A DNA stretch of 64,000 bases, from positions 372,001-436,000 of the forward strand of contig NZ_JALJRZ010000001.1 of the NCBI RefSeq assembly GCF_024519435.1, in the 5' to 3' direction. The notes below the pieces were generated by a model that was given only the letters and a program-made list of their open reading frames with translations, had not been told where the DNA came from and made no database searches. The position numbers were made by a program, and so were the translations under genes. Positions 1 to 64,000 of the stretch are shown here, in pieces (positions within the stretch are counted from its first letter, which is position 1; each line of letters opens with the position of its first letter). The stretch comes from Terrabacter sp. Ter38 (lineage in GTDB: Bacteria; Actinomycetota; Actinomycetes; Actinomycetales; Dermatophilaceae).

Positions 1-50
1 CCCCGCCGCACCACGACCCACCTGAACCCTCACCCTCGAGAAGGCCTCAC

Positions 51-1106
51 GTGACATCCCCCAGCGCCACAGCGCCCACGCCCAAGGGCACCGGCACCCT
101 CGTCGACACCGGCGCCGCGCGCCACTCGCGGATCCTGGGTGTGGGCGCCTACCGCCCCTCCCGCGTCGTCATGAACTCCGAGATCGTCGACAAGATCGAC
201 TCGAGCGACGAGTGGATCCGGGAGCGGTCCGGCATCATCAGCCGCCACTACGCCGCCCACGACGAGAGCGTCATCGACATGGCCGAGGCCGCCTCCCGCC
301 AGGCCCTCGAGCACGCCGGCGTCACACCGGAGCAGATCGGCTTCGTCCTCGTCGCCACCGTCACGCACCCCTACCAGACGCCGGCCGCGGCGCCCGAGCT
401 CGCCTCTCGGCTCGGCTCGACGGCCCCGGCCCTCGACATCTCGGCCGCGTGCGCCGGCTACTGCTACGGCGTCGCGATGGCGAGCGACATGGTCAAGGGC
501 GGCTCGGCCGACTACGTCCTCGTCGTCGGCGTCGAGAAGCTCAGCGACTTCACCGACCCCTACGACCGCGGGAGCGCCTTCATCTTCGGTGACGGCGCCG
601 GCGCCTGCGTCATCGGCCCGAGCGACACCCCGGGCATCGGCCCGACGGTCTGGGGCTCCGACGGCACCCAGCGTGACGCCATCACCCAGAGGCAGGCCTG
701 GACCGACGTCCGCGAGTCGTGGCAGTCCGCGCAGGCCGACAAGAACGTCTGGCCCGCGATCGGCATGGCCGGTCAGACCGTCTTCCGCTGGGCCGTCTGG
801 GGCATGGCCCCGGTGGCGCAGCAGGCCATCGACAAGGCGGGCATCAAGGCCGACGACCTCGACGCCTTCATCCCGCACCAGGCGAACATCCGCATCATCG
901 ACGCCATGGTCAAGCAGCTCAAGCTGCCGGCCGACATCCCCGTGGCCCGCGACATCGTCACCACGGCCAACACCTCCGCCGCCTCGGTGCCGCTCGCGAT
1001 GACCCGCATGCTCGCCGAGAAGGAGATCCCCAGCGGCGGCCTCGCGCTCCAGATCGGCTTCGGTGCCGGTCTGGTGTATGCCGCGCAGGTCGTCGTGCTG
1101 CCCTGA
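51..1106 (+). CDS. fabH: Beta-ketoacyl-ACP synthase III (FabH)
   Basis: This enzyme condenses an acyl-CoA primer with malonyl-ACP to start type II fatty-acid synthesis in the cytoplasm. The 351-residue protein has the thiolase fold with the full catalytic triad: Cys134 in ISAACAGYC, His276 in IPHQANIR and Asn307 in TANTSAAS. The start is GTG at 51, preceded by a GAGAAGG ribosome site at 39-45. About 25 residues precede the usual FabH start, so the N-terminus is slightly long. It leads a fabH-acpP-fabF cluster; in related genomes fabD lies just upstream, which would be outside the window. In actinobacteria FabH prefers branched-chain primers, but the sequence alone does not show this. Confidence 0.96.
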   Translation: MTSPSATAPTPKGTGTLVDTGAARHSRILGVGAYRPSRVVMNSEIVDKIDSSDEWIRERSGIISRHYAAHDESVIDMAEAASRQALEHAGVTPEQIGFVLVATVTHPYQTPAAAPELASRLGSTAPALDISAACAGYCYGVAMASDMVKGGSADYVLVVGVEKLSDFTDPYDRGSAFIFGDGAGACVIGPSDTPGIGPTVWGSDGTQRDAITQRQAWTDVRESWQSAQADKNVWPAIGMAGQTVFRWAVWGMAPVAQQAIDKAGIKADDLDAFIPHQANIRIIDAMVKQLKLPADIPVARDIVTTANTSAASVPLAMTRMLAEKEIPSGGLALQIGFGAGLVYAAQVVVLP

Positions 1107-1244
1107 GCACTCCCAGCACGGGCAGTCCCAGCACTCCCGCCGGTCCCGACGGGTCATTCGGGCCACGGAATGCCATCCACGACGGATGACAGCCCCGAGC
1201 ACCACCGCAAGCACGAACCGCCAACACGAACAAGGAGCAGACAG

Positions 1245-1493
1245 ATGGCTCAGTCCGAGCAGGAGATCCTCGAGGGTCTTGCCGAGATCGTCAACGAGGA
1301 GACCGGCCTCGACACCGCGTCCGTCGAGATGGACAAGTCCTTCACCGAGGACCTCGACATCGACTCCCTCTCGATGATGACGATCGTCGTCAACGCCGAG
1401 GAGAAGTTCGGCGTACGCATCCCGGACAGCGAGGTCAAGAACCTCAAGACCGTCCGCGACGCCGTCACCTTCATCGCCGGCGCGCAGTCCTGA
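1245..1493 (+). CDS. acpP: Acyl carrier protein
   Basis: The 82-residue acidic acyl carrier protein holds growing fatty acyl chains on a 4'-phosphopantetheine arm. The arm is attached to Ser41 in the motif DLDIDSLSMM. The ATG at 1245 was chosen because AAGGAG at 1232-1237 sits at the right distance and it gives the normal ACP length; a longer in-frame start at 1170 lacks such a site. It lies between the two ketosynthases that use it and is followed by a strong hairpin that could raise its output relative to fabF. Confidence 0.96.
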   Translation: MAQSEQEILEGLAEIVNEETGLDTASVEMDKSFTEDLDIDSLSMMTIVVNAEEKFGVRIPDSEVKNLKTVRDAVTFIAGAQS

Positions 1494-1499
1494 TGCAGC

Positions 1500-1532
1500 C
1501 GGTCGGCGCCCGGCACCACCGGGCGCCGACCG
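1500..1532 (+). terminator. Hairpin between acpP and fabF
   Basis: A 14-bp perfect stem (arms 1500-1513 and 1519-1532) closes a 5-nt loop just after the acpP stop codon. No T-tract follows. It could be a partial terminator or an mRNA 3'-end stabiliser that keeps acpP transcripts more abundant than fabF. That role is inferred. Confidence 0.6.
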
Positions 1533-1638
1533 AGCCGCACGGGCCGCTCTCGCCACCCAGGCACCACCGCAGCAGCCTCGACAGACCCAGCACCCCTCGC
1601 ACCACCCCACCCCACTCGACTCAGAGGAGCACGTCACC

Positions 1639-2889
1639 ATGACGTCCAATCGCGACCGACGCATCGTGGTCACCGGTCTCGGCGCCACGACGCCCTTGGG
1701 CGGCACCGCCACGGAGACGTGGGAGGCCCTGCTCGCCGGCCGGTCCGGCGCCCGCACGATGGACTTCGACTGGGTCGCCAAGTACGAGCTCCCGGTCACC
1801 TTCGCCGCGACGATCGCCACGCCCCCCATCGACGTCCTCGCCAAGGTCGAGACCCGCCGCCTCGACCCCTCGAGCCAGTACGCCCTCATCGCCGCCCGGG
1901 AGGCCTGGGCCGACGCCGGTGCCCCCGAGATCGACCCCGAGCGCCTCGGCGCCGCGATCGGCTCCGGGATCGGCGGCGTCTGGACCCTGCTCGACCAGTG
2001 GGACGTGCTCAAGGAGAAGGGACCGCGGCGCGTCTACCCGCTCGCCGTCCCGATGCTCATGCCGAACGGCCCCGCCGCAGCCGTGTCGCTCGACCTCGGC
2101 GCCCGAGCCGGGGCGCACACGACGGTCAGCGCCTGCGCGTCCGGCGCGGAGAGCATGGGCTACGCCATCGACATGATCCGCACCGGTCGGGCTGACGTCG
2201 TCGTCGCCGGCGGCACCGAGGCGGCCGTCCACCCGCTGCCGATCTCCGGCTTCGCCGCGATGCAGGCGCTGTCGACGCGCAACGACGACCCCGAGCGGGC
2301 CTCGCGGCCGTACGACACCGGCCGCGACGGCTTCGTGCTTGGCGAGGGCGCGGCCGTCATCGTCCTCGAGTCGGAGGAGCACGCGCGCGCCCGCGGTGCC
2401 CGCATCTACGCCGAGCTCGCGAGCGTGGGCATGTCGGCCGATGCCCACCACATCACCGCCCCCGAGCCCAACGGCTCCGGCGCGTCGCGGGCGATGCTGT
2501 ATGCCGTCGAGCGGGCCGATCTGTCACCGACCGACATCATCCACATCAACGCGCACGCCACCTCGACCCCTGTCGGTGACGTGGCCGAGTACAACGCGAT
2601 CAAGCGGGCGTTCGGCGACCACACGGACAACATGTCGGTGACGGCCACGAAGTCGATGACCGGGCACCTGCTCGGCGCGGCCGGCGCGCTCGAGGCCGTC
2701 ATCACGATCCAGTCGATCTACCACCGGCTCGTCCCGGCGACGATCAACCTCGACGACCAGGACCCCGAGATCCCGCTCAACGTCGTCACGGGCGAGCACC
2801 AGAAGCTGCCCGACGGCGACATCGCCGCCCTGAACAACTCGTTCGGATTCGGCGGCCACAACGTCGCCCTGGCGATCCGCAGCATCTGA
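1639..2889 (+). CDS. fabF: Beta-ketoacyl-ACP synthase II (FabF)
   Basis: This elongating ketosynthase condenses acyl-ACP with malonyl-ACP in each round of fatty-acid synthesis. It has 416 residues, the usual FabF length. The Cys-His-His triad is visible: Cys166 in VSACASGAES, His306 in INAHATSTPVGD and His343 in MTGHLLGAAGAL, with the conserved Lys338 in TATKSMTGH. The ATG at 1639 follows AGAGGA at 1623-1628. It is the last gene of the fab cluster and ends just before a bidirectional-looking terminator shared with the convergent rtcB. Confidence 0.96.
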   Translation: MTSNRDRRIVVTGLGATTPLGGTATETWEALLAGRSGARTMDFDWVAKYELPVTFAATIATPPIDVLAKVETRRLDPSSQYALIAAREAWADAGAPEIDPERLGAAIGSGIGGVWTLLDQWDVLKEKGPRRVYPLAVPMLMPNGPAAAVSLDLGARAGAHTTVSACASGAESMGYAIDMIRTGRADVVVAGGTEAAVHPLPISGFAAMQALSTRNDDPERASRPYDTGRDGFVLGEGAAVIVLESEEHARARGARIYAELASVGMSADAHHITAPEPNGSGASRAMLYAVERADLSPTDIIHINAHATSTPVGDVAEYNAIKRAFGDHTDNMSVTATKSMTGHLLGAAGALEAVITIQSIYHRLVPATINLDDQDPEIPLNVVTGEHQKLPDGDIAALNNSFGFGGHNVALAIRSI

Positions 2890-2906
2890 CGCACCCGCTT
2901 CACGGA

Positions 2907-2938
2907 GTGCCCACCCGACGTGTTCGTCGGGTGGGCAC
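2907..2938. terminator. Terminator between fabF and rtcB
   Basis: A perfect 14-bp stem (2907-2920 with 2925-2938) closes a 4-nt loop (TGTT) between two convergent genes. It is symmetrical and could stop transcription from either side. Confidence 0.8.
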
Positions 2939-2967
2939 TGCGTGTTCCGGCGCTCTGCGTCCGCGGG

Positions 2968-4176
2968 TCAGCCCTTGACGCAGAGCAGGGTGTTCAGCCT
3001 CGCGACGACCTCGACGAGAGGGCTCGGCCCCGTCGCCTGCGCCGCGATGACCGACTCGAGGTCCTTGTAGGCAGAGGGGATCTCGTCGATGACTCCAGCG
3101 TCCTTACGGCACTCCACCCCGGCCGTCTGGGCCTCGAGGTCCTCGACGGTGAACTGCCGCTTGGCCGCGTTGCGCGACATCCGACGACCAGCACCGTGGC
3201 TGGCCGAGTTGAAGGACGCCTCGTTGCCGAGCCCGCGGACGACGTAGGACCCGGTGCCCATCGAGCCGGGGATGAGCCCCAGGTCGCCCGCGCCGGCGCG
3301 GATCGCGCCCTTGCGGGTCACGACGACGTCCACCCCGTCATACGTCTCCTCCGAGACGTAGTTGTGGTGGCAGCGCACCGGCTCGTCGAACACGGCGTGC
3401 GGGAAGTGCCGCAGCACGACCTCGCGCGTCGTCGCCATCATCACCTCACGGTTGAGCAGCGCGTACTCCTGGGCCCAGTAGAGGTCGTGGAGGTACGCCG
3501 TGATCTCGGTCGTCCCGGCGAGGAACACCGCGAGGTCCCGGTCGGGTAGCCCGAGGTTGTGCTCGAGCGTCTTGGCCGTGGCGATGTGCCGCTCCGCGAG
3601 CTCCTTGCCGATGTTGCGCGACCCGGAGTGCAGCATCAGCCACAGGTGCCCGTCGTCGCCCTCGCACACCTCCCAGAAGTGGTTCCCAGATCCCAGCGAA
3701 CCGCACTGCGCCAGCGCCCGACCGCGGCGGTCGGCGATCTGCGGCGCGCGCAGCTCGCCGAAGCGCGCCACGAGTCGGTCGAACCGCATCCCCAACGCCC
3801 GGTCACGCCCCAGCACCGGAGCCGTGCCGTCGTGCGCGTTCCAGCCGACCGGCAGAACGGCCTCGATCGCCGAACGCAGCGGGCCGAGGTCGTCCGCCAG
3901 GTCTGCAGCGGTCAGGTTCGTGCGCACGCCGGTCATGCCGCAGCCGATGTCGACGCCGACGGCGGCCGGCGACACGGCATCGCGCATGGCGATGACCGAG
4001 CCGACGGTCGCCCCCTTGCCGAGGTGCACGTCCGGCATGACGCGCAGGCCGTGCACCCACGGCAGCCGGCTGATGCTGCGCAGCTGCTCCAGGGCTGCGG
4101 GCTCGACGTGCGCCGGGTCGGCCCACATGAGCGTGCGGGCCTGCGCGCCTGGGAGCGCGACAGGGAAGGTGGTCAT
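2968..4176 (-). CDS. rtcB: RNA-splicing ligase RtcB
   Basis: RtcB joins RNA ends bearing 2',3'-cyclic phosphate or 3'-phosphate to 5'-OH ends, using GTP and Mn2+. It acts in RNA repair and, in other lineages, tRNA splicing. The 402-residue protein shows the family metal and nucleotide motifs: GVDIGCGM (Cys79), GSGNHFWEV (163-171), GSRNIGK, HHNYV (270-274), PGSMGTGSYVV and NSASHGAGRRMSR, where His327 is the expected guanylylated residue. I chose ATG 4176 because AAAGG lies 9 nt upstream; the in-frame ATG at 4185 abuts that site. No archease or RtcR regulator is adjacent. Its upstream region carries short GGTCCTCGTGT repeats. Confidence 0.95.
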   Translation of the reverse strand: MTTFPVALPGAQARTLMWADPAHVEPAALEQLRSISRLPWVHGLRVMPDVHLGKGATVGSVIAMRDAVSPAAVGVDIGCGMTGVRTNLTAADLADDLGPLRSAIEAVLPVGWNAHDGTAPVLGRDRALGMRFDRLVARFGELRAPQIADRRGRALAQCGSLGSGNHFWEVCEGDDGHLWLMLHSGSRNIGKELAERHIATAKTLEHNLGLPDRDLAVFLAGTTEITAYLHDLYWAQEYALLNREVMMATTREVVLRHFPHAVFDEPVRCHHNYVSEETYDGVDVVVTRKGAIRAGAGDLGLIPGSMGTGSYVVRGLGNEASFNSASHGAGRRMSRNAAKRQFTVEDLEAQTAGVECRKDAGVIDEIPSAYKDLESVIAAQATGPSPLVEVVARLNTLLCVKG

Positions 4177-4262
4177 GGTCGTCATCCTTTCGCGGTGCCG
4201 GGCGGTGGCCCGGACTCGTGGTCCTCGTGTGGTCCTCGTGTGGTCGTCGGTCGGGTGAGGGC

Positions 4263-4308
4263 GTATGCCGGGTGGTGGCGTCCGTGTGGACCCCGCCACC
4301 CGGCATAC
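4263..4308. terminator. Hairpin built from two inverted GTATGCC copies
   Basis: A 13-bp stem (4263-4275 with 4296-4308) encloses a 20-nt loop downstream of the WhiB coding end. Each arm begins with GTATGCCGGG, the dispersed motif described in the findings, in opposite orientation. It probably terminates the HNH/WhiB transcript. Confidence 0.6.
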
Positions 4309-4318
4309 GTCGTCGGTG

Positions 4319-4693
4319 TCAGGCGCTGCGCGCGGTGTCGTGCGTCGAGGGGCGCACGTTGCCGGGGAGCTCGGTGGTCGGGCGACCCTTGGCGAGCAGC
4401 TGCCCGCCCCACACGCCCCACTCGAGCCGCTGCTGCGCCACGGTCAGGCAGGCCTCCCTGAGCGGGCAGGCCCGGCATACCGTCCTGGCCTGCTCGGCCT
4501 CGGGCTCGGTGGCCGGCCAGAAGAGGTCCGGATCCTCCTCCGCGCAGAGCGGCAGCGCGTCGCCCAGCTCGAAGGGATGCTCCGACGCCGCGCGGAAGAT
4601 CCACGCGTCGAGCGCCTGGCCGCCCCGGGAGGCCGGGCGGAGACCGACCTGTCCGAGGGACTGGGTGCGAAGGGTCGTGCGGTGCCTCGTCAT
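4319..4693 (-). CDS. WhiB-family iron-sulfur transcription regulator
   Basis: WhiB-like proteins bind a [4Fe-4S] cluster and usually act with the principal sigma factor to control transcription in actinobacteria. The 124-residue product has the four cluster cysteines Cys50, Cys73, Cys76 and Cys82, followed by the turn motif GVWGG and a basic tail (AKGRP). ATG 4693 has GGGAAGGAGC just upstream, which is good evidence for independent translation. It is read in the same frame as the preceding HNH nuclease with no stop between them. Which WhiB subgroup it belongs to cannot be said from sequence alone. Confidence 0.85.
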   Translation of the reverse strand: MTRHRTTLRTQSLGQVGLRPASRGGQALDAWIFRAASEHPFELGDALPLCAEEDPDLFWPATEPEAEQARTVCRACPLREACLTVAQQRLEWGVWGGQLLAKGRPTTELPGNVRPSTHDTARSA

Positions 4694-5197
4694 CTGGCGG
4701 GCTCCTTCCCGGGATCGGGTGACGCGCGGCGCGGTGGATGTGGTGGCTCGGGCGAAGTGCAGCTGCACGCGGGTCGGGACGTAGGGCTCCCAGCGCAACG
4801 GCATCCGTACCTCGTCCGGGGTGCGGTCGCCCTTGCGGAGATTGCACCCCTCACACGCCGACACCGCGTTGGTCCACGACGTCGCGCCGCCACGCGATCG
4901 CGGCAGGACGTGGTCCATGGTCGTGGCCGTGAAGCGGCCGCAGTAGGCGCACTGGTGCCGGTCGCGAAGCAGCACGCCCTCACGGGAGTAGGGGGCCCGG
5001 GTGCGCGAGTAGAGCCACTTCTGCTCCACGTAGCGCACCAGCCGCACGACGATCGGCACCTGGTAGGGACCGAACCGTGCTGTCTCGTGGACCTCGACGG
5101 GGGTTGCGACGCCACGCCAGATCATCCGCACGGCGTGCCGCACCGAGACGCGGTGCAGCAGCGTCTCGTCGGCGTTCCACACCTCCACCTGGGTCAT
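4319..5197 (-). CDS. HNH endonuclease reading in frame into a WhiB protein
   Basis: A single open frame of 292 codons has no internal stop. Residues 1-150 are an HNH nuclease: the zinc pairs CAYC (83-86) and CEGC (115-118) flank MDHVLPRSRGG (His96) and Asn110. Residues 169-292 are a complete WhiB-family iron-sulfur protein. The start at 5197 has a clear AGGAGG site at about 5203-5209. The WhiB part also has its own AAGGAG site and ATG at 4693, so two products are possible: a fusion and free WhiB. HNH proteins of this type usually end at about 160-170 residues, so loss of the HNH stop codon is a simple explanation. A 10-bp-phased repeat lies upstream. Confidence 0.75.
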   Translation of the reverse strand: MTQVEVWNADETLLHRVSVRHAVRMIWRGVATPVEVHETARFGPYQVPIVVRLVRYVEQKWLYSRTRAPYSREGVLLRDRHQCAYCGRFTATTMDHVLPRSRGGATSWTNAVSACEGCNLRKGDRTPDEVRMPLRWEPYVPTRVQLHFARATTSTAPRVTRSREGARQMTRHRTTLRTQSLGQVGLRPASRGGQALDAWIFRAASEHPFELGDALPLCAEEDPDLFWPATEPEAEQARTVCRACPLREACLTVAQQRLEWGVWGGQLLAKGRPTTELPGNVRPSTHDTARSA

Positions 5198-5220
5198 GGT
5201 CGGTCCTCCTCTCCGTGGTC

Positions 5221-5263
5221 TCGTCGTGTCGTCGTGTGTCGTCGTGTGTCGTCGTATGTCGTC
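5221..5263. repeat. 10-bp-phased direct repeats upstream of the HNH gene
   Basis: Four successive 10-bp blocks of the form GTCGTGTGTC (5221-5260; the first and last vary) occur 24-66 bp upstream of the HNH start at 5197. A 10-bp period places every copy on the same DNA face, as in multi-site operators; simple low-complexity sequence is the alternative. Confidence 0.5.
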
Positions 5264-5270
5264 AGGTCGA

Positions 5271-5320
5271 CGGGCGGCACGAGAAGAGCCGCCCGGTCCG
5301 GGGTCATCCCGGGGGGCGGC
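5271..5320. terminator. Two competing hairpins
   Basis: CGGGCGGC (5271-5278) pairs with GCCGCCCG (5288-5295). The same GCCGCCC can instead pair with GGGCGGC ending at 5320. On the minus strand this lies after a possible 41-codon gene and before the HNH start, so it may be a terminator or attenuator. That is inferred from structure only. Confidence 0.4.
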
Positions 5321-5351
5321 TCGACGATGGGAGCGGGTGGGGCTCGTCGCG

Positions 5352-5477
5352 TCAGCGAGGTCGCAGGCGGGGATGCCGTGGCTGGGGGTGCCGGATGCCG
5401 CACTCCCCGTAGAACGGGTAGGCCACATCGGCGAGGCACAGGCTGCGCTTCGCTTTCATGGTGGGTCCCGTTGTCAT
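5352..5477 (-). CDS. Possible small protein, 41 residues
   Basis: A short minus-strand frame encodes a basic peptide with two cysteines (segments SLCLADVAYPF and GECGIRHP). AAAGG lies about 8 nt before ATG 5477; a second in-frame ATG is at 5459. I do not recognise a family. Its position ahead of the HNH/WhiB gene could make it a leader or a first cistron. Codon pattern and ribosome site are only modest evidence. Confidence 0.4.
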   Translation of the reverse strand: MTTGPTMKAKRSLCLADVAYPFYGECGIRHPQPRHPRLRPR

Positions 5478-5604
5478 GACAGGCCTTTCGTCCGCGGACG
5501 GTGAGAAGTGTCGGGGCACAGCGGTCACGGCGCCCCGGTCGATGATGACAGGCGACACCGCTGCTCGGCCAACGGTTTTGCGAGGACCGGTCGATGCGCC
5601 ACGC

Positions 5605-5647
5605 ATGACGAGGGCCCGGGAGCACGAACCGCCCGGGCCCTCGTCAT
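5605..5647. terminator. Strong terminator hairpin
   Basis: A perfect 16-bp stem (5605-5620 with 5632-5647) closes an 11-nt loop downstream of the DUF3145 gene on the minus strand. It is a good candidate for that gene's terminator. Confidence 0.75.
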
Positions 5648-5692
5648 CTCGTGCGCCGCGCTGGAGGCCGCGGCGGGCGAGACGTCTGGTGG

Positions 5693-6208
5693 TCAGCCCA
5701 CCTTGTGCAGCCAGCGCACGGCGGCGCCGTCACCGGCGTAGCGGAAGACCTCGAGCTCCTCGTCCCACGGGACTCCGAGCAACAGGTCGATCTCGTCCTG
5801 GAGCGCGTCGACGTCGCCGCGTGTGCGCAGGATCGCCTCCCGGAGGCGGTCCTCCTGGACGACGGCATCTCCGGACGCCGACGTCATGGCGTGGTGGATA
5901 CCGAGCCGCGGCGTGTAGGACCATCGAGCCCCGTCGCAGCCGGGGGACGGCTCCTCCGTCACCTCGTAGCGCAGCCCGTCCCAGCCGCGCAGCGCGCTGG
6001 CCAGCTCCGCCCCGGTGCCAGGGGCACCGGTCCAGGTCAGCTCGGTCCGCACCATGCGAGGCGCGGCCGGCTGGGGGATCCAGTCGAATGTCAGCGGCTG
6101 GTCGAGGACGGCCTCGATCGCCCACGTGATGTGCGGGCAGAGCGCAGCCGGGGCTCCGTGTACGAACAGAACCCCGCGTGTCGTGGTGCGCGGCGTCGCG
6201 ACAGCCAT
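5693..6208 (-). CDS. DUF3145 family protein
   Basis: This 171-residue protein matches the actinobacterial DUF3145 family, recognised from its start TRGVLFVHGAPAALCPHITW and the segment GARWSYTPRLGIHHAM. The function is not known. The start at 6208 is well supported by AGGAGG a few bases upstream. It stands alone between a Rieske ferredoxin gene upstream and a strong terminator downstream. Confidence 0.88.
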   Translation of the reverse strand: MAVATPRTTTRGVLFVHGAPAALCPHITWAIEAVLDQPLTFDWIPQPAAPRMVRTELTWTGAPGTGAELASALRGWDGLRYEVTEEPSPGCDGARWSYTPRLGIHHAMTSASGDAVVQEDRLREAILRTRGDVDALQDEIDLLLGVPWDEELEVFRYAGDGAAVRWLHKVG

Positions 6209-6383
6209 CCGAACCTCCTGAAGTTGCAGGGACGTCTTCCCCAACGCCTGCTGCTTCACGTGCCGGTGGACTGACTCGGTGGTGCCGGACGAACGTGCTC
6301 GACGGCGAGCACTCGCCCATTGTGCACCATGAGGCACATCGGCACCAGCAGTCTCAGGGACCGATATGCGGCTTTCGCTCCGC

Positions 6384-6725
6384 TCAGGCGCCTGCGGGAA
6401 CGCCTGGGAAGACGATGATCTCGTCGCCACGGAGCTCCACCTTGTGGGTGCGCACCGGCTTCGTGGCCGGCAGGCACATCGGCTTGCCGTCGCTGAGGCA
6501 GAACCGGGTGGCATGGAGCGGGCACTCGACCTCGCCGGCCTCGACCCACCCGTCGGCCAGGGAGGCGTCCTCGTGCGAGCACGTGTCGTCGAGGGCGTAG
6601 TACGTGCCGTCGTCGTCGCGGAAGAGCGAGATCGGCTCGTCCGTGCCCGTGACGGCCGTGTCGAGGACGAGTGCCTCACCGGGCTCGACGTCGTCGACCG
6701 CTGCCACGCGGATGCCGTCACTCAT
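6384..6725 (-). CDS. Rieske [2Fe-2S] ferredoxin
   Basis: The 113-residue protein is a small soluble Rieske ferredoxin, like the ferredoxin components of aromatic dioxygenases or NirD-type proteins. The cluster ligands are visible: Cys49-x-His51 in TCSHED and Cys68-x-x-His71 in CPLHATRFC. No oxygenase or reductase gene is nearby, so its redox partner is unknown. ATG 6725 has GAGGAG about 9 nt upstream. In some actinobacteria a similar protein lies beside the SUF cluster, but no suf genes are in this window. Confidence 0.88.
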   Translation of the reverse strand: MSDGIRVAAVDDVEPGEALVLDTAVTGTDEPISLFRDDDGTYYALDDTCSHEDASLADGWVEAGEVECPLHATRFCLSDGKPMCLPATKPVRTHKVELRGDEIIVFPGVPAGA

Positions 6726-6934
6726 GCTCGTCGTCTCCTCACGTGCCCGGGGTCGGTGGTCACGGCGAGCCTAGAGGTTCCGCGTCCCTCGGCTGCGGCC
6801 ACCCTCGCGGCGCCCCGCGGGGCGCCGCCGCGCCAAGCGGCCGTCCTTCGCCCGCCACGCGCCCGCCTCCACGACGGTCGCCGACCGGTCGCTAGACTCC
6901 GACCGATCTCAGCGGCCCGGCCGCTGACGGTCCC

Positions 6935-7011
6935 GGGGCAGTAGCTCAGCCGGTCAGAGCAGCGGACTCATAATCCGTCGGTCGTGGGTTCAAGCCCCAC
7001 CTGCCCCACCA
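6935..7011 (+). tRNA. tRNA with CAT anticodon (Met or Ile2)
   Basis: The 77-nt cloverleaf has acceptor arms GGGGCAG (6935-6941) and CTGCCCC (7001-7007), T-arm GTGGG-TTCAAGC-CCCAC, anticodon loop CTCATAA and an encoded CCA end. A CAT anticodon means elongator methionine or, if the cytosine becomes lysidine, isoleucine for ATA codons; I cannot separate these by eye. A TAGACT -10-like box lies at 6893-6898. Its 3' end marks the left edge of an accessory region, and a related 3' half recurs at 12196. Confidence 0.9.
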
Positions 7012-7059
7012 TGAATCCCCTTGCGGCACAAGTGGATCAATCATCGATCGGACGACCGC

Positions 7060-7722
7060 AACGCGATGACCGTCGCGTCCATGCACACTCCATGCACACG
7101 CGCGGCATCGAGCCGACCATGCCGTGACGCTGGAGTTGGTGGACCAGCTTCCTGGACCGGAACTGCGACCCTGCCGACACCGCGGTCGGTGTGTAGGACG
7201 CAGCCGGCCACGTCGGCGCCGTCAGCGTGGCGCCGGGCGACGGCGTTGTCCAGGGCCGCGACAGCGAGGGAAGACTTCATCCGTGAGTCGATGGAGTAGC
7301 CGACGATCCGGTTGGAGTACAGGTCCTTGACGGCACACCGGTAGAGCTTGCCCTCGCCGGTCCAGTGCTCGGTGATGTCGCTGAGCCACAGTCGGTTCGG
7401 GGCGGGCGCGGTGAAGTCGCGCTCGACCAGGTCGTCGTGGACCGGAGGGCCCGGCGTCTTTCCGTTGCGTCCGGGCTTCTTGCCGAACGACGGACCACGA
7501 GCCCAGCTGCGAGCAGAGCTTCCACGCGGTCCGCTCGGCCATCGCCTCGCCGGCGTCGCGGGCCTCGCCGACCAAGAACCAGTACCCGAACTCCGGGTCA
7601 TCGCGGTGGGCGTCGAACAACGCGTTCGCCCGGTACGCCGCCGTCAGCTCAGCAGCCGTGACCGGCCCGGCGAGCCAGCGGTAGTGGGGCTGGCGAGCGA
7701 TCTTCAGCACCCGGCACGTCAC
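7060..7722 (-). pseudogene. IS3 orfB transposase, frameshifted and truncated
   Basis: The DDE integrase-type transposase can be followed across three frames: MTCRVLKIARQPHYRW at the start, then PGPPVHDDLVERDF, LSDITEHWTGEGKLY with the first catalytic Asp, then AGCVLHTDRG with the second Asp. A further shift leads to SQFRSRKLVHQLQRHGMVGS, after which homology stops before the catalytic Glu. The missing end abuts the tRNA gene. It is inactive. Confidence 0.82.
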
Positions 7723-7747
7723 CGTGACGAGGATCCCGTCCCGTCGA

Positions 7748-8066
7748 TCAGCTGGCCAGCTCGCGGACGAGCGGATACATCATTTTCCCGGCAGGTGCGC
7801 CTGCGAAAGATAGGCGGCCGCAGGACCTCGTTCTCCTGCTCGAGCAGCTTGATCCGCTTGTTCGCCTCCCGCAGCGCATCGGACTCGCTGGAGGCCCGGG
7901 CCGGGACCGACGCACTGGCAGAGCGTCGCTCATCGATCGTCAGCCACCGCCTCAGACACGACGGCGAGATGCCGAAGTCCTTCGCGACCTGGGCTACGGA
8001 GGCATCCGTCTCCTTGAAGACCCGGATCACGTCCTCGCGGAACTCGGTGGGGAACGCCTTGGGCAT
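7748..8066 (-). pseudogene. IS3 orfA transposase, frameshifted
   Basis: The N-terminal part from ATG 8066 (MPKAFPTEFREDVIRVF) is a helix-turn-helix orfA of IS3 elements, followed by the leucine-zipper segment NKRIKLLEQENEVL. After EVLR, one or two bases are missing; the family ending AAYLSQAHLPGK continues in another frame and stops at 7748. The natural -1 frameshift of IS3 does not explain this break. Confidence 0.8.
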
Positions 8067-8110
8067 GGTGCACATCCTTCCGGCGCCGACACACATCGAC
8101 GCAGATCAGA

Positions 8111-8590
8111 TGTCACCCGTCCGTGCAGCAGACCCGGATGGCGCAAGAACCCGACCGGACCGCACGTCGGCATCTGGCAGCCGGTCGATGGTCACCATGA
8201 CGAGACCGGTGGTCGAGGTGCGTTGAAACCATACGGTCGTTCACGTTCGGTCCTCGGTCCATCGCCGCCCTGGGCAAGGGTCAGTCAGCGGTCCGTGGGG
8301 CAGGATGCCCACGAGCGAGCAGAAACCGACAGAGGCCGCTGGAACGATCCGCAAGCCAGCCACCGCGTTCCGGCCGGTCCTCAGGCCAGCGAACGGGCTG
8401 AAACGCGCGCCTGCCCACCCAGCATGCAAGAAGCATTGGATGTTCGCCGACGATCGACGATATGAGCAATTCGCACCGATTCAGCGCCGGTCTCCAAGAG
8501 ATCGGCTGTGCGACTTCGAGGCATTCCCTGTGCTGCAACGCTTTCGGGTCTAGATTGGCACCCTCGGCGCCTTACAACGAAGGACCCGCC
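8111..8590. other. Intergenic stretch without a recognisable gene
   Basis: About 480 bp between the IS remnant and the phosphoesterase carries no frame I can support. G+C is visibly lower than in the housekeeping regions. TAGATT at 8551-8556, 40 bp before the next start codon, could be a -10 box; no convincing -35 box is seen. Confidence 0.5.
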
Positions 8591-11524
8591 ATGCAGCCGC
8601 GAAGACTCGTCGTGTCCGGGCTCACGAGTGCGGCCCTTATGGCGGGCACCGTCATGGCCGCACCGGCAGCTCGAGCCTCGGTGACCACCGTGCCTCGTCC
8701 TGACCACGTCGTGGTGCTGATTCTGGAGAACCATTCGTCAGGCGAGGTCCTGGGGAATCCGGCCGCCCCGTACATCAACTCCCTGGCGGCCTCGGGGGCG
8801 AACATGACCTCCTCGTTCGCTCTCACCCACCCCAGCCAACCGAACTACGTCGCGCTGTTCTCCGGCTCGGTGAATGGAGTCACCGACGACTCCTGCCCGA
8901 ACACCCTGAGCGCGGACAACCTCGGTGCCCAGCTCACCAACTCCGGGCAGGGCTTTGCCGGCTATGCCGAGGACCTGCCCAGTGTGGGCTACACCGGATG
9001 CACGAGTGGGTCGTACGCACGCAAGCACAGCCCGTGGGTGAACTTCACCAACGTGCCGGCCTCGGCCAACCGACCGCTGACCCAGTTCCCCGCCGACTAC
9101 TCCACCCTGCCGGCGGTGTCCATCGTGATCCCGAATCTGCAGCACGACATGCACGACGGATCGATAGCCCAAGGAGACGCGTGGGTCCAGGCGCAGCTGG
9201 ACGGCTACGTGCAGTGGGCCAAGCAGCACAACAGCGTCTTCCTGCTGACCTTCGACGAGGACGACAACACCGCGAACAACCAGATCCCGACCATCTTCCA
9301 GGGGCAGAACGTCCAGCCCGGGCAGTACTCCGAACACATCGACCACTACAACATCCTTCGCACCCTTCAGGATGCCTACGGCCTTGCCCCGATCGGCAAC
9401 AGTGCAACGGCTTCGCCCATCCTCGACATCTGGAAGCCAGACCTGAACGCGCCCCAGGCAAGTTTCACCACAACGTGCGTAGGGCTGACCTGCTCCGCGG
9501 ACGGCTCGGGCTCCACTGCTGCGACGGGTTCGCTCACCGGCTGGCGATGGACCTGGGGGGACGGCAGCGTAACAACGGAACCCACGCGAGCCAGCCATAC
9601 CTACGCGGCATCGGGCGACTTCACGGTGACCCTGCAGGTCACTGACGACCAAGGTCGGACCGGACAGACGACACGATCGGTCTCCCCTCGTACGCCTGGT
9701 CCGGTGGTCTTCGCCTCTGACGCCTTCAACCGCACCGTGACCGCGGGGTTGGGATCCGCCGACGTGGGCGGCGCCTGGGCGCTGGTCGGAAGCGCCAGCA
9801 CCTTCTCCGTCACACCGGGAGCCGCGTCTCTCGTCCAGTCCAAGGCGGGCGCTGGGCTGACCGCTTACCTGCCCTCCGCCAAGAGCACCGACACCGACGT
9901 CCAGATGGCCGTGGCCACCAACCCGCTGCCCAACTCCAACGGTCTCTACCTCACCATGCTCGGCCGCCGGGTCGGCACGAACATGGAGTACGAGGGCAAG
10001 GCTCGGGTTCGGGGGGACGGCTCCGTGGTGATCAGCCTCAGCATGCTGACCGGCACCGCGACGGCCGTGACTCTGAAGAGTGAAGTGGTGGCGGCGGGAG
10101 TGTCGCTATCCGCGGGTATGCCGCTCAACACCCGACTGCAGGTCACCGGTACCTCTCCGACCACCCTCCGATGGAAGGTGTGGTCGGGCGCTTCAGAACC
10201 GGCCACCTGGCAACTCACCGCAACCGACAGCACTGCGGTCCTTCAGGCCGCCGGAGCCGTGGGCATCACGACCTACCTGTCCAGCAGCAGCACGATCGCG
10301 CCGGTCACCGCGAAGCTCAGCGCATTCAGTGCCCGAGGAACGGCCCCACCGGTGAACCAGCCGCCGACGGCGGCGTTCACCGCTACCGCGGCGAATCTGG
10401 TGGCGACGTTCGACGCGACGGCTTCGAGTGACCCCGACGGGACGGTCACCGGCTATGCCTGGGACTTCGGGGACACCGGCAGCGGCACCGGCAGCAGGCC
10501 GACTCACACGTACGGCAGCGCCGGCAGCTACCCGGTCAAGCTGACCGTGACCGACGACCAGGGCGCGACCAACTCGGTCACCAAGACGGTCACGGTGACG
10601 GCCCCACCGGTGAACCAGCCGCCGACGGCGGCGTTCACCGCTACCGCGGCGAATCTGGTGGCGACGTTCGACGCGACGGCTTCGAGTGACCCCGACGGGA
10701 CGGTCACCGGCTATGCCTGGGACTTCGGGGACACCGGCAGCGGCACCGGCAGCAGGCCGACTCACACGTACGGCAGCGCCGGCAGCTACCCGGTCAAGCT
10801 GACCGTGACCGACGACCAGGGCGCGACCAACTCGGTCACCAAGACGGTCACGGTGACGGCCCCACCGGAGGCGCCGATCGCCGCGGACGACTTTGGCAGG
10901 ACGGTTGCCATCGGCTGGGGTTCGGCTGACGTCGGCGGAGCGTGGACGACCTCGAGTGGGAGCAACTTCGCTGTCTCCAACGGAACAGGGTCGCTGACCA
11001 TGAAGACCGCCGGGTCCGGTCCCGCGATATATCTGAACTCGGCGTCGGCCAGCGACGCCGATCTGCAGTTCACCTTCGCGCCGGACAAGGCCGCCACCGG
11101 CGGTGGCTACTACCTCACGGCAGTCGGGCGCCGGGTCGCCAACATCGGCGAGTACCGGGCGAAGGTGCACGTGTTGGCCGGTGGCTCCGTCCGAGTGGCC
11201 CTCACCTTCTCGAGCTCGACCAACGTCGAGTCGACCATGGTGGCCGAGGCCGTCGTCCCGAATCTGACCGTGAGCCCCGGAGACGTTGTCCAGGTACGTT
11301 TCCAAGCGTCCGGTACGAGCAGCACGACCCTGCGCGCCAAGGTCTGGAAGGTGGGTAGCGCCGAACCGGGGACCTGGATCGTCTCGACCGTCGATGCACG
11401 AGCGGGGATGCAAACATCGGGTGGCGTGGGACTGTGGACCTATCTCTCCTCCACAGCAACGAACGCCCCGCTCGTCCTCCGCATCGACAATCTACGCCTC
11501 GTCCGGCCGTCCACCACTCCCTGA
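8591..11524 (+). CDS. Secreted phosphoesterase with PKD domains
   Basis: The 977-residue exported protein starts with a signal peptide ending near PAARA (about residue 29). Residues 35-285 are a phosphoesterase of the acid phosphatase/phospholipase C type: ENH at 46-48, HPSQPNY at 80-86 and TFDEDD at 220-225 match metal-binding positions of that superfamily. Then come a PKD domain (about 286-375), a jelly-roll-like domain, two identical PKD domains (about 585-756) and a second jelly-roll-like domain. ATG 8591 was chosen over upstream codons because GAAGGA precedes it and the signal peptide follows directly. It probably acts on extracellular phosphate esters; the substrate is unknown. It is cargo of the tRNA-bounded region. 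Confidence 0.85.
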   Translation: MQPRRLVVSGLTSAALMAGTVMAAPAARASVTTVPRPDHVVVLILENHSSGEVLGNPAAPYINSLAASGANMTSSFALTHPSQPNYVALFSGSVNGVTDDSCPNTLSADNLGAQLTNSGQGFAGYAEDLPSVGYTGCTSGSYARKHSPWVNFTNVPASANRPLTQFPADYSTLPAVSIVIPNLQHDMHDGSIAQGDAWVQAQLDGYVQWAKQHNSVFLLTFDEDDNTANNQIPTIFQGQNVQPGQYSEHIDHYNILRTLQDAYGLAPIGNSATASPILDIWKPDLNAPQASFTTTCVGLTCSADGSGSTAATGSLTGWRWTWGDGSVTTEPTRASHTYAASGDFTVTLQVTDDQGRTGQTTRSVSPRTPGPVVFASDAFNRTVTAGLGSADVGGAWALVGSASTFSVTPGAASLVQSKAGAGLTAYLPSAKSTDTDVQMAVATNPLPNSNGLYLTMLGRRVGTNMEYEGKARVRGDGSVVISLSMLTGTATAVTLKSEVVAAGVSLSAGMPLNTRLQVTGTSPTTLRWKVWSGASEPATWQLTATDSTAVLQAAGAVGITTYLSSSSTIAPVTAKLSAFSARGTAPPVNQPPTAAFTATAANLVATFDATASSDPDGTVTGYAWDFGDTGSGTGSRPTHTYGSAGSYPVKLTVTDDQGATNSVTKTVTVTAPPVNQPPTAAFTATAANLVATFDATASSDPDGTVTGYAWDFGDTGSGTGSRPTHTYGSAGSYPVKLTVTDDQGATNSVTKTVTVTAPPEAPIAADDFGRTVAIGWGSADVGGAWTTSSGSNFAVSNGTGSLTMKTAGSGPAIYLNSASASDADLQFTFAPDKAATGGGYYLTAVGRRVANIGEYRAKVHVLAGGSVRVALTFSSSTNVESTMVAEAVVPNLTVSPGDVVQVRFQASGTSSTTLRAKVWKVGSAEPGTWIVSTVDARAGMQTSGGVGLWTYLSSTATNAPLVLRIDNLRLVRPSTTP
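10342..10857 (+). repeat. Perfect tandem duplication, 2 x 258 bp
   Basis: The DNA at 10342-10599 repeats at 10600-10857 with no difference that I can find, and the first 11 bases recur at 10858. Each unit encodes one 86-residue PKD domain. Nucleotide identity means a recent duplication or active gene conversion, or an assembly artefact. Confidence 0.85.
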
Positions 11525-12195
11525 GGCTGAGGCCGCCTCGCGACGCCACTGGCGGGGTGCCGCGCTCGGACCGCCCTATGCGGAGACAGTCGACCACCCG
11601 AGTGCGAGCGACCTCACCTCAGCCCAGCGCCACGACCGACGTTGGCGCACAGGTCGATGCCGGCCACGGTGTGTGGGTTGTGGCGCCTCCCAGCGCCCAT
11701 GGGTGCCCCCCGGGGTCCCTCTGGCTGTCAAGGCCCCTCTGTGGCCCGTCTAGCAAGCCAGGGGTTCAAGACTCACGAGAATGTGGGCCCTGCGGCGCTC
11801 GGTCGTTGAAGCGCGAGGCGGGCTCGGCGGGGGTTCTCGTTCGCGAAGCCGAACCACCGCACCGGAACGGGCCCAGCGTGCTGATCTGATCGGAGCAGCT
11901 TCACCCAGCAGCGCGCCACCCTAGTGCTCGACCTCGCCGTGGAAGGGTTGTTCCAGCGCCGTTCGTTCGTGCTGCGGGATGCCCCAGGACCCGGCGGACC
12001 GCACTCCGTGACAGCGCAAGGAAGTGACGCAACGGCGGCCGGTTTGCAGACGGCTCAGGCTGTCGTTTGCCTAGGGCCCTGCTCCCCAGTGGGCGATCAG
12101 TGGGCTGATGCGGGAGTTGATGGCAATAGGCGGTTCCTGGCTGCTAACAAGGCAAGCGGCAGACGTCACGAGGTGGGCATGGTACGAGTGTACGA
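11525..12195. other. Non-coding stretch in the accessory region
   Basis: About 670 bp after the phosphoesterase carries no supported gene. Short open frames here have no ribosome site and no family resemblance. I see no long repeat or terminator. Confidence 0.5.
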
Positions 12196-12239
12196 ACTCA
12201 TAATCCGTCGGCCCAGGGCTCAAGCCCCTGCTGCCCCAC
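12196..12239 (+). repeat. Second copy of tRNA 3' half (putative att site)
   Basis: This 44-bp segment aligns without gaps to 6966-7009 of the CAT tRNA, with 38 of 44 bases equal in my hand alignment; the first 16 are identical. The T-arm differs but still pairs perfectly (CAGGG-CTCAAGC-CCCTG), so the changes are compensatory. The 5' half of a tRNA is absent. It looks like the right-hand attachment site of an integrated element. Confidence 0.65.
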
Positions 12240-12929
12240 GGGACACCCGGTCGCACCGGCCGGGGCCACGGTGGGGCTGACCGGCGGAGTGCGACCACCG
12301 CCGGCCAGTCCTGCACCGAGTGGTCCGCTCGCGGACCACTCGGCACCCGGACGGTTTGAGGGGTGAGCACGGACCCGGGGGTGGGAGTCGGGCCGGGTGC
12401 TCCTCGGCCACGAGGGCCGCGCCGTCCGCTGGGCCACGCCGACCCTTCTCCCGAGAAGGGGCCCTGCGGGCCTGTTCCCAGTGTCCCCCGCCCACCCGCG
12501 TCCCGTGAGGAAACCGCACAGATCGGGCCAGTGAGGACACCGGCCCACCCCGGCCCAGACGTCACCGGACAGCGGTCGGGGCGGGTCCCGCCGACTCCCC
12601 CGGCAGAACCCACCCCGTCCTCACCCCCCGGCGGCTCCCCACCGGTCCTTCCCCGACCCGTCCCCCCACGGTTCTGGTCGGGCTTCCTCCCCCACAACGA
12701 CCACTGTGCCGTGCGGACTGCAAGATCGAAACCCCCAAATGCCGTCGTTTCCGCAAGATTGCCGCAAGCCGGCCACGGGATCTGTCGCGTCACGTTGCTC
12801 GGGCCGATCCTTCCGCCGGTCGCCTTCGTGACCTGCCCAGGCGACGCGGCGGGCCCGCGTTCAGCGTCGTCGCCGGGTCCTCCAGCGCGACGGCCAGCGA
12901 CGCCCGTTCGGTGCCCCCGACCACGCGCT
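12240..12929. other. Proline-rich, probably non-coding stretch
   Basis: Long open frames on both strands here are low-complexity (Pro, Gly, Arg) and mirror each other, as expected of very high-G+C DNA. I see no credible protein. It contains the palindrome at 12316 and leads into a metalloprotease remnant. Confidence 0.5.
12316..12343. repeat. Perfect 12-bp inverted repeat
   Basis: CCGAGTGGTCCG (12316-12327) and its exact complement (12332-12343) flank a 4-nt loop, 77 bp past the tRNA 3' half. No gene end is adjacent, so it is not an obvious terminator. It could be a recombination or nicking site of the former element, or a replication hairpin. Confidence 0.5.
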
Positions 12930-13325
12930 CTCGGTCACCGAGAAGTCACGATGGCAGCGGCTCATCACCGCGCAGATCACGGTGCTCGACGACTCGTACG
13001 GCGGCAGGACGGCGCCCGACGCCGCCGACTCGCTCGAGGAGTCCATGCCGGGCGGACGGCCGGCACGTACGCCGATGGCGAGGCGCTGACCCACGAGCTC
13101 TACCACCGGCTCATGCTGAGCACACCTTCAAGGGTGCCTGCTCCGCGAGCGGCGACCTCGTGGCCGACACCTCGCGAGAAGCCGTCCCGCAGTTCGACTG
13201 CCCCACGCGCGCCGACACGGGCAGCGCGCCGGAGCTCGACCCGATCCACAACGTCACGGACTCCACGCAGGACTCGTGCATGAACATGTTCACCCGGGCC
13301 AGGTCGAGCGATGAACGACGCTCGG
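12930..13325 (+). pseudogene. Remnant of M43-type zinc metalloprotease
   Basis: Fragments of a secreted metalloprotease occur in order but in different frames: ITAQITVLDDSYGG, then a deletion, then ALTHELYHRLML carrying the HExxH zinc motif, then a shift to HTFKGACSASGDLVADTS, FDCPTRADTG, DPIHNVTDSTQDSCMNMFT. These match the catalytic domain of the M43 (pappalysin/cytophagalysin-like) family in its usual order. The N-terminal half is missing. The gene is dead. Confidence 0.75.
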
Positions 13326-13406
13326 GTCGCCTTCCGCAAGGTCCCGACCACCTGACCGTGGCTGCCCCGCACCGCAGATGGCGTATGCCGTGTGCTGCAG
13401 ACGTCC

Positions 13407-13436
13407 GAGCCCGCCGGCCTCGTGGCCGGCGGGCTC
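13407..13436. terminator. Terminator hairpin
   Basis: A perfect 13-bp stem (13407-13419 with 13424-13436) closes the loop TCGT. It lies just beyond the stop of the minus-strand gene at 13455 and probably ends its transcript. Confidence 0.75.
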
Positions 13437-13454
13437 TGATGCGTTCCGTTCCGG

Positions 13455-14261
13455 TCAGAAGCCCGGGAAGATCGCACGAAGGGCCGGTAGGTGCTCGGCG
13501 CCGGTGACGTCGTCGGGAGTGTGCTCGGCATCGAGCCGGCCGTACACGAGGCGAACGAGCGACTCTGCGGGCAGCACGACGTCGGTGGTGCCGGCAGAGG
13601 ACTCTCCGCCGGACGCCGTCGCGGCGGCCGCGTCGACGGGCTCCAGGCGGATCGCGTCCGCGTCGACGTCGAGCCGGAAGCGGCGCTCGGTCTCGTGCGT
13701 CTCGAGAACGACCGAGGTGGGGGCGACGTCCGCCGACGGTCGGCCGGCGAAGGCGACCGTGCCCGGCAGCCGGTCGACGAGCAGGTCCACCGCCTCAGGC
13801 CCCACGGTCGCGGCAGGGTCGAGGACGACCTCGACGTCCCACGTGTGCACGGCGTGCTCGGCCAGCCGGGCGGCGGCGACTCCCGAGAGGTCGGACGGTC
13901 CTCCGAAGAGCTCCACCTCGAACGGCGCACCGGACGACGCGACCTCCTCCAGCCGCGCGACGAAACGGTCGTTGGCGACGACGCTCTCGCTGACCTGGTC
14001 GGCCGGCGCCATGGCGTCCCACCGCGCCCACACGGCCTTGAAGTCGTCACCGTCCGGGGCGGTGCCGGCGGCGAGACCCGCGTCGAGGAAGAGGCCGAAG
14101 ATCTCGGCCTGGCTCCCGAGGTGGGACGCGACCTGGGCGATGCTCCAGTCGGCGGGGTAGGCCCGATGGCCGTACTGCGTCGGCTCGACGCGGTCGAGGA
14201 CGTCGCGGAACCTCTCGTGAGACGTGCGGACGGCGTCGATCCAGGCTGCCTGCGGGGTCAT
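13455..14261 (-). CDS. Maleylpyruvate isomerase/DinB-type protein
   Basis: The 268-residue protein has the N-terminal four-helix DinB-like bundle (the mycothiol-dependent maleylpyruvate isomerase N-domain), with WSIAQVASHLGSQAEIF at about 40-56 and the later histidine segment LAEHAVHTWDVEVVL. These would form the metal site. Many actinobacterial members have no proven substrate; thiol-dependent S-transferase or isomerase activity is a family guess. ATG 14261 follows GGAG at good spacing. Confidence 0.78.
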   Translation of the reverse strand: MTPQAAWIDAVRTSHERFRDVLDRVEPTQYGHRAYPADWSIAQVASHLGSQAEIFGLFLDAGLAAGTAPDGDDFKAVWARWDAMAPADQVSESVVANDRFVARLEEVASSGAPFEVELFGGPSDLSGVAAARLAEHAVHTWDVEVVLDPAATVGPEAVDLLVDRLPGTVAFAGRPSADVAPTSVVLETHETERRFRLDVDADAIRLEPVDAAAATASGGESSAGTTDVVLPAESLVRLVYGRLDAEHTPDDVTGAEHLPALRAIFPGF

Positions 14262-14360
14262 GCTGGCTCCATCTGCTCCACGGGATACGGTCTCAATCGC
14301 CAACCGCCCGACGGCGTCCCTGATTCCCGCCCGGCCGAGAGACGGACATCGTGCCCATCA

Positions 14361-14392
14361 GTCACATGCGTCACATGCGTCACATGCGTCAC
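14361..14392. repeat. 9-bp direct repeats upstream of the M23 peptidase gene
   Basis: GTCACATGC is repeated three times in tandem and followed by a partial GTCAC, about 165 bp before the peptidase start. It may be a cluster of regulator sites or a slippage-prone repeat. No known operator was recognised. Confidence 0.5.
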
Positions 14393-14556
14393 GGATTCCC
14401 GACGCATGTTGGCGGGAACCGCCCCGTGCGCAACGGCTCGACCTATGGTGGTCGAGACCGGCCGGTCAGGACGTGGGGGCCATCCGGTTGCGGCGGCATG
14501 ACCGCCGGGACAGTGTCGATGGTGACAGCGGACGTGCCTCGAGGGGTGGCTTGACG

Positions 14557-15957
14557 GTGACAGATGCCAATGAGCACGGTGGTCCGTTCGTCCTGAACAT
14601 CAGGATGAGCGGTCGTCTCGTGCCCTTCGCGACGTTGCTGCTGATCTTCGCCCTGCTGCCTTTTCTCGGGGGCAGCGCCCCTACGACCCCGACGGCGTCG
14701 GTCGTGCTCGCGGCCGGCTCACCCGCCGCGGTCCAGGATGCCGTCGCCGCAGTCGGCCAGGCCCGCAAGGAGCTGACGGGATCAGTGGCCAGCTCGCAGA
14801 CGGTCGCGCTGGCCCCGGTCGACTCCGCGTTCAGCGCCGCCATCGGAGGCGGCCTTTTCATGTTCCCGGCCATCAGTCTGGCGCCCGCCACGGCTGAGGC
14901 CATCGCCGCCCCGATCATCGGCGGTCCGCTGTTCATCCACCCGGTCCCCGGCGGCGAGACCTCGCCCTTCGGACCGCGCATCCACCCGCTCCTCGGCCGT
15001 CCGATGTTCCACACCGGCATCGACCTCGCTGCCGCCTGTGGGACCCCGATCCACGCAGCCGCCGACGGCACCGTCATCTACGCCCGTGTCTCCGCGTCGT
15101 GGGGTGGACGCACGATCATCCAGCACACCCCGACGCTCAAGACGGCCTACGGCCACCAGTCGAAGTTCCTCGTCACCGAGGGCCAGCACGTCAAGCAGGG
15201 CCAGGTCATCGGCCTGAGCGGCACCACGGGATGGTCGACCGGCTGCCACCTGCACTTCGACGTCATCGTCAACGACCGCTACGTCGACCCTGCGCCGTAC
15301 CTCGGCTTCCCGCCGTCAGACACCGCTTCCGTGCCGTATGCCGTCGTCCCGCACCTCGTGCTCGACCCGGGCGGCCGCGTGATCCGGACCGTCGCCGACG
15401 GCGATGTGCCGATCCCGCAGGCGACGCAGGCCCCGACCGACACGAGGAGCACGGGCGGTCGGCCGCCGACCACGACCCCCACCACGTCGCAGCCCGGGAC
15501 CACGACGGGCACGCCGACGACGCGTCCCTCGACGACGACGAGCGCCCCGAGCCCGACGACCACGTCGAAGCCCACGATGACCAAGCCGTCGCCCACCACG
15601 ACGACGAGCTCGCCGTCGACGACGGTCCCGCCGACGACGCCTGCTCCGAGTACGACCACGACGACGACGGTCCCGCCGAGCACGACGACGACGGCCCCGC
15701 CGAGCACGACCCCGACGACGAGCGACCCGTCGAGCACGACCCCGAGCGACCCGCCGCCGCCGTCGTCGGTGTCTCCGAGCGATCCCACGGACGCCCCCGT
15801 CGTGGTGGACCCGACGTCGACGGGGACTGTCACCGCGACGGCGACCCAGGTGCTCAAGACGGCGACGGAGGTCGCGACCGCGATCGCCTCGGCCGGCGAC
15901 ACCTCGACCAGCCAGCCGACCGCCTCCTCGACGACAGCGGCCGAGGGCGGCGCCTGA
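14557..15957 (+). CDS. Exported M23 (LytM-type) peptidase
   Basis: The roughly 466-residue protein has an N-terminal export or membrane segment (about 20-38, PFATLLLIFALLPFLGG). Then comes an M23 peptidase domain at about 130-245 with zinc ligands His152/Asp156 in FHTGIDLAA and His233 in CHLHFDV. Such enzymes cut peptidoglycan cross-bridges or act in its remodelling. Residues after about 300 are a long Thr/Pro/Ser linker, likely crossing or lying in the cell wall. The start is uncertain: GTG 14557 fits the GAGGGG site at 14541-14546 best; TTG 14551 and ATG 14605 are alternatives. Confidence 0.85.
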   Translation: MTDANEHGGPFVLNIRMSGRLVPFATLLLIFALLPFLGGSAPTTPTASVVLAAGSPAAVQDAVAAVGQARKELTGSVASSQTVALAPVDSAFSAAIGGGLFMFPAISLAPATAEAIAAPIIGGPLFIHPVPGGETSPFGPRIHPLLGRPMFHTGIDLAAACGTPIHAAADGTVIYARVSASWGGRTIIQHTPTLKTAYGHQSKFLVTEGQHVKQGQVIGLSGTTGWSTGCHLHFDVIVNDRYVDPAPYLGFPPSDTASVPYAVVPHLVLDPGGRVIRTVADGDVPIPQATQAPTDTRSTGGRPPTTTPTTSQPGTTTGTPTTRPSTTTSAPSPTTTSKPTMTKPSPTTTTSSPSTTVPPTTPAPSTTTTTTVPPSTTTTAPPSTTPTTSDPSSTTPSDPPPPSSVSPSDPTDAPVVVDPTSTGTVTATATQVLKTATEVATAIASAGDTSTSQPTASSTTAAEGGA

Positions 15958-16113
15958 GTCGTCCTCAGGCGTGGCGCGGGGCCACCCGGCGACGGTTGCC
16001 GGTCCTGTTTCGGCAGACGATCGGGTGCGCGTGCGTCCTCGGCACTCCTCACGATTCGGGCACGCTCGGCGCGGAGGGTGCTCCGCGGTCCCCGGAGCCG
16101 ATAGGTTTCCGGG

Positions 16114-16908
16114 ATGGACGACGTGAACCCCGACACCGCGGCGCCGAGCGATCGCACCCCGGACCCGCCCCGCGACCCTATGGTCGTCATCGACGGCGTC
16201 AACAAGCACTTCGGCGACCTGCACGTGCTGCGCGACATCAACCTCACCGTCGGCAAGGGCGAGGTGGTCGTCGTCCTCGGGCCGTCCGGCTCGGGCAAGT
16301 CGACGCTGTGCCGCGCCATCAACCGCCTCGAGACCATCGAGTCGGGCACCATCTCGATCGACGGCACGGCACTGCCCGAGGAGGGCAAACCGCTCGCGCA
16401 GCTGCGTGCCGACGTCGGCATGGTCTTCCAGTCCTTCAACCTGTTCGCGCACAAGACGATCCGCGACAATGTGACGCTCGGACCGATGAAGGTCCGCAAG
16501 AAGTCCAAGTCCGACGCGGACCAGCAGGCGACCGACCTGCTCAAGCGCGTCGGCGTCGAGGCGCAGGCCGACAAGTACCCCGCCCAGCTCTCCGGCGGAC
16601 AGCAGCAGCGGGTCGCCATCGCGCGCTCCCTCGCCATGGGGCCCAAGGTCATGCTCTTCGACGAGCCCACCTCGGCCCTCGACCCGGAGATGGTCAACGA
16701 GGTCCTCGACGTCATGGTCGGGCTCGCCAAGGAGGGCATGACGATGATCGTCGTCACCCACGAGATGGGCTTCGCCCGCAAGGCGGCCGACCGGGTCGTC
16801 TTCATGGCCGACGGCCAGATCGTCGAGGTCGGCACGCCGCAGGAGTTCTTCACCCACCCGAAGAGCGAGCGCGCCAAGGACTTCCTCGGCAAGATCCTCA
16901 CCCACTGA
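16114..16908 (+). CDS. gluA: Glutamate/polar amino-acid ABC transporter ATPase
   Basis: The 264-residue ATPase powers uptake of a polar amino acid, probably glutamate. Walker A is GPSGSGKST (56-64), the signature LSGGQQQR (159-166) and Walker B VMLFDE (179-184), followed by the switch His in VVTHEMGFA. The first 22 residues are a Pro/Asp-rich extension before the usual start, and no strong ribosome site precedes ATG 16114, so translation could begin at ATG 16180. It is followed by the binding protein and two permeases in gluABCD order. Confidence 0.92.
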
Positions 16909-16973
16909 ACCAACCAAGACAGGGCACGTCCGGCACGTGGCGGGACGTGAGCAACCACCAGGGAGGAACCCAG

Positions 16974-17804
16974 ATGAAGGCACGACTCGGAGCAGTGGCC
17001 GCGGCTGCGGCACTGGCTCTCACGCTCGCCGCGTGCGGATCAGGTCAGCCCAGCGCCACCGGCGGCGGCGGCGACAGCGGGCTCAAGATCGGCATCAAGT
17101 TCGATCAGCCGGGCATGGGCCTGAAGAAGGGCAGCGAGTACAGCGGCTTCGATGTCGACGTCGCCAAGTACGTCGCCAAGGCGCTCGGCACGAGCGAGGA
17201 CAAGATCACCTGGGTGCAGGCACCGAGCGCCCAGCGCGAGACGCTCATCCAGACGGGTCAGGTCGACTTCGTCGTCGCGACCTACTCGATCACCGACGCC
17301 CGCAAGGAGAAGGTCTCCTTCGCCGGTCCGTACTTCATCGCCGGTCAGGACCTCCTCGTCCGCGCCGACGACTCGTCGATCACCGGCCCGGACAGTCTCG
17401 ACGGCAAGAAGCTCTGCTCGGTCACCGGCTCCACCTCGGCCCAGAAGGTCAAGGACAAGTACCCCGGTGTGCAGCTGCAGGAGTTCGGCACGTACTCCGA
17501 GTGCCTGCCCGCTCTCCAGACCGGCGGTGTCGACGCCCTGACGACCGATGACACGATCCTCGCCGGCTACGCCGCGCAGGAGCAGTACAAGGGCAAGTTC
17601 AAGGTCGTCGGCAAGCCCTTCTCCCAGGAGAACTACGGCATCGGCCTCAAGAAGGGCGACACCGCTCTCTGCCAGAAGGTCACGGACGCCATCAAGAAGA
17701 TGGTCAGCGACGGCTCGTGGCAGAAGGCGCTCGACGCCAACCTCGGACCGGCCGGCTACAAGCCCGGCGCGGGCAACCCGCCCACCCCGGCTGCCTGCTC
17801 CTGA
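16974..17804 (+). CDS. gluB: Glutamate-type substrate-binding lipoprotein
   Basis: The 276-residue lipoprotein captures the amino acid outside the membrane and delivers it to the GluCD permease. A signal peptide ends in the lipobox LAAC, with Cys21 as the lipidated residue. The rest is a family 3 solute-binding fold: GFDVDVAKYVAKAL, DFVVATYSITDARK, FAGPYFIAGQDLLV. GGGAGGA-like sequence (16961-16967) precedes ATG 16974. A long hairpin just downstream probably protects or limits this highly expressed transcript. Confidence 0.94.
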   Translation: MKARLGAVAAAAALALTLAACGSGQPSATGGGGDSGLKIGIKFDQPGMGLKKGSEYSGFDVDVAKYVAKALGTSEDKITWVQAPSAQRETLIQTGQVDFVVATYSITDARKEKVSFAGPYFIAGQDLLVRADDSSITGPDSLDGKKLCSVTGSTSAQKVKDKYPGVQLQEFGTYSECLPALQTGGVDALTTDDTILAGYAAQEQYKGKFKVVGKPFSQENYGIGLKKGDTALCQKVTDAIKKMVSDGSWQKALDANLGPAGYKPGAGNPPTPAACS

Positions 17805-17813
17805 CTCCTTCCT

Positions 17814-17856
17814 CGCGCGAGCCGCGGCGCCCCACGCCGGCGCCGCGGCTCGCGCG
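17814..17856 (+). terminator. 18-bp perfect stem-loop between gluB and gluC
   Basis: Arms 17814-17831 and 17839-17856 are exact complements around a 7-nt loop. In transporter operons such hairpins follow the binding-protein gene and raise its mRNA level relative to the permeases, by partial termination or 3' protection. That role is inferred here. Confidence 0.75.
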
Positions 17857-17886
17857 GGCCAGATCCCTTGTGCGTGAAGGAGGGAC

Positions 17887-18564
17887 ATGCTCGACATTCT
17901 CGAGAAATACAACATCCTCGAAGCCTTCTGGATGACCATCCGGCTGACGTTCTTCTCGGCGATCGGTGCACTGGTCATCGGCACGGTCCTTGCGATCATG
18001 CGGGTGTCCCCGGTCGCGGTGCTCCGCCGGCTCGGCGCCTTCTACGTCAACATCGTGCGCAACACCCCCCTGACACTCATCATGTTCTTCTCGCTCGCGG
18101 GGGTGGGGATCGTCCTCGAGGTGAGCCTCGTCGACCCCAGCTCGCCCACGTCACTGCGCGACAACGCGATCCGCTGGGCCATCGTGGCCCTGGCGGTCTA
18201 CCACGCGGCTTTCGTCTGCGAGGCGATCCGCAGTGGGTTCAACACGGTGCCACTCGGCCAGGCCGAGGCGGCCCGCTCGATCGGGTTGACCTTCGGCCAG
18301 AGCCTGCGTGAGGTGATCCTCCCCCAGGCGTTCCGCGGCGCCATCGCGCCGCTCGGCTCGGTGCTCATCGCTCTGACCAAGAACACCACGGTCGCCTCCG
18401 TCATCGGCGTCGCCGAGGCCTCGGCCCTCATGAAGGTCATCATCGAGAACGAGACCGCGAGCGTGGCCGTCTTCCTCGTCTTCGCGCTCGGCTTCGTCAT
18501 CCTGACGTTGCCCGTCGGCGTGTTCTTCACGTCCCTCTCGCGTCGACTGGCGGTGAAGCGATGA
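17887..18564 (+). CDS. gluC: Amino-acid ABC transporter permease
   Basis: The 225-residue inner-membrane permease has about five hydrophobic helices and the permease loop EAARSIGLTFGQSLREVILP (EAA motif), which docks on the ATPase. It starts at ATG 17887 after GAAGGAGGG. Its end overlaps the next permease gene by ATGA, so the two are translationally coupled and likely form a heterodimer. Confidence 0.93.
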   Translation: MLDILEKYNILEAFWMTIRLTFFSAIGALVIGTVLAIMRVSPVAVLRRLGAFYVNIVRNTPLTLIMFFSLAGVGIVLEVSLVDPSSPTSLRDNAIRWAIVALAVYHAAFVCEAIRSGFNTVPLGQAEAARSIGLTFGQSLREVILPQAFRGAIAPLGSVLIALTKNTTVASVIGVAEASALMKVIIENETASVAVFLVFALGFVILTLPVGVFFTSLSRRLAVKR

Positions 18565-19487
18565 GTGCCCAGAACGTCCTCTTCGACGCCCCCGGCCCAC
18601 GTGCCCGTCGTCGCCACGCGATCCTGACGGCGTTCGGAGTCGTCCTCCTCGTCGCGACGCTCGCGCTCGTGCTGTGGAAGCTCAATGCCCAGGGTCAGCT
18701 GACCGCCGAGCTGTGGTCGCCGCTCGTCGACCCCGAGGTATGGACCTCGTACGTCGTGCCAGGCCTGCTCAACACCCTCAAGGCGGCCGCGGTCTCCATC
18801 GTCGCCGCAATGGTGTTCGGCATCCTGTTCGGCATGGGACGGCTGTCCCAGAACGCCGCGATCCGCTGGGTCAGCGGGATCATCGTCGAGTTCTTCCGGG
18901 CCGTCCCGGTGCTGCTGATGATGTACTTCCTCTTCCAGCTCTTCGCCTTCAACAACATCTTCGCCGCAAGCCTGAACTCGTTCATGGCGGTCGTCATCGC
19001 CCTGACGCTCTACAACGGCTCCGTCATCGCCGAGCTCGTCCGCTCGGGCGTGTACTCACTGCCGAGCGGTCAGTCCGAGGCCGGCCTCTCGATCGGTCTC
19101 ACGGCCCCGCAGACAATGCGTTCGATCCAGCTGCCACAGGCGCTGACGGCCATGCTGCCGGCCCTCGTGAGCCAGGTCGTCGTCATCCTCAAGGACAGCG
19201 CGCTCGGTGCGGCGATCACCTATCCGGAGCTGCTCCAGAGCATGCGGGACATGGGCACGGCCTACGCCACGGTCCTCCCCGCCTACGTCCTGGCCGCAGC
19301 CATCTTCATCGCGCTCAACTTCGGTCTCAGCACCTTGGCCGGTCGCGTCGAGAGCCGGCTCAACCGTCGGGGTCGCGGTCCGCGCAAGGCAGCACCGGCG
19401 ACCGGTGTCACCGGGGCCGGCACCGTGGACACCCCCACCGACGGCATCGGTGGTGCAGGCGTCCACACCGGCGACGCCCGGCGCTGA
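18561..19487 (+). CDS. gluD: Amino-acid ABC transporter permease
   Basis: The 308-residue permease is the partner of the upstream gene. It has an extra N-terminal hydrophobic segment (about 19-40), the EAA loop SEAGLSIGLTAPQTMRSIQL and a polar Gly/Thr-rich cytoplasmic tail of about 45 residues after RVESRLNRRG. The start overlaps the gluC stop (ATGA). A strong terminator follows at 19502. Confidence 0.93.
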   Translation: MSAQNVLFDAPGPRARRRHAILTAFGVVLLVATLALVLWKLNAQGQLTAELWSPLVDPEVWTSYVVPGLLNTLKAAAVSIVAAMVFGILFGMGRLSQNAAIRWVSGIIVEFFRAVPVLLMMYFLFQLFAFNNIFAASLNSFMAVVIALTLYNGSVIAELVRSGVYSLPSGQSEAGLSIGLTAPQTMRSIQLPQALTAMLPALVSQVVVILKDSALGAAITYPELLQSMRDMGTAYATVLPAYVLAAAIFIALNFGLSTLAGRVESRLNRRGRGPRKAAPATGVTGAGTVDTPTDGIGGAGVHTGDARR

Positions 19488-19501
19488 GCCGATCGGCATA
19501 C

Positions 19502-19540
19502 GAGAAGGGCCCCGACACCGGTGGTGTCGGGGCCCTTCTC
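19502..19540. terminator. Terminator of the glu operon
   Basis: A perfect 18-bp stem (19502-19519 with 19523-19540) closes a 3-nt loop. It lies between gluD and the convergent tRNA-Asn gene. Confidence 0.85.
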
Positions 19541-19545
19541 CGTGC

Positions 19546-19621
19546 TGGCTCCCCCGATTGGACTCGAACCAATAACCTGCCGGTTAACAGCCGGCTGCTC
19601 TGCCAATTGAGCTACAGGGGA
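19546..19621 (-). tRNA. tRNA-Asn (GTT)
   Basis: On the minus strand, acceptor arms TCCCCTG and CGGGGGA, T-loop TTCGAAT and anticodon loop TGTTAAC give tRNA-Asn with anticodon GTT. The CCA end is encoded (19548-19546). It is convergent with the glu operon. Confidence 0.95.
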
Positions 19622-19726
19622 ATGCTGCTGCGCAACCATAGCAAAGCATCTGGGCGGACAAGAAATCGGGTTCGGCGCGTTGACGCCAGCCTCTCGAAGC
19701 GTGTCAGACCGCGCCGCCGGGAGCCC

Positions 19727-20245
19727 TCAGAGACCCACTTCGGAACGCAGCCGTGCCATGCGTTGAGCGGCCTCGCGGGCCACGTGCGGGTCGCCGAGAT
19801 CGGCACCCTTGCCCGGGATCGTCTGCTCGAGCAGGGCACCGCTGGCGAGGTCCTGACGGATCACGACCCGAACCGTGCGGCGCCCGGCGGTGCGGAACTC
19901 GTCGGCGAGCACGACGCTCGCCTGGAGCCGCTCACGCAGAGCCTGCTGGATCAGCGAGGGCTCCGTCAGGTGCCAGTGCGCCGGGACGCTCCGGTCGACC
20001 CACGTGACCGTGAGCCGGGAGGACTCGCCCTGCCACGTGCCGGACTCCGCCTCGTGCCAGGGTCGGCGCCAGACGAGGCGGACCTCGGCGTCGACGAGTG
20101 CCAGGTGGTAGGTCGTGGCGACGACGTGCGCGCCGGTCGTCTCGTCGCGCGCCCAGGCGAGCACCTGCTCGCCCGGGTCGAGTGCGACGACCGCGCGGAC
20201 GGCCGCGGGCAGGGCCGGCCGACGCCGCCGTTCGAAGAGTGCCAT
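19727..20245 (-). CDS. Conserved hypothetical protein downstream of dnaG
   Basis: A 172-residue soluble protein with no signal peptide or membrane helix. It starts by sharing bases with the dnaG stop codon (TGATG), so it is translationally coupled to primase. The sequence has a beta-rich middle (LAWARDETTGAHVVATTYHLALV) and a basic N-terminus. Similar proteins sit next to dnaG in other actinobacteria, as far as I recall, but no function is known to me. Confidence 0.75.
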   Translation of the reverse strand: MALFERRRRPALPAAVRAVVALDPGEQVLAWARDETTGAHVVATTYHLALVDAEVRLVWRRPWHEAESGTWQGESSRLTVTWVDRSVPAHWHLTEPSLIQQALRERLQASVVLADEFRTAGRRTVRVVIRQDLASGALLEQTIPGKGADLGDPHVAREAAQRMARLRSEVGL

Positions 20246-22179
20246 CAGCCCATTCCCGCCTTGATCGCCGCGAGCTCGCGCTGGAGCGTCTGCAGCTGGA
20301 TGCCGAGCTCACGCGTGCGCTCGGGCGACGGTGTCTCGGCGTGGTCGAGCCGGCGCATCTCGCTCATCGAGTCGGCGATCTGTCGGGTCAGGGCGATGGT
20401 GCGCACCCGGTCGAAGAGCTCGTCGACGTAGCGCGAGGTGGGCAGGCCGGTCGAGGCGTCCATCCGGGTTGGCAGGGTGTCGACGGCGAGCTCGCTGACG
20501 AGTCCGGCGACGGGCGACGGCGCGGCCTCGGTGACGGCCGAGGTCCAGGCGCGGGCGTTGCCCTGGTCGCCGCTGTGGTGGGCGATGCGGATGCCGTCGA
20601 AGACCGCTCGGTGCGCCGGCGCCGAGAAGGCCTCGGGGGTCAGCAGGTCGATGGCCCCCGGCTTGAAGACCGCCGGGAACTGGAGCAGAACCTGGAGCAG
20701 CTGCCGCTCGGCGTGGATGACGGGGTCGCGGCGGTCGGGCACCGGCATGCCTCCGCCGTCGGCCACGTGCGGTTCGGCGTCGTCCCGGCCGTCGCCACGG
20801 TCCCCGCGGTCGCTCCGTTCCGTTCGGGCGTCCTCGTCGACCTTGATCTTGCCGGCCCGGGACACCTCGGTCGCCACCTGCTCGACGTCGAGCCCGAGCA
20901 TCCCGGACACCTCGCGGGTGTACTCCGGCCGGAGCGACTGGTCACGGATCGAGGCGATGATGGGGGCGACGGCGCGCACGGCCTGGATGCGCCCCTCGGC
21001 CGTCCCGACGTCGAAGCGCTTGATCGTCGTGCGCACCGCGAACTCGAACATCGGCACGGCGTCCTCGATGAGTGCCTGGACGGCCGGGTCTCCCCCGGCC
21101 TGACGCAGCTCGCACGGGTCCTTGCCCGACTTCTCGACGGCGACGAACGACTGCGAGGTCCACTTCTCGTCGTCGGCGAAGGCGCGCATGGCCGCCTTCT
21201 GGCCGGCGGCGTCGCCGTCGAAGGTGAAGATCACCCTGGCCGGGGCGAGACCGGCCTCGTCACGCATGAGGCGACGCAGGGTCTTGATGTGGTCCGCACC
21301 GAAGGCCGTGCCACACGTGGCGACGGCCGTCTCGACGCCGGCGAGGTGGCAGGCCATGACGTCGGTGTAGCCCTCGACGACAACGGCCCGACGGCCCTGC
21401 GAGATCTTCTTCTTGGCGAGGTCGAGACCGTAGAGCACGGTCGACTTCTTGTAGATCGGCGTCTCGGACGTGTTGAGGTACTTCGCGTCGATGCGGTCGT
21501 CGTCGAAGATGCGGCGCGCGCCGAAACCGACGGTGTCGCCCGTGATGTCGCGGATCGGCCAGACGAGACGCCCGCGGAAGCGGTCGTAGAGCCCGCGCGC
21601 ACCGCGCCCGGCGATGCCGCCGGTGACGAGCTCGTCGTCGGTGAAGCCCTTGGCACGCAGGTGGCGCACGAGGTCCTCTCCCCCGCGCGGCGCGAAACCC
21701 ACCCCGAACTGCTTGACGTGCTCGCTGTTGAAGTCCCGGGCGCGGAGGAAGTCACGGGCCTGACGGGCGGCCGGGCTGCCGAGGAGCAGCTCGGTGTAGT
21801 ACTCCTCCGCGACGCGGTGGGCCTCGACGAGCCGGCTGCGCCGGCCGAGCCCCTCCTCGCGCGGTCGGTCGCCGTTCTCGTAGCGCAGCTCCATGCCGAG
21901 CTTCTGGGCGAGCCGCTCGACGGCCTCGGAGAAGCTGAGGTGGTCGACCTTCTGGACGAAGGAGATGACGTCGCCGCCCTCGCCGCAGCCGAAGCAGTGC
22001 CACGCCTCGACGGCCGGGCGGATGTTGAAGGACGGCGACTTCTCGTCGTGGAAGGGACACAGGCCCTTGAGCGACCCGGGACCGGCGGAGCGGAGCGTCA
22101 CGTGCTCGCGCACGACGTCCTCGATGGACGACCGCGCCTTGACCGCCGCGATGTCCTCGCTGTTGATCAGCCCCGCCAT
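20245..22179 (-). CDS. dnaG: DNA primase (DnaG)
   Basis: Primase makes the RNA primers for chromosome replication. The 644-residue protein has the expected three parts: an N-terminal zinc ribbon (Cys41, His44, Cys62, Cys65 in CPFHDEKSPSF and HCFGCGEGG), a TOPRIM core with EGYTD (269-273) and FDGD (320-323), and a C-terminal helicase-binding region after about 450. The acidic linker around 455-480 is species-variable. It is the first gene of a pair with the small downstream gene. Confidence 0.96.
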   Translation of the reverse strand: MAGLINSEDIAAVKARSSIEDVVREHVTLRSAGPGSLKGLCPFHDEKSPSFNIRPAVEAWHCFGCGEGGDVISFVQKVDHLSFSEAVERLAQKLGMELRYENGDRPREEGLGRRSRLVEAHRVAEEYYTELLLGSPAARQARDFLRARDFNSEHVKQFGVGFAPRGGEDLVRHLRAKGFTDDELVTGGIAGRGARGLYDRFRGRLVWPIRDITGDTVGFGARRIFDDDRIDAKYLNTSETPIYKKSTVLYGLDLAKKKISQGRRAVVVEGYTDVMACHLAGVETAVATCGTAFGADHIKTLRRLMRDEAGLAPARVIFTFDGDAAGQKAAMRAFADDEKWTSQSFVAVEKSGKDPCELRQAGGDPAVQALIEDAVPMFEFAVRTTIKRFDVGTAEGRIQAVRAVAPIIASIRDQSLRPEYTREVSGMLGLDVEQVATEVSRAGKIKVDEDARTERSDRGDRGDGRDDAEPHVADGGGMPVPDRRDPVIHAERQLLQVLLQFPAVFKPGAIDLLTPEAFSAPAHRAVFDGIRIAHHSGDQGNARAWTSAVTEAAPSPVAGLVSELAVDTLPTRMDASTGLPTSRYVDELFDRVRTIALTRQIADSMSEMRRLDHAETPSPERTRELGIQLQTLQRELAAIKAGMG

Positions 22180-22230
22180 CTGCCTCCTGTCGCCATCCGT
22201 GATTCTAGGTGCTCGCCCGGGTGCGGCCGG

Positions 22231-23460
22231 TCACCGGCACCACCGGCTGTGGAGGGACAGAGCGCGCACGTCGGTCAGCGAGGCCACCTGGTCGATGACG
22301 ACGCGCAGCCGCTCCCCGTCGTCGGCGGCCGCCTCGTGGTCGAGCCGGAAGGCCACGTCGAGCCGCTCCTCGGGCGCGGCGGCATACGCCTCGACGACGG
22401 CGCGCACGACATCGCGCTGCCCCGACATGATCGCGAGGCGCTCGTCGGTGGTCATGACGAAGTGGTTCGCGATCGCCTTGAGCACGGAGCACTCGGCGCG
22501 AGTGTCGTCGGGCACGACGAGGTCGGCCTCGAAGCGGCACAGCTCTCCCGGGCCGTGCCGCTCGCGCGTGGCCTGCTCGACGACGAGCACGAAGTGCCCG
22601 ATGAGCCTGCTCGTCATGTCCTTGAGGCGCGCGAGGTCGCCCCGCGAGCCGTCGTATGCCGTCGGCACGGCTCCCGACGCGAGGATGCGTTCCAGCGCGG
22701 CCCCGAGCGCGTCGGCGCCGAGGTCTGGCGCGTAGGTGCGGCCCGCGACGTCGATGACGTCGGCCATGTCGCGGGCGTGGAGCAGCCGGGGGTCGATCCA
22801 GCCCGAGGCGATGGCGTCCTCGACGTCGTGGACGGAGTAGGCGACGTCGTCGGACCAGTCCATGACCTCGGCCTCGAGGCACCGCCGCTGCTCCTGCGCG
22901 CCGTCGCGGATCCACTCGAAGACCGGCAGGTCGGACGGGTAGACGCCGAACTTGTGCGTCTCGTGAGGGCCCTCGCCGCGAGCCCAGGGGTACTTCGTCG
23001 TCGCGTCCAGGCTCGCCCGCGTCAGGTTCAGCCCGGCAGACGTGCCGTCGGGGTGCGCGCGTTTGGCCTCGAGTCTCGTCAGGAGTCGCAGTGTCTGCGC
23101 GTTGCCCTCGAAGCCGCCGATCCCCGAAGCGATCTCGTCGAGGACCATCTCTCCGTTGTGCCCGAAGGGCGGGTGGCCGAGGTCGTGGGCCAGGCAGGCG
23201 GTGTCCACGACATCGGCGTTGCAGCCGAGGGCGGCCCCGAACTCGCGGCCGATCTGTGCGACCTCGAGCGAGTGGGTCAGCCGGTTGCGGACGAAGTCGT
23301 CGTGCCCGGGGGCGAGCACCTGGGTCTTGGCGGCGAGCCGCCGCAGCGACGACGAGTGCACGACTCGCGCCCGGTCGCGGGCGAAGTCGTCACGGTCGGC
23401 GCGCTTCTGGGCAGGGTCCTCCGCGACCCAGCGCTCCCGGTCCCGACCCTCGTAGCCCAC
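22231..23460 (-). CDS. dgt: dGTPase-like dNTP triphosphohydrolase
   Basis: This HD-domain enzyme hydrolyses dNTPs to nucleosides and triphosphate. The 409-residue protein has His63 in RNRLTHSLEVAQ, the HD pair His92-Asp93 in CLAHDLGHPPFGHNGE and a late Asp in DWSDDVAYSVHD, which together form the metal site. It ends about 50 bp before dnaG and is probably co-transcribed with it, a common actinobacterial arrangement. Confidence 0.93.
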   Translation of the reverse strand: MGYEGRDRERWVAEDPAQKRADRDDFARDRARVVHSSSLRRLAAKTQVLAPGHDDFVRNRLTHSLEVAQIGREFGAALGCNADVVDTACLAHDLGHPPFGHNGEMVLDEIASGIGGFEGNAQTLRLLTRLEAKRAHPDGTSAGLNLTRASLDATTKYPWARGEGPHETHKFGVYPSDLPVFEWIRDGAQEQRRCLEAEVMDWSDDVAYSVHDVEDAIASGWIDPRLLHARDMADVIDVAGRTYAPDLGADALGAALERILASGAVPTAYDGSRGDLARLKDMTSRLIGHFVLVVEQATRERHGPGELCRFEADLVVPDDTRAECSVLKAIANHFVMTTDERLAIMSGQRDVVRAVVEAYAAAPEERLDVAFRLDHEAAADDGERLRVVIDQVASLTDVRALSLHSRWCR

Positions 23461-23561
23461 ACCGGAACTCTATGCGGCGCGGCGCGGCCGACCACGGCGC
23501 CGCTCCCGGGCGCATACTTCAGGGATGGAGCCGCTCAGGCTTCCGAACTCAGGAGCGCGCC

Positions 23562-23693
23562 ATGGGCGACAAGTCACCGAAGTCCCACATGTCCACGAAG
23601 GCCAGATCGCTCAAGGAGAAGCGTGCCGACAAGCACGCGAAGTCCGCCGCCAAGGACCACACCGAGATCATCCCGCCCAAGGCCAAGCGCTGA
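23562..23693 (+). CDS. Small lysine-rich conserved protein
   Basis: A 43-residue very basic protein starts MGDKSPKSHMSTKARS. This start is shared by a widespread family of tiny bacterial proteins with no known function. AGGAGC lies 6 nt before ATG 23562. It is divergent from dgt and stands alone. Confidence 0.75.
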   Translation: MGDKSPKSHMSTKARSLKEKRADKHAKSAAKDHTEIIPPKAKR

Positions 23694-23737
23694 CCCGGGT
23701 CTGACGCGGCACGGACCCGATCCCACCTCGCCGCGGT

Positions 23738-24376
23738 TCAGCCGAGCTCGGCCTGCATGCGTCGCACCCAGGCCGGCTCGGTGCCGTAGCGCTGTGTCTT
23801 GATGAGGCGCAGCTGTGAGCAGTCGTCGACGAGCTCGGCCATGCGCTTGTCGCGAGTCGCCTCCTGCTTGGCCGTGAGCACCCAGTTCGTCGCGAGCTTG
23901 CGGTAGGAAGGCGTGGCGCCGTCCCAGAAGGCCGAGGCGCGGAGGTCGGCGCGCAGCATCGCCTCGTAGTCGTCGGACCAGGTGAGCGCGCGGTTCTCGT
24001 AGGCGTAGACGCCGGAGCGGTCCTCGCGCCGCTTGGCGAATGCAGCGAGGCCCGCCGGACGCATGCGCCCGGCGGCCGTGAGCTCCGCGACGGCGTTGAT
24101 GTTGATGGCGCTCCAGTTGCTGCCCGGCTTGCGCGGCGTCCACCGCTGGCGCACCGTGTCCTCGTCGATGCGCTGGGCCATCGAGTCGATCCAGCCGAAG
24201 CAGAGGGCCTCGCGCACGGCCTCGGCCCACTGCAGCCCGCGGGGCTCGACGTGCTTCTTGTTGAGGCCCATCCACAGCTCGCTGGCGCTCTCGTGGTGGA
24301 CCTGCAGCCAGGCCCGGAAGTCCTCGGCGTCGTCGAAGAAGATCGCGGGCCGCTCGCCCGATCCGCCCTGTCGCAT
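23738..24376 (-). CDS. YdeI/OmpD-associated family protein
   Basis: The 212-residue cytoplasmic protein matches the YdeI (bacteriocin-protection) family, from its start FDDAEDFRAWLQVHHESASELW and the segments EALCFGWIDSMAQRID and WSAININAVAEL. The molecular role is unclear; family members were linked to resistance to cationic peptides. It starts back to back with the next plus-strand gene. Confidence 0.82.
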   Translation of the reverse strand: MRQGGSGERPAIFFDDAEDFRAWLQVHHESASELWMGLNKKHVEPRGLQWAEAVREALCFGWIDSMAQRIDEDTVRQRWTPRKPGSNWSAININAVAELTAAGRMRPAGLAAFAKRREDRSGVYAYENRALTWSDDYEAMLRADLRASAFWDGATPSYRKLATNWVLTAKQEATRDKRMAELVDDCSQLRLIKTQRYGTEPAWVRRMQAELG

Positions 24377-24421
24377 GCCCCGATCCTGCCACCGGCCACC
24401 GACGCTGGGAGGATCGTTGCC

Positions 24422-25126
24422 GTGACCGACCGGATCCTGCTCGCCGCCCGCAACAACGCCCTCTGGTGCGACGCCGTGGCTCGTTCCCACGGTGTCGCGT
24501 GCACGCTCGACGACGTGGGGTGGACGGCGTCCACGCGCACGCCGCCCTACTACCCCGACGCCGTGACGCTGTCTCCGGACACCGGCGAGTACGACGTCCT
24601 CGCGCGCGTCGACGACTCGGACGGCTGCTCCGTCAAGGACTCGTGGTCGCGTCTGGACCTGTCGATGGAGGACTTCGCGCGGCTCGTCGTGGGCGAGTGG
24701 GTCTGGCTCGACCCCTCCGGACCGGCGATGCCCGCTCCTTCCGGCCGGTGGCAACGCGTGACGACGCCCGACGCGATGGCGGCATGGGTGCGCGCGTGGG
24801 CGAGCGACCCCGACGCCGAGGCGATCCTGCGACCCTCGCTCCTCGAGGTGCCCGGTGTCACGTTCCTGGCGCAGCGCGCGTCCGACGACCCGCAGTCTCC
24901 CGTGGCCGCGGGGGCGATCGTCAACGTGACGGGTGACGTCGCCGGCCTCGGCAACGTCTTCACGCTCGACGGCGACGTGGAGCGGGCCTGGGGCGCGGCC
25001 GCTGCCGCTGCACGTGACGTCGTGGGCGGCATACCCCTCGTCGGCTGGGAGGCCGGCGCGAGCGTCGCTGCGGCGGTCGCGGCCGGCTGCGAGCGGATCG
25101 GCCCGCTCAGCGTCTGGCTGAAGTGA
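24422..25126 (+). CDS. Hypothetical protein, possible GNAT fold
   Basis: A 234-residue protein starting at GTG 24422. The C-terminal half (AAGAIVNVTGDVAGLGNVFTL, then IPLVGWEAGASVAAAVAAGCERIGPLSVWLK) resembles the end of GNAT-type acetyltransferases, where a Gly-rich loop binds acetyl-CoA, but the match is weak. It ends 3 bp from the convergent dus gene. The Ile in GGIP uses the rare ATA codon because of an embedded GTATGCC motif. Confidence 0.6.
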   Translation: MTDRILLAARNNALWCDAVARSHGVACTLDDVGWTASTRTPPYYPDAVTLSPDTGEYDVLARVDDSDGCSVKDSWSRLDLSMEDFARLVVGEWVWLDPSGPAMPAPSGRWQRVTTPDAMAAWVRAWASDPDAEAILRPSLLEVPGVTFLAQRASDDPQSPVAAGAIVNVTGDVAGLGNVFTLDGDVERAWGAAAAAARDVVGGIPLVGWEAGASVAAAVAAGCERIGPLSVWLK

Positions 25127-25129
25127 GGC

Positions 25130-26374
25130 TCAACCGCCGCTGACGGACAGCTCGGCCTCGGCGATGGTTCGGCGGTGCTCCTCGGACAGCTCGCGCGACT
25201 CGAGCCAGCGGTCGGGCAGCGCCACGGTGCGCGACGACCCGGCTCGCCCGCGCTGGCCCTCGGCGGCCTCACCGGGCCACGGCAGGTCGGGGTCGAGGGT
25301 CGCGAGCAAGCGGTCGAGTGCTGCCATCGAGTCGACGAGCGCGAGCGAGTTGCGGATCGTCGAGCCGGCCGGGAATCCCTTGAGGTACCACGCGATGTGC
25401 TTGCGGATGTCGCGGCAGGCCCGATCCTCCTCGCCGTAGAAGTCGCAGAGGTATGCCGTGTGCTTGCGCAACGTCTCCGAGACCTCTCCCAGCGTGGGCG
25501 TCACTCGTGCCGAGGTGCCGGCAAACGCCGCCGCGAGGTCGGTGAAGAGCCACGGCCGACCGAGGCAGCCGCGACCGACGACGACGCCGTCGCAGCCGGT
25601 CTCGCGGACCATGCGCACGGCGTCCTCGGCCGACCAGATGTCGCCGTTGCCGAGGACGGGGATGCTCGTCACGGTCTCCTTGAGCATCCGGATGGCGCTC
25701 CAGTCGGCCGTGCCCGAGTACGCCTGTGCGGCGGTACGACCGTGCAGGGCGACGGCCGCGACGCCCTCGGCCTCGGCGGTCAGGCCCGCGTCGAGGTAGG
25801 TGAGGTGGACGTCGTCGATGCCCTTGCGCATCTTGACGGTGACCGGGATGTCGCGCTTGGCGCCCTCCTCGACGACGGCGCCGACGATGGCCTTGAAGAG
25901 GTCCTTCTTCCACGGCAGGGCGGAACCGCCACCCTTGCGGGTGACCTTCGGGACGGGGCAGCCGAAGTTGAGGTCGATGTGGTCGGCCCGGTCCTCGCTG
26001 ACGAGCATCCGGGCGGCGGCGCGCGCGGTGGCCGGGTCGACGCTGTAGAGCTGGATGGAGCGGGGGTTCTCGTCGGGGTCGTGCTCGATGAGGCGCATCG
26101 ACTCGGGGGTGCGCTCGACGAGGGCGCGAGAGGTGATCATCTCGCTGACGTAGAGGCTCGTCGCGCCGCTGGCGCCGCCGATCGCGCGGCCCTCGTTGCC
26201 GTACTCGCGGCACAGCCGGCGGAAGGCACGGTTCGTGATGCCGGCCATCGGCGCGAGCACGACGGGTGACTCGATGACGTGGCGGCCGATGCGCAGCGGG
26301 GGCAGCACGGCGCCGTTCGTGTCGGTGCGGGCGGCCTCACCAGCCTGCGTCACGGGGGTCATCACGTCGGTCAC
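25130..26374 (-). CDS. dus: tRNA-dihydrouridine synthase
   Basis: This FMN enzyme reduces uridines in tRNA D-loops using NADPH. The 414-residue protein shows the DusB-type barrel: APMAGITNRAFRRL, SEMITSRAL, NFGCPVPKVTRKGGGSAL with the catalytic Cys, VTVKMRKGID, LHGRTAAQAYSG and GNGDIWSAEDA. The N-terminal 25 residues before PLRIGRHVI are extra, so translation may begin at an internal codon. The same strand continues with an alpha/beta hydrolase upstream. Confidence 0.93.
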   Translation of the reverse strand: MTDVMTPVTQAGEAARTDTNGAVLPPLRIGRHVIESPVVLAPMAGITNRAFRRLCREYGNEGRAIGGASGATSLYVSEMITSRALVERTPESMRLIEHDPDENPRSIQLYSVDPATARAAARMLVSEDRADHIDLNFGCPVPKVTRKGGGSALPWKKDLFKAIVGAVVEEGAKRDIPVTVKMRKGIDDVHLTYLDAGLTAEAEGVAAVALHGRTAAQAYSGTADWSAIRMLKETVTSIPVLGNGDIWSAEDAVRMVRETGCDGVVVGRGCLGRPWLFTDLAAAFAGTSARVTPTLGEVSETLRKHTAYLCDFYGEEDRACRDIRKHIAWYLKGFPAGSTIRNSLALVDSMAALDRLLATLDPDLPWPGEAAEGQRGRAGSSRTVALPDRWLESRELSEEHRRTIAEAELSVSGG

Positions 26375-26392
26375 GGGCTCGATTGTCCCCGA

Positions 26393-27121
26393 TCAGGCGC
26401 GCTCGGCCGAATCGGTGACCCTGCGCGTGAAGCGGAGCAGGGCGTCGGCGAAGGCCACGGGCTGGTCGAGGCCGGACAGGTGCCCGGCCCTGCGGACGAT
26501 CTCCTCGCGCGCGCTCGGGCACGCGCGCAGGTAGGCCCGGGCCCCGATCCGCAGCTGGTCGAACTGGCCGTTGAGGAGCAGCACCGGACAGTGCACGTGC
26601 TCGAGCATCGAGGGCCGGCACAGCGCCATGACCTCGCGCCACGCCGCTGCCGTCGGGGCGAAGAAGTAGCCACCGGCGATGACCGGGTCGATGCGATCGG
26701 GTGGGTAGAGGCGATGCAGGACGCGGTCGTTGACGCGCGTCATCCGCTCGGGGCCGAGTCGGTCCGTCAGCGCCGCCACCCCGCGGTAGACGGCGGCTCC
26801 GGGACCGGTCGGGACCGCGCTGGACCCGGCGAGGACGAGGCCGCCGAGCGTGTCGGGCCGGGCGGCGGCATACGCCATCGCGGCGTAGCCGCCGAGCGAG
26901 TGGCCGACGAGCACGACCGGGCTCCCGGCGGGGACGGCTCCCACCGCCTCGCCGATGACGTCCACGCACCGCGCGAGCGTGAAGTCCTCGTCCGCGCGGG
27001 CGCCGTGCCCGGGCAGGTCGACGAGGCTCAGGTCGACGTGGTCGCGCAGGAGCGGCACCTGGGGCGCCCACTGGGTGCTCGACAGGCGCGACCCGTGCAC
27101 GAGGACCAGGTGAGCACGCAC
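26393..27121 (-). CDS. Alpha/beta hydrolase
   Basis: The 242-residue protein is an alpha/beta-hydrolase fold enzyme: oxyanion region VLVHGSRLSSTQW at the start, nucleophile elbow VGHSLGGYAAM and a late His in RRAGHLSGLDQP. The substrate is unknown. GTG 27121 is the most likely start because an upstream frame would run into the divergent sulfurtransferase; no ribosome site is clear. Confidence 0.82.
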   Translation of the reverse strand: MRAHLVLVHGSRLSSTQWAPQVPLLRDHVDLSLVDLPGHGARADEDFTLARCVDVIGEAVGAVPAGSPVVLVGHSLGGYAAMAYAAARPDTLGGLVLAGSSAVPTGPGAAVYRGVAALTDRLGPERMTRVNDRVLHRLYPPDRIDPVIAGGYFFAPTAAAWREVMALCRPSMLEHVHCPVLLLNGQFDQLRIGARAYLRACPSAREEIVRRAGHLSGLDQPVAFADALLRFTRRVTDSAERA

Positions 27122-27146
27122 ACGGTGAGGATGCCACGATGGCCCG

Positions 27147-27986
27147 GTGACCCACCTCATCACCGCCACCGAGCTCGCCCACGAGATCGAGGACGTCGTC
27201 GTGCTCGACGTGCGCTGGGCCCTGACGACGGCGAACACGCCCGCGGGCCGGGCGGACTACGACACCGGCCACGTGCCCGGCGCCTACTTCGTCGACCTCG
27301 ACACCGAGCTCGCCGCTCCCCCCGGGGACGGCGGGCGCCACCCGCTCCCGGACCCCGGTGTCGTCGAGGCGCTGCTCCGCCGCGCCGGCATCACGGCGCA
27401 CACCCGCGTCGTCACCTACGACGGCAAGGAGTCGTATGCCTCCGCGCGCGCCTGGTGGGTGCTTCGCTGGGTGGGCATCCCCGACGTCCGCGTGCTCGAC
27501 GGGGGGTACGCCGCGTGGCTGGCGGCCGGACTTCCCGTCTCGACCCAGGAACCCGCCGACCGGCACGGCGACGTCGTGGTGCGGCCGGGGCACCTGCCGA
27601 CGCTCGACGCCACCGGTGCGGCCGCCGTGGCCCGCGACGGGCTGCTCCTCGACGCGCGCGCCCCGGAACGCTATGCCGGCGACACCGAGCCGATCGACCC
27701 CGTCGCCGGGCACGTGCCGGGAGCGGTCAACAGCCCCACGACCGCCTGGGTCACGGCCGACGGCACGTTCCGGCGCGACCTGGCCGAGCACTGGGGCCGG
27801 GTGCGTGCGGGTCACGACGGGGGCGACGGTCTCGTCGGTGTCTACTGCGGCTCGGGAGTGACCGCGGCCCACGAGATGCTCGCGCTCGCCGAGCTCGGCG
27901 TCGACACGGTGCTCTACCCCGGCTCCTGGAGCGAGTGGATCCGCGACCCTGCACGCCCGGTCGCCACCGGCCACTCCCCCGGCTGA
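27147..27986 (+). CDS. sseA: Sulfurtransferase with two rhodanese domains
   Basis: The 279-residue enzyme transfers sulfane sulfur, probably from 3-mercaptopyruvate or thiosulfate, to a thiol acceptor. The N-terminal rhodanese domain (about 5-135) is inactive, with Asp in place of Cys (TYDGKESYASARAW). The C-terminal domain (about 155-275) carries Cys234 in YCGSGVTAAHE, whose CGSGVT loop is the mercaptopyruvate type. GTG 27147 starts 25 bp from the divergent hydrolase. A tandem hairpin array follows its stop codon. Confidence 0.9.
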   Translation: MTHLITATELAHEIEDVVVLDVRWALTTANTPAGRADYDTGHVPGAYFVDLDTELAAPPGDGGRHPLPDPGVVEALLRRAGITAHTRVVTYDGKESYASARAWWVLRWVGIPDVRVLDGGYAAWLAAGLPVSTQEPADRHGDVVVRPGHLPTLDATGAAAVARDGLLLDARAPERYAGDTEPIDPVAGHVPGAVNSPTTAWVTADGTFRRDLAEHWGRVRAGHDGGDGLVGVYCGSGVTAAHEMLALAELGVDTVLYPGSWSEWIRDPARPVATGHSPG

Positions 27987-27997
27987 CCAGCTCGCGA

Positions 27998-28223
27998 CCT
28001 GCTCCGTTTTCGGGAGCAGGATCCGAGTCCCCGCCGGATGAGTCCGGGAGCTCGCCTATCGGATCCTGCTCCGTTTTCGGGAGCAGGATCCGAGTCCCCG
28101 CCGGATGGTCCGGGAGCTCGCCTATCGGAACCTGCTCCGTTTTCGGGAGCAGGATCCGAGTCCCCGCCGGATAGGTCCCGGAGCCTCCCTATCGGATCCT
28201 GCTCCGTTTTCGGGAGCAGGATC
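27998..28223. repeat. Tandem array of four hairpins, 66-67 bp period
   Basis: CCTGCTCC starts at 27998, 28065, 28131 and 28198, each followed by GTTTTC and the complementary GGGAGCAGG. In copies 2 and 4 the stem extends to 12 bp (GGATCCTGCTCC). Between hairpins, GAGTCCCCGCCGGAT and CCTATCGGA are also conserved. The array fills the gap between two convergent genes. The first hairpin could terminate the sulfurtransferase gene; the rest have no known role. Confidence 0.85.
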
Positions 28224-28259
28224 CGACGAGATGACAGGCTTGCCGTCCGCCCCCGTGGT

Positions 28260-28823
28260 TCACAGATGGCGATCGAGGCGGCGTTCGAGGGTGGTGAGTG
28301 CTCGGGCGGCCGCCACGCGCACGGACTCGTCCTGGTCGTCCACGGCCTCGTGCAGCGCCTCGGCGTCCTCGGCCTCCCCCACGGCGCCGAGCACCCGCGC
28401 GGCCGCGGCTCGAACCCTTGGCACGTCATCGGTCGTGACGAGGTCCGCGCAGGTCTCGGCTGCGGGGCCGACCTCCCAGCGGGCGGCCACCTTGGCGCAC
28501 ATCTCACGGACCCGCCATGCCGGATCATCCAGTCCTGCAACGACATCCGGGGTGCATCGGTCCGACCAGACGTAGAGCAAGGTGCGTGCCGCCCACACCC
28601 GGGACCAGTAGCGGGTGGCGTCGTCGAGGTGGTCGGGCGACCCCCAGCCGAACGCGATACGGCCGCCGACCCAGCCGATGTCGGGCAGATCGGGGTCGCC
28701 CCAGGCCGCACGTCCGGCGAGCAGGTCGGCGCACCATGACGTCAGCACTTCGTCGCCGAGCGCGTCAGCCGCCGCCCGCGCCCGGTCACCGGGCGTCGCG
28801 CGCAGCACCTCGGGCTCGACCAT
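28260..28823 (-). CDS. HEAT-repeat-like protein
   Basis: A 187-residue helical protein with at least two HEAT-like repeats in its C-terminal half (PAWRVREMCAKVAARW, VPRVRAAAARVLGAVG, ESVRVAAARALTTLE). Such repeats form a protein-binding solenoid. No enzyme motif is seen and the partner is unknown. It ends next to the hairpin array. Confidence 0.75.
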   Translation of the reverse strand: MVEPEVLRATPGDRARAAADALGDEVLTSWCADLLAGRAAWGDPDLPDIGWVGGRIAFGWGSPDHLDDATRYWSRVWAARTLLYVWSDRCTPDVVAGLDDPAWRVREMCAKVAARWEVGPAAETCADLVTTDDVPRVRAAAARVLGAVGEAEDAEALHEAVDDQDESVRVAAARALTTLERRLDRHL

Positions 28824-28952
28824 GCCAGCAGTATGCCGCCGATCCCGGACGGGGGGCGCCCGGGTCGGACCCGGTGAGGCATGGAGGTCGACGGCGCCGG
28901 GGCCGGTCCCGCTCGACGTCAGGTCGAGCGGCGGTCACGTCGCCCCGGGACG

Positions 28953-28992
28953 GACGTGTGCCGCCCGCCCGGGTGGGCGGACGGCATACGTC
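28953..28992. terminator. Imperfect hairpin after glyS
   Basis: GACGTGTGCCG-CCCGCCC pairs with GGGCGG-ACGGCATACGTC with a bulge. The 3' arm contains a GTATGCCG motif on the minus strand. It lies 20 bp beyond the glyS stop and probably ends that transcript. Confidence 0.55.
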
Positions 28993-29012
28993 GGCGGTGC
29001 CGTGGGGCGGCG

Positions 29013-30407
<1,395 letters not shown>

Positions 30408-30485
30408 GCGGGACAGGTTATCGGGCCGGCGCCACTGCTTTGCCACGCGGCCGGGGTATGCCGTCGCGTCCCCTAGGCTCGTCGC

Positions 30486-30776
30486 GTGGCCCTGAGCTTC
30501 CGTTCCCGTCTCGAGCACGCCTCCTACCCGTGGGTGGAGCGGCTCAACGCCGTCCCGCGTCCGGTCGCGTTCGGCGCCCTCGTCGTCCTGCTGGCGCTCG
30601 GTATCCTCGCTCCCCGCCCGTGGGGTGGCATCGCCTTCCTCGTCGTCGCAGCCTTCGTCGGCTGGCTGCTCTTCCTCACGTGGCAGCGACTGACCCTGCC
30701 AGAGCGACTGATGCGGATGGCGGTGCTCGTGCTGGCCGTGGCTGTCGCGGTGGTGAGGATCGTCCCGGCCGGCTGA
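30486..30776 (+). CDS. Small membrane protein (DUF6703-like)
   Basis: A 96-residue protein with three hydrophobic segments (about 27-42, 46-66 and 78-92) and a basic N-terminus. It starts at GTG 30486. It resembles small actinobacterial membrane proteins grouped as DUF6703, though I recognise this only tentatively. It ends just before the znu operator and is probably not part of that operon. Confidence 0.65.
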
Positions 30777-30804
30777 CCGGTCAGCCCCTTCACGAGAACG
30801 GTTT

Positions 30805-30832
30805 TGACAATCATTCTCACTTTGAGAATGAT
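30805..30832. promoter_or_regulatory. Zur-type operator overlapping the znuA promoter
   Basis: TGACAATCATTCTCA (30805-30819) fits the actinobacterial Zur box TGAxAATxATTxTCA. A second half-like copy, TGAGAATGAT, follows at 30823-30832. A TTGACA-like -35 box (30804-30809) lies inside the first copy. Zinc-loaded Zur, encoded by the fourth gene of the operon, would block transcription here. Confidence 0.8.
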
Positions 30833-30839
30833 GGGTGCC

Positions 30840-31841
30840 ATGCCCTCCGCTCCCCCACGCCGAGCCGTGTCCGCGATCCTCACCGCGACGGCACTGGCGC
30901 TCACGACGGCCGCCTGCCAGAGCGGTTCGGACACCGGTTCCGGCGCCGGCTCCGCGGACGGCTCGATCGTCACGTCCTTCTACCCCATCCAGTTCGCGAC
31001 GCAGCAGATCACCAGCGGCAGGCTCCCCGTGACCGTCCTGACGAAGCCCGGCGCCGAACCGCACGACCTCGAGCTCGCGCCCCAGGACATCGGCGGCATG
31101 ACGAAGGCGCGCCTCGTCGTCTACGCCGACGGTTTCCAGCCGGCGGTCGACGAGGCCGTCGGGCTCGTCGACGCCGCCAAGGTGCTCGACGTCGCCGACG
31201 TCGCGAGGCTCATGCCCGCGTCGACGGACGACAGCGACCACGCCGACGAGTCGGGCACCGAGACCGACCCCAACGGCCCCAGCGAGGCCGGCGACGGGCA
31301 CGACGGGCACGACCACGGGGCGGACGACCCCCACTTCTGGCTGGACCCGTCGCGCTACGCGGCCGTGGCGCAGGCCATCAGCGCGCGCCTGTCCGCGGAC
31401 GACCCGGAGAACGCCGCGACCTACGCGAAGAACACCGCGGTCTTCGTCGAGAAGCTCTCCGAGCTGGACGACGAGATGCGGACGGGCCTGCGCCAGTGCA
31501 CGGTCAAGGAGCTCGTCACGAGCCACGCCGCCTTCGGCTACCTCGCGGCGCGCTACGGCTTCCACCAGCGCGGCATCACCGGCGTCTCGCCCGAGGCCGA
31601 GCCGAGCGCGGCAGCCCTCAAGGCCGTCGGTGACCTCGTGAGGTCTGCCGGCGTGACGACCATCTACCAGGAGACGCTCGTCGAGCCGCACTTCGCGCAG
31701 ACGGTCGCGGAGTCGACCGGAGCGAAGGTCGCGACGCTCGACCCCATCGAGGGGATCACGAGCGCGTCGGTCGGCACCGACTACTTCGAGGTCATGCGGA
31801 GCAACCTCGTGGCCCTGCGTGACGGTCAGGAGTGCTCATGA
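30840..31841 (+). CDS. znuA: Zinc-binding lipoprotein of ZnuABC
   Basis: The 333-residue lipoprotein captures Zn2+ outside the membrane and passes it to ZnuB. Cys26 in LTTAAC is the lipid attachment site. The fold is a cluster 9 solute-binding protein: [11 protein letters not shown], the zinc ligand in [11 protein letters not shown] and a His-rich loop ([14 protein letters not shown]) typical of zinc binders. ATG 30840 was chosen to start the signal peptide; ATGs at 30828 and 30831 are possible. It overlaps the next gene by ATGA. Confidence 0.93.
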
Positions 31842-32683
31842 GGTCCGCACCGCTCGTGTCCCGGGATGTCGCACCGTCGGACGCGGTGCTCACCCTGCGG
31901 GGCGCCAGCTTCGGCTACGGAGACGGCGCCGTGCTCAGCGACGTCGACCTGTCCATCCGCAAGGGTGAGATCGTGGCGATCGTCGGACCGAACGGGTCGG
32001 GCAAGTCGACGCTCATGAAGGGCGTGCTCGGCCTCAACGAGCGGGTGGGCGGCACCGTGACGCTCTTCGGGACCGACAGTGCCGAGTTCCACGACCGGGC
32101 CCGGCTCGGCTACGTGCCGCAACGGCACACCCTCTCGGCGTCGGTCCGGGCGACCGCCGAGGAGATCGTCGCGACGGGACGACTCCCCCGCATCGGCTGG
32201 CTCGGCCGGCTCCGCGCCACCGATCGGCAGATCGTGGCCCGCTCGCTCGACGTCGTCGGCCTCGCCGACCGCGCCGCGACCGAGGTGAGCACGCTGTCGG
32301 GCGGCCAGCAGCGCCGGGTCCTCATCGCACGCGCCCTCGCCGGGCAGCCCGAGGTCCTCATCATGGACGAGCCCACCGCCGGGGTCGATGCGGCGAACCA
32401 GCACGTGCTCGCCGACGTCCTCGACCGCCTCGTCGAGCGAGACGTCACCATGGTCATCGTCACGCACGAGCTCGGGGCCCTCGAGCGACTGCTGACCCGC
32501 ATCGTCGTCATCGACGGCGGACGCATCCGCTTCGACGGGACACCGAAGGCGTACTCCGCAGCGCGCGACACCGTGCACCACGACCACGACAGCCACCACC
32601 ACGACCTCGAGCTCGACGGGCACCACCCGTCGCTGGGCCACGGCCCGCTCGACGTCGACCACACCGACAGGAGCCGTCCGTGA
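31838..32683 (+). CDS. znuC: Zinc ABC transporter ATPase
   Basis: The 281-residue ATPase drives zinc import: Walker A GPNGSGKST (50-58), signature LSGGQQRRV and Walker B VLIMDEPTAGVD. A His/Asp-rich tail (HHDHDSHHHDLELDG and HHPSLGH) after the ATPase core may buffer or sense zinc. ATG 31838 overlaps the znuA stop, and GTGA overlap links it to znuB. Confidence 0.93.
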   Translation: MRSAPLVSRDVAPSDAVLTLRGASFGYGDGAVLSDVDLSIRKGEIVAIVGPNGSGKSTLMKGVLGLNERVGGTVTLFGTDSAEFHDRARLGYVPQRHTLSASVRATAEEIVATGRLPRIGWLGRLRATDRQIVARSLDVVGLADRAATEVSTLSGGQQRRVLIARALAGQPEVLIMDEPTAGVDAANQHVLADVLDRLVERDVTMVIVTHELGALERLLTRIVVIDGGRIRFDGTPKAYSAARDTVHHDHDSHHHDLELDGHHPSLGHGPLDVDHTDRSRP

Positions 32684-33735
32684 TCGACCTGCTCTCCGTC
32701 GACTTCATGCAGCGGGCGCTCATCGCCGCGCTCCTCGTGGGCACCGTCGCCCCCATGGTCGGGATCTTCCTCGTCCAGCGCCGGCTCTCGCTCATCGGTG
32801 ACGGCATGGGGCACGTCGCCCTCGCCGGCGTCGCGATCGGCCTGGTCTCCGGGACCGCGCCCGTGCTGACGGCGCTCCTGGCCGCCGTGGTCGCCGCCGT
32901 CGTCATCGAGCTGCTCCGGGCCCGCGGCCGCACCAACGGTGACGTGGCGCTCGCGGTCATCTTCTACGGCGGCATCGCCGGCGGCGTCGTCATCATCAGC
33001 AAGTCCCCGAGCGGCACTCCCGCGAACCTCATGAAGTACCTCTTCGGGTCGATCCTGACGACCCAACGCACCGACCTCTACGTCTTCGCCGGACTGGCCC
33101 TGCTCATCTCCGTCACCACGTGGGCACTTCGCCCGCGCCTCTTCGCGGTGGCCAACGACGAGGAGTACGCCCGCGCCGTGGGCCTGCCCGTGCTCACGCT
33201 CAACATCGTGCTGGCCGTGCTCACCGCGACCACGGTGGTCGTCGCCATGCGCGTCGTCGGGCTGCTGCTCATCAGTGCGCTCATGATCGTGCCCAACGCG
33301 GCGAGCCAGCTCGTCGCACGGTCGTTCAGCGGTGGCGTCCGGTGGGCCATCGCCTTCGGTCTCGTCTCCTCGGTCGGCGGCGTCGCGCTCTCCTACCCGC
33401 TCGACACGCCGTCCGGTGGCACCATCGTCCTGCTCGCCGTGGCGCTCTTCGTCGTCACCGCCGTCGTCACCAGCGTGATGGCCAGAGTCGGCGGGAGGAA
33501 GCACGACGTCGCCGAGACCCACGAGCACGAGCACGGCGCCGAGTGCGGGCATCCCGCGGTGACCCACGGCGACCACGTCGACTACGTCCACGACGGGCAC
33601 CTGCACGCCGCCCACGAGGGCCACTACGACGAGCACGGCGTCCACCAGGACCACCCCGCACCGCGAGGCCCGGAGACGGCGAGCACGGGCCCGGCCGGCA
33701 CGACCTCCGGCCCGACGACAGGATCGAGAACATGA
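32680..33735 (+). CDS. znuB: Zinc ABC transporter permease
   Basis: The 351-residue integral membrane permease of the metal-ABC (ABC-3) family has about eight hydrophobic helices. It starts at GTG 32680, overlapping the znuC stop. After the last helix (near residue 270) comes a cytoplasmic tail very rich in His, Glu and Asp (THEHEHGAECGH, DHVDYVHDGHLH). The family usually lacks this, so it may be a zinc reservoir. The end overlaps zur by ATGA. Confidence 0.93.
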   Translation: MIDLLSVDFMQRALIAALLVGTVAPMVGIFLVQRRLSLIGDGMGHVALAGVAIGLVSGTAPVLTALLAAVVAAVVIELLRARGRTNGDVALAVIFYGGIAGGVVIISKSPSGTPANLMKYLFGSILTTQRTDLYVFAGLALLISVTTWALRPRLFAVANDEEYARAVGLPVLTLNIVLAVLTATTVVVAMRVVGLLLISALMIVPNAASQLVARSFSGGVRWAIAFGLVSSVGGVALSYPLDTPSGGTIVLLAVALFVVTAVVTSVMARVGGRKHDVAETHEHEHGAECGHPAVTHGDHVDYVHDGHLHAAHEGHYDEHGVHQDHPAPRGPETASTGPAGTTSGPTTGSRT

Positions 33736-34160
33736 TCAGCGGCACCAACACCTCGAGCTCCGCGGCGACCTCACGCAAGCCGACCCGGCAGCAGGTGGCC
33801 GTTGCCGAGCTGCTCGAGCGCTCCGACGACTTCACCTCCGCCCAGACGGTGCACGCCCGGCTCCGCGACGCGGGGGCCGGCGTCGGGCTGGCGACGGTCT
33901 ACCGGACGCTCCAGTCGATGGTCGAGGCGGGCACCGTCGACGTGCTGCGCACCGACGACGGCGAGGCTGTCTACCGGGCCTGTTCGACCCACCACCACCA
34001 TCATCTCGTGTGCCGCGCCTGCGGTCGCACCGTCGAGGTGGAGGGTCCCGCCGTCGAGAGATGGGCCGACAAGGTCGCGAGCGACCACGGCTTCAGCGGC
34101 GTGACGCACACCCTCGAGATCTTCGGCACCTGCGCCGACTGCACGGCCGCCGGCAGCTGA
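33732..34160 (+). CDS. zur: Zinc uptake regulator (Fur family)
   Basis: The 142-residue Fur-family repressor has an N-terminal winged helix (TRQQVAVAELLERSDDFTSAQ), the metal-sensing His cluster HHHHHLVCRAC and structural zinc pairs CRAC and CADC. Its place as last gene of the znu operon and the operator at 30805 indicate zinc-responsive control and feedback on its own synthesis. Four-base overlap with znuB (ATGA). Confidence 0.92.
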   Translation: MISGTNTSSSAATSRKPTRQQVAVAELLERSDDFTSAQTVHARLRDAGAGVGLATVYRTLQSMVEAGTVDVLRTDDGEAVYRACSTHHHHHLVCRACGRTVEVEGPAVERWADKVASDHGFSGVTHTLEIFGTCADCTAAGS

Positions 34161-34343
34161 CGCCATCCTCGACGCCCGACGCCACCTTGGCGGTGGCGAG
34201 CCACCGGCAGGCGGATGGCTCCGTGCCACGAGGGCGGCCCAGCCCGACGGTGCGGAGCCGTACACACCCCCCACGCGTCTGCGGCCCGCGTCGAGGGCAC
34301 CAGGATGGCGTCGACCCGACAGGGTGGCTCCTGCCGTCGTGGA

Positions 34344-35123
34344 TCAGGGGGCGGTCGTCGGGATGTCGACGGCTCCGCCGTAGCGGCGGTCGCGGTCGAC
34401 GTACTCCTCGATGGCGGCCCAGAGGTCGCGACGGTCGTAGTCGGGCCACAGCCGGTTCTGGAAGACCATCTCGGCGTAGGCCGACTGCCACAGCAGGAAG
34501 TTGCTCGTGCGCTGCTCGCCGGAGCTGCGCACGAAGAGGTCGACGTCGGGCATCGTCGGTTCGTCGAGGTAGCGCTTGATCGTCTTCTCGTCGACCGAGC
34601 CCGGTCGGAGGCGACCGTCCTTGACGTCGTGGGCGATCCGCTGCACGGCGTCGGCGATCTCGGCACGACCGCCGTAGTTGACGCAGAAGTAGAGGGTGAG
34701 CCCGGTGTTGTGCTGCGTCAGCTCCTGGGCGATCTCCAGCTCCTTGATCACCGAGCGCCACAGGCGCGGCGCGCGTCCGACCCAACGCATCCGCACGCCC
34801 CACTCGTGGAGCTGGTCGCGTCGGCGGCGGATGACGTCGCGGTTGAAGCCCATGAGGAAGCGCACCTCGTCAGGAGAACGCCGCCAATTCTCCGTCGAGA
34901 ACGCGTAGGCCGACAGGTGGGTCACGCCGATGTCGATGGCTCCGGCGACGACGTCGAGCAGCGACGCCTCCCCCGCCTCGTGGCCCTTGGTCCGCGGGAG
35001 TCCTCGCGCGTTGGCCCAGCGGCCGTTGCCGTCCATCACGATCGCGACGTGCTTGGGCAGCAGGCCGGCCGCGATGGCGGGCGGGGTGGCGCCGGACGGG
35101 TGCGGGAAGGGCTTGGCGTACAT
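34344..35123 (-). CDS. uppS: Isoprenyl (undecaprenyl-type) diphosphate synthase
   Basis: This cis-prenyltransferase builds the lipid carrier for cell-wall synthesis from isopentenyl diphosphate. The 259-residue protein has MDGNGRWA with catalytic Asp31, [13 protein letters not shown] and [20 protein letters not shown]. Chain length (decaprenyl or undecaprenyl) cannot be read from sequence. It lies downstream of recO on the same strand, a conserved actinobacterial pair. Confidence 0.95.
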
Positions 35124-35180
35124 GGGTCTCCGGTCGGTCGGGATCGGGTTCGCTGCTGGCTCGGGCGCGTTCGGACTGGG

Positions 35181-35909
35181 TCAGGCACGCTCTACGAGGC
35201 GCAGCGACCGCAGCCCTCGCTCGATGTGCCACTGGAGGAAGGCGGAGACGAGACCGTTGCCCTGTCGACGGCAGCGCTCGTCGCTGGCGTCCGCGACGTC
35301 CCAGTCGCCGGTCAGCAGTGACGCGAGCAGCTCGAAGGTCTCGGGGGCAGGAGCGCTCGAGCCGGGCGGACGGCATACGGAGCACACGGCGCCGCCGGCC
35401 TGGACGTTGAAGGCCCGGTGGGGGCCCGGGGCTCCGCACTTCGCGCAGTCGACGAAGCTCGGCGCCCAGCCGGCGACGGCAAGGGAGCGCAGCAGGTAGG
35501 CGTCGAGGACGAGCCCGGCGTCGTGGGTGCGCTCGGCGAGCGAGCGCAGCGCGCCGGCGAGCAGGAGGTACTGCTGCGTCTGGGGCTCGTGCTCCTCGGT
35601 GAGCTGCAGCGCCGTCTCGAGCATCGAGGTGGCGCACGTGTAGGCGATGTAGTCGCGGGCGATGGCGTCGCCGTAGGGCGCCAGGGTCTCGACCTGCGTG
35701 ACGGTGTCGAGGTTGCGACCCTCGTAGCACTGCACGTCGATGACCATGCCGGGCTCGAGGCGCGACCCGAAGCGCGACTTCGTACGTCGCACCCCCTTGG
35801 CGACGGCGCGGACCCGACCGCGCGTGCGGGTCAGCATCGTGATGATGCGGTCGGCCTCGCCCAGCTTGTGGGTGCGCAGGACGATCGCCTCGTCACGGTA
35901 GAGGGGCAT
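35181..35909 (-). CDS. recO: DNA repair protein RecO
   Basis: RecO loads RecA onto SSB-coated DNA in RecFOR repair. The 242-residue protein starts [21 protein letters not shown] with an OB fold, then a helical domain and the zinc finger pairs CAKCG and CSVC. The Val in SVCRP uses GTA within a GTATGCC motif. ATG 35909 follows the family start; upstream codons lack a ribosome site. Confidence 0.94.
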
Positions 35910-35991
35910 GCGCCCATTCTCTCCCCCGCCGGGCCTCGGCGGCACCGCACGCGCCGGTGTCCACGGGGTCGACACGAAACACCTCCACCAT

Positions 35992-36007
35992 TCGAACACC
36001 CGTTCGA
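35992..36007. promoter_or_regulatory. LexA (SOS) box upstream of alkB
   Basis: TCGAACACCCGTTCGA is an exact match to the actinobacterial LexA operator TCGAAC-N4-GTTCGA. It ends 21 bp before the alkB start codon. Damage-induced control of alkB is the natural reading; recO on the other side starts 83 bp away and could also be affected. Confidence 0.85.
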
Positions 36008-36028
36008 CGGTTGGGCTATCGTGGGGCC

Positions 36029-36679
36029 ATGGACCTCTCTCTCCAGGGTTCGCTCCTCGACCTCACCGACGCGATGACGCTGCGCGACGTGGGCACGGGG
36101 AAGACCCGCCACCACCTGGCCCACGGCGCGTGGGTCGATGTCCGACCCGGCTGGCTCGCGGCCGGCGACGAGCTCCTCACGGCCCTGCTGCGAGACGTGC
36201 CCTGGCACGCCGAGCGCCGGCAGATGTACGACTCCGTCGTCGACGTACCCCGGCTGACGAAGTTCTACGGCGGCGACGAGAGGCTGCCCCACCCGATGCT
36301 CGTCGAGGCCCGCGACGCCCTGAGCCGGCACTACGCGCCCGAGCTCGGCGAGCCGTTCGTCACGGCCGGTTTGTGCCTCTACCGCGACGGTCGCGACAGC
36401 GTCGCCTGGCACGGCGACCGCGTCGGGCGCTCGCGCGACAGCGACACGATGATCGCGATCCTCTCGCTCGGTTCCGCTCGCACCCTCGCCCTGCGTCCCC
36501 GTGACGGCGGGCCGATCCCCGGCTCGACGACAAAGAGCTTGCGCTATCCCCTGGGACATGGTGACCTCGTCGTGATGGGCGGCACGTGCCAGCGGACGTG
36601 GGACCACGCGGTCCCGAAGACGTCCGAACCGATGGGGCCGCGCATCTCGGTGCAGTTCCGCGTAGCCGGCGTTCGCTGA
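36029..36679 (+). CDS. alkB: AlkB-type DNA repair dioxygenase
   Basis: The 216-residue Fe(II)/2-oxoglutarate oxygenase removes alkyl groups from DNA bases. The iron ligands His128-x-Asp130 (WHGDRVG) and His193, and the 2-oxoglutarate Arg205 in PRISVQFR, are in place. ATG 36029 begins just after a perfect LexA box, so SOS induction is likely. The next gene follows closely and may be co-transcribed. Confidence 0.92.
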
Positions 36680-36693
36680 CAGGAGACCCACGT

Positions 36694-37512
36694 ATGCCGT
36701 CCAGCCGTTCAGGTGGCCCCCTGCCGTTCCTCGACCACCTCGCGGCCGACTCGGCCCGCTTCCGGACGGTGCTCGCGTCGGCACCAGCCGAGGCCCGGGT
36801 GCCGACGTGTCCCGACTGGGACGCCGACGACCTGCTGTGGCACCTCGGTGAGGTGCAGTGGTTCTGGGGCGAGATCGCCGAGCGCGGGCTCACCGACCCA
36901 GCCGAGCTCGACGGGATGAACGCGACCCGTGAGGAGCGTCCGGGCGACCGCGCCGGGCTGCTCGCCTTCTTCGACCGCTCGAGCGAGCGGCTGCACCGGG
37001 TGCTCGGCGAGCTCGCGCCCGAGACCCCGCTCTGGATGTGGTACGACGACGACAGGACCGCCGGCTACATCCGCCGACGTCAGGCCCACGAGGCGATGGT
37101 GCATCGCGTCGACGCCGAGCTCACGGTCGGTGAACGGACACCGCTCGACTGCCGGCTCGCCGCCGACGGCATCGACGAGGCCCTGCGGATCATGCGCGGC
37201 CACGAGCCCGAGCCCGACCTGACGCACGTGCCGGTCTCGGCGCCGGTGACGATCGCGACGGTCGATGCCATGCACGCCTGGACGGTCACCCCCGTGCGCA
37301 TCACCGGCACGTGGCACGGCGACGAGATCGACGTGCAGCGCTTCCTCGTCAGCGACGGACCGGACGATGCCGCAGCAGCCGAGATCAGCGGGTCCGCGGC
37401 CGACATCGACTGCTGGCTCTGGAACCGTCCGGTCGAGAGCGAGATCACGCGCGACGGCGACGCGGCGGCGCTGGCCGCCGTCGACGCCGTCCTCGCCGAC
37501 TCGATCGACTGA
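36694..37512 (+). CDS. Maleylpyruvate isomerase/DinB-type protein
   Basis: The 272-residue protein has the DinB-like N-domain (LDHLAADSARFRTVL, DADDLLWHLGEVQWFW) with metal-binding His residues and RQAHEAMVHRVDAEL further on. Its C-terminal part is beta-rich. It belongs to the same broad family as the gene at 13455 but is not a close copy. It follows alkB after 14 bp, with AGGAGA before ATG 36694, and may be SOS-induced with it. A GTATGCC motif spans its start codon. Confidence 0.75.
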   Translation: MPSSRSGGPLPFLDHLAADSARFRTVLASAPAEARVPTCPDWDADDLLWHLGEVQWFWGEIAERGLTDPAELDGMNATREERPGDRAGLLAFFDRSSERLHRVLGELAPETPLWMWYDDDRTAGYIRRRQAHEAMVHRVDAELTVGERTPLDCRLAADGIDEALRIMRGHEPEPDLTHVPVSAPVTIATVDAMHAWTVTPVRITGTWHGDEIDVQRFLVSDGPDDAAAAEISGSAADIDCWLWNRPVESEITRDGDAAALAAVDAVLADSID

Positions 37513-37529
37513 CCGACAGGGCGGACGGC

Positions 37530-39068
37530 TCAGCCAGTTCGGCGACCGAGGCGTCGCGCTCGCCTCGGGACCGGGAGCCAGGCGTGGACCATCGCGGCCA
37601 GCACCACGACGAGGGGGACGAACGCGAAGAGGTAGCGCGACCGTCCCTGGAGCACGAGCGTGAAGGCAGCGATGCCGAGCACCGAGGCCGCGACGAGGAG
37701 CGTCTCCCGCCGGTAGGGCGCCCGAAGCAGCCCGATGCCGGCCACGAGCAGCACGGCCAGCCACAGCGCCTGGCTCACGTCGGCCCGAAGCTGGTAGGCC
37801 GCCCCGTGGAAGCCGTTGAGGTCGTGGACGATCCCGGTCACGCCGGTCGCCGGCGCGAGCGTGCCGGGCAGCGAGTCGGGGCCCTCGCCCCACGCCCAGA
37901 ACATCCCGTCGCCCCAGTTCCAGGCCGCCTTGCTGCCGTAGAAGGCGAGCGTGCCGCCGAGACCTCGCTCGGCCCACCTGTCTGCGAGGACGCCTGCCGC
38001 ATACGCCTTCATCTCGGCCTGGCTGCGCCCCGCCAGGGCGTGGACCATCTCCCGTGAGTACGCCCCGTAGGCGACCGCCCCGGTGCGCGAGTGCTGCTCG
38101 TCGGCGCCGAGCGCGACCCACCAGAGGATCGGGGGCGAGACCGCGGTGTCGATGCGCGTGGAGTCGACGCCGGAGGCCGTCGTGGCCGCAGCGCCCAGGC
38201 CCACCCCGAGGACGACGAACGCGAGGGCGGAGGCCGCGCAGGCGACGATGACGCGCGCGCGGCGGGCGGGGAGGAGGTCGTGGTCGAAGATCGCCACGAC
38301 GGCCGTCAGGACCGCCGCGATGGCGATGACGACCGGCGTGGTCTTGATGGAGTAGGCCACCGTGACCGACGCGACCGCGAGCAGCCACAGGACGACTCGT
38401 CCGGTGCGCGGCCGCGGGGTCATGGCCCGGACGGCCAGGGCCACTCCCCCGACGACGAACGGCATCGCGTAGAAGTCCGTGTAGGGCACCGCCAGCCACG
38501 GGCTCGTGCCGACGAGAACGAGGGTCGCGAGCTGGGCCCCGACGGAAGGACCTCGACCCGCCACGCGCACGACGAGGTCATGGACGGCGTACAGCGTCAG
38601 GCCCACACAGATCCCGTTGAGCGTGATGAGGACGGCGTCGGGTGCGAGCGAGAATGCCTGTCCCACAGCGACGCCCATCTTGTCGATGGCGAGCAGTGGG
38701 AGGTTGTTGGGGTAGAGGGAGAGGTAGTCGTACTCCCCCTGGCTGAGCGGTTGCCCTGCCTGGAGGCGGCGCGCCATGCCCATCACGAGCCGCGCATCCC
38801 AGCCGTAGCGGTAGCGCGTCATGAGGCCGACGAGCGTCGCCACGACGCCTCCGCCGACCGCGATCACCAGAGGCACCCAGCGCCGCTTCGCCCACCCGGG
38901 AAAGCGGACGACCGCAGCGAGCAGCAGCAGCCCGAGCGTGACGGGCACCACCACCTGCCAGCGGTGCTCGACGTTGACGGGTCGGGGCGCGACGAGACCG
39001 ACGACGGCGACCGCTACGAGAGAGACCCCGGCCAGTCGAAGCAGTGCTCGACCGACCGGGGACTCCAT
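37530..39068 (-). CDS. Polytopic membrane protein, GT-C-like
   Basis: The 512-residue integral membrane protein has about ten or more hydrophobic helices with an extracytoplasmic loop near the N-terminus (MTRYRYGWDARLVMGMARRL). This layout resembles GT-C glycosyltransferases that use polyprenyl-phosphate sugars, where an early Asp is catalytic. I cannot name the sugar or acceptor. It lies just downstream of leuA but is unlikely to be functionally linked. Confidence 0.7.
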   Translation of the reverse strand: MESPVGRALLRLAGVSLVAVAVVGLVAPRPVNVEHRWQVVVPVTLGLLLLAAVVRFPGWAKRRWVPLVIAVGGGVVATLVGLMTRYRYGWDARLVMGMARRLQAGQPLSQGEYDYLSLYPNNLPLLAIDKMGVAVGQAFSLAPDAVLITLNGICVGLTLYAVHDLVVRVAGRGPSVGAQLATLVLVGTSPWLAVPYTDFYAMPFVVGGVALAVRAMTPRPRTGRVVLWLLAVASVTVAYSIKTTPVVIAIAAVLTAVVAIFDHDLLPARRARVIVACAASALAFVVLGVGLGAAATTASGVDSTRIDTAVSPPILWWVALGADEQHSRTGAVAYGAYSREMVHALAGRSQAEMKAYAAGVLADRWAERGLGGTLAFYGSKAAWNWGDGMFWAWGEGPDSLPGTLAPATGVTGIVHDLNGFHGAAYQLRADVSQALWLAVLLVAGIGLLRAPYRRETLLVAASVLGIAAFTLVLQGRSRYLFAFVPLVVVLAAMVHAWLPVPRRARRLGRRTG

Positions 39069-39116
39069 GGCGCCAGACGCTACCCCACCCGCATGGGCGT
39101 CCGATCAGGCGTCCGA

Positions 39117-40937
<1,821 letters not shown>

Positions 40938-40973
40938 TCAGGCCTCGCCGCGGCAGAGAAGAAGGAGGCTCAC
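40938..40973 (-). CDS. leuL: Leucine leader peptide (leuL)
   Basis: An 11-codon frame on the minus strand, GTG at 40973 to TGA at 40938, encodes VSLLLLCRGEA. Four successive Leu codons read CTC CTT CTT CTC, including rare CTT. It lies 75 bp before leuA. When charged leucyl-tRNA is scarce the ribosome would stall here and favour read-through into leuA, as known for leuA leaders in actinobacteria. Confidence 0.8.
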   Translation of the reverse strand: MSLLLLCRGEA

Positions 40974-41059
40974 CGCTCGCACCTGTTCACCGTATGCCGG
41001 GTGCTCCGTTCGCGTCCACCCCTCGGGACCGCTGCCCGGATCGTGAGACACGGGTCTCG

Positions 41060-41323
41060 TCAGGGATACGGGATGCCGTCCGGACCGGTGTGCGCCACAC
41101 CTCCGCGTGTGCCGGGCGGGTCCACGACGCCGTAGTTGACGTCGTCGCGGTCCGAGCCCATCGCCGCCCATCCGGGCGCGTCGAGGTGCCCCAGTTCGGG
41201 GGCGGGCAGCCGGTCACCTGAGTCGAGCGCCTGAGGGATCTCGGTAAGGACCCCGGGAAGCGGCTCGAGGTCCGCCTCGGCGGTGGCAGGTGGCTCGTGG
41301 AGTCCCCAGGGGTCCTCCGTCAC
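41060..41323 (-). CDS. Small acidic hypothetical protein
   Basis: An 87-residue Pro/Asp/Glu-rich soluble protein starting at GTG 41323, which overlaps the stop of the upstream 47-residue gene (GTGA). It begins TEDPWGLHEPPATAEADLEP and has no recognised domain. The overlap supports real, coupled translation. Confidence 0.6.
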   Translation of the reverse strand: MTEDPWGLHEPPATAEADLEPLPGVLTEIPQALDSGDRLPAPELGHLDAPGWAAMGSDRDDVNYGVVDPPGTRGGVAHTGPDGIPYP

Positions 41324-41463
41324 GGCGCGGAGGTGGGGTCAGATGCGTCGGCTTCGGGGGCTTCCTCGCGGGCGTCCGCGATCTGCTCCTCCGGACGTGG
41401 GGGCACCGTCTGGTCCTCCTCGAGGACCTCGAGCTCGTGGTCGTGCGCAGCCGTCTCAGACAT
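41320..41463 (-). CDS. Very small acidic hypothetical protein
   Basis: A 47-residue acidic protein (starts MSETAAHDHELEVLEEDQ, ends SDPTSAP). A strong ribosome site AAGGAGG lies just upstream of ATG 41463, and the stop overlaps the GTG start of the next gene. No family is recognised. The pair sits between era and leuA. Confidence 0.65.
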   Translation of the reverse strand: MSETAAHDHELEVLEEDQTVPPRPEEQIADAREEAPEADASDPTSAP

Positions 41464-41618
41464 GTCGGCCTCCTTGCCGGGAGTCTAGGACCGCACGCCG
41501 GCCTACAGGCGGACTCGTGCCAGCCCGGTGCGCCGGCGTCGCCACGCACGCACTCCACTCGGCTGAGCGGGCACCGCAGCGTTGGGCTCAGCAACGTGCG
41601 CGGTCGACGTCCGTTGGA

Positions 41619-42593
41619 TCAGAAGCCGAGGCGCTGGAGCTGCTTGGGGTCGCGCTGCCAGTCCTTGGCCACCTTGACGTGGAGGTCGAGATAGACCTTC
41701 TGCCCGAGAAGGGCCTCGATGCCCTTGCGGGCGTTCGTGCCGACCTCGCGCAGCCGGGACCCGCCGCGTCCGATGACGATGGCCTTCTGGCTGGGGCGCT
41801 CGACGAAGACGTTGACGCGCACGTCGAGCAGCGGCTTGTCGTCGGGCCGGCCCTCGCGCTGCACCATCTCCTCGACGACGACGGCGAGCGAGTGCGGCAG
41901 CTCGTCGCGCACGCCCTCGAGCGCCGCCTCGCGCACGAGCTCGGCGATCATGACCATCTCGGGCTCGTCCGTGAGCATCCCGTCGGGGTACAGCTGCGGC
42001 GAGCGGGGCAGGAAGGACGCGAGGACGTCGCGCACCTCCTCGACCTGGCTCCCGGAGACGGCGGAGCACGGGATGATCGCGTCCCACTCCCCCAGCTGGT
42101 CGATCGCGATGAGGTGCTCGGCGAGCCGTTCGCGGTCGACGGCGTCGGCCTTGGTCGCGATGGCGACGACCGGGCGGCGCCGGACCGAGCGCAGCTCGGC
42201 GAGCTCGTGGGCGATGAAGGTGTCGCCGGGACCGATGCGCTGGTCGGCCGGCAGGCAGAAGCCGATGACGTCGACCTCGAGCAGGGTCTCGCGGACGAGG
42301 TCGTTGAGGCGCTGGCCGAGGAGGGTCCGCGGCTTGTGGAGACCGGGGGTGTCGACGAGGATCAGCTGGGCGGTGGCGGTCGTCGTGACGCCCCGGATCG
42401 TGTGGCGGGTCGTCTGCGGCTTGGAGCTCGTGATGGCGACCTTCTGGCCCACGAGCGCGTTCGTCAGCGTCGACTTGCCCGCGTTGGGCCGCCCCACGAG
42501 GCAGGCGAATCCGGCCCGGTAGTCGGCGGATCGGTCGGTCGTCCCGGAGGCCGAGGTGTCGCCGTGCGTCGGGTCAGCGTCCTGGGTGCCCAT
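41619..42593 (-). CDS. era: GTPase Era
   Basis: Era assists 16S rRNA maturation and small-subunit assembly. The 324-residue protein has the G1 motif GRPNAGKS (34-41), G2 [10 protein letters not shown]3 VDTPG and a TKAD G4, followed by the C-terminal KH domain with [13 protein letters not shown] that binds rRNA. Its first 20 bp overlap the end of the CBS-domain gene, in the usual ybeY-CBS-era order. Confidence 0.95.
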
Positions 42594-43887
42594 GGGCGTC
42601 CTCCGTCTCGGTGTACGCCGCGTCGTCCTCCGGCACCGAGGCCCGGTGCACGATGACCGACGCGACGCGGTGGCGGCGTCCGGCCATGCGTTCGGCCGTC
42701 AGCTCCAGCCCAGCGACCGTACCGGACGACCCGACGATCGGGACCCGTCCGATCACCTTCGTGAGGAGGCCACCGACGGTGTCGACGTCCTCCTCGTCGA
42801 TGGTGACGTCGAAGAGCTCGGCGAGGTCGTCGATGTCCATCGACGCCGGCACCCGCAGGGTGCCGTCCTCGAGCTGCTCGACGCCGGGAGCCTCACGGTC
42901 GTGCTCGTCGGCGATCTCACCGACGATCTCCTCGATGATGTCCTCGATCGTGATGAGGCCGGCGGTGCCGCCGTACTCGTCGACGACTATGGCGAAGTGG
43001 TTCTGGTCGCGCTGCATCTCGCGCAGCAGGTCGTCGACGGGCTTGCTCTCGGGCACGAAGTGCATGGGCCGCATGACCTCGGTGGCGGGGTGGCGGCCGT
43101 CCTCCGGGGCGGCGTTGAGCCTGCGGGCGACGTCCTTGAAGTAGAGCAGGCCACGGACGTCGTCACTGTCCTCGCCGACGACCGGGATGCGGGAGAAGCC
43201 TGAGCGCAGGAAGAGCGACATCGCGCTGCGCAGCGTCTTGTCCGCGTCGAGGACGACCATGTCGGTGCGCGGCACCATCACCGCGCGGGCCAGGGTGTCG
43301 CCGAGCTCGAAGACCGAGTGGATCATCTCGCGCTCGTCGGCCTCGATGACGTCGGAGTCACCGGCCATGTCGACGAGGTCGCGCAGCTCGGACTCGGTCT
43401 GGAACGGGCCGTCGGTGTATCCCTTGCCGGGCGTGACCGCGTTGCCGAGGACGACGAGGAGCTTGGCCACCGGCCCGAGCACGCGGCGCAGGCCGACGGC
43501 GAAGGGGGCGCTCCACAGCGCGACCGTGTCGTAGTTCTGCCGGCCGAGGGTGCGCGGCGAGACGCCGACGACGACGAACGACACGACGGCCATGATCGTG
43601 ATGCTGATGAGGGCGCGGCTCCACGTCGACTCAAACCGCCCGGCGACGGCCAGGGTGACGAGGACCGCCGCGGTGGCCTCGGCGACGACGCGCAGGAAAG
43701 CGATGACCGAGAGGTATGCCGGTGAGTCACCGACCACGGTGATCAGCGACTTGGCGCCCGACCGCCCTTCCTCGAACAGCTCATGGGCGCGCACGCGGGA
43801 CATGCGGAAGATGGCTGCCTCTGCGGCCGACAGCAGGAACGCCACGACGATGCTGATGAGGGCCGGGAGCGCGAACTGCGGGAACAT
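42574..43887 (-). CDS. CNNM/CBS-domain membrane protein
   Basis: The 437-residue protein belongs to the hemolysin C/CorC-like family. Residues 1-165 have about four hydrophobic segments (DUF21/CNNM), then a CBS pair ([13 protein letters not shown] to [17 protein letters not shown]) and a CorC/HlyC C-terminal domain. Members are linked to Mg2+ or Co2+ export or leakage control. ATG 43887 starts at the first hydrophobic segment. It lies between ybeY and era in a conserved cluster. Confidence 0.9.
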
Positions 43888-43906
43888 CTCGGTCTCTCGT
43901 CCGCGG

Positions 43907-44374
43907 TCAGGCGCTCGGGCGGTTGCGCGTCGCGAGGAAGGTGAGCAGCAGCTGACGTTGGAGCTCGAACATCTCGCGCTCCTCGTCCGGCTCGGCGTGG
44001 TCGTAGCCGAGGAGATGGAGGATGCCGTGCGTCGTGAGCAGCAGCATCTCCTCCATCGGCGCGTGACCGGCATCGAGCGCCTGCTTCGTCGCGACGGACG
44101 GGCAGAGCACGATGTCGCCGAGCGTGCCCTCCTCGGGCTCCTGGCCCTCGCGACCGGGTCTCAGCTCGTCCATCGGGAAGCTCATGACGTCGGTGGGCCC
44201 GGGCAGGTCCATCCACTGCACGTGGAGGACCTCCATGGCGTCCTCGTCGACGAGCTTGATGCAGAGGTCGGCCTGCGCGTGGACACGCATCTGCGCCATG
44301 ACGTAGCCGGCGCAGGCCAGCAGCTCGAGCTCGTCGACGTCGTGGTCGGTCTCGTTGAGGACGTCGATGCTCAC
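43907..44374 (-). CDS. ybeY: Endoribonuclease YbeY
   Basis: YbeY is a zinc-dependent ribonuclease needed for rRNA processing and ribosome quality control. The 155-residue protein has the invariant motif [11 protein letters not shown], with zinc ligands His116, His120 and His126. Its start overlaps the phoH stop by ATGA. Confidence 0.95.
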
Positions 44375-45570
44375 GCGCCGGCCTCCGTGGCGTTACGACG
44401 GCCGCCGTGGTCATCGCGGTCGTCGCGGTCGGACCCCCGGTCAGGGGAACGCTCGGAGGGACGTCGCGACCCGCGATGGTCACGATGGTCGCCCGACGCG
44501 GCTCGGGCCCGCGCCCGACGCTCGGCACGCACCTCGTCGCGCTCGTAGGCGTCGACGATGGCGCTGACGAGTCGGTGGCGCACGACGTCGTGCGAGGTCA
44601 GCTCGGCGAAGTGGACGTCCTCGACGCCCTCGAGGATGTCGCGCACGACGCGCAGACCCGACCGGGTGCCACCGGGGAGGTCGACCTGGGTGATGTCGCC
44701 CGTGACGACCATCTTCGAGCCGAAGCCGAGACGTGTGAGGAACATCTTCATCTGCTCGCTCGAGGTGTTCTGGGCCTCGTCGAGGATGATGAACGCGTCG
44801 TTGAGCGTGCGACCGCGCATGTAGGCGAGCGGGGCCACCTCGATCGTGCCCGACGCCATGAGCCGCGGGATCGTCTCGGGCGAGACCATGTCGTGCAGCG
44901 CGTCGTAGAGCGGGCGCAGGTAGGGGTCGATCTTGTCGTTGAGCGTGCCGGGCAGGAAGCCGAGACGCTCACCGGCCTCGACGGCGGGACGGGTCAGGAT
45001 GATGCGGTTGACCTGCTTGGCCTGCAGCGCCGCGACCGCCTTGGCCATCGCGAGGTAGGTCTTGCCGGTACCGGCGGGGCCGATGCCGAAGACGACGGTG
45101 TGCTCGTCGATGGCGTCGACATAGCGCTTCTGGTTCAGCGTCTTGGGGCGGATCGTGCGACCGCGGCTGCTGACGATGTTCATCGTCAGCACGTCGGCCG
45201 GCCGCTCGGAGGTCTGTCCGCGCAGCATCGAGATCGACCGCTCGACGGCGTCGCGGTTGAGCGGCTGGCCGGTCGCGACGATCGTCAGCAGCTCGTCGAG
45301 GAGGGTGTCGATGATCTCGAGCTCCCCGGCCGGCCCCGCGAAGGTCATCTCGTTGCCGCGCACGTGCGTGTCGACGAGGGGGAACTGGCGCTCCATGGTG
45401 CGCAGCAGCTCGTCCCGGGGGCCGAGGAGCGTCACCATCTCGATCGGCGGCGGGATCTGCCGGGTCAGCACCGGCGCGTCTCCGCCGCTCTCGGCTCCCG
45501 TGGGGAGCTGCGTGCCGTCAGGGGCGTCAGGGCCGTCGCTGTAGGATGGTCGAGGTTGCGCGTCATTCAT
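44371..45570 (-). CDS. phoH: PhoH-like ATPase
   Basis: The 399-residue protein is the PhoH/YbeZ-type ATPase that is found with ybeY and is thought to act with it on RNA. Walker A is GPAGTGKT (164-171) and Walker [10 protein letters not shown]. The C-terminal 50 residues are a basic/acidic low-complexity tail ([20 protein letters not shown]) beyond the usual family end. Confidence 0.93.
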
Positions 45571-45583
45571 CGTGGTGACGAGT

Positions 45584-47116
45584 CTACGTGTCGCGGCCCG
45601 AGCTCCTCACCACGAATTCCGCCAGGTCCTTGCTCTGCTGCACGCGTGACGGCTCGTGGACGTACATCATGTGGCCCGCCTCGTAGTAGGCGTGCTCGAC
45701 GTTCGCGAGCAGGTCGGCAGGCAGCTGCAGGTGGGCCACGACGTCCTCCGCGGCGAAGTGCGGCGTGGCGCCGTCGTAGTAGCCGTAGGCGATGTGGACC
45801 TTGAGGTGCGGGTTCTGGCGCATCGCGCGTTCGAGCTTCGGGGACACGTCGATGGGCCGCCCCTCGAAGTCCTTGAAGCTCCACGGGTGCACGAGACGCG
45901 AGATCTGCTCGTAGTGCAGGTCGCTGACGTAGCCGAGCTCGTCGCGGACGTAGTGGTTCCAGGCCGCGGCGTAGGGGCCGGCGATGGCGTCGTGCGACGG
46001 GTCGGCGTCCATGTTCTCGGCGATGGCTGCGGCGGCCGGTCCGGTGAACCGGGCGTCCAGGCGACCCACCGACAGGCGCTCGTCGCGCAGCAGCTCGGTG
46101 AAGTAGCGCCAGTGCTCGATGCGCAGGTCGGCTCGGTCGACATAGTCCTCGGTCAGCCCGGAGAGCCGGGCCAGGGTCGAGACCGCCTCGGCGCGCTCGG
46201 CCTTCGTCAACCGGTGGCCACGCGAGAGCACCCACGGGTAGTCGCGGCCGGCATACGCCTCGGCCTCGTCGAGGACGGACCGCAGCGAGCGGCGGCCGTG
46301 CTTGCCGTGGTAGTGGGCCACGGCGGCATACGTCGGCAGGTAGAGCGCGTGCGCGCGGTCGTTGCGCTGGTTCTCGAAGTCGACCGAGCTGAGGTCGAGG
46401 ACGCTGCTGATGAGGACGATCCCGTTGACGTACATCCCGTAGCGGGACTGGAGGTGCTCGGCGAGCGCCGCGCCGCGGAGGGTGCCGTAGGACTCACCTG
46501 CGACGAACTTCGGCGACATCCAGCGGCCGTGGCGCGAGGTCCAGAGCCGGATCAGCTCGCCGACGGACTCGATGTCCTTCTGGTAGCCGTGGTAGTCCCC
46601 CGGTTTGCCGCCCTCCACGGCTCGCGAGTAGCCGGTGGACATGGGGTCGATGAAGACGAGGTCGCTCACCGCGAGGAGGGACTCGGGGTTGTCGACGAGG
46701 TCGTAGGGCGGCGGCTCGAGAGCACCGACGTCACCGCTGACGACGCGGCGCGGGCCGAGCAGGCCGAGGTGGAGCCAGACGCTCGAGCTGCCGGGACCAC
46801 CGTTGAAGGCGAAGGTGACCGGACGTGAGCGCGCATCGGCGTCGTCGAGGACGTAGCTCGTCATGGACAGCTCCGCGCGCGCCTTGTGGCCGCCGAAGGT
46901 GCCGTCCTTGTGCTCCTCCTCGCGGAGCACGACCCGCCCTGTCGTCGCGGTGTAGCGCAGCCGGCGTCGGCCGACCTTGAGCGTGTGGTGGGTCGTCACG
47001 AGGTCGTCGACGGGGTCGACCGGCTTCGCCTCGGCGTCAGCGGCCTTGGGCTCGGTGTCCGCCGATCCCTTTGTCGCGGAGGTCTTCTCGTCGGTGGTGG
47101 GGCTCTCTTCGCTCAC
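45584..47116 (-). CDS. Serine carboxypeptidase-like (S10) protein
   Basis: The 510-residue protein matches peptidase family S10: oxyanion loop NGGPGSSSVW, nucleophile Ser209 in GESYGTLRG and the catalytic His in AGHMMYVHEPS. It has no signal peptide, so it is likely cytoplasmic, as in related actinobacteria. The N-terminal 40 residues are Lys/Glu/Ala-rich and disordered. Overlap with the HIT gene (ATGA) suggests an operon. Confidence 0.9.
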   Translation of the reverse strand: MSEESPTTDEKTSATKGSADTEPKAADAEAKPVDPVDDLVTTHHTLKVGRRRLRYTATTGRVVLREEEHKDGTFGGHKARAELSMTSYVLDDADARSRPVTFAFNGGPGSSSVWLHLGLLGPRRVVSGDVGALEPPPYDLVDNPESLLAVSDLVFIDPMSTGYSRAVEGGKPGDYHGYQKDIESVGELIRLWTSRHGRWMSPKFVAGESYGTLRGAALAEHLQSRYGMYVNGIVLISSVLDLSSVDFENQRNDRAHALYLPTYAAVAHYHGKHGRRSLRSVLDEAEAYAGRDYPWVLSRGHRLTKAERAEAVSTLARLSGLTEDYVDRADLRIEHWRYFTELLRDERLSVGRLDARFTGPAAAAIAENMDADPSHDAIAGPYAAAWNHYVRDELGYVSDLHYEQISRLVHPWSFKDFEGRPIDVSPKLERAMRQNPHLKVHIAYGYYDGATPHFAAEDVVAHLQLPADLLANVEHAYYEAGHMMYVHEPSRVQQSKDLAEFVVRSSGRDT

Positions 47117-47472
47117 ACCATCCTCCCCTCGGTGAAGGCCGCGCCCCCGAGCACGTGGACGTGCGCGTGGAAGACGGTCTGGCCGGCGCCGCTGCCGGTG
47201 TTGACGATCATCCGGTGGGCGTCGGCCACGCCCTCCTGCTCGGCCACGCGGGCCGCGAGCCGGAAGACGTCGGTGAGGTCGTCAGCGGAGGCCGCTGCCA
47301 GGGCCCCGACCGTCGGCTCGTGGCGCCTCGGCACGACGAGGACGTGGACCGGGGCGGCTGGGCTGATGTCGCGGAAGGCGATCGACCGCTCGCTCTCGGC
47401 GACCCGGTCGGACGGGATCTCACCGGCGACGATCTTGCAGAAGAGGCAGTCACTGGGGGTCTGCGAGGTCAT
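47113..47472 (-). CDS. HIT-family nucleotide-binding protein
   Basis: The 119-residue histidine-triad protein has CLFCKIVAGEIPS at the start and the triad His102-x-His104-x-His106 in FHAHVHVLGG. Such enzymes hydrolyse purine nucleoside phosphoramidates or related adenylates. Its stop overlaps the start of the S10 peptidase gene by four bases. Confidence 0.92.
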   Translation of the reverse strand: MTSQTPSDCLFCKIVAGEIPSDRVAESERSIAFRDISPAAPVHVLVVPRRHEPTVGALAAASADDLTDVFRLAARVAEQEGVADAHRMIVNTGSGAGQTVFHAHVHVLGGAAFTEGRMV

Positions 47473-47635
47473 GACTGCACCCTAGGCAGGACGTGGTCGG
47501 CGCGCACCCGTCCGGCCCGGCGCGGCGCTGCACGACGCGGTCGCGGAGCACGGCCGGACATCTGGGACATTTCTGTCGCCGACGTGTCAACCCTGTGCTC
47601 CCGTTGCGCGTCATCTGTCCGTGAGAACGTTGGGT

Positions 47636-48283
47636 ATGCCGGCCGGCCAGCTCAGCGACCCCGCGGCCTCCGGGGCCGCTGGTCGTCCCGCCACGGGCGG
47701 TGGTGGGGCTCCCGCCCCGGACGCCGCGGGGGTGGTCACCCCCGGCGGGTCCGAGCTGCCGACCGACCCCGACGTGGCCATCACCGAGCTGTACCACGCG
47801 CACTGGCACCGCCTCGTCCGTCTCGCCTGGCTGCTGCTGCGCGACCAGCTCGCTGCGGAGGACGTCGTGCAGGACGCGTTCGTCGCGACGCACCGCAGCT
47901 GGTCGGCGATCCGGGACGGCGGCCGCGTCGTCGGCTACCTCCAGACCGCTGTCGTCAACGGGTGCCGGTCGGTGCAGCGGCACACCGTCGTCGTCGACCG
48001 CCAGAACGTCCGCGACGCGGCCGCTGCCGACGCCCCCGGACGGGGCAGCCACGGCAGCGCCGAGACCCAGGTGCTGCACACGGCCGACCGCGACGCCGTC
48101 CTGGACGCGCTGCGCACCCTGCCGTCCCGCCAGCGGGAGGTGCTGGTGCTGCGCTACTACTCCGATCTCTCCGAGGCCCAGATCGCCCACGCCCTCGAGA
48201 TCTCCCCCGGCGCCGTGAAGACCCACGCCCACCGCGGCCTGACAGCCCTGCGCCGCACCATCGACCCCCTGGAGCTGTCATGA
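47636..48283 (+). CDS. SigE-type ECF sigma factor
   Basis: The 215-residue sigma factor has region 2 (ELYHAHWHRLVRLAWLLLRD and AEDVVQDAFVATHRSW) and region 4 (LPSRQREVLVLRYYSDLSEA, ISPGAVKTHAHRGLTAL). This is the actinobacterial SigE-family layout with a low-complexity N-terminus. GTG 47621 is an alternative in-frame start. TGTCAACC at 47586 with CGTCAT about 17 nt on may be an ECF-type promoter. It overlaps the next gene by ATGA, so that gene probably encodes its regulator. Confidence 0.85.
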   Translation: MPAGQLSDPAASGAAGRPATGGGGAPAPDAAGVVTPGGSELPTDPDVAITELYHAHWHRLVRLAWLLLRDQLAAEDVVQDAFVATHRSWSAIRDGGRVVGYLQTAVVNGCRSVQRHTVVVDRQNVRDAAAADAPGRGSHGSAETQVLHTADRDAVLDALRTLPSRQREVLVLRYYSDLSEAQIAHALEISPGAVKTHAHRGLTALRRTIDPLELS

Positions 48284-49473
48284 ACACCGACCCGACGCGA
48301 CCGGGCGAGACCCCCGACGAGGAGCCGACCCTCATCGGTGCCGGCCTGCGCCCCGTCGAGGACCGGGTGCGCCGCGCTCTCGATGCCGAGGCGCGGTCGA
48401 TCACCCCGACCGACCGCCTCGGCGCGATCCTCGCCGACGCCCACGCGTCGGACGAGTCTTCTCGGGGCACCGGCACCGGCCACGGCTCGGGGTCCCGGCG
48501 CCACCGGTGGCTCGTGCCAGCGGTGGCGGCGGCCGCGGCCGTCCTCGTCGCCGGCACCGTCTGGGCCGTGAACCGGCCGCCTGCGCCGACGCCGCCGGTC
48601 GCCGGGACCCCGACCGCCGTGGCCACGTCGACCGCGCGGGCGTCGTCCCCGACGTCGTCCGGCGCACCGTCGAGCGTGCCGACGCAGACCGCGCAGCCGC
48701 CGACCTCCCCGGCGACGACCGCGGTCCCGCCTCCGGCCACCACGATCGCGACCGTGCCGGTCTACTACCTCGGCCCCGTCGTGGCCGGCAGCGACCAGCT
48801 CCGCCTCTTCCGCGAGTTCGTGTCGACCAGCGTCCCGTCGCCGTCGGTCGTCGGCGGGAAGGGGCTGTCCGCGCTACGCCTGGCGATGGGACCGGCACCG
48901 GCCGGGAGCAGCTACCAGACCGCGTGGTCCGGCGTGACCGCCGAGTCGGTGGCGCTCACCTCGGGGGCCATCACCGTCCGGCTCTCGTCCGGCACGACCT
49001 CCTCCGCGTCGCTCGCGACCGAACAGCTCGTCTGGACCGTCCAGGCCGCACTCGGCACGGTGCTGCCCGTCCGCTTCGAGCTCGCGGACGGCGGCAGCGA
49101 GGTCTCACCTGGCCACCCGGTCTCGGCGTCCTTCACGCGGCCCACCGACCCGATGACGGTCCTCGAGCAGGTCGCACCCGTCTGGGTCGACGAGCCGGCC
49201 CGGGGCTCCGCCGTCAGGGCCGGCGCACGGCTCACCGTCACGGGCGTCGCCAGCACGTTCGAGGCCACCGTCGAGTGGGAGCTCCTCCGCGACGGCCAGC
49301 GCGTCGACCACGGCTTCACGACGGCCTCGGCAGGTGCCCCGGACCGCGGCACGTACCGGTTCACCACGAAGACGTCGCTGACGCCGGGCGCCTACGTCGT
49401 CCGTGTCTTCGCCAGCAGCGCGAAGGACGGGTCGCCGGTCGCGGAGCAGCTCGTCCCCGTCACCGCTCGCTGA
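48280..49473 (+). CDS. Membrane protein with GerMN and Gmad2 domains
   Basis: The 397-residue protein has a cytoplasmic N-terminus of about 75 residues, one transmembrane helix (WLVPAVAAAAAVLVAGTVWAV), a Thr/Pro/Ser linker and two extracytoplasmic domains: GerMN-like (YYLGPVVAGSDQLRLFREFV onward) and Gmad2-like Ig domain at the C-terminus. Gmad domains are known from spore germination proteins, but they also occur in non-sporulating actinobacteria. Coupling to the sigma gene suggests an anti-sigma or sensor role; no ZAS zinc motif is visible. Confidence 0.78.
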   Translation: MNTDPTRPGETPDEEPTLIGAGLRPVEDRVRRALDAEARSITPTDRLGAILADAHASDESSRGTGTGHGSGSRRHRWLVPAVAAAAAVLVAGTVWAVNRPPAPTPPVAGTPTAVATSTARASSPTSSGAPSSVPTQTAQPPTSPATTAVPPPATTIATVPVYYLGPVVAGSDQLRLFREFVSTSVPSPSVVGGKGLSALRLAMGPAPAGSSYQTAWSGVTAESVALTSGAITVRLSSGTTSSASLATEQLVWTVQAALGTVLPVRFELADGGSEVSPGHPVSASFTRPTDPMTVLEQVAPVWVDEPARGSAVRAGARLTVTGVASTFEATVEWELLRDGQRVDHGFTTASAGAPDRGTYRFTTKTSLTPGAYVVRVFASSAKDGSPVAEQLVPVTAR

Positions 49474-49486
49474 CGGGATCCGCTAC

Positions 49487-49606
49487 TTCCCGGTTCGAGG
49501 TGATCTCGGCACCGACGCCCCTGACGACATCACCTCGAACCGGGAACGGATTCGGCCGGTTCGAGGTGATCTCGGCATCCACCCCGTGACGAGATCACCT
49601 CGCACC
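49487..49606. repeat. Two tandem hairpins, 66-bp period
   Basis: Hairpin 1 has an 18-bp perfect stem (49487-49504 with 49529-49546). Hairpin 2 pairs 49558-49573 with 49591-49606, with one mismatch. The segment CGGTTCGAGGTGATCTCGGC occurs at 49491 and 49557, 66 bp apart. They lie between the convergent genes ending at 49473 and 49622. Confidence 0.8.
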
Positions 49607-49621
49607 AGGGCGCGTATGCCG

Positions 49622-50365
49622 TCAGGTCCAGCGGGTGCGTGCGCTGAGGACGGCGAGGGCGGCGGGCCCGGCGGACGACGCCCGCAGGATCGTCGACCCG
49701 AGCCGGACCGGACGCGCCCCGGCGACCGTGAGGGCCTCGATCTCGCGGTCCGTGATGCCACCCTCCGGGCCGACGACCACGAGCACGTCGCCCGACGCGG
49801 GCAGCTCGACGGAGGCGAGCGGCTCGGTGGCGCCCTCGTGGAGCACGAGCGTGAGGGCCGCCTCCCCGACACGGGCCACGAGCGGAGCGAGCCCGACAGC
49901 AGGGGACGTCACCGGCATACGCGACCGGCGCGACTGCTTGGTCGCCCGCGCCACGACCGCGGCCCACTTGGCGAGCGACTTGGCGGCGCGGTCTCCGCGC
50001 CAGACCACGACGGATCGCTCCGCCTGCCAGGGCACGACCTCGTCGACACCGAGCTCGGTGGCGGCCTCGACGGCCTGCTCGTCACGGTCGCCCTTGGCGA
50101 GCGCCTGGACGAGGACGAGGCGTGGGGCGGGCTCGGCCTCCTCGCTGACCTCGACCACGCGTCCGCGGACCCACCCCCGGTCGACGTCGGTGGCCTCGAG
50201 CAGGACGCGCCGGCCCGCCCCGTCGGCGACGAAGTAGTGCTCACCCGGGCGGATGCGCACGACCGTCGCGGCGTGGCGCCCCTCGTCACCCTCGAGGAGC
50301 ACGGACGCCCCCACTTCAGCCCCGGCGACCGCGGAGGGCTCGCCGAGGAAGAGCTGGTGGGTCAC
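49622..50365 (-). CDS. rsmE: 16S rRNA (uracil1498-N3)-methyltransferase
   Basis: RsmE methylates U1498 of 16S rRNA. The 247-residue protein has the PUA-like N-domain and the SPOUT knot near the end: VVVGPEGGITDREIEAL and LGSTILRASSAGPAALAVL. It follows dnaJ by 18 bp on the same strand, in the conserved hrcA-dnaJ-rsmE order. Confidence 0.94.
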   Translation of the reverse strand: MTHQLFLGEPSAVAGAEVGASVLLEGDEGRHAATVVRIRPGEHYFVADGAGRRVLLEATDVDRGWVRGRVVEVSEEAEPAPRLVLVQALAKGDRDEQAVEAATELGVDEVVPWQAERSVVVWRGDRAAKSLAKWAAVVARATKQSRRSRMPVTSPAVGLAPLVARVGEAALTLVLHEGATEPLASVELPASGDVLVVVGPEGGITDREIEALTVAGARPVRLGSTILRASSAGPAALAVLSARTRWT

Positions 50366-50383
50366 CGGGCACTCACGTGGGGG

Positions 50384-51517
50384 TCACTTCTCCTTGAAGG
50401 CGTCGCGCAGCTTGCCGAACAGCCCCTTGTTGGCCGGGGTGAGACGACCCTCGTGCCGCTCCTCGCCGCGCAGGGTCGCGAACTGGTGCAGCAGCTCCCG
50501 CTGCTCCTCGGTGAGGCGGGTGGGCGTCTGCACCGTGGCGTGCACGAGCAGGTCGCCGCGACCCCCGTGGCGCAGGTGGGTGACGCCGAGACCGCGCAGG
50601 GTCAGCACGTCACCGCTCTGCGTGCCGGGCTTGATCTCGAGGTCCTGCATGCCGTCGAAGGTCGACAGCTTGAAGCTCGTGCCGAGCGCGGCGGCGGCCA
50701 TGGGCAGCTCGACGTTGCAGTGCAGGTCGTCACCGCGACGGGTGTAGGTGTCGTGGTTGACGACACGGATCTCGACGTAGAGGTCGGCCTTGGGTCCGTT
50801 GCCGGGGCCGACCTCGCCCTCTCCGGTCAGCTGGATGCGGGTGCCGGTGTCGACGCCCGCGGGCACCTTCAGCTTGAGGGAGCGACGGGTGCGCACGCGA
50901 CCGTCACCCGAGCAGTCGTGGCACGGGTCGGTGAGGGTCGAGCCGTAGCCCTGGCAGTTGACGCACGGGCGCGAGGTCATGACCTGGCCGAGGAAGCTCC
51001 GCTGGATCTGCTGCACCTCACCGGCACCCTTGCAGATCTGGCAGGTCTGGCGACCGGTGCCGGGCTCGGCGCCGTCGCCGTCGCAGCGCTTGCAGCCGAC
51101 CGCGGTGTCGAGCGTCAGCTCCTCCTCGGAGCCGAAGACAGCCTTGGACAGGTCGATGTCGAGGCGGACGAGCGCGTCCTGGCCGCGCTGCACGCGCGCC
51201 CGGGGTCCGCGCGTGCCGGCCTGGGCGCCCGCGCCGAAGAAGGCGTCCATGACGTCGCTGAACGAGAAGCCCTGTCCTGCACCGAAACCGGCACCGCCAC
51301 CCGAGGCGAACGGGTCGGCGCCCATGTCGAAGGACTGGCGCTTCTGCGGGTCGGAGAGCACGTCGTAGGCCTGCGAGACCCGCTTGAACTCCTCCTCGGC
51401 CTCGGCGCCGGGGTTCACGTCCGGGTGCAGCTTGCGGGCGAGTCGACGGTAGGCCTTCTTGATCTCCTCCTGGCTCGCGTCGCGCGAGACCCCGAGGACG
51501 GCGTAGTAGTCGTTCAA
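50384..51517 (-). CDS. dnaJ: Chaperone DnaJ
   Basis: The 377-residue type I J-protein stimulates DnaK. It has the J-domain HPD at 31-33, a Gly/Phe linker, four zinc modules ([32 protein letters not shown]) and the client-binding C-terminal domain. It is the copy that pairs with HrcA, so it should be under CIRCE/HrcA heat control. Confidence 0.95.
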
Positions 51518-51599
51518 GCTGAGATTCCTTTTGGTACGTGGTGCTTTCGGTTCCGGCGCGGCGCTGCGCCGGCGGACTGGCCGCTGTGCTGCAGGTGGG

Positions 51600-52643
51600 T
51601 CAGGTGGCCTGGTTCTCGTCGAGGATCTCGGAGACGTACCGCGCGACGGCGCGGACCGAGGCCATGGTCGTGGGGTAGTCCATGCGGGTCGGCCCGAGCA
51701 CTCCGAGGCTCGCGACTCGCTCGGCGCCGGAGCCGTAGCCCATCGACACGAGGGACGTCGACTGGAGGCCGGTCACGGGGTTCTCGGAGCCGATGCGTAC
51801 GGAGACGAGCTCGGGGTCGTCGCCGAGCTGTCCGAGCAGCCGCAGCAGGGTCACGTGCTCCTCGAGTGCCTCGAGGATCGGGCCGATGGTGCGGGGGAAG
51901 TCGGTGCCGGCGCGCGCGAGGTTCGACTGCCCTGCGAGGACGACGCGCTCCTCCCGCTCCTCGACGAGCGCGTCGCCGAGCGCCGACACCACGGCCTCCA
52001 TGGCGGCGCGGTCGGCCTCGTCGGCCTCGTCGACGAGGCGGCGAAGGCGGGTCGCGGCCACGGTGAACGGGACGCCGGCCGCCACCTCGTTGATGCGCGC
52101 GCGGATCGTGGCGACGAGCGACTCGCCCGTGCCGTCGGAGAGCACGCGGCCCGTGTCGACGACACGCTGCTCGACGCGACCGGTGTTGACGATGAGCACG
52201 ATCATCAGGTGCGAGGACCCCATCGGCACGAGCTCGATGTGGCGCACCGTCGACCGCGTGAGCGAGGGGTACTGCACGACGGCGACCTGGCGGGTCAGGC
52301 TCGCGAGCAGGCGCACCGTGCGGTCGACGACGTCGTCGAGGTCGACGGCGCCCTCGAGGAACTGGCCGATGGCCCGGCGCTCGCCCGACCCGAGGGGCTT
52401 GACGGCGCTGAGCCGGTCGACGAAGACGCGGTAGCCGGCGTCGGTCGGTACGCGCCCGGCCGACGTGTGCGGCGCGTGGATGAGGCCCTCCTCCTCGAGC
52501 AGGGCCATGTCGTTGCGCACGGTCGCGGCGCTGACGCCGAGGTGGTGGCGCTCGACGAGCGCGCGGCTCCCCACGGGCTCGGAGGTCTGGACGTAGTCCT
52601 GCACGATCGCGCGCAGCACCATCAGCCTGCGGTCCTCGCTCAT
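51600..52643 (-). CDS. hrcA: Heat-inducible repressor HrcA
   Basis: HrcA represses chaperone genes by binding CIRCE. The 347-residue protein has the N-terminal winged helix ([22 protein letters not shown]) and the inserted dimerisation domain. ATG 52643 has AAGGAGG upstream. The CIRCE element just before it shows autoregulation together with dnaJ. Confidence 0.95.
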
Positions 52644-52664
52644 CGCGTCCCCTCCTTCACGGGT

Positions 52665-52691
52665 CTGGCACTCTCGATCGACGAGTGCCAA
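52665..52691. promoter_or_regulatory. CIRCE operator
   Basis: CTGGCACTC, a 9-nt spacer and GAGTGCCAA form the CIRCE inverted repeat, 22 bp before the hrcA start. The outer bases vary from the TTAGCACTC consensus (G at the fourth position), but the GCACTC/GAGTGC core and spacer length match. Confidence 0.88.
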
Positions 52692-52810
52692 GTCTACGAC
52701 GTGCCTCGCGGATCTCCGATTTCATCCAACCGTATGCCGTCGGGGGACCTCCGCCCCCGCCCGCGTGGCGGCTGCGTCCGACCCCACCCGGCGGCATACC
52801 CTCCCTAGTC

Positions 52811-53695
52811 GTGCCCCCCAACGATCGCTACGGATCCGACGTGCTCAGCGGCGACTGGCGTGCCCCGCGGCGCGGCCGGTCGACCCCGACACCGGCGGAG
52901 CCCGACCTCGTCGTCGAGGAGGTCGAGACCGGCTGGGTCGGCGCCGTCGTGCGGGTCGAGAAGGCGGGCGGGATGCACGTCGTCCACCTCGAGGACCGCC
53001 GCGGACGCACCAAGGCCTTCCCCCTCGGCCCGGGCTTCCTCCTCGACGGCGCCCCGGTGACGCTCACTCCCCCGCAGGCCGCCGCGGGCGCCGCCCTCGC
53101 CGGCGCACGCCGGGCCGCGTCCCGGACCGCGAGCGGCTCGGTCGCCGTCGAGGGCGCGCGAGCGCGCGTCGCGAGCGGGTCGCGGATCTACGTCGAGGGT
53201 CGTCACGACGCCGAGCTCGTCGAGAAGGTCTGGGGCGACGACCTGCGCGTCGAGGGCGTCGTCGTCGAGCTCATGGACGGCGTCGACGACCTCGCCGGCA
53301 TCATCGCCGACTTCCAGCCGGGACCCGGACGGCGCCTCGGGGTGCTCGTCGACCACCTCGTCCCCGGCACCAAGGAGGCCCGGATCGTCGCGCAGGCCCA
53401 GGCCCTCCCGGGCCTGTCCCAGCACGTGCGCATCCTCGGCCACCCCTACGTCGACGTCTGGCAGTCCGTGCGGCCCGAGCGGCTCGGCTGGCAGCAGTGG
53501 CCGGTCATCCCGCGCGGCACGTCGTGGAAGCACGGCATCTGCGCCGAGCTCGGCTGGGCCCACACGAGCCAGGCGGACATCGCCAACGCGTGGAAGCGGA
53601 TCCTCGGCACGGTGCGCACGTACGCCGACCTCGAGCCCACGCTGCTCGCCAGTGTCGAGGAGCTCATCGACTTCGTCACCGAGCCCGGCGCCTGA
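52811..53695 (+). CDS. DUF3097 family protein
   Basis: The 294-residue protein belongs to the actinobacterial family DUF3097, found divergent from or beside hrcA/hemW. It contains a TOPRIM-like stretch (SRIYVEGRHDAELVEKVWG), with a conserved Glu in YVEGRHD and acidic residues later (LVDHLVPGTKEARI). No activity is known. GTG 52811 gives a start close to relatives. Confidence 0.85.
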   Translation: MPPNDRYGSDVLSGDWRAPRRGRSTPTPAEPDLVVEEVETGWVGAVVRVEKAGGMHVVHLEDRRGRTKAFPLGPGFLLDGAPVTLTPPQAAAGAALAGARRAASRTASGSVAVEGARARVASGSRIYVEGRHDAELVEKVWGDDLRVEGVVVELMDGVDDLAGIIADFQPGPGRRLGVLVDHLVPGTKEARIVAQAQALPGLSQHVRILGHPYVDVWQSVRPERLGWQQWPVIPRGTSWKHGICAELGWAHTSQADIANAWKRILGTVRTYADLEPTLLASVEELIDFVTEPGA

Positions 53696-53741
53696 GCCTC
53701 GGCGGCCCCGCTGGGCGCCCTGGGCGTCCTGGGCTCCCGGG

Positions 53742-55460
53742 TCACTTCTTGAGGTAGCCCTGGACGTCGACGACGAGGTAGGACGCCGCACTCGTGTGCA
53801 CCGTGATCGAGCCGTCGGCGCCGACCGGGACGACGACGGCGTTGACCCGGGTTCGGCCCGAGGCCACCGTGACGTTGGCGGGGGTCGGTCGGGTCGTGCC
53901 CGAGGCATACGCCGTCACGGCGGTCGTCGCCGTCGGTGCGATGGGGGTCAGGGTGATCGACACCGCCGCCACCCCGACGGTGGGCACCCCTGCCCGGCCG
54001 AGGACGGGCACCGAGACGGTCGAGCCCGCCGCGACGCGCCCCGTCGGGGCACCGAGCCCGATGCGGGTGTCGAGCACTCGCGACGGGGCGAGCGCCACGT
54101 GGTCACCGCCCGTCCTGAACCAGCCGACCACGTCGACGAGCAGGTCGGTCTCGGCCGTGGACTGGATGGTCACCTTGCCGCCGGTGCCCATCCGCGACAC
54201 GACGACACCCGTCATGGCGGCGTCCGCGTCGTAGCGCACGTGCGCCGTCGTCGGTCGGGTCGTCCCCGTCGGGTATGCCGTCAGCCAGCCGCCGGCGCTG
54301 GGCGCGACCGCCGAGACGGCGAGGACGACGGCCGACGCCCCCGTGCTGGGGACGATGCCGGCGCCGGCCACCGGCAGGTCGACGCTGCCGTTCGCGGGCA
54401 CGCGCACCTGGGGCGTGCCGAGAGCGGTGCGCGTGTCGAGGACACGGGTCGGTGTGACGGAGACGAGGTGCCCCGTCGTGGGGTACCACCCGACGACCTC
54501 CGCGACGAGGTGCGCCGCCGCCGAGGTGTAGAGCCGGACCTTGCCGTCGGTGCCGAGTCGGGCCGGGACGAGCTCGCTGATCGTGCCGGCGGCCGGGTAG
54601 GTGACGCTGCGGGATCCGGGGCGGGTCGCACCGGACGGGTAGCTCGTGAGGTAGCCGGCCGCGGCGGGCGCGGTGACCGTGACGTTGAGGATCGCGGTGC
54701 CGACGCCGCCGCTCGGGACGCCGGCTCGGCCGCTGACCTGCAGGGCGAGCGACGCACCGGCCGCGACCTTGGCCGCCGGGGCCCCGAGGCCGGTGCGGGT
54801 GTCGAGCAGCCGGGTGGGGGTCAGAGGGCGGTAGACGTCGGTGTCGATGACCGTCGCGCCCTGGTCCCGCAGGTGGATGAAGCCGTTGGGCCACTTGCCT
54901 CCGGCCCTCGTGACCTTGCGCCACCTGAAGTCGCCACCCCAGTTGTCCTCGGACACGAGGACCTCATCGGCCGACACCACCTTCTCGACGTAGGCGACGT
55001 GTCCCGTCGAGGAGAAGGAGGTGTTCCACCAGGCGACCGAGCCGACGGCAGGGTCGTCGTTCGTCTGGCCCGGAAAGGCCGGACCCCAGTTGTACGCGTT
55101 GCCGGACAGGGTGGCGGGCCTGGTGTTGGGCAGGCCGTTCTTGACCAGGCGGTAGGCGACGTAGTTCGTGCAGTTGTGCCCCGACGACTGGCGCCAGTAG
55201 CTCGTGGCGCTGTTGTCCTTGTAGCCCGAGTTCGGGTAGCCGGCCGCCTGGCACGGGTCGTAGCCGGTGCACAGCACGATCCACTCGGCGGAGCGGGCCG
55301 GTCCGGCCAGACCGACCGTCCCGACCGCCCCGAGCAGGAGCGCGACCACCGCGAGGAGCACGGCGCCGGTGCGCGTCCCTGCGGCACGAGAGTCCCGACC
55401 GGAGGCGGTGCCGGGTCCGGAGAGACGGGGCACGGCCCCGAGGTCGCGCTCGCGTGGCAT
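53742..55460 (-). CDS. Secreted CHAP-domain protein with three surface repeats
   Basis: The 572-residue exported protein has a long charged start and a hydrophobic signal (about 31-58). A CHAP domain (about 65-200) follows, with Cys97 in GHNCTNYVAYRL and His154 in STGHVAYVEKV, typical of peptidoglycan amidases/endopeptidases. Three repeats of about 115 residues follow (218-332, 333-450, 451-572), each opening with LDTRTGLG-like sequence and closing with VDVVGW-like sequence. They are probably wall- or carbohydrate-binding. A low-G+C upstream stretch (55500-55600) likely holds the promoter. Confidence 0.85.
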   Translation of the reverse strand: MPRERDLGAVPRLSGPGTASGRDSRAAGTRTGAVLLAVVALLLGAVGTVGLAGPARSAEWIVLCTGYDPCQAAGYPNSGYKDNSATSYWRQSSGHNCTNYVAYRLVKNGLPNTRPATLSGNAYNWGPAFPGQTNDDPAVGSVAWWNTSFSSTGHVAYVEKVVSADEVLVSEDNWGGDFRWRKVTRAGGKWPNGFIHLRDQGATVIDTDVYRPLTPTRLLDTRTGLGAPAAKVAAGASLALQVSGRAGVPSGGVGTAILNVTVTAPAAAGYLTSYPSGATRPGSRSVTYPAAGTISELVPARLGTDGKVRLYTSAAAHLVAEVVGWYPTTGHLVSVTPTRVLDTRTALGTPQVRVPANGSVDLPVAGAGIVPSTGASAVVLAVSAVAPSAGGWLTAYPTGTTRPTTAHVRYDADAAMTGVVVSRMGTGGKVTIQSTAETDLLVDVVGWFRTGGDHVALAPSRVLDTRIGLGAPTGRVAAGSTVSVPVLGRAGVPTVGVAAVSITLTPIAPTATTAVTAYASGTTRPTPANVTVASGRTRVNAVVVPVGADGSITVHTSAASYLVVDVQGYLKK

Positions 55461-55601
55461 AGGTGTCTCCCGTGGTCGCCGTGGGTGCACTCGGCAATCT
55501 AGGACAATCGGGCCACACGATCACTGGTTTCCCAAAAATCCCAGGCGACACGCGAGAGATCTACGTGACCTCCGGCCACTCCTGTGTTAACGACACCACT
55601 G

Positions 55602-57098
55602 TCATTTGTCCCGTGGTCGCACCGAGCGGTCCCCGCTTCGCCGGCGGCCGGGGACGGCCACGCGGGCGATGACCTGCTCCTTGAGCGAGGTGAAGGGCGG
55701 CCGCACCCAGACCGTGGTGTCGGGTCGGGTGGGCAGGGCGAGCACGGCCTTGTCGTGCGAGAAGAGCGCGACGGAGCGCTCACCGTGGTACGCGCCCATG
55801 CCACTGGGTCCCACCCCACCGAAGGGAAGGCCGGGGACGGCGAGGTGCGCGAGGGGGATGTTGAAGCCGAGCGCGCCGGACGAGGTGTCGCGCACGAAGC
55901 GCTGACGCACCTCGTCGGAGCGTGTGAAGACGTAGAGCGCCAGTGGCTTGTCACGCCGGTTGACGACGTCGATCGCCGCGTCGAGCCCGTCGACGGCGAC
56001 GAGGGGTAGGACGGGACCGAAGATCTCCTCACGCATGACGAGCTCACGCGGGTCGTCCGCGTCGTCGACCTCGACGAGGGTCGGCTCGAGGTAGCGCGTG
56101 GAGGCGTCGGACCGACCGCCGGCAACGACCCTGGCCGGGTCGACGAGAGCGGTGAGCCGCTCGAAGTGGCGCGCGTTGACGATCCGGCCGTAGTCGGCGC
56201 ACGTGGACGGGTCAGCACCGAATGCCTCCCGGATCGCTTGCCCGAGAAGGGGTTTGAGGGCATCGAGCGTCGAGCGGCTCGCGAGCACGTAGTCGGGCGC
56301 CACACACGTCTGGCCGGCGTTGGTGAACTTGCCCCAGACGAGCCGGCGCGCGGTCACCTCGAGGTCGGCATCGTCGGCGACGTAGGCCGGGGACTTGCCC
56401 CCGAGCTCGAGCGTCACCGGCGTCAGGTGCCGGGCGGCGGCCTCGAGGACGACCCGACCGACGGCTCCGTTGCCGGTGTAGAAGATGTGGTCGAACCGCT
56501 CGGCGAGCAGCGCGGTCGTCTCCGGGACCGCCCCCTCGACGACGTGGACCGCCGAGTCGTCGAGGAGCTGCGGAACCAGGCGCGCGAGCACCCGTGAGGT
56601 GGCCGGGGCGAGCTCGCTCGGCTTGAGGACGACGGCGTTGCCGGCAGCGAGCGCGCCGACGAGCGGGGCGAGGCACAGCTGGACCGGGTAGTTCCACGGC
56701 GCGATGACGAGGACGACGCCGAGCGGCTCACGCACGACCTTGGCGCGGCCGGGTGCGAGCGAGAGCGGCACCGGCACGCGGCGCGGGGCGGTCCACGACC
56801 GGAGGTGTCGCAGCGTGTGGTCGATCTCGCGCACGACGAAGCCGGTCTCGGTGACCCAGGCCTCGGTGGCGCTCTTGCCGAGGTCGGCGTGCAGCGCCTC
56901 GGCGAGCTCGTCCTCGTGGTCGACGAGCAGCGAGCGCAGGGCCCGCAGCTGGGCGACCCGCCAGTCCCGGGGCTTGGTGACCCCGTCGTCGAAGGCGCGT
57001 CGGGCCGCGGCGACGACCTCCGCCGCGTGCGAGACCGCTCCGCGGCTCGCGTGGGAGTCCGCCGCGTCACCGGTGGTCGTCGACAGGGTCTCGCTCAT
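55602..57098 (-). CDS. NAD(P)-dependent aldehyde dehydrogenase
   Basis: The 498-residue enzyme oxidises an aldehyde to the acid. Catalytic residues are Asn136 in APWNYPVQ, Glu231 in [10 protein letters not shown] and nucleophile Cys265 in [11 protein letters not shown]. It is closest to class 3-type fatty or aromatic aldehyde dehydrogenases in its Pro/Arg-rich tail and [15 protein letters not shown]. It lies 25 bp downstream of hemW and may be co-transcribed; substrate unknown. Confidence 0.9.
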
Positions 57099-57123
57099 CG
57101 GGGCCTTCCTCGTCGGGGGCCCC

Positions 57124-58359
57124 TCAGGAGGCGAGGAGCCGGTGCACCACCGTGTCCGCGAGCAGGCGCCCGCGCCGGGTCAGCACGAGGCGCGAGTCCC
57201 GCAGGACGGCCGTGCCGTCGAGCAGACCGTCGGCGATGAGGCCGGCCACGGCGGTGCGACCCGATCCTCGCAGATCGGAGACCGGCAGTCCCTCGACGAG
57301 GCGTGTGCCGAGCAGCACACGCTCGTCGTAACGCTGGTCGTCGGTGAGCAGCTCGCGCGCCTGGGCGGGCGACTCCCCCGCACCCAGCCGGGCGGCATAC
57401 GCACTCGGGTGCTTGACGTTCCACCAGCGGAGGCCGCCGACGTGGCTGTGCGCGCCCGGCCCGACGCCCCACCAGTTCGTCCCCGACCAGTACGCGACGT
57501 TGTGGCGGCACCGGGTCTGCTCCGTGCGCGCCCAGTTGCTCACTTCGTACCACCCGAACCCCGCGGCGGAGAGCAGCTCGTCGGCGAGCTCGTACTTGTC
57601 GGCCTCGTCGTCGTCCTCCGGCGCGGGTACGACTCCGCGGCGCACCTGGGCCGCGAGCTTGGTGCCGTCCTCGACGACGAGCGCGTAGGCCGAGACGTGG
57701 TCGGGCTCGAGGGCGACGGCGGCCTCGAGGCTGCGGCGCCAGTCCTCGAGCGACTCCCCCGGCGTTCCGTAGATGAGATCGACGCTGACCTGCATCCCGG
57801 CGGCCTTCGTGGCGGCGACGGCTCGCGCGACGTTGTCGGGGTCGTGCGTGCGCTCGAGGGTGCGCAGCACGTGCGGCACGGCCGACTGCATCCCGACGGA
57901 GACGCGGGTGAAGCCGCCGGCGGCGAGCTCCCGGAGCGAGTCGGGCGTCACGGAGTCGGGGTTGGCCTCGGTCGTGACCTCCGCGTCGGGGGCCAGCCCG
58001 AACCGCGTGCGTATGCCGTCCAGCACCGTCACGAGGTCGGCGGACCTCAGCATCGTGGGAGTGCCACCGCCGACGAACACCGTCGACACCGGGGGCGCTT
58101 CGTCGCCCAGCACCGAACGGGCGAGGTCGAGCTCACGCAGGGCCGCATCGGCGTACGTGTCGATCCCGATGCTCGCCCCCGGGCCGCCGAGCTCGGTCAG
58201 CGTGTAGGTGTTGAAGTCGCAGTAGCCGCAGCGGACCGTGCAGAACGGCACGTGCACGTAGACGCCGAGGTCGGTGCCCGGGAGGTCGACCAGCGCCGCG
58301 GCGGGCAGCTCACCCGTGCTGGGAGCGGGGTCGCCGTCGGGGAGGGCGGAGGGCGGCAT
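57124..58359 (-). CDS. hemW: Radical SAM heme chaperone HemW
   Basis: HemW delivers heme to client proteins and was long annotated as oxygen-independent coproporphyrinogen oxidase. The 411-residue protein has the radical SAM motif Cys40-x3-Cys44-x2-Cys47 followed by DFNTY ([13 protein letters not shown]), the HemW signature. It lacks the extra N-terminal region of HemN. The start ATG 58359 lies inside a GTATGCCG motif; an internal GTATGCC forces an ATA Ile codon. Confidence 0.92.
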
Positions 58360-58422
58360 ACGTCCATTGTCCCAGCCCGGTGGGCATGTCCCGTCCACTC
58401 CCCGCGGTCGTACGCTGCCCCC

Positions 58423-59148
58423 ATGCCCCAGTCGCCGTCGTCGCGGCGCAGGAACGTGCCGTTCCTCGCGACGCTCGCGCTGGTCATCGCCGCACTGGCG
58501 GTCGTGCTGTACGTCGCCGTCGTCGCACAGCGCGGCGGGGAGCAGGCATCCGCGCCCGCCGCGGACGACGTCTCGTGCACGGCTCCCCCGCTGCCGCCCA
58601 CGGCGTTCCCGACCTTCACGGCGGCTCCGGACGCGTCCGTGGCAGCAGGCTCGATCTGGACCGCCCACGTCCGCACGACGTGCGGCGACCTGACGCTCCG
58701 CCTCGACGGAAGGCGCGCCCCCAGGAGCGTCGCCTCGTTCGTCACGCTGGCTCGGGCGGGCTACTGGACCGACAGCGTCTGCCACCGGCTCACCACGGAC
58801 CCGGCGCCGACCGCCTTTCTCCAGTGCGGTGACCCGTCGGGCCGCAGCACGGCCGAGCCCGGCTACGACCTGCCCCTCGAGAACGTGCCCGCGGACCGCA
58901 CCTACCGGGTCGGCGACGTCGGACTGGCCCGGGGAGACGGCTTCCCCGGCACCGCAGGCGAGTTCTTCGTCGTCCACCGCGACTTCACGGTGCCGGCCGG
59001 GGCACCCGTCTACTCCCTCATCGGCAGCGTCACGTCGGGTCAGCAGATCGTGCGGCACATCGTGAGTCTCGGCGGCGAGGACTTCCGGTCGGACGGGCCA
59101 CCCTTCACCTCCATCAGCGTGCTCACCGTCGAGGTGCGCCGCGGCTGA
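58423..59148 (+). CDS. Membrane-anchored cyclophilin-type PPIase
   Basis: The 241-residue protein has one N-terminal helix (FLATLALVIAALAVVLYVAVV), then a linker and a cyclophilin domain (SVASFVTLARAGYWTDSVCHRL onward, FLQCGDPSGR, GEFFVVHRDF). Such extracytoplasmic prolyl isomerases help fold exported proteins. Some catalytic-groove residues differ from classic cyclophilins (CGDPSG in place of GGDPTG), so activity is uncertain. Confidence 0.88.
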   Translation: MPQSPSSRRRNVPFLATLALVIAALAVVLYVAVVAQRGGEQASAPAADDVSCTAPPLPPTAFPTFTAAPDASVAAGSIWTAHVRTTCGDLTLRLDGRRAPRSVASFVTLARAGYWTDSVCHRLTTDPAPTAFLQCGDPSGRSTAEPGYDLPLENVPADRTYRVGDVGLARGDGFPGTAGEFFVVHRDFTVPAGAPVYSLIGSVTSGQQIVRHIVSLGGEDFRSDGPPFTSISVLTVEVRRG

Positions 59149-59155
59149 GCCGTGA

Positions 59156-61091
59156 TCAGCCGCGGCGCCGGGACAACGGCCCCAGGGCCTCCGCCCGGTC
59201 GAGCCGATCGGCGAGGAAGCGCCCTTCGTCGGCGAAGTCGAAGGTGAAGCTCGATGCGAAGGCCTGCTGGGTCCACGAGCCGTCAGGGTGCTCGAGGTCA
59301 GACCTGCTGCGCACCGCGGTGAGGTCGTGACCGCGCAGGGCCGCGATGAGGAACTCGTTGCGGGCCGTGTAGGCGTCGGGCCCGAGGGCGAAGACACGCT
59401 TCGGCGTGCGGCAGAACGCGAGCGAGAAGAGACCGCTCCCCGCGAATCCGGCGATCGTCTCGGCGGCGCGGGAAGAGCGCCACTTGCTCGGCGAGCGGGT
59501 GGTCCTCGGGGTGGACGATCGCGAACCCCCGTTCGACGAAGAACGCCTCGACCTCGGCGACGTTGTGGCACGAGCGCTTGAGCGAGGGCCGACGGGACAC
59601 GAAGATCCGGCGGGGTCGCTCGCGCTTCTCGGCCGAGGCGACGACGTGGTCGCCGACGCGGTCCCAGATGCTCGCCATCGAGGGGTGGACGAAGCGAGGG
59701 AGTGAGAACATGCCCGTCGAGGTGTAGAGCCGCTCGGGCCGACACGGGGCCATGAAGACGTGGACGTCGTCTGGCGTGATCCCGAAGGCGCCGAGGATGT
59801 CGATCTCGAAGGGTGCGAGGACGGCCGGCTCACGGTCGTGCTGGAGCGTCAGGAGCACTTTGACGTCGGGCTCGAGCTCGCGGACCCGCTCCCAGGCCCA
59901 CATGCGGCCCAGCTGCTCGGTCATCAGGTGGCCGAAGTGCCCCGGCCACTCCGAGTCGAGGTGAAACCAGGCGCCGGGCAGCTCGTCGGGCGCGCTGATG
60001 TCTCGGCGCACCGTCCCGAACCGGGGCGCGCGCTCGACGACGTAGACGTTGGCGATCCGTTCCATCCAGCTCTGCCGGAACGTCTCGGGGAAGAGGAGGT
60101 CGTCTCGGGTCACGATCTGCCCCCGCGAGCATGTCGGGCCGTCGTAGCGACGCAGCACCATCTCCGGCACGGTCAACCGGGACTGGACGTAGGGATCGGC
60201 TACCCGGTTGACGTCGTAGGCGCAGGTCGCGGTCCACGTGACGGCCGCCAAGGCATCGAGCCGCTCCCCCAGCTCCGGTCGACCCGCGAGGACGGTGTCG
60301 ACCTCCTCCTCGCGCAACTTGGGTGCGACGCGCACGCCGTTGACGACGCGGAGCACCTTGCTGTGCACGTGGACCTGCTCGAGCGAGCGCCCGAGCCCCT
60401 CGACGTCCCGGTAGGCGGGCGCATCGATCCGGTCGTCCTGGAAGTCGCGGGTGCGAGCCTCCTGGGCTCTGGCGACGAGTCCCCACAGGTCGCCGGCAAA
60501 GGGGGCATCCGGAGGCAGGTTCTCGTTGGGCAGGGCGTCGTCGACGGCGATCCGGGAGCCGCCGTCCGAGGCGGTCAGCGCTGCCGCCTGTCGTTCGGCG
60601 AGGGACTCCGTCGGGCACGAGGCGGGCGCTGGCGCCTCGAGCGCCAGCGGGACGAGACGTCGGGCGACGTACTCGCCGCCCCGGCGCAGGTGCATGAAGA
60701 CCCGCTCGAAGAGCAGGGCCTGCTCGTTGCCGTTCTCGTCGGATGCATCGACGACCAGGTCGAAGGGCCCTTCGACGGTGAGCCGCGCATGGGTCGTCGA
60801 GGCGTCGTCGGGCAGCTGCACCGTCGACACGCGAAGGCTCGGCCACTGGTCCGCGAGGATCGCCGACCACGGCGCGGCGTCGCGGCCGCCCACGACGAGC
60901 ACGGCGCCGTCGGTGCGCCCCTGCAGCGCGTCGACGACGACCTCCATGGCGGCGAGGTGCGGCCGCACGTCGGCCCACCGCTGCTGGTCGGCGCGCCTGA
61001 CCAGCTCGCTCGCCGGGTGCGTCGCCGGCTCCCCCACGGCGGGGTCGGCGGCATCACCGTCCGTGGGTCGCGTGGCTGGCACAGGGGACAT
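59156..61091 (-). pseudogene. GT61-type glycosyltransferase with a frameshift
   Basis: The frame from 61091 encodes a glycosyltransferase of the GT61 (DUF563) family: WFHLDSEWPGHFGHLMTEQLGRMW and later RRIFVSRRPSLKR. Near 59470-59472 an extra base (GGG where GG would keep frame) shifts the reading; the family ending AAETIAGFAGSGLFSLAFCRT continues in the next frame to 59156. Without the shift the product would be about 645 residues. Residues 30-160 form a Rossmann-like, methyltransferase-type region that is unusual for GT61. It may be a recent pseudogene or a sequencing error. Confidence 0.75.
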
Positions 61092-61157
61092 CCAAGCACG
61101 CCCTCGCCACCGGGAGCGTCAGGACGGGGCGGTTGCCGGAGAGCTCACAGGGCGGGC

Positions 61158-62408
61158 TCAGCCCGAGTGTGTCGTGACGCCGTAGCGGCCCCGGGAGGCC
61201 AGCGCCCAGCGGGCCGCGGGCACCGACACGAGCGCGATGACGACCATGAAGGCTGCCAGGACCAGCCAGCCGGTTTCGCCGAGGTCGACGCAGAGGTAGG
61301 TGACGACCGGCGGTGCGACGACCGCGAGGACGCTGAACCCGAGGCCGGCGAAGCCTTGGTACTGCCCCTGCCGCTCGTGAGGCGCGAGACCCATCTGCAG
61401 TCCCCACTGCCCACCCGAGCCGATCATCTCGCCGACCACGTGCACGAGAGAGCCGGCGACCAGGGCGGCGACGGCGAGCCACATCGACCCCCGGTCGGCG
61501 ACGGCGACGATCGCGAAGCCCGCAGCGATCCACCACGCCCCGCGCACGAGGGCCCGGGCGCCGGCCACGACGGAGTCGGCGCGACGTGAGAGCCGGACCT
61601 GGAAGAGCGCGACGGCGGCGGTGTTGATGATGAGCAGGACGGCCACCATGACCGTGGGCGCGGCCGTGTGGGCCGAGACGTAGAGCGCCAGGCCGAGCTC
61701 CATGACGAAGAAGTGGAGCGAGAAGAGCCCCGTGATGACGGTGATGACGACGTAGGGCCAGTCGCGGATCACCGCGAGCCGCGGCTCGCCGACGGCCCGG
61801 GCATGAGGGGCGATCTCGGGCAGCCGCGTCGAGTTCCAGGCGGCGAACCCTGTGAACACGGCGTTGAGGACGAAGACGCTGACGTAGGCCCACCGCTGGT
61901 CGAGGATGAGCGCCGCACCGCCGAAGACCGATCCGAGGCCGAGCGCCGTGTTCGTGACGGCCCGGAGATACGCCTTGAAGAGCACCCCTCGACCGCCGGT
62001 GGCGAGCTGGGCGATGACGCCCTGGTTGACCGCGCCGGCTCCGCGCTCGAAGAACGCGAGGACGCCGAGCAGGAGCGCCAGCATCCATGGGGTCGTCGCG
62101 AGCACCGGCGGCGCGCTGAAGACAGCCGCGCCGACCATGAACGCCGTGAGCACCCGCCGCGGGCCACGCGTGTCGCCGAGGTGCCCGGCCGGCACCTGGA
62201 CGACGATGCCGACCACCGCCGACACCGACATCGCGAGCGCCACCTCGGTGGCGCTGAAGCCGACCTGGCGAGTGAAGTAGAGGGCGCTGGTCGTCAGGAC
62301 GGCGCCGGCCCCGAAACGATTGGCGAACGACCCCAACGCGAGGATGCGCAGGTCGCGGTCCACCGGGATGCCCCGGCTGGTCAGCGGTTGGGTCGTCGTC
62401 GCCGTCAT
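61158..62408 (-). CDS. MFS transporter
   Basis: The 416-residue protein has 12 predicted hydrophobic helices and the MFS loop 2-3 motif GHLGDTRGPRRVL after the second helix. The substrate is unknown; a drug or small-molecule exporter is typical for this subgroup. ATG 62408 follows GAGGAGA. It is divergent from the tyrosine phosphatase gene. Confidence 0.88.
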   Translation of the reverse strand: MTATTTQPLTSRGIPVDRDLRILALGSFANRFGAGAVLTTSALYFTRQVGFSATEVALAMSVSAVVGIVVQVPAGHLGDTRGPRRVLTAFMVGAAVFSAPPVLATTPWMLALLLGVLAFFERGAGAVNQGVIAQLATGGRGVLFKAYLRAVTNTALGLGSVFGGAALILDQRWAYVSVFVLNAVFTGFAAWNSTRLPEIAPHARAVGEPRLAVIRDWPYVVITVITGLFSLHFFVMELGLALYVSAHTAAPTVMVAVLLIINTAAVALFQVRLSRRADSVVAGARALVRGAWWIAAGFAIVAVADRGSMWLAVAALVAGSLVHVVGEMIGSGGQWGLQMGLAPHERQGQYQGFAGLGFSVLAVVAPPVVTYLCVDLGETGWLVLAAFMVVIALVSVPAARWALASRGRYGVTTHSG

Positions 62409-62504
62409 GACACTCTCCTCGTCACGCATTTCTCTCGACGTCAAGATATCTGGCGGTGGGCACATCGGTGCAAGTCGTTGTGGAGAGTCGCATATGGTGC
62501 TGGG

Positions 62505-63326
62505 GTGTACAGCCCGAACTGGATCGAGCTCGACGGCGTCGTCAACATGCGTGACGTGGGCGGCATGGTGACCGCCGACGGCGACACCCTCCGACCGCGT
62601 CGGCTGCTGCGCTCCGACAACCTCCAGGACCTCACACCCGGCTCCGTCGACGCCCTCGTCAACCGCTACGGCGTCAGTGACGTCGTGGACCTGCGCACCG
62701 ATGTCGAGGTCGCGAAGGAGGGCGACGGCCCGCTCCGCGCGCTGGACGGCATACGACACCACCACCACACGCTCTACCGCGAGGACACGACCGAGTCGGG
62801 CATCCCGGCCGCCGAGCGCGCCCTCCCCTGGGAGACCGACGAGCGTCAAGACGCCGCGGCTGCCGAGAGGAACGGTGGCCACTCTCCGAGCCACGACCAG
62901 TTCTGGTCGGAGCACTACCTCGGCTACCTCGCGAGACGGCCCGACTCGGTCGTTGCCGCTCTGCACGCCATCGCCGCGAGCGAGGGTGCCGCGATCGTGC
63001 ACTGCGCCGCCGGCAAGGACCGCACCGGCACGGTCGTCGGACTCGCACTCAAGGTCGTGGGCGTGCCCGACGACCTCGTCGTGGCCGACTACGCGGCGTC
63101 GGCCGAGCGCGTCGCCGCGATCATGGACCGGCTGCGCGCCAAGGAGGCGTACGCCGCGAACCTCAAGGACAAGACCGTGGCGCAGCAGTCGCCGACCACC
63201 GACACGATGCGCCTGCTGCTCGCCGCACTCGACGAGCGCTACGGCGGCCCGCTGGGCTGGCTCGACTCCCAAGGCTGGACGGCGGCCGACACGGAGCGCC
63301 TGCGGCGCAAGCTGCTCGAGGCCTGA
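62505..63326 (+). CDS. Tyrosine-protein phosphatase
   Basis: The 273-residue protein is a protein tyrosine/serine phosphatase of the IphP/PtpB-like family. The P-loop HCAAGKDRTG holds nucleophile Cys167 and Arg173, and NMRDVGG near the start is the family entry motif. It starts at GTG 62505. Ile in DGIRHHHH uses ATA and the next Arg CGA, both rare, within a GTATGCC motif. Confidence 0.9.
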   Translation: MYSPNWIELDGVVNMRDVGGMVTADGDTLRPRRLLRSDNLQDLTPGSVDALVNRYGVSDVVDLRTDVEVAKEGDGPLRALDGIRHHHHTLYREDTTESGIPAAERALPWETDERQDAAAAERNGGHSPSHDQFWSEHYLGYLARRPDSVVAALHAIAASEGAAIVHCAAGKDRTGTVVGLALKVVGVPDDLVVADYAASAERVAAIMDRLRAKEAYAANLKDKTVAQQSPTTDTMRLLLAALDERYGGPLGWLDSQGWTAADTERLRRKLLEA

Positions 63327-63391
63327 GTCGCCACGGCCCGTAGCATTGGGGGCGACAGCCCCGACCGAATCACAGAGGGCTGCGGCTGTGG

Positions 63392-64000
<609 letters not shown>

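Follow-up and report, generated by a model that had tools for sequence, protein, structure and literature searches.

Why should the narrow gap between two converging genes carry four nearly identical hairpins? The question arises from a 64,000-nucleotide stretch of Terrabacter sp. Ter38 DNA, here called the window, in which the hairpins follow one another in tandem. The array is a real feature that is unusual in form and probably ordinary in function. Its best explanation, to which we assign a probability of about 0.6, is a bidirectional terminator lacking a U-tract that would serve both convergent genes and consist of four tandem copies of a hairpin dispersed through Terrabacter.

Architecture of the array

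The array consists of four 35-bp hairpin units between positions 27992 and 28226, with start-to-start spacings of 67, 66, and 67 bp, and it is flanked by a rhodanese gene (+) and a convergent HEAT-repeat gene (−). This agrees with the first-pass annotation, which had described four tandem hairpins with a 66–67-bp period between convergent genes. The rhodanese-like sulfurtransferase gene is an ORF at 27147–27986 on the + strand (Pfam PF00581, E 1.6e-25), and the array starts 5 nt past its stop codon. The HEAT-repeat protein gene is an ORF at 28260–28823 on the − strand (Pfam PF13646, E 3.7e-13) that converges on the array, the end of which lies 33 nt from its stop codon. Read on the + strand, hairpin 1 (27992–28026) has the form TCGCGACCTGCTCC-GTTTTCG-GGAGCAGGATCCGA with three mismatched pairs in the outer stem, and is followed by linker 1 (28027–28058, 32 bp, GTC...CTA), hairpin 2 (28059–28093, −28.6 kcal/mol), linker 2 (28094–28124, 31 bp), hairpin 3 (28125–28159, one mismatched pair, −23.9 kcal/mol), linker 3 (28160–28191, 32 bp), and hairpin 4 (28192–28226). 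The 14-bp arms pair perfectly in copies 2 and 4 only, with three mismatches in copy 1 and one in copy 3. The GTTTTCG loop occurs in all four copies and the linkers are conserved, both in line with the earlier description of conserved linkers and a GTTTTC-type loop.

With up to three mismatches allowed, the pattern CCTGCTCC-N7-GGAGCAGG has seven matches in the window, where 0.96 would be expected and none of 100 shuffles gave more than four; its four exact matches are the array copies. The predicted folding energy is −143 kcal/mol for the array region (z = −7.3) and −22 to −29 kcal/mol for single units. Each copy would form a GC-rich RNA hairpin whichever way it was transcribed.

Elsewhere in the window, a 258-bp unit is repeated 2.1 times with 100% identity at 10340–10868, within a long ORF (8462–11524); it may stem from the recent duplication of a domain or from the assembly.

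Distribution of the GGAGCA hairpin family

The stem search in the genome and its relatives, as the first-pass annotation had advised, located the hairpin at one further locus here and in other Terrabacter. This genome holds six hairpins of the GGAGCA family at two loci, the second (L002) being a two-copy array 3′ of pntB. Across Terrabacter, about 14 loci occur in six of nine genomes, including Root181 with its arrays of two hairpins, Root85, and T. aerolatus, and the comparison of copy number between species gave one to four copies per locus. A hairpin covariance model, run against 188 genomes, matches in five of the nine Terrabacter genomes and gives only weak hits in five other genomes of the bacterial family; the sixth Terrabacter genome (G001) carries one degenerate copy 3′ of the FAD gene. 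A strict-pattern scan of about 85,000 species found arrays in Terrabacter only; Humibacillus and Enemella yielded single hairpins of what looks to be the same type. The distribution is patchy among close Terrabacter species. A phage or plasmid origin was set aside: phage and plasmid collections contain no match to the array, and the lone hit to a viral contig comes without the array. A literature search naming Terrabacter returned no relevant paper.

Two more dispersed hairpin families occur in these genomes. One features the arms GCAACACACCGAGCA/TGCTCGGTGTGTTGC about 55 bp apart (Terrabacter loci including L095, L097, and L109–L138) and counts 3–28 half-sites in each genome, most of them where genes end. 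The other is the palindrome CCGAACGCnGCGTTCGG, often paired at 51 bp (loci including L141, L144, L178, and L194–L199), which occurs 0–28 times per genome and swaps with GGAGCA arrays at gene ends.

By crude gene calls, the 14 GGAGCA sites that were located include none inside a gene and none in a divergent gap, and the three families together, about 49 sites, have one site in each of these positions. Since 9 of the 37 gaps in the window, about a quarter, are divergent, this bias toward 3′ ends is unlikely to be due to chance. The crude gene caller overlooked HEAT and xre genes, and neighbor classes therefore need correction by eye. After correction, L001 counts as a convergent site because of the HEAT gene, its nearer neighbor, and at L002 and L029 pntB and the xre gene behind it are codirectional. 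Again by crude gene calls, long single hairpins devoid of T-tracts stand in several of the window's convergent gaps and at the 3′ ends of other genes, and the divergent gaps contain no hairpin above their own shuffles. These single hairpins reach −29 to −49 kcal/mol, compared with the −22 to −29 kcal/mol of an array unit.

Orthologous junctions

Three orthologous gene ends were compared across Terrabacter: junction A behind the rhodanese gene, junction B behind pntB, and junction C behind an FAD oxidoreductase gene. Junction A features four GGAGCA hairpins in the species of the window and one in G008 (Terrabacter sp. Root85), which makes the earlier remark that one hairpin suffices for termination a fair one. 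An unrelated hairpin with CAACACACCGAG arms stands there in G003, G004, G005, and G007, and G001 and G006 have no obvious hairpin. At junction B, GGAGCA hairpins are present in G000 (two), G007 (two), and G005 (three), with CGAACGCnGCGTTCG palindromes in G008, G006, G004, and G001. Junction C carries GGAGCA hairpins in G005 (four), G007 (two), and G001 (one), CGAACGC palindromes in G000, G008, G006, and G003, and no clear hairpin in G004. GGAGCA arrays alternate with CGAACGCnGCGTTCG hairpins at junctions B and C. Most of the compared junctions fold better than shuffles, with a lowest z of −9.4. In most species, then, a junction keeps a hairpin but not a particular hairpin sequence, and it is chiefly for this reason that the terminator reading is favored.

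Two side observations concern these junctions. Downstream of the match to the FAD oxidoreductase in G002 (junction C, L181) lies what seems to be another tandem hairpin array, GTCGAGTGCTCAGTTCCC ... GTGAGCACTCGAC. Behind pntB (L139, L140, and L145), a gene for an XRE-type regulator is found only in the three genomes with a GGAGCA array there; in the remaining genomes, a converging gene appears to take its place.

Comparison with known element classes

The array has the hairpin of a canonical intrinsic terminator, but the T run is absent on both strands and a consensus scan returned zero terminators. Terminators lacking a U-tract are recognized by a stable hairpin soon after the stop codon, and such hairpins stand here at 5 and 33 nt from the two stops (−22 to −29 kcal/mol each; z −7.3 for the whole array). 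In Streptomyces, Term-seq has mapped hairpin 3′ ends without U-tracts as well as bidirectional ends (PMC8269248, PMC12207403). The Terrabacter array resembles these "I-shaped" terminators and bidirectional ends in having a GC-rich hairpin near the stop, no U-tract, and a position common to convergent genes; in contrast to them, it is built of four near-identical tandem copies with the sequence of a dispersed family. Clusters of hairpins have also been proposed as terminators (PMC8355165). They share with the array the placement of several hairpins 3′ of one gene end but are short, contiguous, and made of unlike hairpins less than 15 nt apart, whereas the Terrabacter units are near-identical and have a 67-bp period.

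Like REP/BIME elements, the Terrabacter palindromes are short, extragenic, dispersed, and at times clustered. REPs bear GTAG or CGTC tags, and those with GTAG go with RAYTs (PMC3733652). The Y1 (RAYT/IS200-type) transposase family (PF01797) was found in none of the nine Terrabacter genomes, against 5 of 14 control genomes, and the flanks of single copies share no GTAG/CGTC tag. A RAYT-associated REP/BIME was thus rejected: in contrast to such elements, this genome holds only six hairpins at two loci, in direct arrangement, with neither tag nor Y1 transposase. Of the REP/BIME-like element first proposed, the dispersed extragenic palindrome with a stem that recurs in the genome and its relatives stands, and the RAYT-type identity does not. 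As the REP tag and RAYT tests fail, and as both U-tract-less ends and hairpin clusters are known, a terminator-type hairpin family is the class that we assign. GGAGCA would accordingly be a low-copy dispersed hairpin family, the members of which most likely act as terminators. In Neisseria and Haemophilus, inverted DNA-uptake sequences serve as terminator hairpins. The Terrabacter family resembles them as a repeat family reused for terminator hairpins and differs in being low-copy and showing no sign of an uptake role.

A related alternative is a non-autonomous mobile palindrome (MITE- or REP-like) that gathers in 3′ gaps because insertion there is harmless, with any terminator effect incidental. 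The recurrence at separate loci of one unit of two hairpins and a linker, the linkers being more alike than shuffles, the patchy occurrence between close species, and the presence of further dispersed hairpin families in these genomes would all suit such an element, but it is unlikely in view of the low copy number here (six hairpins, two loci), the missing Y1/RAYT transposase (0/9 genomes) and GTAG/CGTC tag, the lack of a match in phage or plasmid collections, and the count of zero sites in divergent gaps.

A CRISPR array, already dismissed in the first-pass annotation on account of conserved rather than unique linkers, was rejected as well, since the linkers are 81–97% identical within arrays and related across loci. 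A conserved structured RNA, which that annotation had entertained, is not supported: base-pair counts equal those of shuffles, the outer stem is often mispaired, and in the Rfam search no family matched at gathering score and only chance-level microRNA matches appeared.

Sequence conservation and evolution

Linker identity amounts to 0.88 within an array (81–97%), 0.77 at the same junction across species, and 0.60–0.65 between junctions, with most pairs from different junctions related beyond shuffles. From this pattern, it is probable that a unit of two hairpins and a linker passed from junction to junction by copying and was later homogenized within each array. No copying enzyme was found, the Y1 transposase family being absent from all nine Terrabacter genomes.

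The inner core TGCTCC...GGAGCA (columns 8–14/22–28) has an identity of 0.98 between loci; outside the core, the arms reach 0.57, the loop 0.64, and the linker about 0.6. This value is partly built in by the search pattern, yet the arrays located by BLAST keep the core in all units. At least two mismatches in the 14-bp stem are found in 17 of 26 hairpins. Inversion of an arm was rejected as the source of this mispairing, as the orientation of loop and linker is unchanged. Were stem pairing alone important, compensating changes would be expected, and none are seen: the pair counts of 23 distinct hairpins from the family are no higher than those of column shuffles. The palindromes described earlier as compensating are therefore not borne out as such, and of the proposed RNA checks, folding gave a strong result (z −7.3) and covariation none. 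A near-invariant core beside diverging arms, loop, and linker is suggestive of a constraint on the specific sequence, be it from a binding protein, a preference of the polymerase or NusG, or a mobility signal.

Such a constraint would be met if CTGCTCC-N7-GGAGCAG were a dimer site and the four copies cooperated in protein binding, e.g., to form a roadblock where the genes converge. The core identity and the regular 67-bp spacing fit this rather improbable reading, but no candidate binder is at hand, G008 has a single copy at the same junction, unrelated palindromes replace the sites, and part of the core conservation stems from the search pattern. Still less probable is a post-transcriptional 3′ element, in which the hairpins would set mRNA stability by stopping exonucleases or by attracting an RNase, with no effect on termination. 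Stable hairpins straight after stop codons, a 7-nt loop in which the T positions are mostly conserved, and linkers of consistent polarity are compatible with it; the location between convergent genes, however, suits use in both directions, and covariation is absent. A functionless, neutral minisatellite (VNTR), for which the tandem units, the one to four copies per locus between species, and the likeness of units within an array (linkers 0.88 vs. 0.60–0.65 between loci) could be cited, is hardly credible, as the hairpin occurs at other loci and in other species, contrary to the unique and unconserved array that the first-pass annotation expected of a satellite, and does so at gene ends only and with an invariant core.

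Proposed function

Under the terminator reading, RNA polymerase would stop at the array from either side. Copy 1, only 5 nt past the stop codon, may be masked by the terminating ribosome, and the array units are individually weaker than the single hairpins elsewhere, so that extra copies could plausibly restore strong termination. Repetition is plausible for these two reasons, the one published backing being an effect of gene-to-terminator distance on termination efficiency in E. coli (PMC4824070). Arrays would expand and shrink via recombination between the 67-bp units, and units may now and then be copied between gene ends, like the other, unrelated hairpin families.

The position of the array, its conservation, the variation in copy number, and the replacement by unrelated hairpins are direct observations. 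Counting against a terminator are the lack of a U-tract, the frequent mispairing of the outer stem, the absence of covariation, the overly conserved core, and some junctions with no clear hairpin. The conservation of the core exceeds what a terminator hairpin needs, and a sequence-specific factor or a mobility signal could therefore also be involved. A bolder form of the terminator reading, which we consider a long shot, holds that Terrabacter has several families of "terminator cassettes" that can stand in for one another and spread by copying from one gene 3′ end to the next without a RAYT, and that the GGAGCA core TGCTCC-N7-GGAGCA is read sequence-specifically by a termination or anti-read-through factor.

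If the terminator reading is true, terminators in Terrabacter would spread as repeat families, amplify in tandem, and be swapped for unrelated hairpins between close species. This would help to explain how convergent genes are kept separate in GC-rich actinobacteria without U-tracts. The junctions, moreover, offer a natural copy-number series of one, two, three, and four hairpins for asking whether hairpin number sets read-through.
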